DNA of 52,513 bases from Chitinophaga pinensis. GTDB taxonomy: Bacteria; Bacteroidota; Bacteroidia; UKL13-3. The position numbers were made by a program, and so were the translations under genes. The stretch covers positions 1 to 52,513 of the forward strand of contig CAMAWM010000014.1 of the NCBI GenBank assembly GCA_945861965.1. The letters run 5' to 3'. The notes beneath the pieces are model-generated. The model was not told the origin of the DNA. It did no database searches and saw only the letters and a program-made list of their open reading frames with translations. This document shows positions 1 to 52,513 of the stretch, in pieces (positions within the stretch are counted from its first letter, which is position 1; each line of letters starts with the position of its first letter).

Positions 1-808
1 TTACTGGCAAATTCAAGTTGCCTTCTGTGGCTACATTGTAACTTATCATTCCGTTTTCTGAAAGTGGGACTGCTTTTCCATTAATATAAAGCTGACTATT
101 TATTACTTTTAAACTATCGCCCGGAATTCCAACACATCTTTTGATGTAATTATCGCGTTTATCAATTGGTCTTTGTTCGTTTGCAACATCCAAAGGATTC
201 AATCCACTTCGCGATGGATAATTAAAAACAACTACATCGCCATTTTTAATTTTCTGAAATGCAGGCATTCTAAAATAGGGCATTTGCATCCAATCTAAAT
301 AAGACGCTGTGCTATCAACCATTGGAAGTTGATTGTGAGCAAAGGGGAATGTAATGCTTGTAATGGGAAGTCGGTTTCCATAATTCGCTTTGCTTACAAA
401 AAGAAAATCTCCAATAAGCAAAGATTTTTCCATTGAAGATGTAGGAATTGTATACGCTTCAATAAAATATCCGCGAATAACTGTAGCGGCAATTGTTGCA
501 AACCACAAAGCATCGCTCCATTCAAATACTGCTCTTTCGCTTGGGTTTTTTAAAAAATTTAATATATATAAAAATGCCCAGATAATTGGTGAGATAGCAA
601 AAGCAAACAATCGTGTGAAATATCCAAATATGATTGCAATTCCGTACAAACAATTAAACAATGCCAATACAAACGATGCTCCAGCGCTGATGTAAAGAAG
701 CATTGCAATTACATTTACAACACACCAAGCAGCAATAAAAATCCATTGCTTACGACTGAATGATTTTGGACTGCGATAAAAAAATTTGAACATTGATTTT
801 AAATCCAT
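1..808 (-). CDS. lepB: Signal peptidase I, C-terminus cut by window edge
   Basis: Type I signal peptidase, which removes signal peptides from exported preproteins at the inner membrane. Reading the minus strand from the ATG at 808 gives 269 uninterrupted codons that run off the window. Hydrophobic segments at about residues 21-40 and 45-85 precede the catalytic domain. The catalytic Ser lies in the motif PTSSMEKS (Ser125) and the general-base Lys in YIKRCVGIPGD (Lys223). Both boxes are intact, so the enzyme should be active; the missing end is only the window boundary. The long hydrophobic N-terminus is common in Bacteroidota versions. It lies 124 nt downstream of dapB, at the end of the parA-parB-DUF5683-dapB-lepB run, an order I know from other Bacteroidota. 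Confidence 0.95.
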   Translation of the reverse strand, partial: MDLKSMFKFFYRSPKSFSRKQWIFIAAWCVVNVIAMLLYISAGASFVLALFNCLYGIAIIFGYFTRLFAFAISPIIWAFLYILNFLKNPSERAVFEWSDALWFATIAATVIRGYFIEAYTIPTSSMEKSLLIGDFLFVSKANYGNRLPITSITFPFAHNQLPMVDSTASYLDWMQMPYFRMPAFQKIKNGDVVVFNYPSRSGLNPLDVANEQRPIDKRDNYIKRCVGIPGDSLKVINSQLYINGKAVPLSENGMISYNVATEGNLNLPV

Positions 809-932
809 AATTGAATTGAGCTTGTTATAAATGTTGGTAGGAATTAATCCGTTTTAACTTGATTGCGAAATAACGAAATTGATACTTTTTTGTTGCAAAA
901 TAATTATAAATGATGTGTGAATAGAAAGTAAA

Positions 933-1676
933 CTACAGCTGAAGTATATCGTCCATTGTGTAAATACCTTTTTTATCCAATATCCATTCTGCAGCCAACA
1001 AAGCTCCTTTTGCAAATCCATAACGACTTTTTGCATCGTGTGTAATCGACATACTATCAATAACGCTTTCGTATCGCACAGTGTGAATTCCTGTAACATC
1101 GCCTTCGCGCATACTTTCAATTAATAATTCATTGGGTTTTACACTTTGCGAAGCTTGCTTGCTGTCAAAAATTAATCTGTCTTTAATTTTATCCTTTCGC
1201 TGATTATCCTTTAAAATATGTTTGGCTAATGTAAGTGCGGTTCCACTTGGATGGTCTTTTTTCTGAGTGTGATGAATTTCTTCAATCATCACATCGTAAT
1301 CAGAATAATTAGCCATCATGCCAGACAGTATTTTATTTAATTTATAAAAAATATTTACGCCAATGCTAAAATTTGTTGAATGTACCAGACTTTGATTTTC
1401 ATTCAAACATTTTTCTTTAATCAAATCAAACTGATCGTACCAACCTGTAGTGCCAACTACAATAGGAACTTTGGCTTCGAAACATTTTAAAATATTATCA
1501 ACTGCCGCAGTTGGCATGCTGAAATCAATTGCTACATCTACATTTTGAAGACTTACAGGTAAGAAATCAAATGCATTGTTTAAATCAACACGGTATACAA
1601 TTTCATGATTTTTAACTTCGGCAATCTTCTCAATAGCTTTGCCCATTTTACCATAACCAAGTAACGCAATTTTCAT
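933..1676 (-). CDS. dapB: 4-hydroxy-tetrahydrodipicolinate reductase
   Basis: Reduces 4-hydroxy-tetrahydrodipicolinate with NAD(P)H in the diaminopimelate/lysine pathway, which also feeds peptidoglycan synthesis; cytoplasmic. The protein has 247 residues, the short form usual in Bacteroidota. An N-terminal Rossmann motif GYGKMGKAIE (residues 7-16) binds the cofactor, and VGTTGW (74-79) follows. The substrate loop IEEIHHTQKKDHPSGTAL holds the catalytic His pair (135-136), Lys139 and the PSGTA box. The C-terminal helix sequence GFAKGALLAAEW is typical of the family. It is the fourth gene of a minus-strand run starting at parA, 70 nt downstream of the DUF5683 gene. Confidence 0.96.
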   Translation of the reverse strand: MKIALLGYGKMGKAIEKIAEVKNHEIVYRVDLNNAFDFLPVSLQNVDVAIDFSMPTAAVDNILKCFEAKVPIVVGTTGWYDQFDLIKEKCLNENQSLVHSTNFSIGVNIFYKLNKILSGMMANYSDYDVMIEEIHHTQKKDHPSGTALTLAKHILKDNQRKDKIKDRLIFDSKQASQSVKPNELLIESMREGDVTGIHTVRYESVIDSMSITHDAKSRYGFAKGALLAAEWILDKKGIYTMDDILQL

Positions 1677-1746
1677 TTTAGCCTAGTGGTAGCTTAAGGC
1701 ACAAAGTAAGGTTATTTATATTGAAAAGCTGAATATTTTATTATTA

Positions 1747-2292
1747 TTAAAAATGTATGGAAATAGTTCCACCAACAAAGGTTCGTCCATACGCAGGAAT
1801 CACTTGCGGAAAATAATTTACACTCACAGATTCATTTACATTAAACTCATATAAATGTGCATCAACTGCTGCATCCAAAACTTGCAATGCATACAATCCA
1901 AAAATTCCGACAAATGAAAGGTCTCTTGATTCTCGATAACTTTCGCGTATGTTTAACAAAAGTGAAACCGGATATTGTTCAAGTTCTGCATCACCAGTTG
2001 GCAATCCTGCGCGTTTATTTATCACAGCATGTCTAAATCTATCGTACTCTGTTTGGTAAAACGAAACCGAATAAACCAATGCAGCGAAACCACCATAAAT
2101 GATTGGCACTTTCCAATGTTTCTTGTTGTAGATTTGTCCTGATCCGGGTAAAAAAATGGCTAAATAAGTTGCTTTTTTTGCAGAGTGTAAAACTGTATCA
2201 ACGTTTTGTTTTTTAATGTTTTGAGCATTTCCTGTTTCAGAGAAACACAAAATACAAATTGCAAAAACAATATGAAAAATTTTAACTCTCAT
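1747..2292 (-). CDS. DUF5683 domain protein
   Basis: A 181-residue protein of the DUF5683 family, of unknown function but almost always found beside parB in Bacteroidota. A signal peptide ends near residue 23 (ETGNAQ). The family signature LPGSGQIYNKKHWKVPIIYGG lies at about residues 48-68, and a second block near DAAVDAHLYEF follows. A hydrophobic stretch covers residues 64-78. The C-terminus ends in alternating residues with a final Phe, as in outer-membrane strands, so an envelope location is inferred. It sits 37 nt downstream of parB and is probably cotranscribed with it. Confidence 0.88.
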   Translation of the reverse strand: MRVKIFHIVFAICILCFSETGNAQNIKKQNVDTVLHSAKKATYLAIFLPGSGQIYNKKHWKVPIIYGGFAALVYSVSFYQTEYDRFRHAVINKRAGLPTGDAELEQYPVSLLLNIRESYRESRDLSFVGIFGLYALQVLDAAVDAHLYEFNVNESVSVNYFPQVIPAYGRTFVGGTISIHF

Positions 2293-2329
2293 AAAAAACT
2301 AAACTAGGTTTCTGTTGCTGAAGAATAAT

Positions 2330-3229
2330 TTACATCAATTCTAAAATTCTGTTTAAATCTTGTTGCGATTTAAATGAAATATTTATTGCTCCACGACCTT
2401 TTGCGTCTGCAGAAATTTTAATCTTACTGTTATATTTCTGTGTCAATTTATTTTGCAATTGAAAAACAGTATCAGACAAATAAACTTTGTTGTTTGATTT
2501 CTTTTTTATTTCCGATGTTGAAGAACTTTGCTTTGCTCGTTCGGCTGCTTGTCTTACTAATGTTTCAACTTGTCTAACCGATAAATCATTTGCAATCATT
2601 TGATTGAATAAATAATGTTGCTCATCGGCATCTTCAATATTTATGATTGCTCGGGCATGTCCCATTGATATTTTATCATCGCGCAATGCCACTTGAATCA
2701 TATCAGGCAATTTCAATAATCTTAAATAATTATTAACTGTGCTCCTATTTTTTCCAACACGCTCGCCAAGTTCTTCCTGACTAATATTGCATTCTTCTAA
2801 CAATCGTTTATAACTGAATGAAACTTCAATTGCATTTAATTCTTCGCGTTGAATGTTTTCAATTAATGCCATTTCCAACATTCCCTGATCGTCTGCAATT
2901 CTGATGTAAGCAGGAATGTTTGTTAATCCAGCAATGCGTGATGCACGAGTTCTTCTTTCGCCTGAAATTATTTGGTATCTGTCGTAACCAATTTTTCTAA
3001 CCGTAATGGGTTGAATAACTCCATGCGCTTTTATACTTTTTGCCAATCCATTTAATTCTTCTTCTTTAAATTCAGTTCTTGGTTGAAATGGATTTGCTTC
3101 TATTTGCGAAATAGGAATTTCACTAATATTATTTATTGGCCTTATTTCCGATGAAGTAATATCTGTTGATGCATTCTCAAGCAATGCGCTCAATCCACGT
3201 CCTAATGCATTTCGTCTTTGATTGCTCAT
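2330..3229 (-). CDS. parB: ParB/Spo0J chromosome-partitioning protein
   Basis: Binds parS centromere sites and spreads as a CTP-dependent clamp to drive origin segregation with ParA. It has 299 residues, starting with the classical LGRGLSALL motif (residues 9-17). The ParB/Srx CTP-binding domain (about 35-125) carries NPFQPRTEF, GERRTRASRIAG and ENIQREELNAIE. The helix-turn-helix domain (about 130-215) includes LGERVGKNRSTVNNYLRLLK. The C-terminal dimerisation domain is at about 250-299. It starts 10 nt after the parA stop, so the two are translationally close. I did not find a full parS palindrome in the window. Confidence 0.97.
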   Translation of the reverse strand: MSNQRRNALGRGLSALLENASTDITSSEIRPINNISEIPISQIEANPFQPRTEFKEEELNGLAKSIKAHGVIQPITVRKIGYDRYQIISGERRTRASRIAGLTNIPAYIRIADDQGMLEMALIENIQREELNAIEVSFSYKRLLEECNISQEELGERVGKNRSTVNNYLRLLKLPDMIQVALRDDKISMGHARAIINIEDADEQHYLFNQMIANDLSVRQVETLVRQAAERAKQSSSTSEIKKKSNNKVYLSDTVFQLQNKLTQKYNSKIKISADAKGRGAINISFKSQQDLNRILELM

Positions 3230-3239
3230 TTTTTTTTGA

Positions 3240-4052
3240 TTAATTCATTGATTGTGGAATAAAATTCATGCCCGCTTCGTGTTCAATCAAACCATTTTTT
3301 TGCAATAGTTCTTTGGCAAGATTTAAATAATTGATAGCGCCTCTAGATTCTGCATCATGTGTAATGACTGGCTTTCCAAATCCTGGAGCTTCGCTAAGTT
3401 TTGTATTGCGTTGTATGATGGTATCAAAAACCAATTGTTGGAAATGCGTTTTTACTTCTTCAACAACTTGATTGCTTAATCGTAAACGCATATCGTACAT
3501 GGTTAATAACAATCCTTCAATTTGCAATTCGGTATTCAAATTTTGTTGGATAATTTTTACGGTGTTTAGTAATTTTCCTAATCCTTCTAAAGCAAAATAT
3601 TCGCATTGAACAGGAATAATAACTGAATGACTTGCTACCAAAGCGTTGGTTGTAATTAATCCAAGCGATGGCGAACAATCAATAATAATGAAATCGTAAT
3701 TTTTGCTCAATTTTTCTAAAGCATGTTTCATTATTCTTTCACGATTGGGTAAATTGATAAGTTCAATCTCTGCTCCTACCAAATCAATATTGGAAGGCAT
3801 AATATCCAAATGTTCGAATTCAGTTTTTAGCACAGCATCTTTTGCCGGTATTTCATTAATAATAACTTCATACAATCCTGTGCGAATATTTCTTGGATCA
3901 AAACCGGTACCCGATGTAGAATTTGCCTGAGGATCTGCGTCAACAAGCAATGTTTTAAACTCAAGTACAGCCAAACTTGCTGCTAAATTTATAGCAGTTG
4001 TGGTTTTTCCAACGCCACCTTTTTGGTTTACAATCGAAATTATTTTTGCCAT
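3240..4052 (-). CDS. parA: ParA/Soj chromosome-partitioning ATPase
   Basis: Deviant Walker A ATPase that binds the nucleoid and, with ParB, separates replicated origins. It has 270 residues. The P-loop KGGVGKTT is at residues 11-18, with the signature lysine of the MinD/ParA class (Lys11). LLVDADPQANST (about 35-46) and DFIIIDCSPSLG (about 120-131) are the switch and Walker B regions. It is the first gene of the minus-strand run parA-parB-DUF5683-dapB-lepB. The 400-nt gap upstream must hold its promoter, but I saw no convincing -33/-7 pair there. Confidence 0.97.
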   Translation of the reverse strand: MAKIISIVNQKGGVGKTTTAINLAASLAVLEFKTLLVDADPQANSTSGTGFDPRNIRTGLYEVIINEIPAKDAVLKTEFEHLDIMPSNIDLVGAEIELINLPNRERIMKHALEKLSKNYDFIIIDCSPSLGLITTNALVASHSVIIPVQCEYFALEGLGKLLNTVKIIQQNLNTELQIEGLLLTMYDMRLRLSNQVVEEVKTHFQQLVFDTIIQRNTKLSEAPGFGKPVITHDAESRGAINYLNLAKELLQKNGLIEHEAGMNFIPQSMN

Positions 4053-4459
4053 AATTAATTTTTCTCTATTTTTTTATCAATGAAATTATGAAATGCTAAT
4101 TCTTCAAATAAAACCAAAGATGAATTCAAATAATCAACCTTGTTTCAACATAGGTGTTAATTAGTTTTAAGTTTGATTAATAAGGAAATGGAATTTTGTA
4201 TTTGGAAATATGTCAAACTATATTTTTATCCTTTAAAATTGAAAAACCCCCTAGAATTCGTGTTTCTAAGGGGTTAAACTGTATGAGTGAATTAGAAAAA
4301 AGTATTATTGCCTGATATTTGCAAACATTAAGCCAATACTATTTCCATTGGCGCCTTTTTTATTAATTCGCTGAAAATGTGATTGATTGATTTTAAAAAA
4401 ATAATCTTACCCTTCCAATTAAACTAGATTATGTATTTAAATTGTACAATCTGTACACT
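4053..4459. other. 407-nt intergenic region with one hairpin
   Basis: No plausible reading frame is visible on either strand. The stretch is very AT-rich. Its one clear element is the inverted repeat at 4245-4275, listed separately as a terminator of the gene to its right. The left part (4053-4160) should hold the parA promoter, but no good match to the Bacteroidota promoter consensus was found. Confidence 0.6.
4245..4275 (-). terminator. Rho-independent terminator of the T9SS cargo gene
   Basis: Arms 4245-4256 and 4264-4275 form a 12-bp stem around a 7-nt loop. The single imperfect position (4251 against 4269) becomes a G-U pair on minus-strand RNA. Read on the minus strand, the stem is followed by a run of five T and more T-rich sequence. 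This fits termination of transcription coming from the gene at 4460-5233, about 185 nt upstream. Confidence 0.75.
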
Positions 4460-5233
4460 TTATTTACTAATCATAACCTTAGAACTTTGAACTCTGTCTC
4501 CGGCAATTAGTTTTACAAAATACAAGCCCTTAGGATAATTGCTTACATTAATATTCCATGCGTTGTTTCCAGAATGAATATTTTTATTTTCCTCTAAAAT
4601 TATTTTTCCTTGCACATCACATATCACAAGTTTGGCATCTGCTTGAATATCGTTTTGCGCAATAATATTCAACTCGTTTGTAGTTGGATTTGGATAAACC
4701 GTCAAACTCAATTGATTCGTTTTTACTATTTCATACGTTCCAGTGTTTCCTGAAACAACTATCGAATATTTTACAATTGAATCCATTAATGTCAAATTCA
4801 TTGGCGATCCAAAAAGGATAATATGTCCATCAATTTCTAATTTAATATTGAGTGGAAAAGTTCCGCTAACAGTTGGTGTTCCATAAATTTTTGCGCAACC
4901 TGTTTTACCTCCTAAAATTTGACAATTAGAATTATGGCATCCATACGTTAATCCATTTGGCAAACCGGACATACTTGTTATTTTTAGTGTATCAACTGTT
5001 GCCGTTACAGGAGTCCCTGAAAATAAAATCTGTGTGTCTTTAACCATATGGTATTGAATTACCTGAGAATACGGAACACTCACGGTTCCTGTTGCAATGA
5101 ATTCAGGTACAATTGCAGAATGAATCATAGTGTCCATCGACACATCGGCTGTACATGCCTGAGCAAATAATTTAAAATTTGAGTTTGCAATAAAGCAAAT
5201 TGCTATTATTGCTGATAAGTAATTTTTTTTCAT
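4460..5233 (-). CDS. Secreted protein with type IX secretion C-terminal sorting domain
   Basis: A 257-residue exported protein of unknown function. A signal peptide ends near residue 25 (KLFAQ). The last 80 or so residues are a type A T9SS sorting domain: the LTVYPNPTTNELNI motif (about 178-191), then a strand-rich stretch with VICDVQGKI and YPKGLYFVKLIAGD, and a basic end (SSKVMISK). The middle (26-170) is beta-rich with several Cys and a Ser/Gly/Thr-rich composition, resembling an Ig-like surface module, but I cannot name it. By family knowledge the sorting domain sends the protein across the outer membrane through T9SS. Its start codon overlaps the start of the divergent TonB receptor gene. 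A terminator lies downstream at 4245-4275. Confidence 0.88.
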   Translation of the reverse strand: MKKNYLSAIIAICFIANSNFKLFAQACTADVSMDTMIHSAIVPEFIATGTVSVPYSQVIQYHMVKDTQILFSGTPVTATVDTLKITSMSGLPNGLTYGCHNSNCQILGGKTGCAKIYGTPTVSGTFPLNIKLEIDGHIILFGSPMNLTLMDSIVKYSIVVSGNTGTYEIVKTNQLSLTVYPNPTTNELNIIAQNDIQADAKLVICDVQGKIILEENKNIHSGNNAWNINVSNYPKGLYFVKLIAGDRVQSSKVMISK

Positions 5234-7583
5234 GATTGATTTGATTAAATATTATAAGCAAATAAAATCATTTTTTTTAGGAATGTTTTTACTTTCTGCT
5301 TTTTTTTTAAACGCTCAACAACAAATTGTAGTTTCTGGGACTATTTCTGACTCTGAAACGGGCGAAGCAATTGCGAACGTAATTGTTACATTGGACAAAA
5401 CTTTTATCTCTCAAAGCAATTCAAGCGGGTATTACAAATTATTAGTAACTGAGAAAGAAATAAAGAACGAAGCCGAATTAAAATTAAATTTAGTAGGTTA
5501 TGAAGCACTTAGCATTATCTTTTATAAAAGTAATGGCGCGGATCAAATCATCAATCTAAGTTTAAAAAAATCAAATACAATTCTTGATCAAGTTGTAGTA
5601 ACTGCTGGCAGACGTGAAGAAAGTATCAAAACTGCAACGGTTTCAACCGAAATAATAAAACCCTATTTAATTGAGAATCGTGTTGTCACAAACATGGACA
5701 AATTAATTGACCAAGCTCCTGGTTTAAATGTGGTTGACGGGCAAGCAAACATTAGAGGTGGAAGCGGATGGAGTTATGGAACAGGCAGTCGTGTTTTGGT
5801 ATTGTTAGACGATATGCCTTTTATTAGTGGCGATGCTGGACAAGTGCTATGGAAATTTCTACCGATCGAAAATGTTGCACAAGTTGAAATTATAAAAGGC
5901 GCTTCATCCGTATTATACGGAAGCAGTGCAATGAATGGAATTATTAATTTTAAAACCATTCAACCAGGCAAAAAACCAATAACTAATATTAATGTTTTTA
6001 GTGGCATTTATGACAAACCAGAACGCACTTCATTAAGATGGACAAATTCTATTTTGAAACAAGTTGGATTTAATATTTTTCACACAAAGAAAATAAACAA
6101 CAACGATTTTGGTGTAACACTTTTTTATATAAAAGACGATGGCTACAGATTAGGAGAAAGCGATAACAGATTGCGAAGCAATTTCAATACTAAGTTCAGA
6201 AATAAAAAAATAAATGGATTGCAGTATGGATTAAACGGAGGAGTAATGTATAGCCGAAGCAATAGTTTTTTGCTATGGGAGGATTTTAAAAACGGATACA
6301 CCGTATTGGATTCCCAAACCACAAAAACAAACTCAGGAAATTTTTATTTAGATCCCTATTTGCAATACTATAAAAACGGATTGAAGCACAATATTCGCAC
6401 TAGATGGATGCATGTTTTCAATTCAATTGACAATCCAGACACTACTTACAATCAGGATAATTCTTTTTATTTTTTTTATGGCGATTATCAAATACAAAAA
6501 AATATTGTTGAGTTTAAAACAACGATTACACTTGGCGCAACTGGACAATATACCGAAAGCAATTCGCCCTTGTTTCAGGGGTTTAATACCAACAGCAATG
6601 CGGCAGCATATTTACAAATAGATAAAAAATTTGGAAAGAGAATTAATACAAGTACAGGCATTCGATACGAAAGATATTCAATTAATAAAGTGATAGAAAG
6701 CAAACCGGTTTTTAGATTTGGATTAAACCTTGAGCTTACAAAAAGCGCTTTTCTACGAACAAGTTTTGGACAAGGATTTCGCTTTCCGGCAATGGCGGAA
6801 AAATTTATTAAAACAAGCGTTGGATTGCTAAATATTTTTGCAAACGAAAATCTAAAATCCGAAAGCGGTTTTAATGCTGAGCTTGGTATAAAACAAGGAT
6901 TTAAAATTAATAAGTTTTATGGCTTTATTGACGCTGCTTATTTTCATACCGAATACCAAAACATGATGGAATTTAATTTTGCTTTTTGGGGAAAAAGCGG
7001 AAACCTGGCAAACGACATGGGCTTTAAATCAGTAAATGTTGCAGACACACGAATAAGTGGTGTTGATATCGCATTAGGTACCGAAGGTGAAATTGGAAAA
7101 ATTAAAACACAAATAATTGCAGGATATACCTACATGGTTCCAGTAAGTATTACTCCAAATACAGTTACTGCTGTTGACGGATTTAATCAAAATATTACAT
7201 ACCTTGGAAGCAGCAGCGATACCACAAGCGATTTTGTTTTAAAATATCGTTACCGACATATTGCAAAAATGGATTTGCAATTAAGCTACAATAAATTTTC
7301 ATACGGAATTAGTTTCAGATACAATAGCTACATGGAAAACGTTGACAAGATTTTTGTTATGGATTTGGTTCCAGGATTTCCATTATTTCCAGGAATGAGA
7401 GAAGCACGAAACATGAATAAAAATGGCGATTGGATTTGGGATACACGCTTTTCTTACGCTTTAAGTGAAAAGTATAAAATTAATTTTGTTGTAAATAATT
7501 TATTCAACCACGAAATGATGACAAGGCCAGCAGATTTAAGAGCTCCCAGAATGTTTATGGTGCAAATGCAGATGAAATTTTAG
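5232..7583 (+). CDS. TonB-dependent outer-membrane receptor
   Basis: TonB-dependent receptor of 783 residues for energised uptake of an unknown ligand across the outer membrane. The order is: signal peptide ending near AFFLNAQ (residue 29); a carboxypeptidase-like regulatory domain (about 31-112); a plug domain (about 115-240) with VVVTAGRREESI, then NIRGGSGWSYG and KGASSVLYGSSAMNGIINF; then a 22-strand-type barrel ending in a terminal Phe (VQMQMKF). No SusD-like partner is nearby, so a siderophore, cobalamin or metal role is as likely as glycan uptake. An in-frame stop at 5220-5222 forces the start at 5232 or later; the next ATG (5283) would give a signal peptide without a positive N-region. 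The gene diverges from the T9SS cargo gene with overlapping ATGs. Confidence 0.93.
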   Translation: MIDLIKYYKQIKSFFLGMFLLSAFFLNAQQQIVVSGTISDSETGEAIANVIVTLDKTFISQSNSSGYYKLLVTEKEIKNEAELKLNLVGYEALSIIFYKSNGADQIINLSLKKSNTILDQVVVTAGRREESIKTATVSTEIIKPYLIENRVVTNMDKLIDQAPGLNVVDGQANIRGGSGWSYGTGSRVLVLLDDMPFISGDAGQVLWKFLPIENVAQVEIIKGASSVLYGSSAMNGIINFKTIQPGKKPITNINVFSGIYDKPERTSLRWTNSILKQVGFNIFHTKKINNNDFGVTLFYIKDDGYRLGESDNRLRSNFNTKFRNKKINGLQYGLNGGVMYSRSNSFLLWEDFKNGYTVLDSQTTKTNSGNFYLDPYLQYYKNGLKHNIRTRWMHVFNSIDNPDTTYNQDNSFYFFYGDYQIQKNIVEFKTTITLGATGQYTESNSPLFQGFNTNSNAAAYLQIDKKFGKRINTSTGIRYERYSINKVIESKPVFRFGLNLELTKSAFLRTSFGQGFRFPAMAEKFIKTSVGLLNIFANENLKSESGFNAELGIKQGFKINKFYGFIDAAYFHTEYQNMMEFNFAFWGKSGNLANDMGFKSVNVADTRISGVDIALGTEGEIGKIKTQIIAGYTYMVPVSITPNTVTAVDGFNQNITYLGSSSDTTSDFVLKYRYRHIAKMDLQLSYNKFSYGISFRYNSYMENVDKIFVMDLVPGFPLFPGMREARNMNKNGDWIWDTRFSYALSEKYKINFVVNNLFNHEMMTRPADLRAPRMFMVQMQMKF

Positions 7584-7606
7584 TTGTGATTTAAAAAACA
7601 AATGCT

Positions 7607-7786
7607 ATGAATTTAACTTACATATCAATAACACTGCTTTATTTTTTGCTTACACATTTAGTTTCAAAATACATTGGTTCGACTAGAAAAATTGGATACT
7701 ACAAATCTGTATTTTGGTCAATCGTTTTAACTCCGATTATTGGTTTAATTATAATTTTAGCAAGTGCTAAACTTCATAAAAATTAA
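7607..7786 (+). CDS. Small two-helix membrane protein, 59 residues
   Basis: A short gene 23 nt after the TonB receptor stop. It has two hydrophobic segments (about residues 4-20 and 36-53) separated by a basic loop containing IGSTRKIGY, and ends in a basic tail (AKLHKN). The pattern of a helix, a loop with GxxRKIGY, then SVFWSIVLTPIIGLII resembles small uncharacterised inner-membrane proteins I know from other Bacteroidota, often annotated only as hypothetical. The match of hydrophobicity and conserved motif, and the tidy spacing between neighbours, argue that it is real. Function unknown; it may be cotranscribed with the receptor. Confidence 0.72.
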   Translation: MNLTYISITLLYFLLTHLVSKYIGSTRKIGYYKSVFWSIVLTPIIGLIIILASAKLHKN

Positions 7787-7791
7787 TTCTA

Positions 7792-9891
7792 CTAACTTAT
7801 ACTTCCCCACTTTTTTCCTTTTTGAAAATTCAATAAATAATTATTTAATACTCCATTTTCAGCGTTCTTAAGTTCTGGATCGTTATTCAAAATGTTTTGA
7901 GCAGCAACTCTTGCAATCGCAAGAATTTGTTGATCCTTTGTGATGTCTGCAATTCGCATATTTAAAATACCACTTTGAATAGTTCCTTCTAATTCTCCAG
8001 GGCCTCTTAATTTTAAATCAACCTCACTTATTTCAAATCCATCGTTGCTGTTGCACATTGTTTTAATTCTTAATCGGGCATCTGATGATAATTTAAAATC
8101 CGTCATCAATACACAATACGATTGATCGGCTCCTCTGCCAACTCTTCCTCGCAATTGATGCAATTGTGACAAGCCAAATTTTTCTGCGCTTTCTATTATC
8201 ATCACGCTTGCATTGGGCACATCCACTCCTACTTCAATTACAGTTGTTGCAACTAAAATATTTGTACTTCCTTTAACAAATAATTTCATGGAATCTTCTT
8301 TTTCATTTGCTTTCATTTTTCCATGAACCATGCTAACAAAATATTTTGGTGCAGGAAATTCTATACAAATATTATCGTATCCATCATTCAGATTTTTATA
8401 ACTCATGGTTTCACTTTCTTCTATCAAAGGATAAACCACATAAATTTGCCTTCCTTTTGAAATCTGATCTCTTATAAAACCATTAATTGCCAATCTGTTT
8501 GAATCGTATTTATGAATGGTTTGAATCGGCTTTCTGCCCTTAGGCAATTCATCAATCACAGAAGTATCCAAATCTCCGTAAAGTGTCATTGCAAGTGTTC
8601 GTGGAATTGGAGTTGCAGTCATTACTAAAACATGAGGTGCAAATTTATTTTTACTCCAAAGTTTTGATCGTTGTTCAACTCCAAATCGATGTTGTTCATC
8701 AATTATTGCAATTCCCAAATTTTGAAATTCAACATCGTTTTCTATCAATGCATGAGTGCCAATTAAAATATGTATTTCGCCCGATTGCAATAATTTTAAT
8801 ATTTCGTTTCGGTCTTTTTTCTTTGTATTTCCGGTAAGCAATGCAACACGAATCGGCAAATCATTTATTAATTTTAGCACTGTATTGTAATGTTGTTTGG
8901 CTAATATTTCAGTTGGCGCCATCATGCATGCTTGGTAATTATTATCCAATGCCATCAATATACTCATCAAGGCGACAACGGTTTTTCCACTTCCAACATC
9001 GCCTTGCAAAAGTCTATTCATTTGCTTTCCGCTTTTCATATCAACTCTAATTTCTTTCAGCACTCTTTTTTGAGCTGATGTTAATTCAAACGGTAGTTTA
9101 TCCTTGTAAAATACATTGAACAATTCTCCAATTTTTTCGATTTTTATTCCATTAAAAATCGTATGGCGTTTCATTTTATATTTCAACAATCGCAGTTGAG
9201 TAAAAAACAATTCTTCAAATTTCAATCGCTGCTCGGCTTCATTTAATTTCTGCTTGTTTGTAGGAAAATGAATTTGTTTAAGCGCATCATTTCTATTCAG
9301 CAATTTGTATTCTTTTAGTAACGATTCAGGCAAATTTTCTTCAATAAAAAATCTCGAATCATTAATCAAAGCATTGCTAAGTCGCATGATTGCTTTTGTA
9401 TCCAATCCTCGTTTTTTTGCCTTTTCACTTGCATTGTAAAATGGCATGATGTGTAGATACAACTTCCCCTGCGCATCAATTGTTTCATCTATTGTAGGAT
9501 GAACAATGTTGTACGATTTATTAAACTCAGAGGGCTTGCCAAAAACCAAATATTCTTTTCCTGGCTTAATTGATTCTTTAATCCATTTCGCACCTTGAAA
9601 CCATATCAATTCTATTGTTCCGCTCTCGTCTTTTAATTCAGTAATTAATCGCTGTGCTTTTCCAATTCCAATAGTTTTGAATTTCGAGATCGCACCTTTC
9701 AATTGAACATACACATTCTCATCAGCAATCTCTGCTATTTTATAAATTTTACTTCTATCAACATGACGATACGGAAAATGAAACAACAAATCATTGAAGG
9801 TAAAAATATCAAATTCCTTTTGCAATAATTCAGCACGTGCAGCTCCAACGCCTTTTAAAAATTCTATTTTGCTTGATAGGAAATTATTCAT
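7792..9891 (-). CDS. recG: ATP-dependent DNA helicase RecG
   Basis: Branch-migration helicase that remodels stalled replication forks and Holliday junctions. It has 699 residues, the normal length. The N-terminal wedge/OB domain covers about residues 1-165, with the FLKGVGAARAELL entry. The helicase core has GDVGSGKT (about 297-304), MAPTEILAKQH, DEQHRFGVEQR (the DExx box, here DEQH), MTATPIPRT, and in the second RecA lobe TTVIEVGVDVPNA and QLRGRVGRG. All motifs are intact. It lies 43 nt downstream of the WG-repeat gene, and its 3' end meets the small membrane-protein gene tail to tail with 5 nt between. Confidence 0.97.
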   Translation of the reverse strand: MNNFLSSKIEFLKGVGAARAELLQKEFDIFTFNDLLFHFPYRHVDRSKIYKIAEIADENVYVQLKGAISKFKTIGIGKAQRLITELKDESGTIELIWFQGAKWIKESIKPGKEYLVFGKPSEFNKSYNIVHPTIDETIDAQGKLYLHIMPFYNASEKAKKRGLDTKAIMRLSNALINDSRFFIEENLPESLLKEYKLLNRNDALKQIHFPTNKQKLNEAEQRLKFEELFFTQLRLLKYKMKRHTIFNGIKIEKIGELFNVFYKDKLPFELTSAQKRVLKEIRVDMKSGKQMNRLLQGDVGSGKTVVALMSILMALDNNYQACMMAPTEILAKQHYNTVLKLINDLPIRVALLTGNTKKKDRNEILKLLQSGEIHILIGTHALIENDVEFQNLGIAIIDEQHRFGVEQRSKLWSKNKFAPHVLVMTATPIPRTLAMTLYGDLDTSVIDELPKGRKPIQTIHKYDSNRLAINGFIRDQISKGRQIYVVYPLIEESETMSYKNLNDGYDNICIEFPAPKYFVSMVHGKMKANEKEDSMKLFVKGSTNILVATTVIEVGVDVPNASVMIIESAEKFGLSQLHQLRGRVGRGADQSYCVLMTDFKLSSDARLRIKTMCNSNDGFEISEVDLKLRGPGELEGTIQSGILNMRIADITKDQQILAIARVAAQNILNNDPELKNAENGVLNNYLLNFQKGKKWGSIS

Positions 9892-9934
9892 AACAACTAT
9901 TTGGAATTCCTTACAAATTAAGCAAACAAATTAA

Positions 9935-11059
9935 TTAGTCTTTTTTTTCTAAAACCGGCAACACTTTACCATTTGTATCGGCATACAATTCAATTTCGGA
10001 AAATACAATCCGAGCAATTCCATCTTCAAACGGGCTTACATAATCATAATCCAATTGCAAGATAAGTCGTCCCGTTTTATCTATTGCACCCCATTTTTTA
10101 TTTTTCATAACTGGACATAATCCATCGTTAAAAAAAGCAACGTTGTCGTAATAAGGTTGCATTTGAGTTTCTCCTTTTGTATTTATAAAACTCCATTTTT
10201 TGCCTATTAAAACTGCAGCCAAACCTTCTCCAAAAGGTCTTACATCATCGTAAATTGCTTCAATTTTTATTGCTCCTTCTTTGTCTATAAATCCATATTT
10301 ATTATTTGCTATAAATGCAGCAAAGCCATTATTGAACATCGTTGAATATTCAAACTTTATTGCAATTACTTCTTCTCCTTTAGTGTTTATGTAACCAAAT
10401 TTACCTGCTTTTTCAACTACTGCCAATCCTTCGCTAAAACTACTTAGATTAGAATAATTTGGATTTAAAATTTCATTCCCCATTGAATTTATCAACCCAA
10501 ATTTTGAATTTATTTTTACTCTCGCTACTTCCTCAAACATATCTTCTGCATCATCGTAAATAAAACTGCAAATACTGTCTCCATTTTTATTTATGTATCC
10601 AAATCGATAAGCAATTCTTGAAATCTCCATTCCAAATTTTTGTTCGATGTAATCTATTTTTTTAGCAATTCGAGCAATGCCATTGTAAAACGGATGCGCC
10701 TCATAAAATTCTCTGGAAAGCGAGATTGTTTTTTCTGCTTTATTGTTCAAATAAAATTTGTTTTGTTTGAAATCTGTAACAGCACACAATCCTTCAGAAA
10801 ACTTACCAATAAACTGGTACAAGCCCGTATCAATCGCACGATTCTCGTTCACATCAATCAGACATGGTTGTAAATTTAATGCTACAACAGCAAACCCATC
10901 GCTAAACTCATCGGCAAAATCAAACTTTGGCGAAATGATCATTTTGCCTTCGGTATTCATATACCCAAAAAGCCCTTTTATTTTTACTGGATATAATTTT
11001 TGGGCGGAAATATTTAAACTAAAGAAAATGCAAACGAAAATTAAAAGTGTTTTATTCAT
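9935..11059 (-). CDS. WG-repeat secreted protein
   Basis: A 374-residue protein made of repeated WG (KWG-type) beta-rich units, typically binding proteins or surfaces in the envelope; its partner is unknown. The chosen ATG at 11059 gives a normal signal peptide (MNKTLLIFVCIFFSLNISAQ); the reading frame is open 17 codons further upstream but that extension has no signal-peptide character. About seven repeats follow, each with a core such as GKFGYINTKGEEVI, NKYGFIDKEGAIKI or KKWGAIDKTGRLIL, separated by FxEGLAxV segments. No enzymatic motif is seen. It precedes recG by 43 nt on the same strand. Confidence 0.9.
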   Translation of the reverse strand: MNKTLLIFVCIFFSLNISAQKLYPVKIKGLFGYMNTEGKMIISPKFDFADEFSDGFAVVALNLQPCLIDVNENRAIDTGLYQFIGKFSEGLCAVTDFKQNKFYLNNKAEKTISLSREFYEAHPFYNGIARIAKKIDYIEQKFGMEISRIAYRFGYINKNGDSICSFIYDDAEDMFEEVARVKINSKFGLINSMGNEILNPNYSNLSSFSEGLAVVEKAGKFGYINTKGEEVIAIKFEYSTMFNNGFAAFIANNKYGFIDKEGAIKIEAIYDDVRPFGEGLAAVLIGKKWSFINTKGETQMQPYYDNVAFFNDGLCPVMKNKKWGAIDKTGRLILQLDYDYVSPFEDGIARIVFSEIELYADTNGKVLPVLEKKD

Positions 11060-11173
11060 GCCGTAAAAATAATTTGAATGACATATCATTTCATCATAAA
11101 ATATCAACAATATATTTTTAGGAAAATAATTGATTAATAAAAATACAAAAACGCAATTGGTTTAAATCCCAAC

Positions 11174-12151
11174 TTATTTTATTGCGCCAATTTCTACAAT
11201 TTCAAAATCCGTTGTTTTGATGTTTTTCAACTGATTCAATTCATCATTATCCCAGCGTTCATCGGGCGCTCCGCTAATAAATAAATCACTTCCAATATCT
11301 GCCAATATCAAACCGTATTTTTTCATGGCACTCAGAATTACTTTATTATTGGTTGAAAAACCACTTATATCAAACGAAGCTTTTAAACGCATTCGAGCGC
11401 CCATCGGCAATGAATAATTGATCAATCCCGTTCCGTTTACTTTATGTCTTGCCGGATTTACATATCCTTTGTAAACATGTGCTTTGGCAAGTGTGAATCT
11501 AATTGCGTGATTGATATTTCCAGAAACAACTTCATCGTAACGAATCAAACATGGAAGAATAGGCAACCCTGCAGCATCTGCTGATGTCCAAGTTTCAGTT
11601 CTGTAAAAATTAGTATTCATGTCGAAAACCGCTCCACACGAAGCAGACCAACCAGCACCACTGTTTTTTGAAGCATTGTACAATTCATACAATTTATTGT
11701 TTTCAACATCACAAACCAACACATGACTATCGCCATTTCCATTTCCTTCAATAGCCGCATCGTCTGGAATTGGAAAAGGTCCTTGATCGCTTTCGCTTCC
11801 GTAATTCCCATCGTAGCTATTTGCACGGTAAGTAATCGGTACTTTCAATTGACTTCCGCAAACTGCAGAAAAAGGAATTCCTATTGGCGCTCCATTCCAC
11901 AATCCACTTCCAAAATCAGGATGCATGCTATAAACTCCAATTGCAGAAATAATATTGGTTGAGTTTGCATCAATTGGCGAAGAACTAATATCAGTATTTA
12001 AAGGATAATCAAGAGGGAATTTTTGATTTTTTTCAATTGCAGCACGCGATTGAAAACCTGTACAACTATTCTGAGGATTTTTTTCTTCTGTAGCTTTATC
12101 GCATGACGATAAAAGGTTTAAAAGAATAAAAAGATACATGTAATTTTTCAT
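11174..12151 (-). CDS. Uncharacterised lipoprotein of a conserved secreted family
   Basis: A 325-residue exported lipoprotein. The N-terminus MKNYMYLFILLNLLSSC carries a lipobox with Cys17, followed by a Lys/Glu-rich linker. The body contains several strongly motif-like stretches: GSGLWNGAPIGIPFS, DSHVLVCDVENNKLYELYNA, WTSADAAGLPILPCLIRYDE, HAIRFTLAKAHVY, PMGARMRLKASFDIS and FISGAPDERWDNDEL. I recall very similar motifs in unnamed secreted proteins of other phyla (for example Acidobacteria and Actinobacteria), but I know no assigned domain or activity. The conserved Asp, His and Arg residues in these stretches could be catalytic or ligand-binding; this is inference. It is flanked on the same strand by the WG-repeat gene and pruA, which do not suggest a function. 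Confidence 0.75.
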   Translation of the reverse strand: MKNYMYLFILLNLLSSCDKATEEKNPQNSCTGFQSRAAIEKNQKFPLDYPLNTDISSSPIDANSTNIISAIGVYSMHPDFGSGLWNGAPIGIPFSAVCGSQLKVPITYRANSYDGNYGSESDQGPFPIPDDAAIEGNGNGDSHVLVCDVENNKLYELYNASKNSGAGWSASCGAVFDMNTNFYRTETWTSADAAGLPILPCLIRYDEVVSGNINHAIRFTLAKAHVYKGYVNPARHKVNGTGLINYSLPMGARMRLKASFDISGFSTNNKVILSAMKKYGLILADIGSDLFISGAPDERWDNDELNQLKNIKTTDFEIVEIGAIK

Positions 12152-12185
12152 TGTGTAATTTTCTTATTTGATAAATTAAATCCTA

Positions 12186-13814
12186 TTATGCTTCTTTCAT
12201 AAAATCATACTCGTATTTAGTTGGCGGCACAAAAGTTTCTTTGATTGTTCGCAATGAAACCCATCGCAACAAATTAATCATTGAACCTGCTTTATCGTTT
12301 GTTCCACTTGCTCTTGCACCTCCAAATGGTTGCTGACCAACTACAGCGCCTGATGGTTTATCGTTGATATAAAAATTTCCGGCCGAATTGCGCAATTTCC
12401 AAGTTGCTGTTTCAATTGCATATCTGTCTTGAGCAATGATTGCACCTGTTAATGCGTATTCCGATGTGGAATTTACAATATCCAAAGTTTCATCAAATTT
12501 ATTTTCATCGTACACATAAATAGTAAGAACTGGACCAAATAATTCTTCGCACATGGTTACATATTTCGGATTTTGAGTAACAATAATTGTAGGATTTATA
12601 AACCACCCTTTTGACTTATCGTAAGTGCCTCCAACTAATATTTCGCAACTTGAATCTTTTTTTGCCTCTTCAATATAATTCGCCAATTTATCAAAAGATT
12701 TTTCATCAATTACTGCATTCACAAAATTGCGAAAATCTTCTACCGGCCCAACATTAAATGCGCTAACTTCTTTCACAAGTTTTGATTTTAATTCATTCCA
12801 AATATTTGATGGAATATACGCTCGGCTTGCAGCCGAACATTTTTGCCCTTGGTATTCAAAAGCTCCGCGAAGTAAAGCTGTAGCAACAATATCTACATCA
12901 GCTGATCGATGCGCAATGACAAAATCTTTTCCTCCAGTTTCGCCAACAATTCTTGGATACGTTTTATATTTATGAATGTTGTTGCCGATAGATTTCCATA
13001 TACTTTGAAACACAGAAGTAGAACCTGTAAAATGTATTCCTGCAAAATCTGCATGGTTAAATATAATGTCTGCCGCTATTGGTCCACTTGGATAAATTAA
13101 ATTAATTACGCCATTTGGAACTCCAGCTTTTTTAAAAATTTCCATCAATACATTGGCTGCATAAACTTGTGTATTGCTGGGTTTCCATACAACTACATTT
13201 CCCATCATGGCCGCACTGCTTGGAAGATTTCCTGCAATTGCTGTAAAATTAAATGGCGTTAAAGCATAAATAAATCCTTCCAATGGACGGTATTCTATTC
13301 GATTCCAAATTCCTTTTGATGAACTTGGTTGATCGTTATAAATTTGCGTCATAAACGCAACATTAAATCGAAGAAAATCTATCATTTCACAAGCAGCATC
13401 TATTTCGGCCTGAAATGCATTTTTGCTTTGACCTAACATAGTTGCAGCATTTAATTTTGCTCTGTAAGGACCAGCTATCAAATCTGCGGCTTTTAAAAAA
13501 ATTGCAGCTCTTTGTTCCCAACTCAATGCCTCCCAACTTGCTTTAGCTGCAAGCGAAGCATTAATTGCATCCGTTACATGATTGGCATCGCTTACATGAA
13601 ATTTGGCAAGCAAATGTTTGTGATCGTGTGGTGGTGTAATATCTATTGTGTTATTGCTGCGAACTTCATCAGCACCAATATACATAGGAATATCAAGCAC
13701 TTTAGCTCGCGCTTCGTTTAATGCATCTTTTAATTCTTTTCGCTCTTTGCTGCCTGGAGCATAATTTAATACTGTTTCATTTATTGGAGTTGGAACTTTA
13801 AAAAATCCGTTCAT
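12186..13814 (-). CDS. pruA: 1-pyrroline-5-carboxylate dehydrogenase
   Basis: L-glutamate gamma-semialdehyde dehydrogenase: oxidises P5C/glutamate semialdehyde to glutamate with NAD, the second step of proline and arginine breakdown. It has 542 residues, the stand-alone form usual in Bacteroidota (not fused to proline dehydrogenase). It is a full aldehyde dehydrogenase: NAD-binding region with TPFNFTAIAGNLP (about 186-198) and WKPSNT (210-215), general base Glu292 in GETGGKDF, and nucleophile Cys326 in YQGQKCSAASR. The C-terminal PFGGARASGTNDKAG is family-typical. A proline dehydrogenase gene is not in the window. Confidence 0.96.
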   Translation of the reverse strand: MNGFFKVPTPINETVLNYAPGSKERKELKDALNEARAKVLDIPMYIGADEVRSNNTIDITPPHDHKHLLAKFHVSDANHVTDAINASLAAKASWEALSWEQRAAIFLKAADLIAGPYRAKLNAATMLGQSKNAFQAEIDAACEMIDFLRFNVAFMTQIYNDQPSSSKGIWNRIEYRPLEGFIYALTPFNFTAIAGNLPSSAAMMGNVVVWKPSNTQVYAANVLMEIFKKAGVPNGVINLIYPSGPIAADIIFNHADFAGIHFTGSTSVFQSIWKSIGNNIHKYKTYPRIVGETGGKDFVIAHRSADVDIVATALLRGAFEYQGQKCSAASRAYIPSNIWNELKSKLVKEVSAFNVGPVEDFRNFVNAVIDEKSFDKLANYIEEAKKDSSCEILVGGTYDKSKGWFINPTIIVTQNPKYVTMCEELFGPVLTIYVYDENKFDETLDIVNSTSEYALTGAIIAQDRYAIETATWKLRNSAGNFYINDKPSGAVVGQQPFGGARASGTNDKAGSMINLLRWVSLRTIKETFVPPTKYEYDFMKEA

Positions 13815-13923
13815 TGTTTTTTTTAATTAGGTAAATTGGATTCGCGAAGAAAACAAAACGAAAGCGAAAAATAAAACTATTGTGAAATTAATTCATTCTA
13901 CTTCTACATCAACAAAAAAGCAC

Positions 13924-15471
13924 TTATTTGGTTTCTAAAACGGCAAAAGGTAGAATCATTTCTTCCAAACTAATTCCACCGTGCTGAAATGAATTATTAT
14001 AAAGTCCAACGTGGTAATTGTAATTGTTTGGATATACCATAAAATCATCGCTCATTGCAAAAACATAGGTAGTACTTACATTTTGTTTTGGCAAAAACGC
14101 ATCGCCAGGATTTTTAACTACAAACAATTCGCTTTCTTTATAATTTAAATTTCTTCCTTGTTTGTACCTCAAATTGGTGCTGGTATTTTTGTCGCCAATT
14201 ATTTTTATTGGATTTCGCACCCTTATCGATCCATGATCAGTAGTAATTATAATTCGTGCTGGTTTTTGTGCAATGCGTTTTATGGCTTCAAACAATGGAG
14301 AATGTTCAAACCAGCTTGCAGTTATACTTCTGTATGCCGCTTCGTCTTCTGCTAATTCTTTCATTACATTCATTTCAGTTCGTGCATGGCTTATCATATC
14401 AACAAAATTATAAACGATGGCATTCAAAGGAATGTTTTGCAAATTTGGAATTGAATCCACTAAATTTTTTCCCGCATTCAAATTGGTGATTTTCGTGTAC
14501 GAAATTTTTTCTTTATAGCCCAATCGTTGCATTTGTTTGTTCAACAATGCTTCTTCGTAAATATTTTTTCCTTCATCATCTTCTTCGTTTACCCATAACT
14601 CAGGGTATAATTTTTCAATTTCGCTTGGCAACATTCCCGCAAAAAAACTATTTCGAGCATAGTGAGTTGTAGTGGGCAAAATAGTTAAATAGGTTTCGTC
14701 AACGATTGTATTAAAATATTCATTTAGTTGCTGTTGAATAATTTTCCACTGATCGTAACGAAGGTTATCTATCATTAAAACAAAAGTGGGTTTATCGTTT
14801 TTCAACAAGGGAAAAATCTTCTTTTTTACCAATGTGTGGCTCATTGGTGGAGTTTTTTCATCTGGCGTTTTTAAAAATTGCAGGAAATTCTTTTTGACAA
14901 ATTTGCTCCAAGCATAATTGGCATCTCGCTTTTGCATGGCCAATATTTCATCCATTCCTGTATCGCCACTTTTTGAAAGTTCGAGCTCCCAGTAAACTAT
15001 TTTTCTATATACATTTGACCAACTTTCAAAATCATTTACATCGTACAATTCCATTCCAATTTGACGAAATTCTTGTTGGTAATTTTGAGCCGTTTTTTCT
15101 GTTACCAATTGCTTGCTGTCTAAAATCTTTTTTAACGAAAGTAAAATCTGCATTGAGTTTACTGGCTTAATCAAATAATCGGCAATTTGATTTCCGATTG
15201 CATCTTCCATCAAATGCTCTTCTTCGCTTTTTGTAATCATTACAATCGGAACATCTGGCCGCATGGATTTAATTCGACTTAACGTCTCTAAACCGCTAAT
15301 TCCAGGCATGTTTTCATCCAAAAAAATTACATCGTATCTATTTTGTTTTACAGCATCTACAGCATCTACACCATTGGTTACTTTTTCTACTTCATAGCCC
15401 TTGTTTTGCAAAAATAAAATATGTGGTTTTAGCAAATCTATTTCGTCATCAGCCCAGAGAATTTTTGTCAT
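13924..15471 (-). CDS. porX: PorX, T9SS response regulator with PglZ domain
   Basis: Atypical response regulator of 515 residues. The N-terminal receiver domain (1-120) has the acidic pair WADDE (8-9 region), phospho-acceptor Asp in VIFLDENMPG (about Asp52), Thr in MITKSEE and Lys in LIKPVN. The rest is a PglZ/alkaline-phosphatase-like domain with FVLMIDNLRYDQW (nucleophile region), LPTTTHYARNSFF and IITTDHGS near the C-terminus. By established knowledge PorX acts with the sensor PorY and sigma P to control T9SS genes, and its PglZ domain is a zinc phosphodiesterase. porY is not in the window. The gene diverges from efp across a 148-nt gap. Confidence 0.93.
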   Translation of the reverse strand: MTKILWADDEIDLLKPHILFLQNKGYEVEKVTNGVDAVDAVKQNRYDVIFLDENMPGISGLETLSRIKSMRPDVPIVMITKSEEEHLMEDAIGNQIADYLIKPVNSMQILLSLKKILDSKQLVTEKTAQNYQQEFRQIGMELYDVNDFESWSNVYRKIVYWELELSKSGDTGMDEILAMQKRDANYAWSKFVKKNFLQFLKTPDEKTPPMSHTLVKKKIFPLLKNDKPTFVLMIDNLRYDQWKIIQQQLNEYFNTIVDETYLTILPTTTHYARNSFFAGMLPSEIEKLYPELWVNEEDDEGKNIYEEALLNKQMQRLGYKEKISYTKITNLNAGKNLVDSIPNLQNIPLNAIVYNFVDMISHARTEMNVMKELAEDEAAYRSITASWFEHSPLFEAIKRIAQKPARIIITTDHGSIRVRNPIKIIGDKNTSTNLRYKQGRNLNYKESELFVVKNPGDAFLPKQNVSTTYVFAMSDDFMVYPNNYNYHVGLYNNSFQHGGISLEEMILPFAVLETK

Positions 15472-15561
15472 TTGTATTACGTTTTTATTCGAATTTATCG
15501 ATTGAGTATTGTGCGAAATAACGAATTAAAAACACTTTTGCGTATGCAATTGTTTTTAAAC

Positions 15562-15592
15562 TTAGCTAATTCAGAACTAATTTTTATTTTCG
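15562..15592 (+). promoter_or_regulatory. Possible efp promoter
   Basis: TTAG at 15562-15565 and TATTTTCG at 15585-15592 with a 19-nt spacer resemble the Bacteroidota -33 (TTTG) and -7 (TAnnTTTG) elements with one mismatch in each. The -7 element lies 27 nt before the efp start. The 19-nt spacing matches the better promoters in this window. Confidence 0.4.
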
Positions 15593-15619
15593 CACCTCGA
15601 AAAAAAACGAGATTACAAG

Positions 15620-16180
15620 ATGAATACTGCAGATTTATTTAAAGGCGCTTTTATAAAATACAATGGCGAATTATGTCAGGTATTGGAATACCAACACCGC
15701 ACACCGGGCAACCTTCGTGCATTTTACCAAGTAACTTTGCGCAATGTTAAAAGCGGCAAGCAAATGGAAAACCGTTATCGAGCAGGCGAGGATATTGAAT
15801 TTGTTCGTGTGGAGTATAAAGATATGCAGTTTCTTTACCGCGATGGAAGCAATTTGGTTTTGATGGATACTGAAACTTTCGACCAAGTTTATATTCCAGA
15901 CTTGTTGCTTGATGGAAAAGACCAATTTTTGAAAGAAGAAATGATGGTTCGAGTTACTTTTCAAGAAGGCGATAACCCAATTGCCGCAGAACCACCAACA
16001 TTTGTCGAAATGGAAATCACTTACAGCGAACCCGGTGTTAGAGGCGATACAGCAACGAATACATTAAAATCTGCTACTATAGAAACTGGAGGTCAAATTA
16101 TGGTTCCACTTTTTGTTAACCAAGGCGACCGAGTGAAAATTGATACCCGAACAGGTCAATATGTTGAAAGGGTAAAGTGA
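15620..16180 (+). CDS. efp: Elongation factor P with non-canonical tip residue
   Basis: EF-P relieves ribosomes stalled on polyproline stretches by placing a loop beside the P-site tRNA. The 186-residue protein has the three usual domains: KOW-like N-terminal (1-64), OB central (66-128) and OB C-terminal (about 129-186), ending in SATIETGGQIMVPLFVNQGD and IDTRTGQYVERVK. In the tip loop, where most EF-Ps have a modified Lys (or Arg) after PG, this one reads RTPGNLRAFYQ: Asn31 is at the tip and Arg33 two residues later. I recall a PGNLRAF subgroup in other phyla, so it may be an ancient subfamily rather than a decayed gene. The gene stands alone downstream of a promoter region shared with porX. 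Confidence 0.95.
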   Translation: MNTADLFKGAFIKYNGELCQVLEYQHRTPGNLRAFYQVTLRNVKSGKQMENRYRAGEDIEFVRVEYKDMQFLYRDGSNLVLMDTETFDQVYIPDLLLDGKDQFLKEEMMVRVTFQEGDNPIAAEPPTFVEMEITYSEPGVRGDTATNTLKSATIETGGQIMVPLFVNQGDRVKIDTRTGQYVERVK

Positions 16181-16325
16181 TTGAATTTGATAGGTGTTTT
16201 TAATTTATTAATACTATGATTCGTCCCAAAAAATGTTAGCAATTTTCGAATAATTTATTTGTCTATTTTTTACACTTTTTTAGTATGATTAATAGTACCT
16301 TTACCGACTAAATCAATTTAATAAA

Positions 16326-17231
16326 ATGGCACTTATCATAATCGGCTCGTTATTTTTAGTAATAGCAGCAATTGCATTCAACAAAAACACCAGACTTTCA
16401 CAATATTCAAAATATGTAAAAGGAGCTGGAATTACATTCATTGTTCTCGGAATTTTAAATTCCTGTTTCAAACAAATTGATGCCGGACATGTTGGTGTTA
16501 GTTCACTGTTTGGTAAAATACAAGAACCCGTATTAGAAAGCGGATTGAATGTAATAAATCCACTTTTTGTTGTAAAAGAAATTGACATAAAAACTCAAAA
16601 CTATACCATGAGCGGAATACACGATGAAGGGGCGAAATCTGGAGACGATGCCATTCGCGTGCTTACAGCGGATGGACTTGAGGTAACGATTGATTTAACT
16701 GTTTTGTTTCGAGTTGTGACAAGTGAAGCGCCACGTTTGCTCAGAGAAACTGGATTGGATTTCAACGACAAGATTGTTCGTCCTTTGACACGAACAAAGA
16801 TTAGAGATAACGCTGTTTACTACGATGCGATTTCTTTGTATTCGACAAAACGCGATGAATTTCAAACGCGAATTTTTAACTCAATTGAAAAAGATTTTAA
16901 AGACCGAGGTTTGATTTTGGAACAATTATTAGTTAGAAATATTACTTTGCCTTTGTCTGTTAAAGCAAGTATCGAATCAAAAATAAATGCAGAACAAGAA
17001 GCACAAAAAATGCAATTTGTATTGCAAAAAGAAAGGCAAGAAGCTGAACGCAAACGTGTGGAAGCACAAGGCATTGCTGATTACCAACGCATAATATCAA
17101 GCGGACTTACTGACAAGCAACTTCAATACGAATCCATCAAAGCAAATTTAGAATTGGCCAAATCAACAAATAGCAAAGTGATAGTTTTGGGCAAAGGAGG
17201 AAATACCCCAATAATTTTGGATGGCAAATAG
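16326..17231 (+). CDS. Prohibitin/SPFH-domain membrane protein
   Basis: A 301-residue SPFH (stomatin/prohibitin/flotillin/HflK-C) protein. Two hydrophobic segments (about 1-18 and 31-47) anchor it. The SPFH domain covers about 48-215: VGVSSLFGKIQEPVLESGLN at the start, TADGLEVTIDLTVLFRV in the middle, LVRNITLPLSVKASIESKI at the end. A charged coiled coil (about 215-262) with many Glu, Lys and Arg follows, and the C-terminus is VIVLGKGGNTPIIL, typical of bacterial prohibitin homologues. Such proteins form large membrane rings that organise membrane proteases or lipid domains; the partner here is unknown. The gene is 145 nt downstream of efp and appears monocistronic. Confidence 0.9.
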   Translation: MALIIIGSLFLVIAAIAFNKNTRLSQYSKYVKGAGITFIVLGILNSCFKQIDAGHVGVSSLFGKIQEPVLESGLNVINPLFVVKEIDIKTQNYTMSGIHDEGAKSGDDAIRVLTADGLEVTIDLTVLFRVVTSEAPRLLRETGLDFNDKIVRPLTRTKIRDNAVYYDAISLYSTKRDEFQTRIFNSIEKDFKDRGLILEQLLVRNITLPLSVKASIESKINAEQEAQKMQFVLQKERQEAERKRVEAQGIADYQRIISSGLTDKQLQYESIKANLELAKSTNSKVIVLGKGGNTPIILDGK

Positions 17232-17286
17232 TAGTATTTTTTCTGTCATTAATAAAAATGTAGCATCAAGTTTATTTAATTAATCT

Positions 17287-17844
17287 ATGCTTAATGTAAA
17301 TTTTTATCCTTTCCCTATTTTACAAACTTCACGATTAATTCTTAGGCAACTTAAAACAGAAGATGCGAAAGAATTATTTGAAATTAGATCAAGTAAAACG
17401 GTGATGAAATATATTAACCGACCATTGGCGACAACTATTTCTGATGCCAATGAGTTTATTTTAAAAGCAAATGATTCGACAAAGAATAACGAAGGAATTA
17501 GTTGGGCGATAACTCTTAAAGGAGAAGATAAATTCATTGGGTTTATTGGATTTTGGAGAATGAAAAAAGAAGATTTTCGTTCGGAAATTGGTTTTATGTT
17601 GCACCCAACTCATCAAGGAAAAGGAATAATGAACGAAGCGGTAAACAAGGTAATTGAATATGGTTTTGATACGATGCAATTGCATTCAATTGAAGCCGAT
17701 GTGGATCCTGAAAACATATCTTCAATCAAATTATTAGAAAAAAATAAATTTATAAAAGAAGCGTTTTTTAAAGAGAATTGTTTTTTCAACGGAAAATTTT
17801 ACGACACGTTTATTTATTCAATTTTAAAAACAACAAGTAACTAA
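17287..17844 (+). CDS. GNAT family N-acetyltransferase (RimJ/RimL type)
   Basis: A 185-residue acetyltransferase of the ribosomal-protein-acetylating type, which uses acetyl-CoA to modify N-termini of proteins or other amines; the substrate is unknown. The start LQTSRLILRQLKTEDAKELF is the usual beginning of Acetyltransf_3 proteins. The acetyl-CoA pyrophosphate loop is in HPTHQGKGIMNEAV (about 112-125), and EADVDPENISSIKLLEKNKF is motif B. It lies 55 nt after the SPFH gene and 39 nt before the Ldh-family gene on the same strand. Confidence 0.9.
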   Translation: MLNVNFYPFPILQTSRLILRQLKTEDAKELFEIRSSKTVMKYINRPLATTISDANEFILKANDSTKNNEGISWAITLKGEDKFIGFIGFWRMKKEDFRSEIGFMLHPTHQGKGIMNEAVNKVIEYGFDTMQLHSIEADVDPENISSIKLLEKNKFIKEAFFKENCFFNGKFYDTFIYSILKTTSN

Positions 17845-17883
17845 TTTACTTATTTCTTTGCAAAGAATGCAAGATATTGAAAT

Positions 17884-18936
17884 ATGAATTTTACAAAACA
17901 ACAACTACATGCATTTACTAAAAATGTTTTTATTAAATGTAGTATGAATGAATGCGATGCTGAGTTGGCCGCCACTGTTTTACTCAGCGCAGATATGCGA
18001 GGAATTGATTCGCATGGTGTTGCAAGATTAAGTGGCTATGTCCGATTGTTTGAAAACAATCGTGCTAATGCAAATCCTTCGTTTAAAATAATTCATGAAA
18101 CACCATCAACTGCAACACTTGATGCAGATAAAGGATTGGGATTAATCAGCGCCCCCTTTGCTATGAATATTGCAATTGAGAAAGCGAAAAATGTGGGCAC
18201 CGGTTGGGTGGCAATTAAAAATTCGAACCATTTTGGAGTTGCAGCATACCATGCAATGCAAGCTTTGCAACACAATATGATTGGAATTGCAATGACCAAT
18301 GCAAGTCCATTGGTTGCACCAACTTTTTCGAAAGAAAGAATGTTAGGTACAAACCCAATTTGTTTTGTTTTTCCAGCAGAAAAACATCAGCCTATTGTAG
18401 TTGATATGGCAACAAGTGCTGCATCAAATGGCAAATTGGAAATTGCACAACGTGCAGAAAAAAATATTCCAACTTCTTGGCTTCAGGATGAGAACGGAAT
18501 TGACTCAACGGATGCAGAAGAATTAAAAAAAGGTGGCGCATTATTGCCACTTGGTGGATACAAAGGATATGGATTGAGCTCAATTGTCGATTTGCTTTCA
18601 GGTGTTTTAAGCGGAGCAAATTATGGACCTTGGGTTCCACCTTTTGTTTCATTTTTAAATCCATTGAACAACTTGCCCGGAGAGGGTATTGGACATTTTG
18701 TAGGCGCAATGAGAATAGATGCTTTTCGTCCAAGTTCTGAATTCAAAAAAAATATTGACAATTGGATTGATGCATTTAAAAACGCAAATCCAATTGATGA
18801 GAAACAAAAAGTTTTAATTCCTGGTGAGCTTGAATTTCTTGAAACTGAAAGAAGAATGAAAGAAGGAATTGTGTTGAATGAAAAAGTAGTCGCGGATTTA
18901 AAAATATTGGCTGATAAATTTGAAATTGAATTTTAA
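17884..18936 (+). CDS. Ldh-family NAD(P)-dependent 2-hydroxyacid dehydrogenase
   Basis: Oxidoreductase of the malate/L-lactate/ureidoglycolate dehydrogenase type 2 family (350 residues), which is unrelated to classical LDH. Family marks seen: DMRGIDSHGVARL (Arg and His near 39-46), NSNHFGVAAYHAM with the catalytic His at about 117, GTNPICFVFPAE, MATSAASNGKLEIAQR and GGYKGYGLSSIVDLLSG. The substrate may be malate, sulfolactate, ureidoglycolate or a similar hydroxyacid and cannot be told from sequence. maf begins 7 nt after its stop, so the two are probably cotranscribed. Confidence 0.9.
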   Translation: MNFTKQQLHAFTKNVFIKCSMNECDAELAATVLLSADMRGIDSHGVARLSGYVRLFENNRANANPSFKIIHETPSTATLDADKGLGLISAPFAMNIAIEKAKNVGTGWVAIKNSNHFGVAAYHAMQALQHNMIGIAMTNASPLVAPTFSKERMLGTNPICFVFPAEKHQPIVVDMATSAASNGKLEIAQRAEKNIPTSWLQDENGIDSTDAEELKKGGALLPLGGYKGYGLSSIVDLLSGVLSGANYGPWVPPFVSFLNPLNNLPGEGIGHFVGAMRIDAFRPSSEFKKNIDNWIDAFKNANPIDEKQKVLIPGELEFLETERRMKEGIVLNEKVVADLKILADKFEIEF

Positions 18937-18943
18937 AAAACTG

Positions 18944-19507
18944 ATGAATAAGAAATTAATTCTAGCATCCAAGTCTCCTCGAAGACAAGAATTGATAAAA
19001 GGAATAAATATCGATTTTGAAATTTTCACCTACGAGGTTGATGAAAGTTTTGTTGCAGATTTAAAAGCAGAGGAAATTGCCTTATTTCTTGCCGAAAAAA
19101 AATCGAATGCATACCCAAATACTTTAAATGAAAATGAAATATTATTAACTGCAGATACTATAGTTTGGATAAATAATCATGTGCTCAACAAGCCCGTTGA
19201 TGAGAATGAGGCGTTTGAAATGCTAAAAGAAATTAGCGGCACTATGCACGAAGTTTATACAGCTGTTTGCCTTCGATCAAACCATAAAGTTAAAACGTTT
19301 TATGAACGAACAGAGGTTTTTATTAAAAAAATTTCAGACGATGAAATCAGGTATTACATCAATAATTTTGAACCTTTTGATAAAGCAGGCAGCTATGGAA
19401 TTCAGGATTGGTTTGGATACACATCGGTCGAAAAAATAAATGGATGTTTTTATAACGTGATGGGATTGCCAATTAATAAGCTACACGATGAGTTAAAATA
19501 TTTTTAA
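18944..19507 (+). CDS. maf: Maf-type nucleotide pyrophosphatase
   Basis: House-cleaning nucleotide pyrophosphatase of the Maf/YhdE class (187 residues) that hydrolyses non-canonical or modified NTPs such as dTTP/UTP or m7GTP. The start ILASKSPRRQELIKG carries the phosphate-binding Ser-Pro-Arg-Arg motif. LTADTIVWINNHVLNKP (about 73-89) provides the catalytic Asp, and FDKAGSYGIQDWFG is the second family block. The ATG at 18944 was chosen because it begins the conserved domain directly; a TTG at 18920 in frame lies inside the upstream gene. The 7-nt gap to that gene suggests one transcript. Confidence 0.94.
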   Translation: MNKKLILASKSPRRQELIKGINIDFEIFTYEVDESFVADLKAEEIALFLAEKKSNAYPNTLNENEILLTADTIVWINNHVLNKPVDENEAFEMLKEISGTMHEVYTAVCLRSNHKVKTFYERTEVFIKKISDDEIRYYINNFEPFDKAGSYGIQDWFGYTSVEKINGCFYNVMGLPINKLHDELKYF

Positions 19508-19571
19508 TGTTTAATCTTGCAAACCAAAACTTTACGAATCAATTGGTTTTAAAAACTCTTTTGGCATTAGC

Positions 19572-19602
19572 TTTGCAAATGTGAAATCATAACATATTTT
19601 TG
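19572..19602 (+). promoter_or_regulatory. Bacteroidota-type promoter of the first LPP20-like gene
   Basis: TTTG at 19572-19575 and TATTTTTG at 19595-19602, separated by 19 nt, match the -33 and -7 consensus of the Bacteroidota primary sigma factor exactly (TTTG and TAnnTTTG). The -7 element ends 23 nt before the ATG at 19626. Confidence 0.72.
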
Positions 19603-19625
19603 AAACAAATTAAAACCAAACAATT

Positions 19626-20222
19626 ATGACAACTTCAATGATTAAAAAAATTGGCATCATGGTGCTAATCGCGGCAGTAGGTTTAGGTGCATGTAGATCA
19701 AAAAAAAACAAAGCAACGCCAATTGAAAAGCAAACAGGAGCAATAGAAATAACAGTTCCATTTAGCAGCAAAGAATTTTTTAGTGATAAAGAAGAATTCA
19801 GATCAACATCAAGCGGAAACAGTCCTGACTTGCAAACAGCTAAAAAAATTGCTTTGCAAAATGCCAAATCTCAAATGGCAAGTTTGATTTCAACTACAAT
19901 TAAAAAAGTTACCGATCAATATACCGAACAAAGAGTGATTGATAAAAACGTTGATTTCAATAATAAGTTTGAAGAACTTGCTCGCGAAGTAACAAATCAA
20001 GAGTTGAATGATGTGAAAATTATAGGTGAAAAAGCATTTAAAGAGCAAAACGGAAACTATACGTATTGGGTTGCAATTGAAGCAAACAAACAGCTAATCC
20101 TAAACGGAATTAATAAAAATATTTCGACTGGAAAGAAATTAGAACAAGATTACGATAAGAAAAAGTTTGAAGAAATATTTAATAGCGAAATGCAGAAATT
20201 GGCTAAAGAAAGAGGCAATTAA
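19626..20222 (+). CDS. Small LPP20-like lipoprotein
   Basis: A 198-residue lipoprotein. Residues 1-22 form a signal peptide with lipobox GLGAC (Cys23). After a basic, disordered linker, the region about 60-165 shows the LPP20 pattern: LQTAKKIALQNAKSQMASLISTTI with regularly placed Ala residues, then a helix and a YTYWVAIEANKQLI strand. The C-terminus is a charged helix rich in Lys and Glu. LPP20 proteins are envelope lipoproteins of uncertain role. It has its own strong promoter at 19572-19602 and is followed by a terminator at 20254-20281, then a second, larger LPP20 gene. The two probably act together, but this is inference. Confidence 0.8.
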   Translation: MTTSMIKKIGIMVLIAAVGLGACRSKKNKATPIEKQTGAIEITVPFSSKEFFSDKEEFRSTSSGNSPDLQTAKKIALQNAKSQMASLISTTIKKVTDQYTEQRVIDKNVDFNNKFEELAREVTNQELNDVKIIGEKAFKEQNGNYTYWVAIEANKQLILNGINKNISTGKKLEQDYDKKKFEEIFNSEMQKLAKERGN

Positions 20223-20253
20223 ATTCTCGAACTTTATGAATGAAATTTTGAAC

Positions 20254-20281
20254 AAGGGAGAATGTATTTTCTCCCTTTTTT
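20254..20281 (+). terminator. Rho-independent terminator between the two LPP20 genes
   Basis: Arms 20254-20262 and 20269-20277 form a perfect 9-bp stem (AAGGGAGAA with its complement) around a 6-nt loop, followed by a run of T to 20281. It lies 31 nt after the stop of the first gene and only 12 nt before the TTG start of the second. Confidence 0.82.
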
Positions 20282-20293
20282 AATAAATAGAAA

Positions 20294-21724
20294 TTGAAAA
20301 AAGCACATAAATATATTTTTGTTTTAATTGCGGTTTTGCAAGGTGTTTCTTGCGGAACGATTAATTTATCTGACAAAAGAAATAAAAAACCGGAATGGGT
20401 ACAACAAAGGCCTGTTAACGAAAAATTTTATATCGGAATTGGTTCTTGTAGTAAAATTTTTAACCCTCAGGATTTTCAACAAGTAGCAAAAAAAAATGCG
20501 CTCAATGATTTGGTTGGAGAAATTCAGGTTTCTGTTTCTACCAACTCGATTTTATCTCAATACCAAAACAATCAAGAATTTAAACAACAATTTTTTGCTG
20601 ATACAAAGATAACGGCACAAGCGTTTGTTGAAGATTTTCAAGTGCTTGATAGTTGGCAAAACGAGCAGGATTATTGGATTTATTATCGTTTATCAAAATC
20701 AGAATACGAAGCTGCAAAAAGAAAAAAACTGAATAAATCAGTTAACAGTTCATTGGATTTTTTAGAGCGAGCAGATAAACTTACTTTCCAAAATAATTAT
20801 ATGCAAATAATGCGAATGCGAATTAAAGCATTGGCGGCAGTTCAAAATTATTTGAACGAAAATTTGGAAACTGAATACAAAGGATCGAGAGTGTATTTGG
20901 TAAATGAAATATTAAATCAATTGCAAGACCAACTTTATTTATTGAATGTAAAATCAAATTTGAATGAGTTGAAAGGCAAAGTTGGGAAACCAATTCAACA
21001 ACCATTTTTAGCAAATGTTTTTTTACGCGATACCAGTAAAGGGAAATTAGCTGTTCCGTTTGTTCCAATGACTATGAAAATTGAACAAGGGAAAATGGAT
21101 TTTGGAAACTCTACGCTTTCAGATCAAAACGGTGAAGCGTCCTTTAGCATTGCTCGAATACTATCGAAAGATCCTGTTCAGCAACTTCGTGTTTTAGTTG
21201 ATTTGGAAAGTTTAAGTAAAACGGATAGTGTTACAATTTCGTTAAAAAAATTAATACTTTCATTAGATGCACCTGGAACAAATATTCGTCTTATGGTTGA
21301 TCCAATAAAGGTATTTGTTAGTAGCAATGAATTTAATCTGGACAAAAAACTTGCGTTTAATATTATTGAACCCCGATTGAAAAAACATTTGATTGAAGAT
21401 GGATGTAATTTTGTTGAGAATAGAAACGATGCAGATTATGAAATAAAAATAAATAGCAATACAAAAGACATGGGCGTTATGTTCGGAAAAATGCTTCAAT
21501 CAACTATTGATATGAATATTTCATTGATTGAGATTAAAAATAATTTGCAGATTTATTCTGATGCATTAAAAGAAATTCGTGGGTTTCAAACCACTCCTGA
21601 AAAAGCCGGACTAAATGCTTACGATGAAATGTTGCTCTTGTTTTGGAAAAATGTTTTCCCTACACTTCGCGATGAACTTGTTATAAAAAAGGATCAATTT
21701 ATTGGCATTGACATAGAAAAATGA
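20294..21724 (+). CDS. LPP20 family lipoprotein, TTG start
   Basis: A 476-residue protein with an N-terminal signal peptide (KKAHKYIFVLIAVLQGVSC) that places a lipidation Cys at residue 20. An LPP20 domain (about 35-150) follows: KPEWVQQRPVNEKFYIGIG, QVAKKNALNDLVGEIQVSV and a YWIYYRLSKSEYEAAKR strand-helix end. The rest has a central helical part, a beta-rich domain (about 230-330) and a C-terminal domain with FVENRNDADYEIKI. TTG at 20294 is the only reasonable start: TAG at 20288-20290 stops the frame and no ATG precedes the signal peptide. The 3' end overlaps the convergent barrel-protein gene by 31 nt. Function unknown. Confidence 0.85.
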   Translation: MKKAHKYIFVLIAVLQGVSCGTINLSDKRNKKPEWVQQRPVNEKFYIGIGSCSKIFNPQDFQQVAKKNALNDLVGEIQVSVSTNSILSQYQNNQEFKQQFFADTKITAQAFVEDFQVLDSWQNEQDYWIYYRLSKSEYEAAKRKKLNKSVNSSLDFLERADKLTFQNNYMQIMRMRIKALAAVQNYLNENLETEYKGSRVYLVNEILNQLQDQLYLLNVKSNLNELKGKVGKPIQQPFLANVFLRDTSKGKLAVPFVPMTMKIEQGKMDFGNSTLSDQNGEASFSIARILSKDPVQQLRVLVDLESLSKTDSVTISLKKLILSLDAPGTNIRLMVDPIKVFVSSNEFNLDKKLAFNIIEPRLKKHLIEDGCNFVENRNDADYEIKINSNTKDMGVMFGKMLQSTIDMNISLIEIKNNLQIYSDALKEIRGFQTTPEKAGLNAYDEMLLLFWKNVFPTLRDELVIKKDQFIGIDIEK

Positions 21725-22509
21725 GGACTTAATCCTAAAATTTCATGTACAGATGACGCGAAATCAAAATGTGTTTTTTTGTATTTTATCGAACAGCCAA
21801 AAGTATAGTATAATGGATTGTTTGCAAATCCGCATCGCAATGCAAAGCTCGGTAAAATCTGATAGTCAATTCCAAATCGATTAATTAAATCTTCTCCTAA
21901 TGTTTTGTTTGATTCTGCTAACAATTGAATTTTTTTATTCAGTTCGTATCTTAATCCGAGTCTTGCAAATGTTGGAATTTTATCAACTGCATTTGTCGAA
22001 TATTTATTTTGAGTTGGATTAAAAAGTAGCATTCCTACTGTTAAATTCTTTTGCGGTTTATAATAAACCCCAGTTTCAATCAATACATTTCCAGCGCCCT
22101 CTTGTTCTGCAATATTTAATCGCATGTATGAAATGTTAGCACCTAAACTAAAAGTGCTACTTAATTTTTTGGCCATGCTCAATGAAATTTTTTGTTGATT
22201 AAATGCGCTGTAACCAAAATGATTGACTAAAATACCAACATGAACCCAACGAAATGGAATTACAAGCGATACAGAATGCAAACCTAAATTAGAAATCATA
22301 AATCTATTCTCGGAATAAATTCCAGCTTGAATATTTTGTAAGTATGTAATAGCAGCAGGATTGTTTTGTGTCGAAAAAATAGTCTCATCTGATACGGATG
22401 CACCACCTAAGCCCCATGATTTAGCTCCAATTGTAGAAGTTGGTTGAGCATAAACAAATGAATGAAAAAAAATAAAAGAAATAAAAACAATGAATGAAAT
22501 TCGTAACAT
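21694..22509 (-). CDS. PorV/PorQ-like outer-membrane barrel protein
   Basis: A 271-residue predicted outer-membrane beta barrel. A signal peptide ends near residue 22 (VYAQ). SWGLGGASVSDETIFSTQNNPAAITYL (seen in parts at about 31-57) is the N-terminal element shared by the FadL-like PorV/PorQ group, in which an Ala/Gly-rich segment and an NPA motif start the barrel. Alternating strands fill the rest. It might take part in T9SS or be a general lipid-binding barrel; homology alone does not decide. The last 31 nt overlap the 3' end of the LPP20 gene on the other strand. acs lies 11 nt upstream, so the two may share a transcript. Confidence 0.8.
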   Translation of the reverse strand: MLRISFIVFISFIFFHSFVYAQPTSTIGAKSWGLGGASVSDETIFSTQNNPAAITYLQNIQAGIYSENRFMISNLGLHSVSLVIPFRWVHVGILVNHFGYSAFNQQKISLSMAKKLSSTFSLGANISYMRLNIAEQEGAGNVLIETGVYYKPQKNLTVGMLLFNPTQNKYSTNAVDKIPTFARLGLRYELNKKIQLLAESNKTLGEDLINRFGIDYQILPSFALRCGFANNPLYYTFGCSIKYKKTHFDFASSVHEILGLSPHFSMSMPIN

Positions 22510-22520
22510 TATATTTTAAT

Positions 22521-24416
22521 TTATTTTTTTTCTGAAATAATTTTTTCTACAATATTTGGGTCAAGCAAAGTACTAATATCTCCAAATTTTTCTTTTTCGC
22601 CATCTGCAATTTTTCGTAAAATCCTGCGCATTATTTTTCCTGATCGCGTTTTGGGCAAACCAGTTACAATTTGAATTTTTTCTGGCTTGGCAAAGGACCC
22701 AATTAAATTTGAAACATGAATTTTAATTTCATTTTTTATTTTTTCTGCGTCTGCAGTTTCTTTATTGCAAATGATAAATGCATAAATTCCCTGACCTTTT
22801 ATTTCATGTGGAAAACCAACAACAGCACTTTCTACAACGCAATCGTGCATGTTGATTGCATCTTCAACTTCACCTGTTCCTATTCTGTGTCCCGACACTT
22901 TTATAATATCGTCAACTCTTCCTGTTATTCTGTAATAGCCATCTTCATCGCGTTTGCTACCATCTCCAGTAAAATACATGTTCGGATAATCCGAAAAATA
23001 AGTGCTTTTAAAACGTTCGTGATTCCCATAAATTGATCTTGCAATTCCAGGCCAGGGGAATTTTATACAAAGATTTCCTTCTACATTATTTTCAATTATT
23101 TCATTTCCGTTTTCATCAACCAATACAGGTTGAATTCCTGGTAATGGAAGAGTTGCAAATGCAGGTTTTATTTTTGTAACATGTGCTATCGGAGAAATTA
23201 ATATTCCGCCCGTTTCAGTTTGCCACCAAGTGTCAACTATTGGGCAATTTTTTTTGCCTATGTTTTCAAAATACCAATTCCATGCTTCTTCATTTATTGG
23301 TTCGCCAACTGTACCTAAAACGCGTAACGATGAAAGGTTTTTATTTTCAAGTATATCCGTTCCAAACGCCTCTAAACTTCTTATGGCTGTTGGTGCGGTA
23401 TAAAATATATTTACATTGTGTTTGTCAATTATATCCCAAAATCTTCCGTGGTCAGGATATGTCGGAATCCCTTCAAACATCAATGTTGTTGCGCCATTAG
23501 CCAATGGTCCGTATATGATATAACTGTGTCCTGTTATCCAACCTATATCGGCAGTGCAACAATAAATTTCATCGGGCTTGTAATTAAAAACATTTTTAAA
23601 AGTATATGCGGTATAAACCATGTATCCAGCAGTTGTGTGTAATAATCCTTTTGGTTTTCCTGTACTTCCTGATGTATACAAAATAAATAATGGAGATTCA
23701 GCATCCATGATTTCTGCTTCGTTTTCATCGCTTACATTTTGCATTTCATCATTCCAGAATTTATCTCTTTCAGATTTCATGTAAGTAGAAATATTTCTAT
23801 GATTTAAAACCAAACAGGTTTTAATTGAAGGGCATTGAAGCAATGCTTCGTCCACAATTTTTTTCAACTCAATTAATTTTGATCCACGATAAACAGCATC
23901 TGCAGTAATGATTAATTTGCACGATGAGTCATTAATTCTGTCTCTTAAACTTTGAGCTGAAAACCCTGCAAAAACAACAGAATGAATTGCGCCAATTCTT
24001 GCGCAAGCTAGCATTGCAACTGCTGCTTCAGGAACCATTGGCATATAAATACAAACTTTATCTCCTTTGCAGATTCCGTTTTTAATTAAAACGTTTGCAC
24101 ATTTTTTAACTTGAGTAAAAAGTTGCAAATAGGTAAGTGTCCTGAAATTTTCATTCGGGTCATTCGGTTCCCAGATGATTGCAATTTTTTCGGGTGTTGA
24201 ATTTGCATGTTGTTCAATACAAGTATCCGTGATATTTAATTTTCCGTCTTTAAACCATTCGATTTTTGGTTCAGTGAAATTCCATTCCAAGACGCTTGAA
24301 AATTTTTTTCTCCATACAAATGTATTTGCAATTTCGTCCCAAAATGTTTCCGGGTTTTCAATACTTGCTTTATAAGCAATATTGTATTCTTCAATAGAAT
24401 TAATTTGATTTAGCAT
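22521..24416 (-). CDS. acs: Acetyl-CoA synthetase
   Basis: AMP-forming acetate-CoA ligase of 631 residues that activates acetate for central metabolism. The adenylation motif YTSGSTGKPKGLLHTTAGY (about 249-267) and WWQTETGG are intact. The C-terminal lid carries TGRVDDIIKVSGHRIGTGEVE and the acetylation-site Lys in PKTRSGKIMRRILRKIA. No acetate kinase, phosphotransacetylase or deacetylase gene is nearby. It lies 19 nt downstream of the Bro-N relic and 11 nt before the barrel-protein gene. Confidence 0.96.
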   Translation of the reverse strand: MLNQINSIEEYNIAYKASIENPETFWDEIANTFVWRKKFSSVLEWNFTEPKIEWFKDGKLNITDTCIEQHANSTPEKIAIIWEPNDPNENFRTLTYLQLFTQVKKCANVLIKNGICKGDKVCIYMPMVPEAAVAMLACARIGAIHSVVFAGFSAQSLRDRINDSSCKLIITADAVYRGSKLIELKKIVDEALLQCPSIKTCLVLNHRNISTYMKSERDKFWNDEMQNVSDENEAEIMDAESPLFILYTSGSTGKPKGLLHTTAGYMVYTAYTFKNVFNYKPDEIYCCTADIGWITGHSYIIYGPLANGATTLMFEGIPTYPDHGRFWDIIDKHNVNIFYTAPTAIRSLEAFGTDILENKNLSSLRVLGTVGEPINEEAWNWYFENIGKKNCPIVDTWWQTETGGILISPIAHVTKIKPAFATLPLPGIQPVLVDENGNEIIENNVEGNLCIKFPWPGIARSIYGNHERFKSTYFSDYPNMYFTGDGSKRDEDGYYRITGRVDDIIKVSGHRIGTGEVEDAINMHDCVVESAVVGFPHEIKGQGIYAFIICNKETADAEKIKNEIKIHVSNLIGSFAKPEKIQIVTGLPKTRSGKIMRRILRKIADGEKEKFGDISTLLDPNIVEKIISEKK

Positions 24417-24435
24417 CTATTTTTAATTCTTTTTT

Positions 24436-24735
24436 CTAATGGCAATATAATTCAATTTTCAGTTGTCCCAATTTTTGGGACAACTCACTTCCTTCGACTT
24501 TCAGTTTTGTTTTGAGAGCATTCCAGTATTTTCTAGGTCTTGGGCTAGCAGTTAAAATTTCAATTAGATCAATAATTGATAAATACCATTTCTCCTGTTC
24601 AGCATCCAAAATGGTACGAACTTTTTTATCTTCAAAAATTTTTATTTCGTTTTGCTTTTCGATTGTATTTTTTTTAAAATGGACACAAATTTTGTCCGCG
24701 TCACTAACAAAATCGTATTCGAAAAATACTATCAA
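24436..24735 (-). pseudogene. Truncated Bro-N/DinD-like protein remnant
   Basis: An open stretch of 99 codons. Residues 29-92 match the start of Bacteroidota proteins with a Bro-N (phage antirepressor, DinD-like) domain: IKIFEDKKVRTILDAEQEKW, SIIDLIEILTASPRPRKYW and KTKLKVEGSELSQKLGQLK. Full-length relatives, as I recall them, continue for another 150-200 residues past GQLKxQ with an ADGK and ADTEQ block. Here the frame stops 6 codons later in unrelated sequence, just before acs. The first 25 or so residues also do not look like the usual family start. I therefore read it as a relic of a mobile or defence-linked gene, not a working protein. Confidence 0.72.
24461..24485. repeat. Perfect 11-bp inverted repeat in the Bro-N relic
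   Basis: Arms 24461-24471 and 24475-24485 (AGTTGTCCCAA and its complement) flank a 3-nt loop. It overlaps the codons for SQKLGQL, a conserved protein segment, so it may be a coding coincidence. No T-run follows on the minus strand, so it is not a classical terminator of the relic. Confidence 0.7.
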
Positions 24736-24755
24736 AATCAGCTCTTACGCTTAAC

Positions 24756-26342
24756 TTATTTTTTCATTGCAAGTTTTACGGCTTCGTACACATTTACAAT
24801 TCCTCCGCTTACACACAAATCGCTTAACAAAACTTTTTCTTTCTTCTTGTCGCTTCCGGGTTTGTACACTTTTTTCTTGTACCGAATGGCCGATTCTAAA
24901 ATAATTTCTTTGGTTTGTTGTGCAGTTAATTCAGGAAAATACGAACGCAAAACAGCAGCAACACCTGCAGTAACAGGAGCAGCCATGCTGGTGCCGTTAA
25001 ACGAAGCGTATTTGTTTTCGGGAATGCACGAGTAAATGTCAACTCCGGGTGCAAAAACATCCACATTTATTTTTCCATAATTACTAAAAACTGCGGTTGT
25101 TGCTTTTTTCTTTTGCCACGATGAAGCGCCAACTTCAATCCAACTCGAATTCAATTCAGTTGAATTTAGGTATCTGTCATTCGGAAAATTTTCTTCTTTA
25201 TCTAAATCTTTTGCATCGTTTCCTGCAGCGTGAATTAACAATACATCTTTGCTTACAGCATATTTCACAGCATCATCCACTGTAGATTTGAAAGGAGAAA
25301 AATCTTTTCCAAAACTCATGTTAATTATTTTCGCTCCATTATCCACCGCATAGCGAATGGAATTGGCAATATCTTTATCGCGTTCATCGCCATCCGGAAC
25401 AACGCGTAAAACCATAATTTTCACATTATCTGCAACTCCGTTTATCCCTAAATCGTTATTTCTACTTGCTGCAATAATTCCAGCCACATGCGTTCCGTGA
25501 TCGCCTTTTGGTCCGCTTACATGTGTATTGCCATAATATTTCTCGGTCAAATCATTGTAGTTATCCCCCACTCGACTTCGCGGATCAAAATCAGGATTCA
25601 ATTGGTAGTTAAGCGATTTGTCGTAATGCTCTAATCCACCTTTTATTTCTGCTATTAAATTTTGCACACTGCCTCCTTTGCTCAAAGTATTTGACAAAGT
25701 AGCAATAGCCATAGTTTCAAATTTGTTAGTAGCAGTATAGATTTTAATTTCAGCAAGATTTGGGTTTTCTTTTCCTGTGCTTTTAACAATTTTTAAAACT
25801 GATTCATGCAATTCATTTATAAAATCATAAATCCTTTGCTCGTTTTCTTTTTTACCGAGGTAAGCTTTTTTAGCTTTTAAATATTTTGACAATTCATCGC
25901 GTTCGTTGTCGCTTTGCAAAGTAGTTGCATCAACAAGGTCATACTTGTTTTTATACATTCGGTAAACGCGGGTAAGTTCCAAATTGTCTTCAACCACATC
26001 CGAATCTTTTCCGCCAATAAAACTCCATCCATTTACATCGTCAATGTATCCGTTTTTATCATCATCTATTCCGTTTCCCAGAATTTCATTTCCGTTCACC
26101 CAAATTACATTTTTTAAATCCTCGTGCGCTACTTCTGTTCCGCCATCAATTACGGCTACAATAACAGGTTTAGATTTTTTATCTTTAAGCAATTCGTTGT
26201 ATGCACGATTTGTACTTACTCCATATACTTTATCTGTTTTCGGATCAAGGTTGAACCAATTTTCAGGTGCTTTTTTTTGTGAAAATGCTACGTTAAATTG
26301 TATTAACAAAGCAGAAATAACAAATGCATGTTTTTTATTCAT
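24756..26342 (-). CDS. Subtilisin-family (S8) secreted protease
   Basis: An exported serine protease of 528 residues. A signal peptide ends near residue 21 (NVAFS). The catalytic triad is complete: Asp66 in VIDGGTEVAHEDL, His282 in GDHGTHVAGII and Ser452 in NGTSMAAPV; the oxyanion Asn is in HAAGNDA (375). Between Asp66 and His282 there are about 215 residues, far more than the roughly 35 of simple subtilisins. This part begins with a Ca-binding-like GIDDDKNGYIDDVNGW and continues with a charged helical insert. I see no T9SS sorting domain at the C-terminus, which ends VYEAVKLAMKK. The native substrate is unknown. Confidence 0.93.
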   Translation of the reverse strand: MNKKHAFVISALLIQFNVAFSQKKAPENWFNLDPKTDKVYGVSTNRAYNELLKDKKSKPVIVAVIDGGTEVAHEDLKNVIWVNGNEILGNGIDDDKNGYIDDVNGWSFIGGKDSDVVEDNLELTRVYRMYKNKYDLVDATTLQSDNERDELSKYLKAKKAYLGKKENEQRIYDFINELHESVLKIVKSTGKENPNLAEIKIYTATNKFETMAIATLSNTLSKGGSVQNLIAEIKGGLEHYDKSLNYQLNPDFDPRSRVGDNYNDLTEKYYGNTHVSGPKGDHGTHVAGIIAASRNNDLGINGVADNVKIMVLRVVPDGDERDKDIANSIRYAVDNGAKIINMSFGKDFSPFKSTVDDAVKYAVSKDVLLIHAAGNDAKDLDKEENFPNDRYLNSTELNSSWIEVGASSWQKKKATTAVFSNYGKINVDVFAPGVDIYSCIPENKYASFNGTSMAAPVTAGVAAVLRSYFPELTAQQTKEIILESAIRYKKKVYKPGSDKKKEKVLLSDLCVSGGIVNVYEAVKLAMKK

Positions 26343-26398
26343 AGTTTTAAATTATTTTTTTTGGCAAATTAGTAATTTGAGTTTTTTAAACAATATTT

Positions 26399-28432
26399 TC
26401 AAGCTGTAACTTTATTTTTTATCAAAAGCAAAGCCATTTCCATTGCTATAAAAAACAATGCTGCTATAACAAACCATCGCCATAATTGAATTCCATTTTC
26501 TTCCGCCTCAATTCGTTTTTGTAATTCTATTAGGTTGCCCTCCGAAAAATTAATTTTAGCGTTGATTGATAGTTTCTGCAACTCATCTTTTGTAAGTAAC
26601 TTTGAGTCTGATTCTGATCGAGGATAATTCATCGCAATTGCTGCCATCACATTTTTATTCTTATTTTTTACTTCGTAAACTCCTGCATCAGTAATTGAAT
26701 TCAGTGGCAGAAAACTTTTTCCGAAATTATTTCCAGCTTCAATTATCACATCTGTTTTTTCATTTACAACATGCAATAAATTTTCGTTTTCATTTAATTC
26801 AATGGAAGCCGAAGTGTTATAACCAATGGTATGATACACAATTTCTGATTTTTTATTTGCCATTGGCATTCGCAAAACAAACGGAACAAACAAGGCATGC
26901 TGTTGAAAATTGCTCCATTCGTTTTGCAAAGGAGTTGCTATGGAGTAAACGCAGCCTTTCATATAATTTGACTTGAAAACAAATGAATTTCCATTGTTTA
27001 ATTTCAATATTGAATTTCCACGAATGGCATTTGAAATTTGCAATTCATACAATTTATTTATGTATGGCAAGTCAACAGAATTTGGTAATTTACTAAACAC
27101 ATTTTGGAACAACTCGTCTTTCAAATTAATTTCATTGACTTGAACTTTTTGTACAATTTGATTTCCGAAATTTGCAGCAAATAAGGATTGGATAAATTCA
27201 TTCAACTTATTTATATTCTCACTTTCTGTTGGCGGAATAACGAATATGTTTCCACCTTCTTCAACATATTTTTTTAATTCTTGCTGAAAACCTGAAGACA
27301 ATTCAGACAACTCATTCAGTACGATTAAACTTTGCTTTGCAATCTTCGAATAGTCAATATTGTTTTGATTTATTTGTGAAATATTAAAAAACTTTTCGCT
27401 TTGAAAAACATTTGTCATAAAACCATTCTGCTGACCAGAATTAATAATTAAAACATCTAAATTAGAATTGGGTTTAAATGCAAAAAATAATTTATCGTCA
27501 AAAGTTACAGGATTGTCAATGATGCTTAATTCTGCTTTTTGCCAATCGTTATTTCCTAATGAAAAATTGATTTCAACATCGGCAAAATCAACCGCATTGC
27601 AACTTATATTTTGCATGGCTTTTTGAACCTTGTTTATTTTCAAAAGCAAAGCAATATCATCCACTTTTTCCGAGCTGTAATTTTTAACTCTTGCCATTAG
27701 TTTTAATGGCGAGTTTGCTTTAATAATGGGCTCAGAAAACCAAACACTATCAATGCTTATATTGTTTTGAAGATTGGGTTCGACAGAAACAAATTGCAAC
27801 TCAATAGTTGAATCTTCTTCCAAATTTTGATTGAATTGTGATGCTTGGAAATCACTAATAATAAACACAGTTTTCTGAGCATCTTTTAAGTTTCCGAATG
27901 CTTGTTTCTGACGCGAAATAATTTCGTTTATTTTTTTGGATTTCGATGAGGTTTTAAGTTCATCCAGAAAAAATAAAAAATCTTTTTTGCTTAACAAGCG
28001 CTGATGTTTTCCTTCAAAATCATTGCTAAGCAATTGAAACAAATCATCCTCGTTATAAAAACTTACAATTTCTCTTGCTCTATTTTTTGCTGTTTCAAAA
28101 AGTTCTCCATCTCTACCTTTCTGATTCATGCTAAAACTATTATCTACAAAAATACTTACCGCTTTTAATCCTTTTAGATTTGTTTTTTCATCAAGCGGAA
28201 TGTAGGGTCTGGCAAAAGCAAAAACCAAAGCTGCCAAAGCAAAAACACGACAAGCCAACACAAGCCACTCGCGAATTGTTCGCTGTTTTTGGTTTTGTTC
28301 GACAACTTGTTTTAGAAAACGAATGTCGCTAAAAACAAATTTTTTGTAATTCCTGAATCTAAATAAATGAATTATTATTGGAATTGAAACGGTTAAAAGT
28401 GCATAAAGAAAAGTGGGATAAATAAATTGCAT
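26399..28432 (-). CDS. BatA/VWA-domain membrane protein
   Basis: A 677-residue inner-membrane protein. The N-terminal BatA element (FIYPTFLYALLTVSIPIIIHLFRFR, shown here only as residues 3-27) places one hydrophobic helix at 5-25 and a second at about 56-76, followed by a von Willebrand A domain with MIDAS residues in VDNSFSMNQKG (Asp97, Ser99, Ser101). A long periplasmic part with a glutamine-amidotransferase-like fold may follow (IVLNELSELSSGFQQELKKY), and a final helix (about 653-672) ends in a short basic tail. BatA-type proteins belong to an uncertain stress-tolerance or moxR-linked system; no MoxR ATPase is in the window, so this is the stand-alone form. Confidence 0.86.
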   Translation of the reverse strand: MQFIYPTFLYALLTVSIPIIIHLFRFRNYKKFVFSDIRFLKQVVEQNQKQRTIREWLVLACRVFALAALVFAFARPYIPLDEKTNLKGLKAVSIFVDNSFSMNQKGRDGELFETAKNRAREIVSFYNEDDLFQLLSNDFEGKHQRLLSKKDFLFFLDELKTSSKSKKINEIISRQKQAFGNLKDAQKTVFIISDFQASQFNQNLEEDSTIELQFVSVEPNLQNNISIDSVWFSEPIIKANSPLKLMARVKNYSSEKVDDIALLLKINKVQKAMQNISCNAVDFADVEINFSLGNNDWQKAELSIIDNPVTFDDKLFFAFKPNSNLDVLIINSGQQNGFMTNVFQSEKFFNISQINQNNIDYSKIAKQSLIVLNELSELSSGFQQELKKYVEEGGNIFVIPPTESENINKLNEFIQSLFAANFGNQIVQKVQVNEINLKDELFQNVFSKLPNSVDLPYINKLYELQISNAIRGNSILKLNNGNSFVFKSNYMKGCVYSIATPLQNEWSNFQQHALFVPFVLRMPMANKKSEIVYHTIGYNTSASIELNENENLLHVVNEKTDVIIEAGNNFGKSFLPLNSITDAGVYEVKNKNKNVMAAIAMNYPRSESDSKLLTKDELQKLSINAKINFSEGNLIELQKRIEAEENGIQLWRWFVIAALFFIAMEMALLLIKNKVTA

Positions 28433-28447
28433 GTGCTTCGAGTATAA

Positions 28448-31366
28448 TTATTTAATTTCAATTTCATCTATAAACAACCACGATGATTCTCCTGCACTTT
28501 CATGCCATGCTGGAAGTTTCCCAAAATTGATTGCTTTAATTTTTATAAAACTCGTTTTTACAGTTTTATCTAAATTAACTTTTATAATATGCATTTGTGC
28601 CGAAGTTTTTTTCTCATCAAAAATTACAGAAACTATTTTTTGTAAAATAAAATTCGCACCATCGTTAGACGAATAAATTTCAATTGTTTTTGGAGGCATA
28701 ATCCATGGACTAATATCTTGTAAACACCCTACGCTTATTTCATTCGTATTTTTGATTTTGTTGAAATTTATCACCGCTTCAAAATCATTTCCCCAGTATC
28801 CTTGCCAATTCCCTTTGCGCCAATTTGTATCTCCTCGAATGCCGTCAATTGAAGCTTCATCGCCACCAGCAGTGTATTGCGGATTGTATTTTGAGTTTAG
28901 TTGAATACTCCAGTTGTGCGGTATTTTATAAAATGATCCAAATGCAGAACTGCTGTTTTTCAAATTTTTTTCGTCCACGATTTTCGCTACAATAGTTGTG
29001 TTTTTATAAATATAAAACGGAGTACGATATTCTGTAAATTCATCTTTGTTTATCTTCATCATAAACTTACAGTTTGATTTGTTTTTAAAAGAAAAATTAG
29101 AAACTATGCTTACAAGCAAACTGTCTTTGAATGAGTGGCTTTTTGTTTCTATAATAGGCATTGGAATATAATTTTCGTCTAATGATTTCAATGGATCATT
29201 TTCATTGAAAGTAAAGGAAGATTCCGCTTTGTTGCTTAAATCAAATTCTAAAATAGTTGTTGAAGGAATTGTGTAATTAAACAAATCAGAATGCTGCAAA
29301 AATGAGTTCAAATGCTTTTGATTATTCAAACGAGTTTCTTTGATATAAAAAGTATTTTCATTTCGCAATGCAGATTTTAATACAAGTTTTGATTCATCTG
29401 AGTTAATTGTAATTTCATTAAAAAGTGGCGTAGATAATTGGTACTGCTTGATGCTAGATCCAGGACAAACGCTATACAAACCCATTGCACTCATCACATA
29501 CCAAGCGCTCATTTGTCCGCAATCTTCATTTCCTGAAAGTCCATCCGGTTTATTTGCGTAAAGTTCGGTCAAAATCTTATTTACAAAAAATTGTGTTTTA
29601 TGAAAGCTGCCCGTGTAATTATACAAATATGCAAAATTGTGGCTGGGCTCGTTTCCATGAGCATATTGACCAATTAATCCTGTAATATCTGCCTGTTGTC
29701 TGCCATCAATTTTTTGTTCAGCGCTAAAAAGATTATCCAATCGTTTTTCAAACAAATTATTTCCACCGTGCGCTTGAATTAATCCTTCCAAATCGTGTGG
29801 CACAAAAAAAGAATATTGCCAAGCATTTGCTTCGGTATAATTTTGATTTACTTCAAATGGATTAAAAGGTTTGTACCAGCCACCATTTTTTCGGGCTCGC
29901 ATAAAACCAGTTTCTTTATCAAAAATATTTTTCCAATAAACAGAAGTAGATTTATTTCCAATTGAATTTTTGATTGAATTTTTAAATGCGTTTACACAAA
30001 ATGCATTGTAACAATACTCCAAATTTTTCGATACGGATTCGTGTTCATCTTCCACACTTAAACATCCTTTGTAATTGAAAACAGGAAGATCTTTATGAAA
30101 ATTTTCACTGGCTTCCGTCATTGCTTTCAATGCTAAATCACAATCGAAATTTTTAATTCCTTTAGCATACGCATCTGCAATTACACTTGCAGCATGATAC
30201 CCAATCATACAATTGGTTTCGTTGCTGCTAAGTTCCCACATGGGCAATCTGCCAACTTGTTTGTACTGCTCTAAAAAAGTTTTAATGAAATCTAAATTCC
30301 GACTGCGTTGCAGTAGGTTTAACAATGGATGCAATGCACGAAAAGTATCCCATAAACTAAATACATTGTAGTAATTAAATCCATCGGTTTTATGAATCAA
30401 AAAATCTCTACCAAGATATCTTCCATCTACATCGTTGTAAATACTTGGATGAATGAAGCAATGATACAATGCCGTATAAAAAATAATTTGTTGTTCAGTA
30501 GTGCCTCCATTAATTTGAATTTTATTCAATTCATAATTCCAAAGCGATTGACAATTTTGTTTTGTATTTTCAAAATTCCAGCCGGGTAATTCGACTTGCA
30601 TATTATTATTTGCACCTTCATTATCTACTGCACTTATTGAGATTTTTACAAAAATAATTTCGCCTTGTTTTGCCTCAAATTCAAATGCAGCTTGTGTTTG
30701 TTGCGTGTCTTTTTTTACAATTTGATTTGAAATAAATTCTTTTGAAAATTCAATTCTGAAATACAAACGTTGGTCAAGTGCCCAAGCCTCACTTCTTCTA
30801 AATCCTTCGATGGTTTTGTTATTGATTATTTTAATTTTTCCATCCAATAATTTATCTCGATGAAGTAAATCCAAAATAAAATTTACTGTTCCACTTTTGT
30901 TAAACGAATATTTATGAAAACCTACTCTTGTTGTTGTTGTAAGTTCAACATCAATATCGTCATCCTTTAAATGAACATTGTAAAATCCAGCTTGTGCTTT
31001 TTCGGTTGAATGTGAAAATTTCGAACTGTAAATTTTGTTGTCAAAACTTGCTTCACCCATCATTGGCATAATTAAAACATCGCCATAATCGCTGCATCCT
31101 GTTCCGCTTAAATGTGTGTGCGAAAATCCATAAATTACCGAATCGCTGTAATGATATCCGCTGCATCCATCCCATCCAGAAAGGCGAGTATCAGGGCTTA
31201 ACTGAACCATTCCAAATGGAGCAACTGCACCCGGAAAAGTGTGTCCGTGTCCGCCTGTTCCGATAAATGGATTTACTATTTTTGAATAATCTGTTTGTGA
31301 AAATAAACAGCTTGGAAATAAAACGAAGAGCAGAATATTTATTTGAATACGTAAACTATTTTTCAT
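28448..31366 (-). CDS. GH92 family alpha-mannosidase
   Basis: Calcium-dependent exo-alpha-mannosidase of glycoside hydrolase family 92 (972 residues from the ATG at 31366). That start gives a signal peptide ending at PSCLFSQ and clears the cmk stop by 31 nt; an upstream ATG (31414) would run into cmk. N-terminal beta-sandwich domain: VNPFIGTGGHGHTFPGAVAPFGMVQLSPD (in parts), GYHYSDSVIYGFSHTHLSGTG. The (alpha/alpha)6 catalytic part has QADITGLIGQYAHGNEPSHN and GNEDCGQMSAWYVMSAMGLY. The C-terminal 150 residues resemble an F5/8 type C (CBM32-like) sugar-binding module (NWRKGNWQGYW, IKIKAINFGKLP). By family knowledge it trims alpha-mannose from N-glycans or mannan. No SusC/D pair or other glycosidase is near. 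Confidence 0.92.
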   Translation of the reverse strand: MKNSLRIQINILLFVLFPSCLFSQTDYSKIVNPFIGTGGHGHTFPGAVAPFGMVQLSPDTRLSGWDGCSGYHYSDSVIYGFSHTHLSGTGCSDYGDVLIMPMMGEASFDNKIYSSKFSHSTEKAQAGFYNVHLKDDDIDVELTTTTRVGFHKYSFNKSGTVNFILDLLHRDKLLDGKIKIINNKTIEGFRRSEAWALDQRLYFRIEFSKEFISNQIVKKDTQQTQAAFEFEAKQGEIIFVKISISAVDNEGANNNMQVELPGWNFENTKQNCQSLWNYELNKIQINGGTTEQQIIFYTALYHCFIHPSIYNDVDGRYLGRDFLIHKTDGFNYYNVFSLWDTFRALHPLLNLLQRSRNLDFIKTFLEQYKQVGRLPMWELSSNETNCMIGYHAASVIADAYAKGIKNFDCDLALKAMTEASENFHKDLPVFNYKGCLSVEDEHESVSKNLEYCYNAFCVNAFKNSIKNSIGNKSTSVYWKNIFDKETGFMRARKNGGWYKPFNPFEVNQNYTEANAWQYSFFVPHDLEGLIQAHGGNNLFEKRLDNLFSAEQKIDGRQQADITGLIGQYAHGNEPSHNFAYLYNYTGSFHKTQFFVNKILTELYANKPDGLSGNEDCGQMSAWYVMSAMGLYSVCPGSSIKQYQLSTPLFNEITINSDESKLVLKSALRNENTFYIKETRLNNQKHLNSFLQHSDLFNYTIPSTTILEFDLSNKAESSFTFNENDPLKSLDENYIPMPIIETKSHSFKDSLLVSIVSNFSFKNKSNCKFMMKINKDEFTEYRTPFYIYKNTTIVAKIVDEKNLKNSSSAFGSFYKIPHNWSIQLNSKYNPQYTAGGDEASIDGIRGDTNWRKGNWQGYWGNDFEAVINFNKIKNTNEISVGCLQDISPWIMPPKTIEIYSSNDGANFILQKIVSVIFDEKKTSAQMHIIKVNLDKTVKTSFIKIKAINFGKLPAWHESAGESSWLFIDEIEIK

Positions 31367-31397
31367 TGAAATAAAAGAGATTTGGTTTTTGTGAATT

Positions 31398-32087
31398 CTA
31401 CGACATCGTTGCATTTTTTTCGTTCAGCAGTTTTAAAACAAATTCCAATTGCTGCTCGCGTGAAAGATTTGTTGTATCTAATTCAATTGCATCCTTAGAT
31501 TTTATTAATGGACTGTCATCTCTCGTACTGTCTATGGAATCTCTTTTTTCTAAATTTGCTAATACTTCCTCAAAAGTAGTTTCTTGGCCTTTACTTTTTA
31601 ATTCATCAAACCTTCGTTGAGCTCTTATTTTAGCATCTGCAGTAACAAATATTTTTATTTCTGCCTGAGGAAAAACGACTGTGCCAATATCTCGTCCATC
31701 CATTACAATTCCTCCTTCTTCTCCCATTTTTTGTTGCTGCTTAACCAAAAATTTCCTAACCTCACTAATGGCACTTACATCACTAACGGCACTTGCTACT
31801 CTTGGATTTACACGAATTTCAATTTCTACATTTTCACCATTCAAAAAAATTTCTTGTAGCTTGTTTTCTAAATTCATTTTAAATGCAATACTTATATCTT
31901 TCAATGATTCTTGAACTAAGTTTAAGTGACGAAATTCAATTTGATTTCTCAAAAAAAACAAAGTTACAGCTCTATACATCGCACCTGAATCAACGTAACG
32001 AAATCCTAAAATAGCTGACAATTCTTTTGCAATTGTGCTTTTTCCGCACGATGAATGTCCGTCAATTGCTATGGTAATTTTTTTCAT
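31398..32087 (-). CDS. cmk: Cytidylate kinase
   Basis: Phosphorylates CMP and dCMP with ATP. It has 229 residues. The P-loop GHSSCGKST is at residues 10-18, AMYRAVTLFFL marks the CMP-binding region, and MDGRDIGTVVFPQAEIKIFV is the signature of the family. RDDSPL contains the lid Arg and Asp residues. It overlaps the end of porQ by 4 nt (ATGA type), so its translation is likely coupled to porQ; this porQ-cmk arrangement is a common one in Bacteroidota. Confidence 0.96.
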   Translation of the reverse strand: MKKITIAIDGHSSCGKSTIAKELSAILGFRYVDSGAMYRAVTLFFLRNQIEFRHLNLVQESLKDISIAFKMNLENKLQEIFLNGENVEIEIRVNPRVASAVSDVSAISEVRKFLVKQQQKMGEEGGIVMDGRDIGTVVFPQAEIKIFVTADAKIRAQRRFDELKSKGQETTFEEVLANLEKRDSIDSTRDDSPLIKSKDAIELDTTNLSREQQLEFVLKLLNEKNATMS

Positions 32088-33130
32088 TTCTTTTTATAAA
32101 ATTCACTCAAATTGGTAACTATCGAAAAATTGTTTGTGGCGTTATCTGCATAAAAAGATGCACTTCCATACGAAAAATGAAACTTGTTAATTTTAATTCC
32201 AAAACCCCAACTAAAACCTGCAAATGTTCTGGTATCTGGCAAGCTTAATTCTCTTCTTCGTAAATTATTATATCCAAAACGCAACATAAAACCAGGACCA
32301 AAAATCACTTCGCTATTGGCAATTAAATGACTCATTGCATAATCTAATATAGTAAATTGTTCAGGAATTATTTGTCCTGTAACCAAATCTGTATTTCCTG
32401 AATTTTTTCCTGAATTTTGATAAAGCAAATTTCCAATATCTTGTAAATTATGTGCAATTAAAGACAATCGCAATGGATTGTGAGCGAACTTTTTTGAGAA
32501 TCCAATTTGAATGTTCATCGGCAAATTTTCAGAATTGTTTTGCGTGTATGAAATTAGTTGTTTTCCCAAATTACTTGCCACAGCAGTAACCATCATCAAA
32601 CTATCTTCGCTTAGCCACGATGCTGCCACATCTGCAGCTAAGCCAAGCGATGTGTACGACTCCATTTCAGAGTAAATTACTTTTGCATTAACACCAATGT
32701 TCCAGTTTTGGTAAATTCGGGACGTGCTGAAATGAAAACAAAAATCGTTGGCCGCAAACGAACCAATAATATTTCCGCTTTCATCTGTTTTGTCAAATAC
32801 ACCATAATTTATATAATGCACTCCTGCCGAAAGTGGTCTAGCTGATTTAGTATTCCAGGCATATCCAAAATATCCCATTCCCATATCAGCAAAATAACGC
32901 AGGTAATTCATTGAAAATTGGTTCTGCATTTTTTTTGTAAGCAGCGAAGGATTAGCAAGTACCAAACTCATGTCGTTATCAGGTGTTACAATTGCACTTC
33001 CGCCTAATGCCGCTATTCGTGCATTGGGATACACATTTAAGAAATTATAAACGGATGTGCCACCAATTTGTGCGTGGCAAATTGTGATGCTCCAAAAACT
33101 AAAAAGTATGCTTTGAACTATTCGTTTCAT
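32084..33130 (-). CDS. porQ: T9SS outer-membrane protein PorQ
   Basis: A 348-residue beta-barrel protein of the FadL-like group, associated with the type IX secretion attachment complex. A signal peptide ends near residue 20 (CHAQ). The starting block YNFLNVYPNARIAALGGSA (about 27-45) is the PorQ form of the element also found in PorV; a PSLL motif follows, and the rest is alternating strand sequence. Established work in Porphyromonas shows PorQ works with PorU, PorV and PorZ to remove and replace the sorting domain of cargo with A-LPS. It overlaps cmk by 4 nt. A divergent promoter region (33131-33275) is shared with the phosphate transporter. Confidence 0.88.
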   Translation of the reverse strand: MKRIVQSILFSFWSITICHAQIGGTSVYNFLNVYPNARIAALGGSAIVTPDNDMSLVLANPSLLTKKMQNQFSMNYLRYFADMGMGYFGYAWNTKSARPLSAGVHYINYGVFDKTDESGNIIGSFAANDFCFHFSTSRIYQNWNIGVNAKVIYSEMESYTSLGLAADVAASWLSEDSLMMVTAVASNLGKQLISYTQNNSENLPMNIQIGFSKKFAHNPLRLSLIAHNLQDIGNLLYQNSGKNSGNTDLVTGQIIPEQFTILDYAMSHLIANSEVIFGPGFMLRFGYNNLRRRELSLPDTRTFAGFSWGFGIKINKFHFSYGSASFYADNATNNFSIVTNLSEFYKKK

Positions 33131-33143
33131 TAAAAAATTTGCT

Positions 33144-33174
33144 CAAAAATATTTATTCAACGCAATATTTCAGT
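33144..33174 (-). promoter_or_regulatory. Probable porQ-cmk promoter
   Basis: On the minus strand ACTG (33174-33171) and TATTTTTG (33151-33144) are separated by 19 nt. The -7 element matches the Bacteroidota consensus exactly; the -33 element has one mismatch. It ends 13 nt before the porQ start at 33130. Confidence 0.5.
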
Positions 33175-33220
33175 TAATATTTCAGTAACAATGTAAAAAA
33201 TCGATTAACAATAACTTAAT

Positions 33221-33251
33221 GTTGCAATGTTTAGGTCATAAATTACATTCG
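33221..33251 (+). promoter_or_regulatory. Probable promoter of the phosphate transporter gene
   Basis: GTTG at 33221-33224 and TACATTCG at 33244-33251 with a 19-nt spacer resemble the -33/-7 elements with one mismatch each. The -7 element ends 24 nt before the ATG at 33276. The pair stands back to back with the porQ promoter in the same gap. Confidence 0.55.
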
Positions 33252-33275
33252 CCAAATTAATAAAAAGAAAAAAAT

Positions 33276-34679
33276 ATGTTCGGTTTAGATACTACTTTAA
33301 CCATTCTTCTAGTGATTTGCTTGTTGGCAGCCTGTATATTTGAGTTTATCAATGGCTTTCACGATACAGCAAATGCTGTTGCAACAGTTATCTATACAAA
33401 TTCATTGCGGCCATGGGTTGCAGTAATTTGGAGTGGCATTTGGAATAGTATTGGAGTATTTGCAGGCGGAATTACCGTTGCAATCGGAATTACCAATCTT
33501 TTACCTATCGAGGTTTTAATTGATCCCAATGTTTACCATAGCGTTGCGCTTATTTTGGCTCTACTTCTTACGGCAATTATTTGGAATTTAGGGACTTGGT
33601 ATTATGGAATTCCATGTTCAAGTTCGCATACATTAGTTGGAAGCATTTTGGGTGTTGGGTTGGCATATTCATTTATTGCCGAAAAATCGGGTAGTTATGT
33701 AAACTGGGCAAAAGCTACAGATATTGGAATGAGTTTGCTTTTATCTCCACTTTTCGGATTCGGTCTTGCAGTTGTAATGATGTATATATTAAGAATACTT
33801 GTTAAAAACAGAGCCATTTTTAAATCGCCAAAAACCACCGACCCGCCACCACTTTGGATACGTACTATATTGTTACTTACATGTACAGGAGTTAGTTTTA
33901 GTCACGGTAGCAACGATGGTCAAAAAGGTGTTGGATTAGTTATGCTAATTTTAATTGCAGTTGTTCCTGGCTATTATGCAATTAATACATTAGAAAGCCC
34001 TCAATCCATTCGAAAAAATTTGGTTGGAATTGAACTTGTTACTAATAAAGTTAATCATAACTTACTTTCTATTGAAGACAGTAGCGACATGGCTAAAGTG
34101 AATAAATTATGCGCAAACATTCATTTAAAAATTGATAGTGGTGTCAACACATTAAATGAATTAAACAAAGACGAAAAATTTGCTATCAGAAAAAATATTA
34201 TTGTTATCGGAAAAACCATTAAAAAACTAACAGAGAGCAAAGATTTTCCATTAAGTACAACCGACAAAAGTGCGTTGAAAAAAGCTACTGCCGATTTAAA
34301 AGGAGTTACAGAATATGCACCGTATTGGGTAATTTTAATGATTTCCCTTTCACTTGGAATTGGAACTATGTTTGGTTGGAAAAGAATAGTAAAAACTATT
34401 GGAGAAAAAATAGGAAAACAACATTTAACCTATGCTCAAGGCGCTTCGTCCGAAATGGTTGCTATGGGTACAATAAGTTTGGCTACTTGGTTGGGATTGC
34501 CAGTAAGCACCACACAAGTTTTATCATCGGGTGTTGCCGGAAGCATGGTTGCGAGCAAAGGAATTAAAAATCTTCAAGGAAAAACCATTGCCAACATTGC
34601 ATTAGCATGGATTCTTACATTGCCAGTTACAATACTTTTATCAGGTGGATTGTTCCTATTGTTTAGAGCAATAATGTAA
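33276..34679 (+). CDS. PiT-family inorganic phosphate transporter
   Basis: Inner-membrane low-affinity phosphate (metal-phosphate) symporter of the PiT/PHO4 family, 467 residues. The duplicated family signature is present: FEFINGFHDTANAVATVIYT (about 22-41) in the first half and FSHGSNDGQKGVGLVML (about 208-224) in the second. About ten hydrophobic segments are visible, broken by a hydrophilic central loop (about 240-345) with many Lys, Asp and Asn, a normal PiT feature. It starts downstream of its own promoter and converges on an alkaline phosphatase gene with no base between the two stop codons. Together they suggest phosphate scavenging. Confidence 0.95.
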   Translation: MFGLDTTLTILLVICLLAACIFEFINGFHDTANAVATVIYTNSLRPWVAVIWSGIWNSIGVFAGGITVAIGITNLLPIEVLIDPNVYHSVALILALLLTAIIWNLGTWYYGIPCSSSHTLVGSILGVGLAYSFIAEKSGSYVNWAKATDIGMSLLLSPLFGFGLAVVMMYILRILVKNRAIFKSPKTTDPPPLWIRTILLLTCTGVSFSHGSNDGQKGVGLVMLILIAVVPGYYAINTLESPQSIRKNLVGIELVTNKVNHNLLSIEDSSDMAKVNKLCANIHLKIDSGVNTLNELNKDEKFAIRKNIIVIGKTIKKLTESKDFPLSTTDKSALKKATADLKGVTEYAPYWVILMISLSLGIGTMFGWKRIVKTIGEKIGKQHLTYAQGASSEMVAMGTISLATWLGLPVSTTQVLSSGVAGSMVASKGIKNLQGKTIANIALAWILTLPVTILLSGGLFLLFRAIM

Positions 34680-35777
34680 TTATTTTAGGTTTAGAAGTTT
34701 TTTAAACTTAAAAAATATTTCAGTGTTTTCGTAAACTCCAGCAAATTCATTTGCACCTGGACCAAATGCAAAAACAGGAACCATAATTCCACTATGGCCT
34801 TTGGTTGAATAATTTCCAATAAATTTTTTCTTGTCTTTTGTATCCGCATTCAAAGCAAGTCCACCAGTTTCGTGATCGCTTGTAACTACAACTAATAAAT
34901 CATCTCGTTTCTGTGCTTCATCCAAAACTGCATTTATTACATCATTTAAATCAAGCAACTCAGTTTTCATGTATTCATAATTATTTTCATGTCCACCCCA
35001 ATCTATCTGACTTCCTTCAATCATCAGCATGTACCCATTTTTGTTTTTTGATAGATTTTGAATGGCATTCAACGAAGCTTGTTTTAAAAAATCGCCTCTT
35101 CCTTGAAGTATTTTTTTCATTCCATCTGCAGCTAATGTGTAAATATATTTTGATGAATTTTGCGGGATAAAATTTGAAGTTGTATCAGACGTAGTTACAA
35201 ACCCTTTTGCTTGCAATTCAGCAAATAAATTTCTTTTGTCTTTTCTATTTGTAAAATATTGCATTCCTCCACCAACAGCAATATCGCAATTGCCTTGCAG
35301 CAAAAATTCCGCAATATCTTCAGCACTTGAACGTGATGCTGCGTGAGCATAAAAACAAGCAGGTGTTGCATGTGTTATAGATGAGGTAACAACTACGCCT
35401 GTCGCCCAATTTTTTTTCTTTAGTTTCTCAAAAAGATTTTCTTTCGCTTTTTCATTTTTATCTACTCCAATAGCGCCATTATACGTTTTTTCACCGATGC
35501 TAAAAACCGTTGCTCCAGCACCACTATCTGTTATGTAATTATCAGACGAATGAGTTTTCATCAATCCAATTACTGGAAATCTTTCAAAGCTTTTTCTCCC
35601 ATCAAAAATACTCATGACGCCCGATATTTGTGCCAATCCCATACCATCGCCAATTATGAAAATTACCTTTTTAGGTTTATTGCTATTTGTACTTTTCGAA
35701 TCGTATTTAAACGAATAAAAAAATATTGCTGCTATAGAAATTAATATTGAAAATTTAATAATTGAAGCTTTTTTCAT
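34680..35777 (-). CDS. Alkaline phosphatase
   Basis: PhoA-type metal-dependent phosphatase of 365 residues. A hydrophobic N-terminal segment (about 7-23) suggests export, with no clear cleavage site or lipobox, so it may stay membrane-anchored. Metal-ligand Asp is in FIIGDGMGLAQ; the nucleophile Ser is in the TDSGAGATVFSIG segment; THATPACFYAH, EGSQIDWGGHENN and TSDHETGG supply the other metal ligands, and STKGHSG carries the last His. The E. coli-like active-site Arg is not obvious from reading. The gene ends exactly next to the stop of the phosphate transporter. Role inferred: freeing phosphate from organic esters outside the cytoplasm. Confidence 0.93.
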   Translation of the reverse strand: MKKASIIKFSILISIAAIFFYSFKYDSKSTNSNKPKKVIFIIGDGMGLAQISGVMSIFDGRKSFERFPVIGLMKTHSSDNYITDSGAGATVFSIGEKTYNGAIGVDKNEKAKENLFEKLKKKNWATGVVVTSSITHATPACFYAHAASRSSAEDIAEFLLQGNCDIAVGGGMQYFTNRKDKRNLFAELQAKGFVTTSDTTSNFIPQNSSKYIYTLAADGMKKILQGRGDFLKQASLNAIQNLSKNKNGYMLMIEGSQIDWGGHENNYEYMKTELLDLNDVINAVLDEAQKRDDLLVVVTSDHETGGLALNADTKDKKKFIGNYSTKGHSGIMVPVFAFGPGANEFAGVYENTEIFFKFKKLLNLK

Positions 35778-35864
35778 AAAGCAAATTTAAAATTTAAACA
35801 CAGACCGATGAGATAATTTATTTCAGTATTGGCTTTAGAAGTTTGTTTTAAAATAGATAAACAA

Positions 35865-36968
35865 TTAAACCATTTCATAAAACTTTCCAGGCAAGGTTCG
35901 AATTATGTTTTTAAATTCAAGGTCTAATAATTTTAAAGATAAATTTCCAGAATCCATTTTCAATTCAAAACTCAGATCATCAATTCCGGCTTTTGTTTTT
36001 TGTTTGATAAATGAAATAATTTTCAACTCTTCTTCGCATAAATCTATTGGCAAAGTCTGTTGTTTTGTTTTAGTATTGTTTTTAAGCTTTAAATCCCAAT
36101 TCATCAATTCCAACAAATCGTTTGCGCATGTTATCACACTCGCTTTGTTTTGTTTGATTAAATAATTGCAGCCTTGCGAATGTTCATCACTCACTCTGCC
36201 AGGCAATGCCATAATATCTTTGTTGTACATGTTTGCAATTTCTGCTGTAATTCTGGCACCGCCTTTTATTCCAGTTTCAACTACAACTAACACATCGCAC
36301 AAGCCTGCAACTATGCGATTTCGTCTTGGAAAATTTGATGCATCAGGAATGATGCCGCTCATAAATTCAGTTAATATTCCACCTTGATTTATCATTTGTT
36401 TTGCAATTTTATCGTGACTTGCTGGATAAATTCTATCCAATCCATGTCCTAAAACACCAACTGTAGGTAAATTATTTTTCAATGCCGCTTTGTGCGAACA
36501 CACATCAATGCCTAATGCAAGTCCACTTAAAATTAATGCATTTGTTGATTGTAGCTCTTCAATCAAATTTTCAGTGAAATATTTTCCGTATTCGCTTGCT
36601 TTTCTTGTCCCCACTACAGCTACAATTTTCTCGTGATTTAAATCTGCGTTTCCTAAATAATACAATAAACATGGAGCATCCTGAATGTCTTTTAATCGTG
36701 TTGGATAATTTTTATCCAAGTAAAAAAAAGTTTTGATTTTATGTTTTTCAATAAAGTTGAGTTCTTGTTCGGCTCTATCAAAATTTTTGAAACTTGAAAT
36801 ACTATGTGCGGTAACATCGCCAATTCCAGGGATTTTCATAAGTCTGCTTTTCCCCTGCTTAAAAACATTTTCAACACCACCACAATAACTTACAATTGTT
36901 TTTGTAAGCACATCACCAATACCTGGAATTAATCCAAGTGCTATTTTATAAAGTAAATCGTTATTCAT
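35865..36968 (-). CDS. dprA: DNA-processing protein DprA
   Basis: Loads RecA onto incoming single-stranded DNA in natural transformation; 367 residues. Two helix-hairpin-helix segments at the start (LIPGIGDVLTK, KIPGIGDVTAH) are followed by the Rossmann-like domain with VVGTRKASEYG, SGLALGIDVCSHKAAL, VGVLGHGLDRIYPASH, FPRRNRIVAGLCD and GGARITAEIAN. A C-terminal winged helix (about 305-367) is present. It lies 23 nt downstream of the nucleoside phosphorylase gene, suggesting cotranscription. Other competence genes are not in the window, so transformability cannot be judged. Confidence 0.95.
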   Translation of the reverse strand: MNNDLLYKIALGLIPGIGDVLTKTIVSYCGGVENVFKQGKSRLMKIPGIGDVTAHSISSFKNFDRAEQELNFIEKHKIKTFFYLDKNYPTRLKDIQDAPCLLYYLGNADLNHEKIVAVVGTRKASEYGKYFTENLIEELQSTNALILSGLALGIDVCSHKAALKNNLPTVGVLGHGLDRIYPASHDKIAKQMINQGGILTEFMSGIIPDASNFPRRNRIVAGLCDVLVVVETGIKGGARITAEIANMYNKDIMALPGRVSDEHSQGCNYLIKQNKASVITCANDLLELMNWDLKLKNNTKTKQQTLPIDLCEEELKIISFIKQKTKAGIDDLSFELKMDSGNLSLKLLDLEFKNIIRTLPGKFYEMV

Positions 36969-36991
36969 AAAAACTGATGAGTATAAAAACT

Positions 36992-37849
36992 TTATGCAAT
37001 TATTTCTAATGTTTCAGTAATTGCTTTTTCAATTATTTTTTCTGGATTTTTTGAAAACGTATTTTTTATTCGATTTCCCAACACAGCATTTATAGAGAGG
37101 GCTTCATGCCCAAGTAATTTTGACAATCCATAGATTGCTGATGTTTCCATTTCAAAATTTGCAATGCGTTTCCCTGATATTGTAATGGCATTGAGCTTGC
37201 TAATTAAATTTTTGATAACTGATTCGGCTCTTAGTTTTCTTCCTTGTGGAGAGTAAAATCCACAACAAGTTGCGGTAATTCCTCGATAAAATTTATACCC
37301 AAATTTTTTTATTAAATTATCGGATGCGCTAACATAATAAGGATTCAAAAAATCAATGTTTAACTGTTTTTTAATTTCTGCGTCCAAAATTGTTTCACGT
37401 TCAAACTCATAAAAATTCATCAAATTATCTAGGCCTATTGCCGATTCAGACATCACAATTGTATCAATATCCAAATCGTACTGAATAGAACCACTTGTTC
37501 CAATTCGAATGATTTTTAAACTGGTTTTTTGTTCCTTTACTTCGCGTGATGTGAAATCAATATTAGCCAAGGCGTCCAATTCATTCATTACAATATCAAT
37601 ATTGTCTGATCCAATTCCGGTACTTAAAACACTAATTTTTTTATCACCTATATATCCTGTGTGAGTTAAAAACTCACGGTGATTTTTTTTAACTTCAATT
37701 TTATCAAAATGTTTTGAAACAAGTGGAACTCGTCCTTGATCGCCAACAACAATAATTGTATCAGCAATTTCATCTGGCAATAAATTCAAATGATAAATAG
37801 TTCCATTTGGATTTAGAATTAGTTCAGTTTCAGAAATTCTTTTAGTCAT
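36992..37849 (-). CDS. Nucleoside phosphorylase (PNP/UDP family)
   Basis: Cleaves a nucleoside with phosphate to the free base and ribose-1-phosphate; 285 residues. Family motifs: VVGDQGRVPLVSKHF (about 35-49), VLSTGIGSDNIDIVMNEL, IRIGTSGSIQYDL and NFEMETSAIYGLSKLLGHEA (the conserved EMET/Glu-Met pair that binds ribose). The overall pattern resembles uridine phosphorylase more than hexameric purine phosphorylase, but the base specificity cannot be settled by reading. It precedes dprA by 23 nt on the minus strand and diverges from the beta-CASP gene across 89 nt. Confidence 0.88.
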   Translation of the reverse strand: MTKRISETELILNPNGTIYHLNLLPDEIADTIIVVGDQGRVPLVSKHFDKIEVKKNHREFLTHTGYIGDKKISVLSTGIGSDNIDIVMNELDALANIDFTSREVKEQKTSLKIIRIGTSGSIQYDLDIDTIVMSESAIGLDNLMNFYEFERETILDAEIKKQLNIDFLNPYYVSASDNLIKKFGYKFYRGITATCCGFYSPQGRKLRAESVIKNLISKLNAITISGKRIANFEMETSAIYGLSKLLGHEALSINAVLGNRIKNTFSKNPEKIIEKAITETLEIIA

Positions 37850-37938
37850 AAAACATTTTCCGCAATATGAAATATAAAACAGAGAATTTCAAATCGCTTT
37901 TTTTTTAGTTTTATAAACACCATTTTGCGATACAATTT

Positions 37939-39357
37939 ATGAAAATTACTTTTTGCGGAGCCGCAAGGCAAGTTACTGGTAGCATGCATTTACTTTCATT
38001 GGATAATGGATATAAAATTTTGCTCGATTGCGGAATGGATTATGAACTAAAACGCAATCCTATCGAAACACAAAATATTTTCCCGTTTAATCCTACAGAT
38101 ATTGATGCTGTGATATTAACGCACGCGCATGTTGACCACTCTGGAAATTTACCTGCACTTGTTCAACAAGGATTTAGCGGACATATTTTTTGTACGCCTG
38201 CAACTGCCGATTTAACTGAATTTTTATTGTACGATAGCGCAAATATTCAGATGGGCAACTACAAAAAAAACTTAAATGCAGCCAAAAAAAATCGAAGACA
38301 TCTTATTCCAAAACCATTGTATGCTGCCAAACAAGTTAAAGAAACTGTGCAGCGTTTTTATACGTTAAATTTTAATTCGCCCTTTCAGTTTAATGATTTT
38401 GTTGAGATAACATTATTAGAAGCCGGACATTTACTTGGCGCTGCAAGCATTAAAATTGAATGGGGCGAAAATGGAGCGAAAAAGAGTTTAGGTTTTACAG
38501 GCGATTTGGGCAGAAAAAATAGCAAACTTGTTTGCAACCCAACTGTAATGCAAGACCTAAATTATTTAGTTGCCGAATGTACTTACGGAGGAAGAAATCA
38601 TAAGCCATCAAAAAATGCTGAAGACGAATTGTTGAGTTATGTGCTTTCAACTTGCGTTGACATTCGTGGAAGATTGGTAATACCCGCTTTTAGCGTTGGC
38701 AGAACACAATCCATCGTTTTCGCACTTCATCAATTGAAACAAAGAGGATTATTACCCGACATAAAAATATTTGTTGACAGTCCTTTGGCTTTACGAAGTA
38801 CTGGCGTTTACGAAAAACATTTAAACTTATTAAATGATGAAGCAAAAACTTTTCATTCAACACATGGAAAACTGTTTGAATTTGAAAATTTGCATTACAT
38901 TGACGGTATAAAAGCGCACGATGATCTGCTTAATTATTCCGATCCCTGCATTATTATTTCATCAGCCGGAATGGTTGAAGGAGGAAGAATTCAGGAGCAT
39001 GTTTCTAACAATATCGAAAATCCATATTCTACAATTTTGATTGCTGGTTTTTGTGCTGAAGGAACTTTAGGGCACTCTTTACTTCAAGGCAAGCAAAGTA
39101 TTTATATCAACAAAAAAGAAAAGCGCATCAAAGCAAGAATTGCTTCTACAGATGTATTCAGTTCTCATCCAGGTTCTGATGAAATTTTTGAATACATTAC
39201 AGCCACTTCAAATAAAAATAAATCAAGCGCAATTGAAACCAAAATATTTTTGGTTCATGGCGAAGAATCACAAATGAGTTTGATGCAAAATAGATTATTT
39301 GAGATTGGTTTAATGCAAGTAGAAATGCCTTATCAAGGTCAAGAATATAAATTATAA
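37939..39357 (+). CDS. Metallo-beta-lactamase/beta-CASP RNA-processing nuclease
   Basis: Zinc-dependent RNase of the CPSF73-like, beta-CASP class, 472 residues. The metal-binding box LTHAHVDHSGNLP has His62, His64, Asp66 and His67; AGHLLGAASI and FTGDLGR supply further ligands. The beta-CASP insert includes VIPAFSVGRTQSIVFALHQL and ISSAGMVEGGRI. The C-terminal RMMBL domain ends with DVFSSHPGSDEI and VHGEESQM. Bacterial members are thought to process mRNA; no target is known here. It starts 89 nt from the divergent nucleoside phosphorylase and ends 16 nt before the WD40 gene stop. Confidence 0.92.
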   Translation: MKITFCGAARQVTGSMHLLSLDNGYKILLDCGMDYELKRNPIETQNIFPFNPTDIDAVILTHAHVDHSGNLPALVQQGFSGHIFCTPATADLTEFLLYDSANIQMGNYKKNLNAAKKNRRHLIPKPLYAAKQVKETVQRFYTLNFNSPFQFNDFVEITLLEAGHLLGAASIKIEWGENGAKKSLGFTGDLGRKNSKLVCNPTVMQDLNYLVAECTYGGRNHKPSKNAEDELLSYVLSTCVDIRGRLVIPAFSVGRTQSIVFALHQLKQRGLLPDIKIFVDSPLALRSTGVYEKHLNLLNDEAKTFHSTHGKLFEFENLHYIDGIKAHDDLLNYSDPCIIISSAGMVEGGRIQEHVSNNIENPYSTILIAGFCAEGTLGHSLLQGKQSIYINKKEKRIKARIASTDVFSSHPGSDEIFEYITATSNKNKSSAIETKIFLVHGEESQMSLMQNRLFEIGLMQVEMPYQGQEYKL

Positions 39358-39373
39358 TATCAAGCCAATTTGC

Positions 39374-40474
39374 TTATTTATTTTTTACTTTTTTAATCGG
39401 AATTGAATTTAATTTTGTAGCAGAAGAATCACTTGTTTTTATTGTATTTTCAGCTTCTGATTTTGTGTTAACATCACCGTTTATTGGGTTTGCTTTTTCA
39501 AGTCCACTTTCAAATATCCGAACTCCAAAATCATTTGTGTTTCGCAACATTGGCGCAATCGCAATATGTTCCAGATTTTTGCTAATCGAAACATCGCCTA
39601 TATTATAAAATTGAGCATCTACTTTTGAAAGTAAATTTCCACTTGCAAGTTCCCAAACTTTCACACTTCCATCGTTGCATGCTGTAATGCAATATTTATT
39701 ATCTCTACTAAAAGACACAGCAGTTACTTTCCAACAATCAACTGGGAATTTGCGAATCGCTTTCCCTGTTTTTAAATCCCAAAGTCTTGCGCTTTTGTCA
39801 TTCGAACCACTCAATAAATATTTATTATCTGAACTTATTTGAATTGAATTCACAACATCTGTATGTCCTGAAAACTCCTTTTTTACTTGTCCATTTGGAA
39901 GACTGATTGCTTTTATTTGTGTCGAGGCTCCAGCTACAAACAGTATTCTTGGATCGCTGCTCATGGCAATACTATTTACTGGTGTCCCCAAATTTATAGT
40001 TTTAAATCTTTTGCTTGAATTTATTTCCCACATACAAATTTTCCCATCTTTTCCTCCCGAAAATAAATAGTTAGAAGTGGGATCAAATGTGATTGCACTT
40101 ATACTTCCTGTATGACCACCATTTGCATCTATTAATTTTCGGTGAATGTTAAAAACAGAATCGAAAACAAGTACAGAAAAATCGTTGCTGCCACTTGCCA
40201 TCATATTTCCACTTCTATTAAATTTTAAAACATTTATAGGTGATTGATGAACAGAAATTGTTTTAATTAATTCAAATGGACTTTCTGAATTGTAAACACA
40301 AATCTTTTTGTCAATACCTGCCGAAACCAAAAAATTATTTTTGGGTGAAAATGTTGCAATTGTTACATCATCATTATGTCCTGGCAATAAAAACGAATGT
40401 GTTAAAATTGTTTTTTGCGCATTTGCAAAATACACGCTGTAGGATAAAAAAACGGCAAAGAAATATTTTTTCAT
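39374..40474 (-). CDS. Secreted WD40-repeat protein
   Basis: A 366-residue exported beta-propeller. A signal peptide ends near residue 19 (YFANAQ). About seven WD40 units follow, for example GHNDDVTIATFSPKNNFLVS, GHTGSISAITFDPTSNYLFS, GHTDVVNSIQISSDNKYLLS and SNDKSARLWDLKTGKAIR; the last unit is less regular. A Thr/Ser/Lys-rich tail (about 330-366) follows. Such propellers hold protein complexes together; no enzyme activity is expected and no partner is evident from the neighbours. Confidence 0.9.
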   Translation of the reverse strand: MKKYFFAVFLSYSVYFANAQKTILTHSFLLPGHNDDVTIATFSPKNNFLVSAGIDKKICVYNSESPFELIKTISVHQSPINVLKFNRSGNMMASGSNDFSVLVFDSVFNIHRKLIDANGGHTGSISAITFDPTSNYLFSGGKDGKICMWEINSSKRFKTINLGTPVNSIAMSSDPRILFVAGASTQIKAISLPNGQVKKEFSGHTDVVNSIQISSDNKYLLSGSNDKSARLWDLKTGKAIRKFPVDCWKVTAVSFSRDNKYCITACNDGSVKVWELASGNLLSKVDAQFYNIGDVSISKNLEHIAIAPMLRNTNDFGVRIFESGLEKANPINGDVNTKSEAENTIKTSDSSATKLNSIPIKKVKNK

Positions 40475-40526
40475 GGCTCGAAAATATCTAATTAATTTAC
40501 TACCAAAAAATGCTGTGAATAACTTA

Positions 40527-41855
40527 TTATTTCATAAAAGGCAATCCCTTTAAACTTCTTCCAGCGCCTTGCATTTTGCTCATATTTTTCATCATTTTTC
40601 GCATTTCCTCAAATTGCTTTAGCAGTTGATTTACTTGTTGAATATCAGTACCGCTTCCGCTTGCAAGTCGTTTTCTTCGACTACCATTAATTATATCAGG
40701 CGTTTGTCTTTCTTTTTCAGTCATTGAATTTATGATAGCTTCAATTCCTTTAAATGAATCATCGCTTATGTCAATATCTTTTATCGCTTTTCCAACACCA
40801 GGAATCATTCCGACCAAATCTTTAATGTTTCCCATTTTTTTGATTTGTTGAATCTGGTTATAAAAATCTTGAAAAGTAAATTGGTCTTTTAATAATTTTT
40901 TCTGAATAAGAGCAGCTTCATCCTCATCAAAAACTTGCTGTGCTTTTTCAACCAAACTCACAATATCGCCCATGCCCAATATTCGCTGTGCCATTCGGTC
41001 TGGATGAAAAACATCTAAAGCATCTACTTTTTCTCCTGTACCAACAAATTTGATAGGTTTGTTTACAACGGTTTTAATTGAAAGTGCTGCTCCTCCTCTT
41101 GTATCTCCATCAAGTTTTGTAAGAATTACGCCTGTAAAATCAAGAATGTCGTTAAATGCTTTTGCAGTATTTACAGCATCTTGTCCCGTCATCGAATCAA
41201 CAACAAATAAAATCTCATGTGGATTTACAGCAGATTTTATATTGCCAATTTCTTGCATCATTTCTTCGTCAATACTTAATCGACCAGCAGTATCAATAAG
41301 TAAAACTCGGATGTCTTTATTTTTAGCCGCCTTTAATGCGTTGATTGCAATTTGAACTGGGTTTTTATTTTCAGCTTCAAAATAAACAGGCACATCTATT
41401 TGCTCGCCCAAAACTTTTAGTTGCTCAATTGCTGCAGGTCTGTAAACATCGGCTGCTGCCATCATCACTGTTTTACCTTGCTTCTTCAAAAAATTTGCAA
41501 GCTTCGCAGTATGTGTTGTTTTTCCGCTTCCTTGTAATCCTACCATTAATATTACTGTAGGATTTCCGGAATTACTCAATCCTTCTGTTTTTCCGCCAAA
41601 AAGTGTAACGAGTTCATCGTTCACAATTTTTATCATTAATTGTCCTGGCGAAACACTTTTTAAAACATTTTGACCAATTGCTTTTTCTTTTACAGTATCG
41701 GTAAATTGTTTAGCGATTTTATAATTTACATCGGCATCAATTAATGCTTTGCGAATTTCTTTTACGGTTTCTGCTATATTTAAATCTGAAATGCGGCCTT
41801 GGCCTTTCAGTGTTTTGAATGCTTTATCTAGTTTAGCGCTTAAATTTTCGAACAT
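40527..41855 (-). CDS. ffh: Signal recognition particle protein Ffh
   Basis: GTPase of the signal recognition particle, which takes nascent inner-membrane proteins to FtsY; 442 residues. The N domain covers 1-85. The G domain carries MVGLQGSGKTTHTAKLA (about 104-120), DVYRPAA, LLIDTAGRLS and VILTKLDGDTRGGAA. The M domain (about 300-442) has the RNA-binding SRRKRLASGSGTD motif and a Met-rich C-terminus (EEMRKMMKNMSKMQG). The 4.5S RNA gene is not in the window. Confidence 0.97.
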   Translation of the reverse strand: MFENLSAKLDKAFKTLKGQGRISDLNIAETVKEIRKALIDADVNYKIAKQFTDTVKEKAIGQNVLKSVSPGQLMIKIVNDELVTLFGGKTEGLSNSGNPTVILMVGLQGSGKTTHTAKLANFLKKQGKTVMMAAADVYRPAAIEQLKVLGEQIDVPVYFEAENKNPVQIAINALKAAKNKDIRVLLIDTAGRLSIDEEMMQEIGNIKSAVNPHEILFVVDSMTGQDAVNTAKAFNDILDFTGVILTKLDGDTRGGAALSIKTVVNKPIKFVGTGEKVDALDVFHPDRMAQRILGMGDIVSLVEKAQQVFDEDEAALIQKKLLKDQFTFQDFYNQIQQIKKMGNIKDLVGMIPGVGKAIKDIDISDDSFKGIEAIINSMTEKERQTPDIINGSRRKRLASGSGTDIQQVNQLLKQFEEMRKMMKNMSKMQGAGRSLKGLPFMK

Positions 41856-41942
41856 GATTTTCTAAAAAAATGGAGGCGAAGATAATAAAATTGCCTTAGA
41901 AGAGTGGCGACATTTATTCCTTATATAAAAACAAAATAATCC

Positions 41943-42389
41943 TTACCAAGATTCAAATTTCCAAACCTGAGATGTATCCACAGGAAGTTCTTGTATAAGC
42001 ACTTTGGCATGCCCTTGCATAAAAACTCCAATGTGGCGAGCAGCTCGTTCCGATAAATCAATTATTCTTTTTTTTACATATGGGCCGCGATCGTTTATAC
42101 GAACAATCACCCACCTTCCGTTGCGAGGATTTGAAACTTTTATCAAGGTATTAAAAGGCAAAGTTCTATGCGCTGCCGTCAAAAGTTTATTCGAGTATCT
42201 TTCTCCATTTGCAGTTTTTCTTCCTTCAAATTTTTGCGCATAAAAACTAGCGTAACCTTTCTGAGAAAATAAGTTTGGCAAAGTGTTTCGAAGCGAATCG
42301 CCCGATTGTGCAAATCCGTTTGTAACACAAAAAATCAAACCTAATAAAAATGATATTTTGATATACGTACTTATCATTCGTAATTGCAA
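41943..42389 (-). CDS. RlpA-like septal-ring lytic transglycosylase domain protein
   Basis: A small secreted double-psi beta-barrel protein (148 residues). A signal peptide ends near NGFAQ (residue 28). The RlpA core runs from KGYASFYAQKFEGRKTANGE through AAHRTLPFNTLIKVSNP and IVRINDRGPYVKKRIIDLS to SERAARHIG; the catalytic-type residues of RlpA (the Asp in NDRGP and the His in AAHRTLP) are kept. It has no SPOR domain, so it is the short form. A second in-frame ATG (42377) gives a more typical signal peptide start and is as likely as the ATG at 42389. It likely acts on denuded peptidoglycan strands at division, by family knowledge. Confidence 0.9.
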   Translation of the reverse strand: MQLRMISTYIKISFLLGLIFCVTNGFAQSGDSLRNTLPNLFSQKGYASFYAQKFEGRKTANGERYSNKLLTAAHRTLPFNTLIKVSNPRNGRWVIVRINDRGPYVKKRIIDLSERAARHIGVFMQGHAKVLIQELPVDTSQVWKFESW

Positions 42390-42484
42390 AGTAAATTTTA
42401 ATTGCGAATGTTTGGATATTGGTTGATAAATTGTTCAAACTTGTAAGCGTTAATATAAAATCAAAAAGCTTTCAGATTACAATT

Positions 42485-43741
42485 ATGAAACCATTGGCAG
42501 AGCGAGTTAGACCGCAAACTTTAGATGAATTTATAGGGCAGAAACATTTGTTGGCTGATGGAAAAATATTGCATGAATCAATTAAAAATAAAAAAATCCC
42601 ATCCATCATTTTTTGGGGACCGCCTGGAGTGGGTAAAACAACACTTGCCAAAATTATTGGAAATGAATTAGGATTGCATTTTTATCATTTAAGCGCAGTG
42701 AATGCAGGTGTTGCTGATGTTAGAAAAATAATTGAAGCTTCAAAAAAATTAGGGCAAGTATTGTTATTTTTAGATGAAATTCATAGATTCAATAAAAGTC
42801 AGCAAGACGCGTTGCTTGGTGCCGTTGAAAACGGAAGTGTATTATTAATAGGTGCAACTACCGAAAATCCAAGTTTTGAAGTTAATAATGCGTTGTTGTC
42901 CAGATGTCAGGTTTATGTTTTAGAGAATTTGAGCAAAGCTGAAATGTTGCAGATAATTGATCTTGCAAAAATAAAAGACGAATGGCTTCGTGCTATTGAA
43001 ATTGAATTTATTGAAACGGACGCTTTATTATTACATAGCGAAGGCGATGCTCGTAAACTTCTAAATCTATTAGAGTTAATTATTAATCAAAACTCAGCCG
43101 AAAAAGTTTTAATCAATAATAAAATAGTAAGTGAAGTATTGCAAAGAAAAATTGCTTCTTACGATAAATCAGGCGAAGAGCACTATAATATTATATCCGC
43201 ATTTATAAAATCGATGCGTGGTAGTGATCCAAATGCAGCAGTGTATTATTTAGCTCGAATGCTCGAAGGAGGCGAGAACATAGAATTTATTGCGCGAAGA
43301 ATGTTGATTTTATCTAGTGAAGATATAGGAAATGCAAATCCAAATGCATTGCTGATGGCAAGCAATTGCTTTCAGGCAATACAAATGATAGGCATGCCAG
43401 AAGCTAAAATTATACTCTCACAAACTGCAATTTATTTGGCTTGTTCGGCTAAAAGCAATGCGAGTTACATGGCGATAGAAAATGCAATTGGCAGAATACG
43501 ACAAACAGGGAATTTGCCAGTACCACTTCATTTGCGTAATGCGCCAACTAAATTGATGAAAGAATTAAATTATGGAAACGATTATCAATATGCGCATGGT
43601 TTTGAAGGAAATTTTGTCGAACAAGAATTTCTTCCAGAAAAAATAAGCAACACAAAATTTTTTGAACCAGGAGAAAATCCAAGAGAAAAAGAACAACGAG
43701 AGTTTCTAAGAAAAAAATGGAAAGAAAAGTATGGCTATTGA
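42485..43741 (+). CDS. rarA: Replication-associated recombination protein A (MgsA)
   Basis: AAA+ ATPase of the clamp-loader class that acts at stalled forks; 418 residues. The ATG at 42485 is chosen because the conserved start PLAERVRPQTLDEFIGQKHL follows directly; the open upstream frame to 42419 has no conserved sequence. Walker A is WGPPGVGKTTLAK, Walker B is LFLDEIHRFNKSQQDAL, sensor 1 is GATTENPSFEVNNALLSRCQ. The C-terminal MgsA domain has SAFIKSMRGSDPNAAVYYLARML and HLRNAPTKLMK. It overlaps aroK by 11 nt, so the two are translationally linked. Confidence 0.96.
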   Translation: MKPLAERVRPQTLDEFIGQKHLLADGKILHESIKNKKIPSIIFWGPPGVGKTTLAKIIGNELGLHFYHLSAVNAGVADVRKIIEASKKLGQVLLFLDEIHRFNKSQQDALLGAVENGSVLLIGATTENPSFEVNNALLSRCQVYVLENLSKAEMLQIIDLAKIKDEWLRAIEIEFIETDALLLHSEGDARKLLNLLELIINQNSAEKVLINNKIVSEVLQRKIASYDKSGEEHYNIISAFIKSMRGSDPNAAVYYLARMLEGGENIEFIARRMLILSSEDIGNANPNALLMASNCFQAIQMIGMPEAKIILSQTAIYLACSAKSNASYMAIENAIGRIRQTGNLPVPLHLRNAPTKLMKELNYGNDYQYAHGFEGNFVEQEFLPEKISNTKFFEPGENPREKEQREFLRKKWKEKYGY

Positions 43742-44291
43742 CAAGATAATTGAAATTAATCCAAACATAAAATCGCAAACCCGAATTTTTATTATTGGAA
43801 TGCCGGGCTCAGGAAAAACAACATGGGGAAAGCGATTGGCAAATAAGTTAGGTTTTAACTTTATAGATTTGGATAAAGAAATTGAAAATTACTTTGGGCA
43901 AACAACAGATGTAATTTTTGAAAAGTTTGGCGAAGAAAGATTTCGCGAAACAGAAAAAAGTATTTTACACAACACATTAAAATATAACAACACAATAATT
44001 TCATGCGGTGGTGGAGCGCCATGTTTTTTTGATAATATAAATTGGATGAATAAGCATGGATTAACCGTTTATTTTTGTGCATCATCTTCATTGATTTTCG
44101 ATAGAGTTAGTCAGAATTACAATCACAGACCGCTATTAAAAGGACTAAAACCAGCTGATTTGAAAAATAAATTAGCCGAAATGCTAACTCAAAGAGAAGC
44201 TTTCTACACCAAAGCGCAGTTACAAATTAAAGTGCCATTAAAAAGCCTTCAAGCCCTTATACAAATAGTATCTTCACGCATATCAATATAG
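43731..44291 (+). CDS. aroK: Shikimate kinase
   Basis: Phosphorylates shikimate in the chorismate pathway; 186 residues. P-loop GMPGSGKTTWGKRLA (about 23-37), the shikimate-binding block with FIDLDKEIE and RFRETEKSIL, then SCGGGAPCF and the lid NHRPLLKGL with the essential Arg. The N-terminus carries about 15 extra residues before the P-loop strand. It overlaps the 3' end of rarA by 11 nt and depends on its transcript; no separate promoter was seen. Confidence 0.95.
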   Translation: MAIDKIIEINPNIKSQTRIFIIGMPGSGKTTWGKRLANKLGFNFIDLDKEIENYFGQTTDVIFEKFGEERFRETEKSILHNTLKYNNTIISCGGGAPCFFDNINWMNKHGLTVYFCASSSLIFDRVSQNYNHRPLLKGLKPADLKNKLAEMLTQREAFYTKAQLQIKVPLKSLQALIQIVSSRISI

Positions 44292-44384
44292 TAATAATTA
44301 TCCCATTCTGCCCGCAACAACCGTCAATGTTGAAAAAGTGTGAAAATGTTTTCTGCTAAAAAACGAAAAAAAACGGTGAAAGGA

Positions 44385-44415
44385 CTTGGCAATTCAAATT
44401 CAATGCATACTTTCG
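44385..44415 (+). promoter_or_regulatory. Probable promoter of the HU gene
   Basis: CTTG at 44385-44388 and TACTTTCG at 44408-44415 with a 19-nt spacer resemble the Bacteroidota -33/-7 elements, one mismatch in each. The -7 element ends 32 nt before the HU start. Confidence 0.55.
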
Positions 44416-44447
44416 AATCGTATTAACAAAAATTAAAAAAAATTATT

Positions 44448-44720
44448 ATGAACAAATCAAACTTAATTGACAACATGGCAAAAGCTGCCGGAGTTACTAA
44501 AGTACAAGCTGCGGCTGCTTTAGACTCATTCATGTCTTCAACCCAAGGCGCTTTGAAAAAAGGCGAAAAAGTAATCCTTGTTGGATTCGGAACATTTTCA
44601 GTAAACAAACGTGCTGCTCGCAAAGGACGTAATCCTCAAACAGGAAAAGAAATTAACATCCCTGCAAAGAAAGTTGTTAAATTCAAAGCAGGTGCTAATT
44701 TATCAGCAAAAGTTAGATAA
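44448..44720 (+). CDS. HU-family histone-like DNA-binding protein
   Basis: A 90-residue nucleoid protein that bends and compacts DNA as a dimer. The helical half (1-42) leads to KGEKVILVGFGTFSVNKRAA and the HU signature GRNPQTGKEINIPAKKVVKF (about 58-77), which contains the Pro-tipped DNA-inserting arms. The end is AGANLSAKVR. It has its own promoter at 44385-44415 and a strong terminator at 44741-44773, so it is a monocistronic unit, consistent with high expression. Confidence 0.96.
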   Translation: MNKSNLIDNMAKAAGVTKVQAAAALDSFMSSTQGALKKGEKVILVGFGTFSVNKRAARKGRNPQTGKEINIPAKKVVKFKAGANLSAKVR

Positions 44721-44740
44721 ACTTTTAGATAAATTAAATA

Positions 44741-44773
44741 AAAAAAGCCTCACAAAATTGTGAGGCTTTTTTT
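44741..44773. terminator. Bidirectional terminator between HU and the PyrR-like gene
   Basis: GCCTCACA (44747-44754) pairs perfectly with 44759-44766 around a 4-nt loop, extended by a run of A on the left and T on the right. The A/T flanks make it work in both directions, ending the HU transcript and that of the convergent gene at 44793-45290. Confidence 0.9.
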
Positions 44774-44792
44774 ATTTTTAATTCCGAAAAAA

Positions 44793-45290
44793 TCATTTTA
44801 AATACACATTAATTTTTTTGTTTTCTATTTCAACACTTACATGTTCTTTAAGTGTTGTACTTAATGAAAGTCCAATAAAATCGGCAGCCACAGGAAATTC
44901 TTTGTGATTTCGATCTACCAAAACTGCTGTTTTCAATCGTTTTACTTTTGCTTTTAAAAACGGTAAGGATGAATAAAGTAAAGTTCGACCAGTATTCAAA
45001 ACATCATCAACCAAAAGCACAGATTTATTTTTTAAATCCAGTTTCGTATCGCTTAAAGAAATCTGATCTTCTTTAGGCATTTTTTTATTTAAGGAAACAA
45101 TTAAAAAATGAAGTTTTAGTTTTGAAATTCCTTCTATTTCCTTAATTAATAATTTTGCATATTGGACACCATTTCCATCAATAGCCGAAATCACTAATTC
45201 CTTTTCATCAATAAAAGTTTCATAAACTTGAAAAGCCATGCGCTTGATAATTTTCTTGACTTGTTCGTTATCTAAAATCTGAGTTTTCAT
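44793..45290 (-). CDS. PyrR-like phosphoribosyltransferase
   Basis: A type I phosphoribosyltransferase of 165 residues, closest in style to PyrR (uracil phosphoribosyltransferase and pyr attenuator protein). The PRPP loop is LLVDDVLNTGRTLLYSS (about 90-106), followed by LKTAVLVDRNHKEFPVAADF and LSLSTTLKEHVSVE, an arrangement matching PyrR. No pyrimidine biosynthesis gene and no attenuator hairpin is close by, so RNA regulation is unsupported and it may be only a salvage enzyme. It converges on the HU gene with a shared terminator. Confidence 0.84.
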   Translation of the reverse strand: MKTQILDNEQVKKIIKRMAFQVYETFIDEKELVISAIDGNGVQYAKLLIKEIEGISKLKLHFLIVSLNKKMPKEDQISLSDTKLDLKNKSVLLVDDVLNTGRTLLYSSLPFLKAKVKRLKTAVLVDRNHKEFPVAADFIGLSLSTTLKEHVSVEIENKKINVYLK

Positions 45291-45399
45291 TCTGATTACA
45301 AGTATAGTTTTTAGTCAAATAAATAGCAGATTTTTTTTAAGCAGATTAAATAAGTGTAAAACATCGATAAAAGTCAGCTTCTTAAAATTTAAAAAACTG

Positions 45400-45430
45400 T
45401 TTGCATTTATCTGAAAAATACATACTTTTG
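45400..45430 (+). promoter_or_regulatory. Bacteroidota-type promoter of rpmE2
   Basis: TTTG at 45400-45403 and TACTTTTG at 45423-45430 with a 19-nt spacer match the -33 and -7 consensus exactly. The -7 element ends 23 nt before the ATG at 45454, which fits a short leader of a highly expressed ribosomal gene. Confidence 0.78.
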
Positions 45431-45453
45431 CCTTCCAAAATTTTAAAAAAATC

Positions 45454-45711
45454 ATGAAAGCAGGAATACATCCAGCAAATTATAGAATGGTGGTTTTCAA
45501 AGACATGTCTAATGGATATGCCTTCGTTACACGCTCTGCTGTTGAAACAAAAGAAACCATAAAATGGGAAGATGGCAACGAATATCCACTATTTAAAATG
45601 GAGATTTCACATAAATCACATCCGTTTTTTACGGGTCAGCACATGTTTGTTGATTCTGCAGGTCGTATTGATAAATTTAAAAGACGTTACGGTTCAAAAA
45701 AAGAAGCATAA
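45454..45711 (+). CDS. rpmE2: Ribosomal protein L31 type B
   Basis: Large-subunit protein bL31 of the zinc-free type B; 85 residues with no Cys, so the CxxC zinc motif of type A is absent. [19 protein letters not shown] at the start and [26 protein letters not shown] near the end (given in parts) are family blocks. A strict promoter precedes it and a terminator follows at 45722-45755, so it is a single-gene unit. Confidence 0.95.
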
Positions 45712-45721
45712 AAATCTTATT

Positions 45722-45755
45722 AAAAAAAGCCTTCCAACTTCGGAGGGCTTTTTTA
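45722..45755 (+). terminator. Rho-independent terminator after rpmE2
   Basis: Left arm 45722-45735 and right arm 45742-45755 pair through a GCCTTCC core with one G-U pair around a 6-nt loop, flanked by A and T runs. It ends only 11 nt before the start of the next gene, and its T-rich end contains TATTTTTG (45754-45761), a -7-like sequence. Confidence 0.85.
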
Positions 45756-45765
45756 TTTTTGAAAG

Positions 45766-46962
45766 ATGAATTACATACTCTTTGATTCAAAAAAAGAAAG
45801 GACTAATCTTTTGCCTTTCACATTCACTCGTCCTATTGCTGGGATAAGAATTGGAATTTTAACTATTGCCGAAAAATGGGAAAAACATTTGGGCGAAACT
45901 ATTTCATATAAAACACAGGATTACCTTCAAGAAAAATTTTCGATTAAAATTTCTAATCAAAATATTTTAATTAACGGAAGCGTTTGTCCCAACAAAAATT
46001 TAATCGAAGAGATTAACGCATTAAAAAAATCACAAGCATTAGTAAAAGGAGATGTATTGATTGCGGCATGCGTTGATGAAAATAATATTGCTTCATTTGA
46101 CGAACAAAAATTTGATGGCGATAGAATTGAAACTAAATTAGAAAACATATTGCATGTAGAATATTGCCATTCTATATTTTCGAAAAATGCACAAGCAATT
46201 GAAGAAGATTTTGAATTGCTGACAAAAGGAAGAAAATCACAAGCCATATCTTCTACAAATGGCGTTGTAAACAAAGAAAGAATATTTATTGAAGAAAATG
46301 CTAAGGTTGAATTCTCAATTCTGAATGCAACTGATGGACCAATTTATATAGCTGAAAATAGCGAAGTGATGGAGGGTTGTAGAATTCGTGGGCCATTTGC
46401 ATTGTGTAGCAATGCAGCATTAAAAATGGGAGCAAAAATATATGGTGCAACTACTGTTGGTCCATATTGTAAAGTTGGCGGAGAGCTAAACAATTCGGTT
46501 TTGTTTTCATATTCAAACAAAGGACACGATGGGTTTTTAGGAAATTCCGTTATTGGTGAATGGTGTAATTTGGGAGCAGATACTAACAATTCCAACTTAA
46601 AAAATACGTACGATGAGGTGAAACTTTGGAATTACGGATCCGAAAAATTTGACAAAACCGGATTAACATTTTGTGGCTTGATGATGGCTGATCATGCAAA
46701 GTGCGGAATAAATTCTATGTTTAATACAGGAACAGTAATTGGAGTAGGTGCAAATGTTTTCGGATCGGGTTTCCCAAGAAATTTCATTCCGGATTTTGCA
46801 TGGGGAGGTGCACAAGGATACGATACGTTTGTACTAAATAAATTTTTTACCACAGCCGAAATGGTTTGCAAAAGAAGAAATGTATCGTTTGACGGAACAG
46901 AAAAAAATATACTAAGCGCAGTATTTGACGAAACAAAAAAATATAGATTTTGGGAAAAATAA
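45766..46962 (+). CDS. Bacteroidota alternative GlmU (sugar nucleotidyltransferase/acetyltransferase)
   Basis: A 398-residue protein of the alternative GlmU family found in Bacteroidota, thought to make UDP-GlcNAc. The N-terminal half differs from classical GlmU: no GxGTRM loop, but the family starting block LLPFTFTRPIAGIRIGILTI with an invariant Arg-Pro. The C-terminal half (about 190-370) is a left-handed beta helix of hexapeptide repeats, e.g. IYIAENSEVMEGCRIRGPFA, AKIYGATTVGPYCKVGG, and GLMMADHAKCGINSMFNTGT with the acetyltransferase-type His. tpiA starts 4 nt after its stop, an operon. The promoter, if any, overlaps the upstream terminator. Confidence 0.88.
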   Translation: MNYILFDSKKERTNLLPFTFTRPIAGIRIGILTIAEKWEKHLGETISYKTQDYLQEKFSIKISNQNILINGSVCPNKNLIEEINALKKSQALVKGDVLIAACVDENNIASFDEQKFDGDRIETKLENILHVEYCHSIFSKNAQAIEEDFELLTKGRKSQAISSTNGVVNKERIFIEENAKVEFSILNATDGPIYIAENSEVMEGCRIRGPFALCSNAALKMGAKIYGATTVGPYCKVGGELNNSVLFSYSNKGHDGFLGNSVIGEWCNLGADTNNSNLKNTYDEVKLWNYGSEKFDKTGLTFCGLMMADHAKCGINSMFNTGTVIGVGANVFGSGFPRNFIPDFAWGGAQGYDTFVLNKFFTTAEMVCKRRNVSFDGTEKNILSAVFDETKKYRFWEK

Positions 46963-46966
46963 AGTT

Positions 46967-47725
46967 ATGAGAAAAAAGATAATTGCAGGAAACTGGAAAA
47001 TGAATAAAAACTTTGAAGAAGCAATGGCGCTTACTTCAGAAATTGTAAATATGTTAAAAGATGAGTACAAAGGAAGTGCAGAAACGGTGTTGATTCCTCC
47101 TTTTGTTTATATCAACGCAGTTAGCAGAATGCTTGAAGGCAACATTAGCAGTGGTGCGCAAAATTGCAGCAATCATGCAAGTGGCGCGTACACTGGCGAA
47201 ATAAGTGGCGACATGCTCAAAACGATAGGTGCAAAATATGTTATAATTGGCCACAGCGAACGCAGACAGTATTTTGCAGAACATAACGATTGGCTTGCTA
47301 AGAAAATTAATGCAGCATTATTAAGCAAGTTATTTCCAATTTATTGTGTAGGCGAAACGCTACAAGAAAGAGAAAACAACATACATTTTGATGTGTTGAA
47401 TTCGCAAATAAGTGAAGGCCTTTTTCATTTATCAAATGAGCAAATGAAAAATGTTGTGATTGCTTACGAACCCGTTTGGGCTATTGGTACTGGCAAAACT
47501 GCAAGTACAGAACAAGCGCAGGAAGTACATGCATTTATCCGAAATTTAGTAAAAGAAAAATTCGGTTCAGATATTTCTGAGAACCTTACTATTCAATATG
47601 GTGGAAGTGTGAAGCCAGACAATGCAGTTGAATTGTTTTCTGCTCCGGATATTGATGGTGCATTGGTTGGTGGCGCTGCCCTTCAATCAAGAACATTTGT
47701 CGACATTGTGAAAGCAATGAAATAG
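46967..47725 (+). CDS. tpiA: Triosephosphate isomerase
   Basis: Interconverts DHAP and glyceraldehyde-3-phosphate in glycolysis; 252 residues. Active-site residues are all present: Lys11 in AGNWKMNK, His96 in IIGHSERRQYF and Glu168 in AYEPVWAIGTGKTAS, with the phosphate loops YGGSVKPDN and GALVGGAAL. The ATG at 46967 begins the conserved sequence, 4 nt after the glmU-like stop; an earlier in-frame start inside that gene is not needed. The two genes are probably translated from one mRNA. Confidence 0.97.
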   Translation: MRKKIIAGNWKMNKNFEEAMALTSEIVNMLKDEYKGSAETVLIPPFVYINAVSRMLEGNISSGAQNCSNHASGAYTGEISGDMLKTIGAKYVIIGHSERRQYFAEHNDWLAKKINAALLSKLFPIYCVGETLQERENNIHFDVLNSQISEGLFHLSNEQMKNVVIAYEPVWAIGTGKTASTEQAQEVHAFIRNLVKEKFGSDISENLTIQYGGSVKPDNAVELFSAPDIDGALVGGAALQSRTFVDIVKAMK

Positions 47726-47728
47726 TTT

Positions 47729-48484
47729 TCATTTGCACTTCTTCAGCGCAACAATCAAATCGTATTCGTTTGCTTTAAGAATAAAGGAGTTTGCCAAACG
47801 ACATTTTAGTAAAATATTTTCTGCTTCTTTTTCTGTGCAATTCAAATTTCTCATCACGAAATTTGTGTTAAACTTTTCATCCGCTTTTTGTTGTTCGCGG
47901 TATAAATCCAGCAGGTATAATAACTTTTGCATCTCTTCTCCACGATCCGAATATTTATACCAAATAGCACTAAATAAACCTCGAATTTGAATTCCAGGTA
48001 GAAGCAATTCAATTCCAGGCGCAATTAATAAAGTTATCGGTTCGATTTCTATTTTTTTACCAGGCCATTTTTCAATTTTTGTATAATCATTCAACAACAA
48101 ATCAGTTTTTAAAAGAAGAGCAACTTCGCGTGCCATTGAATCCATTCGCGCATCAAATGATTTTACTTTCTTTCCTCTTCGTTTTAAAACAATCCTGACT
48201 GTTGTATCCTCGTAAAAATTTACGAAAAGCGTATCAGATCTGTAGCCGATGACATCAAAAATAAGTGTATCGCCAATGTTTGCTTTTAATTGAAAAGCCC
48301 CAAAAGTGTTAGTTTTAAACCTATTGCCTTTTGGAATTTGTTTAATATTTACATACAAAAGCGCAGAGTTGTTTTCATTTACAATCAAACCTTTTAGATC
48401 AAAAGATTGGGCAGACAGAAAATTTGTGGCTGATAGAAAAATTAGCCATAAAATAAATTTCTTTTTAAGCGTAGGTATAGGCAT
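47729..48484 (-). CDS. Carboxypeptidase-like regulatory domain protein
   Basis: A 251-residue exported protein. A signal peptide ends near residue 25 (NFLSAQ). Residues 28-105 form a carboxypeptidase-D regulatory-like beta-sandwich (FDLKGLIVNENNSALLYVNI, FGAFQLKANIGDTLIFDVIG, TVRIVLKRRG), as found at the start of TonB receptors. The remaining 145 residues are mostly helical and charged, with LNCTEKEAENILLKCRLANS near the end. The domain pair is common in Bacteroidota but its function is unknown. It meets tpiA tail to tail with 3 nt between and diverges from the rlmI-like gene with 26 nt between the start codons. Confidence 0.85.
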   Translation of the reverse strand: MPIPTLKKKFILWLIFLSATNFLSAQSFDLKGLIVNENNSALLYVNIKQIPKGNRFKTNTFGAFQLKANIGDTLIFDVIGYRSDTLFVNFYEDTTVRIVLKRRGKKVKSFDARMDSMAREVALLLKTDLLLNDYTKIEKWPGKKIEIEPITLLIAPGIELLLPGIQIRGLFSAIWYKYSDRGEEMQKLLYLLDLYREQQKADEKFNTNFVMRNLNCTEKEAENILLKCRLANSFILKANEYDLIVALKKCK

Positions 48485-48510
48485 TTTTGCAAAAACAAAT
48501 TAAAGAAAAA

Positions 48511-49683
48511 ATGTTCAAACAAATTATTTTAAAAAGCGGTCGAGAACGATCTTTGATTAACCGTCATCCTTGGGTATTTAGCGGTGCGGTTAAAGAATTG
48601 CCCAAAGCATCAAACGGTGAAATTATTGAAGTCCTTTCGAACAAAAACGAATTATTAGGTTACGGATTTTTTTCGCCCAATAGTCAAATTACTTGTCGCG
48701 TATTTGAATTTACAAATGAAATTATTTCAATTAATAAAAAATTTTGGTTGAAAAAAATTGAAGCCGCATTTGAATTGAGAAAACAATTTATCAATCAAAC
48801 ACAGACAAATATATTCAGACTTGCACATGCCGAAGGAGATTTTTTTCCTGGAGTAATTATTGATATTTATAATAAAACTGCTGTTTGCCAAATTTTAATT
48901 AAAGGAGTAGAATTAATTAAAGAAGACATTTTTTATGCTTTGAATAAGCTTGGTTTTGCAAATATTTATTTAAAAACTAAACAGAATACACAGTTGCTTG
49001 AAGGTGTTTCGGAAGGAAATTGTTGGATTGCTGAAAAGACTTTGATGCCTTTGACTGCTACAGAAAATGAAATTGATTTTTATATAGATGTAGAGCAAGG
49101 TCAGAAAACCGGTTTCTTCATCGATCAGCGCGAAAACAGAAAAATGTTAGGCAAATTAAGCGATGAAAAAAACGTGCTAAATACTTTCAGTTATTCGGGT
49201 GGCTTTAGTTTGTATGCTTTGAAAGGTGGCGCTAAATGTGTTCATTCGGTAGATAGCAGTAAGGACGCTATTGAACTCTGTAATAAAAATGTGGAATTAA
49301 ATAATTTTAAAAACCACCAATCGTTTACTGAAGATTGTTTTTTGTTTTTGAAAAACTGCCAAGAAAATTTTTACGATATAATTGTAATAGATCCGCCTGC
49401 ATTTGCAAAACATTCTAGATCTGTTAAGAATGCAGCACGAGGATATAAAAATTTGAATATGCTAGGAATAAATAAAATAAAACCTGGAGGCTTAATTTTT
49501 ACGTTTAGTTGCAGTCAACATATCGACAAAGATTTATTCCGAAAAATTATTTTTGGAGCAGCTGCCGATTGCAAAAAAAATGTTCGTGTGCTGCGTCAAC
49601 TTTCACAACCCGATGATCATCCTATTAATATTTTTCATCCTGAAGGTGAATATTTAAAAGGATTGCTGCTTTATGTGGAATAA
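48511..49683 (+). CDS. RlmI-type class I SAM-dependent rRNA methyltransferase
   Basis: A 390-residue RNA m5C methyltransferase of the RlmI (YccW) class, which modifies 23S rRNA (C1962 in E. coli). PUA domain at about 1-80 (SGRERSLINRHPWVFSGAVK, SNKNELLGYGFFSPNS), then a central domain, then the Rossmann methyltransferase: EQGQKTGFFIDQRENR, LNTFSYSGGFSLYALKGGA (SAM motif I), IIVIDPPAFAK (motif IV) and FTFSCSQHI with the catalytic Cys (motif VI). The ATG at 48511 is used; a TTG 24 nt upstream is in frame but adds nothing conserved. Confidence 0.94.
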   Translation: MFKQIILKSGRERSLINRHPWVFSGAVKELPKASNGEIIEVLSNKNELLGYGFFSPNSQITCRVFEFTNEIISINKKFWLKKIEAAFELRKQFINQTQTNIFRLAHAEGDFFPGVIIDIYNKTAVCQILIKGVELIKEDIFYALNKLGFANIYLKTKQNTQLLEGVSEGNCWIAEKTLMPLTATENEIDFYIDVEQGQKTGFFIDQRENRKMLGKLSDEKNVLNTFSYSGGFSLYALKGGAKCVHSVDSSKDAIELCNKNVELNNFKNHQSFTEDCFLFLKNCQENFYDIIVIDPPAFAKHSRSVKNAARGYKNLNMLGINKIKPGGLIFTFSCSQHIDKDLFRKIIFGAAADCKKNVRVLRQLSQPDDHPINIFHPEGEYLKGLLLYVE

Positions 49684-49701
49684 AGAAAATTGTATTTTTT
49701 C

Positions 49702-50499
49702 TTAGTTAAAAAATAGAAAAATAATCCCAGGTATCCAAAAACATAAATCCGTTAAAACACGATAATATTTATTTAAAAACACAAAGTAAAAAAATGCATG
49801 CAATAGCATGAGAATTGAAAATGAAATTTTCAATTGTAAATTTAAATCGTAAAAATACAATTGAAACATAAGCAATCCATAAATTATTAAAAGAATTGAA
49901 GTACTCGTTTTTTTTCCTGTAATAATTGCTAAGCTTTTACTCTGTAACTTCTTATCCATATTGAATTCATTCAGCGAATTCTGTATAAGATTAATCAATG
50001 CAATACAAAATATCAATAATCCATAGTGCAAAATATTGAATTCAAATTCTATACATAAAGGATATAAGATTATTCCAGATGAGTATATAAATGCAGCAAG
50101 AATTTCTTTGAAAAATAATTTTTTATAGTTTGAAATTAGAAAATAATACAATGCAATAACAGTAGTTAAAATACAAGCGCAAATCAATATTTTAATATTG
50201 AAAAATAGTATGCTTAGTGCAGTATTTATTATTATAATTAATATTGACACGATTGAAATTGACAATAAATTGTTTTGAATAAACTGATGTCTATGACTGA
50301 TAATTTTATTAGGATTAAGTTTAAGATCCAAAAAATGATCAACAAAATAAACAAGCAATACACTTAAAGGAACAACAATATACCATGAGACATTTGGATT
50401 TTCAGCCAATAAATTGGCAAGTGGCAACATCAAAGAAAGTACTCCAATGCAAACATCGATACTGCTGTAATTTAAGAATAAAATTATTTTTTTTAGCAT
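49702..50499 (-). CDS. UbiA-like integral membrane protein
   Basis: A 265-residue polytopic inner-membrane protein with about seven to eight hydrophobic helices. The first polar segment has VYFVDHFLDLK (Asp54 and Asp58) followed by SHRHQFIQ; the second has NSLNEFNMDKKLQSKSLA. These occupy the places of the Asp-rich motifs of UbiA prenyltransferases, but the usual NDxxDxxxD is not present in its classical form. I recall unnamed UbiA-like proteins with a YxxDHxxD plus RHxF pattern, so this is probably a distinct subfamily of unknown substrate. It diverges from the next gene with only 13 nt between the start codons. Confidence 0.68.
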   Translation of the reverse strand: MLKKIILFLNYSSIDVCIGVLSLMLPLANLLAENPNVSWYIVVPLSVLLVYFVDHFLDLKLNPNKIISHRHQFIQNNLLSISIVSILIIIINTALSILFFNIKILICACILTTVIALYYFLISNYKKLFFKEILAAFIYSSGIILYPLCIEFEFNILHYGLLIFCIALINLIQNSLNEFNMDKKLQSKSLAIITGKKTSTSILLIIYGLLMFQLYFYDLNLQLKISFSILMLLHAFFYFVFLNKYYRVLTDLCFWIPGIIFLFFN

Positions 50500-50512
50500 A
50501 ACATTGCAGACA

Positions 50513-51031
50513 ATGTTACGAACTAAAATTATATTATTTCTGATTTCATTCTGCTTTATTTCTAAGCTTAGTTATTCTCAAGAAGAAACATATAAGGAGC
50601 CAAAAGGAACAAATAATTGCTTTGTAGAATTAGGCGGTGCAGGCTTATTCTATTCAATAAATTATGAAAAATATTTATACAAAAGCTTCAACGAAAAACT
50701 AACCTGGACAGGTAGAATTGGAGGAGGCTACAACCCAATTCCATATCGCTTGCTCAATTCGGTTTATTTGGAAGATGAATCATTTATGTTTCCTTTTACA
50801 AGCAGTATTTTTTATGGAAACAGAAAAGAACGAATTGAAATTGGTGCTGGATATACTTTGCTCACTCAAGATTTTTCTAGCAATCAAGTTATCCCAACAT
50901 TTATTTTAGGATTTAGAGTAACGGAAACGAACGGTACATTTTTTAGAGTTGCTTATACTCCACATTTGCGCGATAACGTTTTAGTAACTTGGTTTGGTGT
51001 TAGCATCGGCAGGAATTTTAATTTTAAGTGA
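50513..51031 (+). CDS. Small secreted beta-barrel-like protein
   Basis: A 172-residue exported protein of unknown function. A signal peptide ends near residue 23 (KLSYSQ). The rest is a series of alternating strands with Gly and aromatic residues (FVELGGAGLFYSINYEKYL, WTGRIGGGYNP, IEIGAGYTLLTQ, PTFILGFRVTE, FFRVAYTPHL), ending VTWFGVSIGRNFNFK with a near-terminal Phe, which fits a small 8-stranded outer-membrane barrel. The ATG at 50513 gives the better signal peptide; a TTG at 50504 is in frame. It lies 58 nt before the following gene. Confidence 0.75.
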   Translation: MLRTKIILFLISFCFISKLSYSQEETYKEPKGTNNCFVELGGAGLFYSINYEKYLYKSFNEKLTWTGRIGGGYNPIPYRLLNSVYLEDESFMFPFTSSIFYGNRKERIEIGAGYTLLTQDFSSNQVIPTFILGFRVTETNGTFFRVAYTPHLRDNVLVTWFGVSIGRNFNFK

Positions 51032-51089
51032 CGGCACTATTTTATACTTTAATCGAAATTATATTTAATCAAGTTGTTAAATTCGACTC

Positions 51090-52370
51090 ATGAAATATTT
51101 TTTCTTGCTGGTAGTTGTATTTCTTCTTTGCAAATTATCTATTGCTCAAAACGATGAGTTGATTATACAAACCGACAGTTTTGCAAAAGACGATCGGTTT
51201 AACAAATATCACATTACACGCGAGTTGTTTTTAGTTAATGGAGATACCATAAAAACACCAACATTTGAAGGGCTTAGCGAAGCAAAAACAATTACAATAA
51301 AAAAACCTGAAGGGTATAAATTATATGCGTATGGTTTTATTTTTTTTGCGGGAACTGAAAACAAATTAAATCCATATTACATCACAATTATGGTAACAAA
51401 CTATTTGGCCAAAAATCCTAAAATATGGATTGACTACAACCAAAATTTTGATTTTACAGACGATCCTAATTATCTATTGCCTTATTTTAACGAGAAAGGA
51501 ACGGAAGTATTTTTACCGAATCAGAAAAATCAGAACGGAAAAAATAAAATTCTTTTTACTCGTACTTCGTTGTTTGGAAAATTCGAATTCCGAAAACAAA
51601 TGAATGAATATTATGATTTTTTTTACAAAGACAGAAAATTTATTGGCCTTGATTATACCTATCGAGAGCAACGGTATTTATGCAAATCCGGAATTGTAAA
51701 ATTTGGCAACGACAGTTTCCGTATTGCACTGTACGATGGGAATAGCAATGGATTGTACAACGATGCAGATACCGATAGAGTAATTGTAATTAATTACAAC
51801 GATTCCATATTTGACAACACAAACGATTTGTTCAGCACAAAACTTGCTAAGAAAAACGAGACAACATATTTCGAAAAAAACGGACAAGTATTCGAAATTT
51901 TAGAAACAGACGAAGCAGGAAATTTTGTTAAAATAAAACCAACGAAAAGCGAATCGCTATTTGGTAAAATCAAAGTCGGCAAAAAAATTCCGAAATTTAT
52001 TTTTACAACTTACAAAGGCGAGAAAAAAAATATTAAAAAATTTAAGCGTCAAGAAGTATTCATGTATTTTTCATCTGCAACTTCAAAAAATTTCAAAAAT
52101 GACACTGCTTTTTTGCGTCAAATTGCAGCAATTGATAGCAATAAAATTCGAGTAATTCTTTTCTTATATGTAAACAAAAGTTTCGAATTGCGTTATTTCT
52201 CAAGTCAAGCAAAACCCAATTATATTTTAGCATTAGGACACAAAAATATCAGCAATAAATTAGGAATTCGAGGATTGCCACAAACCTTATTAGTTGGCAA
52301 AAAAAGAAGAGTTAAAAAATATGGGATTTCGCCAGAGGAATACTTGAAAAATCTAAGATCAACTGATTAA
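51090..52370 (+). CDS. Secreted protein with a cysteine-less thioredoxin-like C-terminal domain
   Basis: A 426-residue exported protein. A signal peptide ends near residue 19 (LSIAQ). Residues 20-285 form a beta-rich domain without a name I can give; it has a Ca-loop-like GNSNGLYNDADTD. The C-terminal 130 residues read like a TlpA/AhpC-type thioredoxin fold: KVGKKIPKFIFTTYKGEKKN at the beginning, MYFSSATSKNFKN where the FWASWCxxC motif should be, and NKLGIRGLPQTLLVGKKRRV with the cis-Pro loop. Both redox Cys are missing, so thiol-disulfide exchange is not expected; a binding or structural role is inferred. It ends 5 nt before the stop of a convergent partial gene. Confidence 0.75.
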   Translation: MKYFFLLVVVFLLCKLSIAQNDELIIQTDSFAKDDRFNKYHITRELFLVNGDTIKTPTFEGLSEAKTITIKKPEGYKLYAYGFIFFAGTENKLNPYYITIMVTNYLAKNPKIWIDYNQNFDFTDDPNYLLPYFNEKGTEVFLPNQKNQNGKNKILFTRTSLFGKFEFRKQMNEYYDFFYKDRKFIGLDYTYREQRYLCKSGIVKFGNDSFRIALYDGNSNGLYNDADTDRVIVINYNDSIFDNTNDLFSTKLAKKNETTYFEKNGQVFEILETDEAGNFVKIKPTKSESLFGKIKVGKKIPKFIFTTYKGEKKNIKKFKRQEVFMYFSSATSKNFKNDTAFLRQIAAIDSNKIRVILFLYVNKSFELRYFSSQAKPNYILALGHKNISNKLGIRGLPQTLLVGKKRRVKKYGISPEEYLKNLRSTD

Positions 52371-52375
52371 AATAT

Positions 52376-52513
52376 TCACCCTAATCTTCGAGATATAACA
52401 GTTTGAACTTGTTGAAAAAGCTGATACGGATTTAATTTTCGCCAGTCCAAATTATCAAGTTCGCCTCCAAAATTTAGAAAAAAATCAATACGCATATTTT
52501 TAAATTCATCTAA
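52376..52513 (-). CDS. Partial gene of unknown function at window end
   Basis: The last 45 codons of a minus-strand frame that enters from beyond the window and stops at 52376. It contains DFFLNFGGELDNLDW, then RKLNPYQLFQQVQTVISRRLG at the C-terminus (given in parts). I do not recognise the family. The frame has no internal stop and codon use resembles the neighbours, and it ends 5 nt from the convergent gene, so it is probably the 3' end of a real gene. Confidence 0.5.
   Translation of the reverse strand, partial: LDEFKNMRIDFFLNFGGELDNLDWRKLNPYQLFQQVQTVISRRLG

Follow-up and report, generated by a model that had tools for sequence, protein, structure and literature searches.

The stretch of DNA analysed here (the window) comprises 52,513 nucleotides of a Bacteroidota genome (2.1 Mb, 61 contigs, 96% complete) and carries at positions 15620..16180 of the forward strand an efp gene, which encodes a complete three-domain elongation factor P (EF-P) of 186 aa and is the sole copy found in the genome. 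EF-P assists ribosomes in synthesising proline stretches, and most EF-Ps bear a chemically modified Lys or Arg at the tip of a loop. The open reading frame scores 227.5 bits against the NCBIfam efp equivalog TIGR00038, passing the cut-off of 185.8, and has hits to each of the three Pfam EF-P domains (one KOW-like and two OB domains), in agreement with the initial annotation, which had described the protein outside its tip loop as a complete EF-P. An AlphaFold2 model built from 33 relatives has a mean pLDDT of 89.9 and a pTM of 0.73, and its top fold matches in the PDB are solved EF-Ps. In domain III, Tyr181 and Arg184 (Tyr181 to Arg184, 16160..16171, forward strand) do not vary across an alignment of 33 sequences; their apparent counterparts in E. 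coli EF-P are Tyr183 and Arg186, which have been described as touching the P-site tRNA and the 16S rRNA (PMC11611912). Judged from its sequence, the protein outside the loop is constrained as is usual for EF-Ps, these two domain III residues included. Elsewhere in the window, open reading frames of 198-348 aa at 11174-12151 (reverse strand), 19626-20222 (forward), 21694-22509 (reverse) and 32084-33130 (reverse) have no Pfam match at E 0.001.

Residues 26-37 (HRTPGNLRAFYQ; 15695..15730, forward strand), encoded by CAC CGC ACA CCG GGC AAC CTT CGT GCA TTT TAC CAA, run from the end of strand 3 through a seven-residue loop, T28-A34, into the start of strand 4. Alignment and model both make Asn31 (codon AAC, 15710..15712, forward strand) the tip residue, equivalent to Lys34 of E. 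coli: in HMMER alignments to solved EF-Ps it is aligned gap-free with the Lys of the PGK loop, and the AlphaFold2 model has strands at residues 17-27 and 35-42 that leave a seven-residue loop at 28-34, TPGNLRA, with Asn31 in its middle. A misalignment of the loop is thus ruled out, and the original proposal that Asn31 replaces the usual Lys or Arg at the tip holds, with its numbering and coordinates, no Lys or Arg being placed there by the alignment with other EF-Ps. The next two residues, Leu32-Arg33 (codons CTT CGT, 15713..15718, forward strand), occupy the +1 and +2 positions, which by covariation switch with the tip; Arg33 had been correctly noted as lying two places after Asn31, and its codon CGT occupies 15716-15718. 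Two places before the tip stands Pro29 (Pro at −2), and the loop has no Lys.

Among 99 sequences taken from outside the loop-pattern scan described below, the Asn codon is AAC in 53 and AAT in 46, and all six Arg codons occur at position 33, with the encoded residues fixed. Since the codons are free to vary while the residues stay the same, the Asn/Arg loop is neither a product of chance nor a sequencing error, and these comparative data show a loop of normal length, with an Asn tip followed by a bulky residue at +1 and Arg at +2, that is held by purifying selection. The opposite view would be that Asn31 and Arg33 are near-neutral, the loop being tolerated and not adapted in a cell with low demand for EF-P. 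The 41 proteins of the window, 15641 aa in all, do contain only 12 PP motifs (a small sample, and one that lacks a comparison set), but few parts of the protein are as conserved as the loop, its residues are fixed over phyla while synonymous codons drift, and its tip, +1 and +2 residues switch in a coordinated manner, which makes near-neutrality very improbable.

The coordination of these positions is seen in 282 distinct full-length EF-Ps, none of them taken from the loop-pattern scan. The set was gathered with the window protein as query and from partly hand-picked families, and the rates of Asn and Lys within it are not population rates; this sampling bias should not create covariation. An Asn tip is found in 136 of the 282, with Gly at +1 in none of the 136 and Arg or His at +2 in 134 (the +1/+2 pairs being LR in 106, WR in 18, KR in 7, LP in 2, and LH, KH and RR in 1 each). 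The 107 Lys-tip proteins all have Gly at +1, and their +2 residue is basic in 3/107 (R in three; otherwise Q, G, T, P, S, A, N or M). The counts show the tip, +1 and +2 residues to switch as a unit between the forms 'K-G-x' and 'N-[L/W/K]-[R/H]', with +1 following the tip more strictly than +2 does: His replaces Arg at +2 in two Asn-tip sequences, and two sequences from Acidobacteriota read NLPAR. Rare Asn-tip loops that break the rule, EHQTPGNLPARV and QHVKIANRRAVIQ, occur in L365, L369 and L275, all from Acidobacteriota; the former has Pro at +2 with an Arg two places beyond, and in the latter the Asn is not preceded by PG.

On a tree of 157 EF-Ps, from which the loop columns were left out, the tip state changes many times, and Lys- and Asn-type proteins are found as close neighbours (L312/L304, the tandem pair in L160, L194 near L191, L237 near L161, L301 and L277 near L058, and L352 near L278). 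Gly at +1 tracks the tip in 8/8 independent Asn/Lys contrasts on supported branches (p 0.008), basicity at +2 does so in about 7/8 with none opposed (supported branches, median p 0.016), and a Pagel-type likelihood test of tip against +2 gives an LR of 94. Some Sphingobacteriaceae hold both an Asn-type and a Lys-type EF-P, in tandem or apart. Tandem pairs, with the loops HRTPGNLRAFYQ (Asn-type) and HRTPGKGGAFYT (Lys-type), are present in L160 (1498-2725) and also in L078, L150 and L167, which belong to Sphingobacteriaceae and include Pedobacter. The L160 genes lie 134 bases apart, their products are identical at 129 of 183 aligned positions (about 70%), and the two copies are sisters on the tree; by this evidence the pair is a duplication, after which one copy would have gone from N-L-R to K-G-G or the reverse.

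The coexistence of both types in some Sphingobacteriaceae gives some ground for supposing that the window gene is a paralogue with a specialised role or weak activity, the job being done by a canonical Lys-type EF-P elsewhere, and a second, canonical copy had been one of the options raised for this cell. In the genome assembly (96% complete, 61 contigs), however, one EF-P C-terminal domain was found, that of the window gene, and the Asn-type protein is the sole EF-P in 27 of 30 diverse Asn-type genomes. Being the only copy here and in those genomes, it must be able to do the EF-P job. In L160, where both types stand side by side, the two copies are sisters, and the Lys-type gene is hence a duplicate of local origin and no old canonical partner. 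With these points in mind the second-copy option finds no support in this assembly, and we regard a paralogue reading as most improbable. A different kind of company was observed in 13 genomes of Acidobacteriota and Planctomycetota (G364, G377, G379, G381, G392, G393, G396, G403, G405, G408, G419, G421 and G439), in which EfpL-like proteins with an extended loop (e.g., PTARGGQT) occur alongside an Asn-type EF-P. EfpL has been reported to co-occur mainly with beta-lysylated EF-P (PMC11611912).

The loop HRTPGNLRAF is identical in genes from 29 other genomes of the same family. The initial annotation had considered a possible subgroup within Bacteroidota and had suggested a comparison with PGNLRAF-type proteins of other phyla, and in this comparison the same loop recurs there. 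A pattern scan of 84,980 species genomes, in which +1 was left free and Arg was demanded at +2, gave at least 118 matching stretches. Because the pattern required Arg, the scan is unusable as an argument for that residue, and its sequences are excluded from the counts of the loop grammar; +1 is Leu in every loop read among the scan matches listed. Among those listed matches, records with names come from Bacteroidota (at least 45), Verrucomicrobiota (at least 29), Acidobacteriota (at least 20), Planctomycetota (at least 6), Gemmatimonadota (at least 3), Ignavibacteriota (at least 3) and Chlorobiota (at least 2), plus a few from other groups. In even samples of genomes, an Asn-type EF-P was found in 26/50 Acidobacteriota, 20/48 Planctomycetota and 8/43 Verrucomicrobiota. 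The search with the window protein gave no EF-P match in genomes G031 and G039, which are listed as 97-99% complete. By its sequence, then, HRTPGNLRAF is a loop type spread over at least six phyla and usually found in the sole EF-P, in place of the Bacteroidota subgroup first envisaged.

We also looked in the genome for the enzymes that modify other EF-Ps. The EpmA search that had been proposed for this genome found nothing above the curated cut-off of 286.9 bits; the best match, at 244 bits, lies in a frame of 506 aa that is probably a lysyl-tRNA synthetase. The EarP search gave no match in the genome and none in any control genome either. Next to efp lie porX (13924-15471, reverse strand), in divergent orientation with start codons 148 bases apart, and a gene for an SPFH protein, neither of which is a plausible EF-P modifier. 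PorX, a response regulator of type IX secretion, carries a PglZ-like domain. A modifier gene adjacent to Asn-type efp was sought among the recurring neighbours at the loci read, whose sequences by eye resemble lpx genes, an ABC-transporter ATPase, accB/accC and 5-formyl-THF cyclo-ligase, and there is no conserved candidate among them. According to Volkwein 2019 (PMC6544042), over half of all bacteria have no gene for any of the known enzymes that modify EF-P.

The reading we prefer, with a probability of roughly 0.58, is that the window gene encodes a functional EF-P belonging to a widespread class with an Asn-type loop, which would be the main or only EF-P of the cell. We infer that such an EF-P needs no known tip modification, and the Asn-type loop looks like an alternative way for the factor to work without the known modifications. 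An enzyme of some other kind could nevertheless modify Asn31 or Arg33, and for this the deoxyhypusine synthase (DHS) family has to be considered. A DHS homologue is encoded in the window genome (G000 contig 16:9010-9921; L032:1456-2430) and matches PF01916 with 142.5 bits; it is divergent, below every NCBIfam DHS equivalog cut-off, and reads ...NEKITWGKLDV... near its end, where it retains the WGK motif around the catalytic lysine of the DHS active site. Over four phyla, PF01916 proteins occur in 83/85 Asn-type vs. 27/60 Lys-type genomes (Bacteroidota 47/47 vs. 13/18, Acidobacteriota 15/16 vs. 8/15, Planctomycetota 13/14 vs. 5/14, Verrucomicrobiota 8/8 vs. 1/13). Fisher tests on the raw counts give p values of 4e-5 to 0.015 in each of the four phyla, and a Pagel-type test of DHS against the tip on the EF-P tree gives an LR of 28.8 (p about 9e-6); the independent-pairs test, which has only 5 supported pairs, reaches no significance. 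The association is kept as a lead and was rejected as proof of a link, given those few pairs.

This near-perfect co-occurrence counts against our preferred reading, which does not account for it. It would favour an undescribed covalent modification of Arg33 or Asn31 by an unlinked enzyme, the DHS homologue being one candidate, as would the retention of the WGK motif. Yet the aminobutyl group that DHS transfers goes to a lysine, an acceptor missing from the loop; the homologue is present in many Lys-type genomes as well and at none of the efp loci read, and the pairs test on supported branches lends it no significance. DHS-like proteins are also noted by Volkwein 2019 in some bacteria with a Lys or Asn tip (PMC6544042), but SpeY, a bacterial DHS homologue, is reported to be a homospermidine synthase with no part in deoxyhypusine formation (PMC9992855), and overall a covalent modification seems unlikely to us. 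The product of SpeY and the same genome counts could instead suggest that the Asn-type EF-P stays unmodified while a free polyamine, for example homospermidine made via the DHS homologue, fills the space of the modified lysine near the P-site CCA end. This is a correlation, weakly corrected for descent, and most bacteria have polyamines by other routes; we consider it improbable. Activation through a DHS-homologue route in either manner, by an undescribed group on the loop (e.g., at Arg33) or by a non-covalent polyamine standing in for the lysine modification, would account for the near-universal presence of the homologue in Asn-type genomes, and is in our estimate decidedly doubtful. Since the loop has no lysine for an aminobutyl group and SpeY makes homospermidine, the DHS link is taken, until tested, as indirect or confounded by descent.

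For a functional Asn-type EF-P without a known tip modification, the mechanism would be as follows. The factor would bind between the E and P sites as other EF-Ps do. By analogy with EfpL and its unmodified Arg (PMC11611912), Arg33 may contribute the charge that otherwise comes from a modified Lys, and the replacement of Gly by a bulky +1 residue may make the tip stiffer. The initial annotation had offered an unmodified Asn and a role taken over by Arg33 as separate options; the joint switching of tip, +1 and +2 favours the two together. The line of evidence that points to a charge role for Arg33 is the covariation, and Arg33 may be structural, as +1 is the stricter position, His takes the place of Arg twice and NLPAR occurs in two Acidobacteriota. 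The loop grammar offers a testable rule, namely that tip, +1 and +2 should need to be exchanged jointly, and the Pedobacter and Mucilaginibacter strains with both EF-P types provide a natural comparison. Asn-type EF-Ps make up a large part of those in Acidobacteriota and Planctomycetota and much of those in Bacteroidota, and whether they are unmodified bears on how EF-P acts.

The window gene belongs to an Asn-tip EF-P subtype that has been recorded and is so far uncharacterised. Volkwein 2019 (PMC6544042) counted Asn tips in 2.23% of 1166 EF-Ps, Pro standing at −2 in every case, and the window protein shares both the tip residue and this proline (Pro29); Asn-tip EF-Ps are also mentioned in PMC11611912. 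A search of the open literature, with subscription papers mostly outside it, found no functional study of an Asn-type EF-P or of K34N. With Lys-type EF-P, which undergoes beta-lysylation by EpmA or 5-aminopentanolylation, the window protein has in common the fold, the length of the loop and the Pro and Gly at −2 and −1, and it differs in lacking a tip Lys and a +1 Gly and in having Arg at +2, in a genome where EpmA was not found. With Arg-type EF-P, rhamnosylated by EarP, it shares the fold and a positive charge in the loop, but its Arg is at +2 instead of at the tip, and it has the Pro at −2 that is described as incompatible with EarP (Volkwein 2019, PMC6544042). It is unlike a DHS-modified eIF5A-like factor in that TPGNLRA contains no acceptor Lys, even though the genome encodes a protein of the DHS family. 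EfpL (YeiP) functions by means of an Arg that stays unmodified and lies in an extended loop (PMC11611912), and the use of an unmodified Arg in place of a modified Lys may be a principle shared with the window protein, which is otherwise distinct from EfpL (110.5 bits against a cut-off of 216) in its seven-residue loop and Asn tip, where EfpL has a longer loop tipped by Arg. To the count and the proline link found in the accessible part of Volkwein 2019, the present analysis adds the grammar of tip, +1 and +2, the spread over phyla, the sole-copy status and the rates in even samples.
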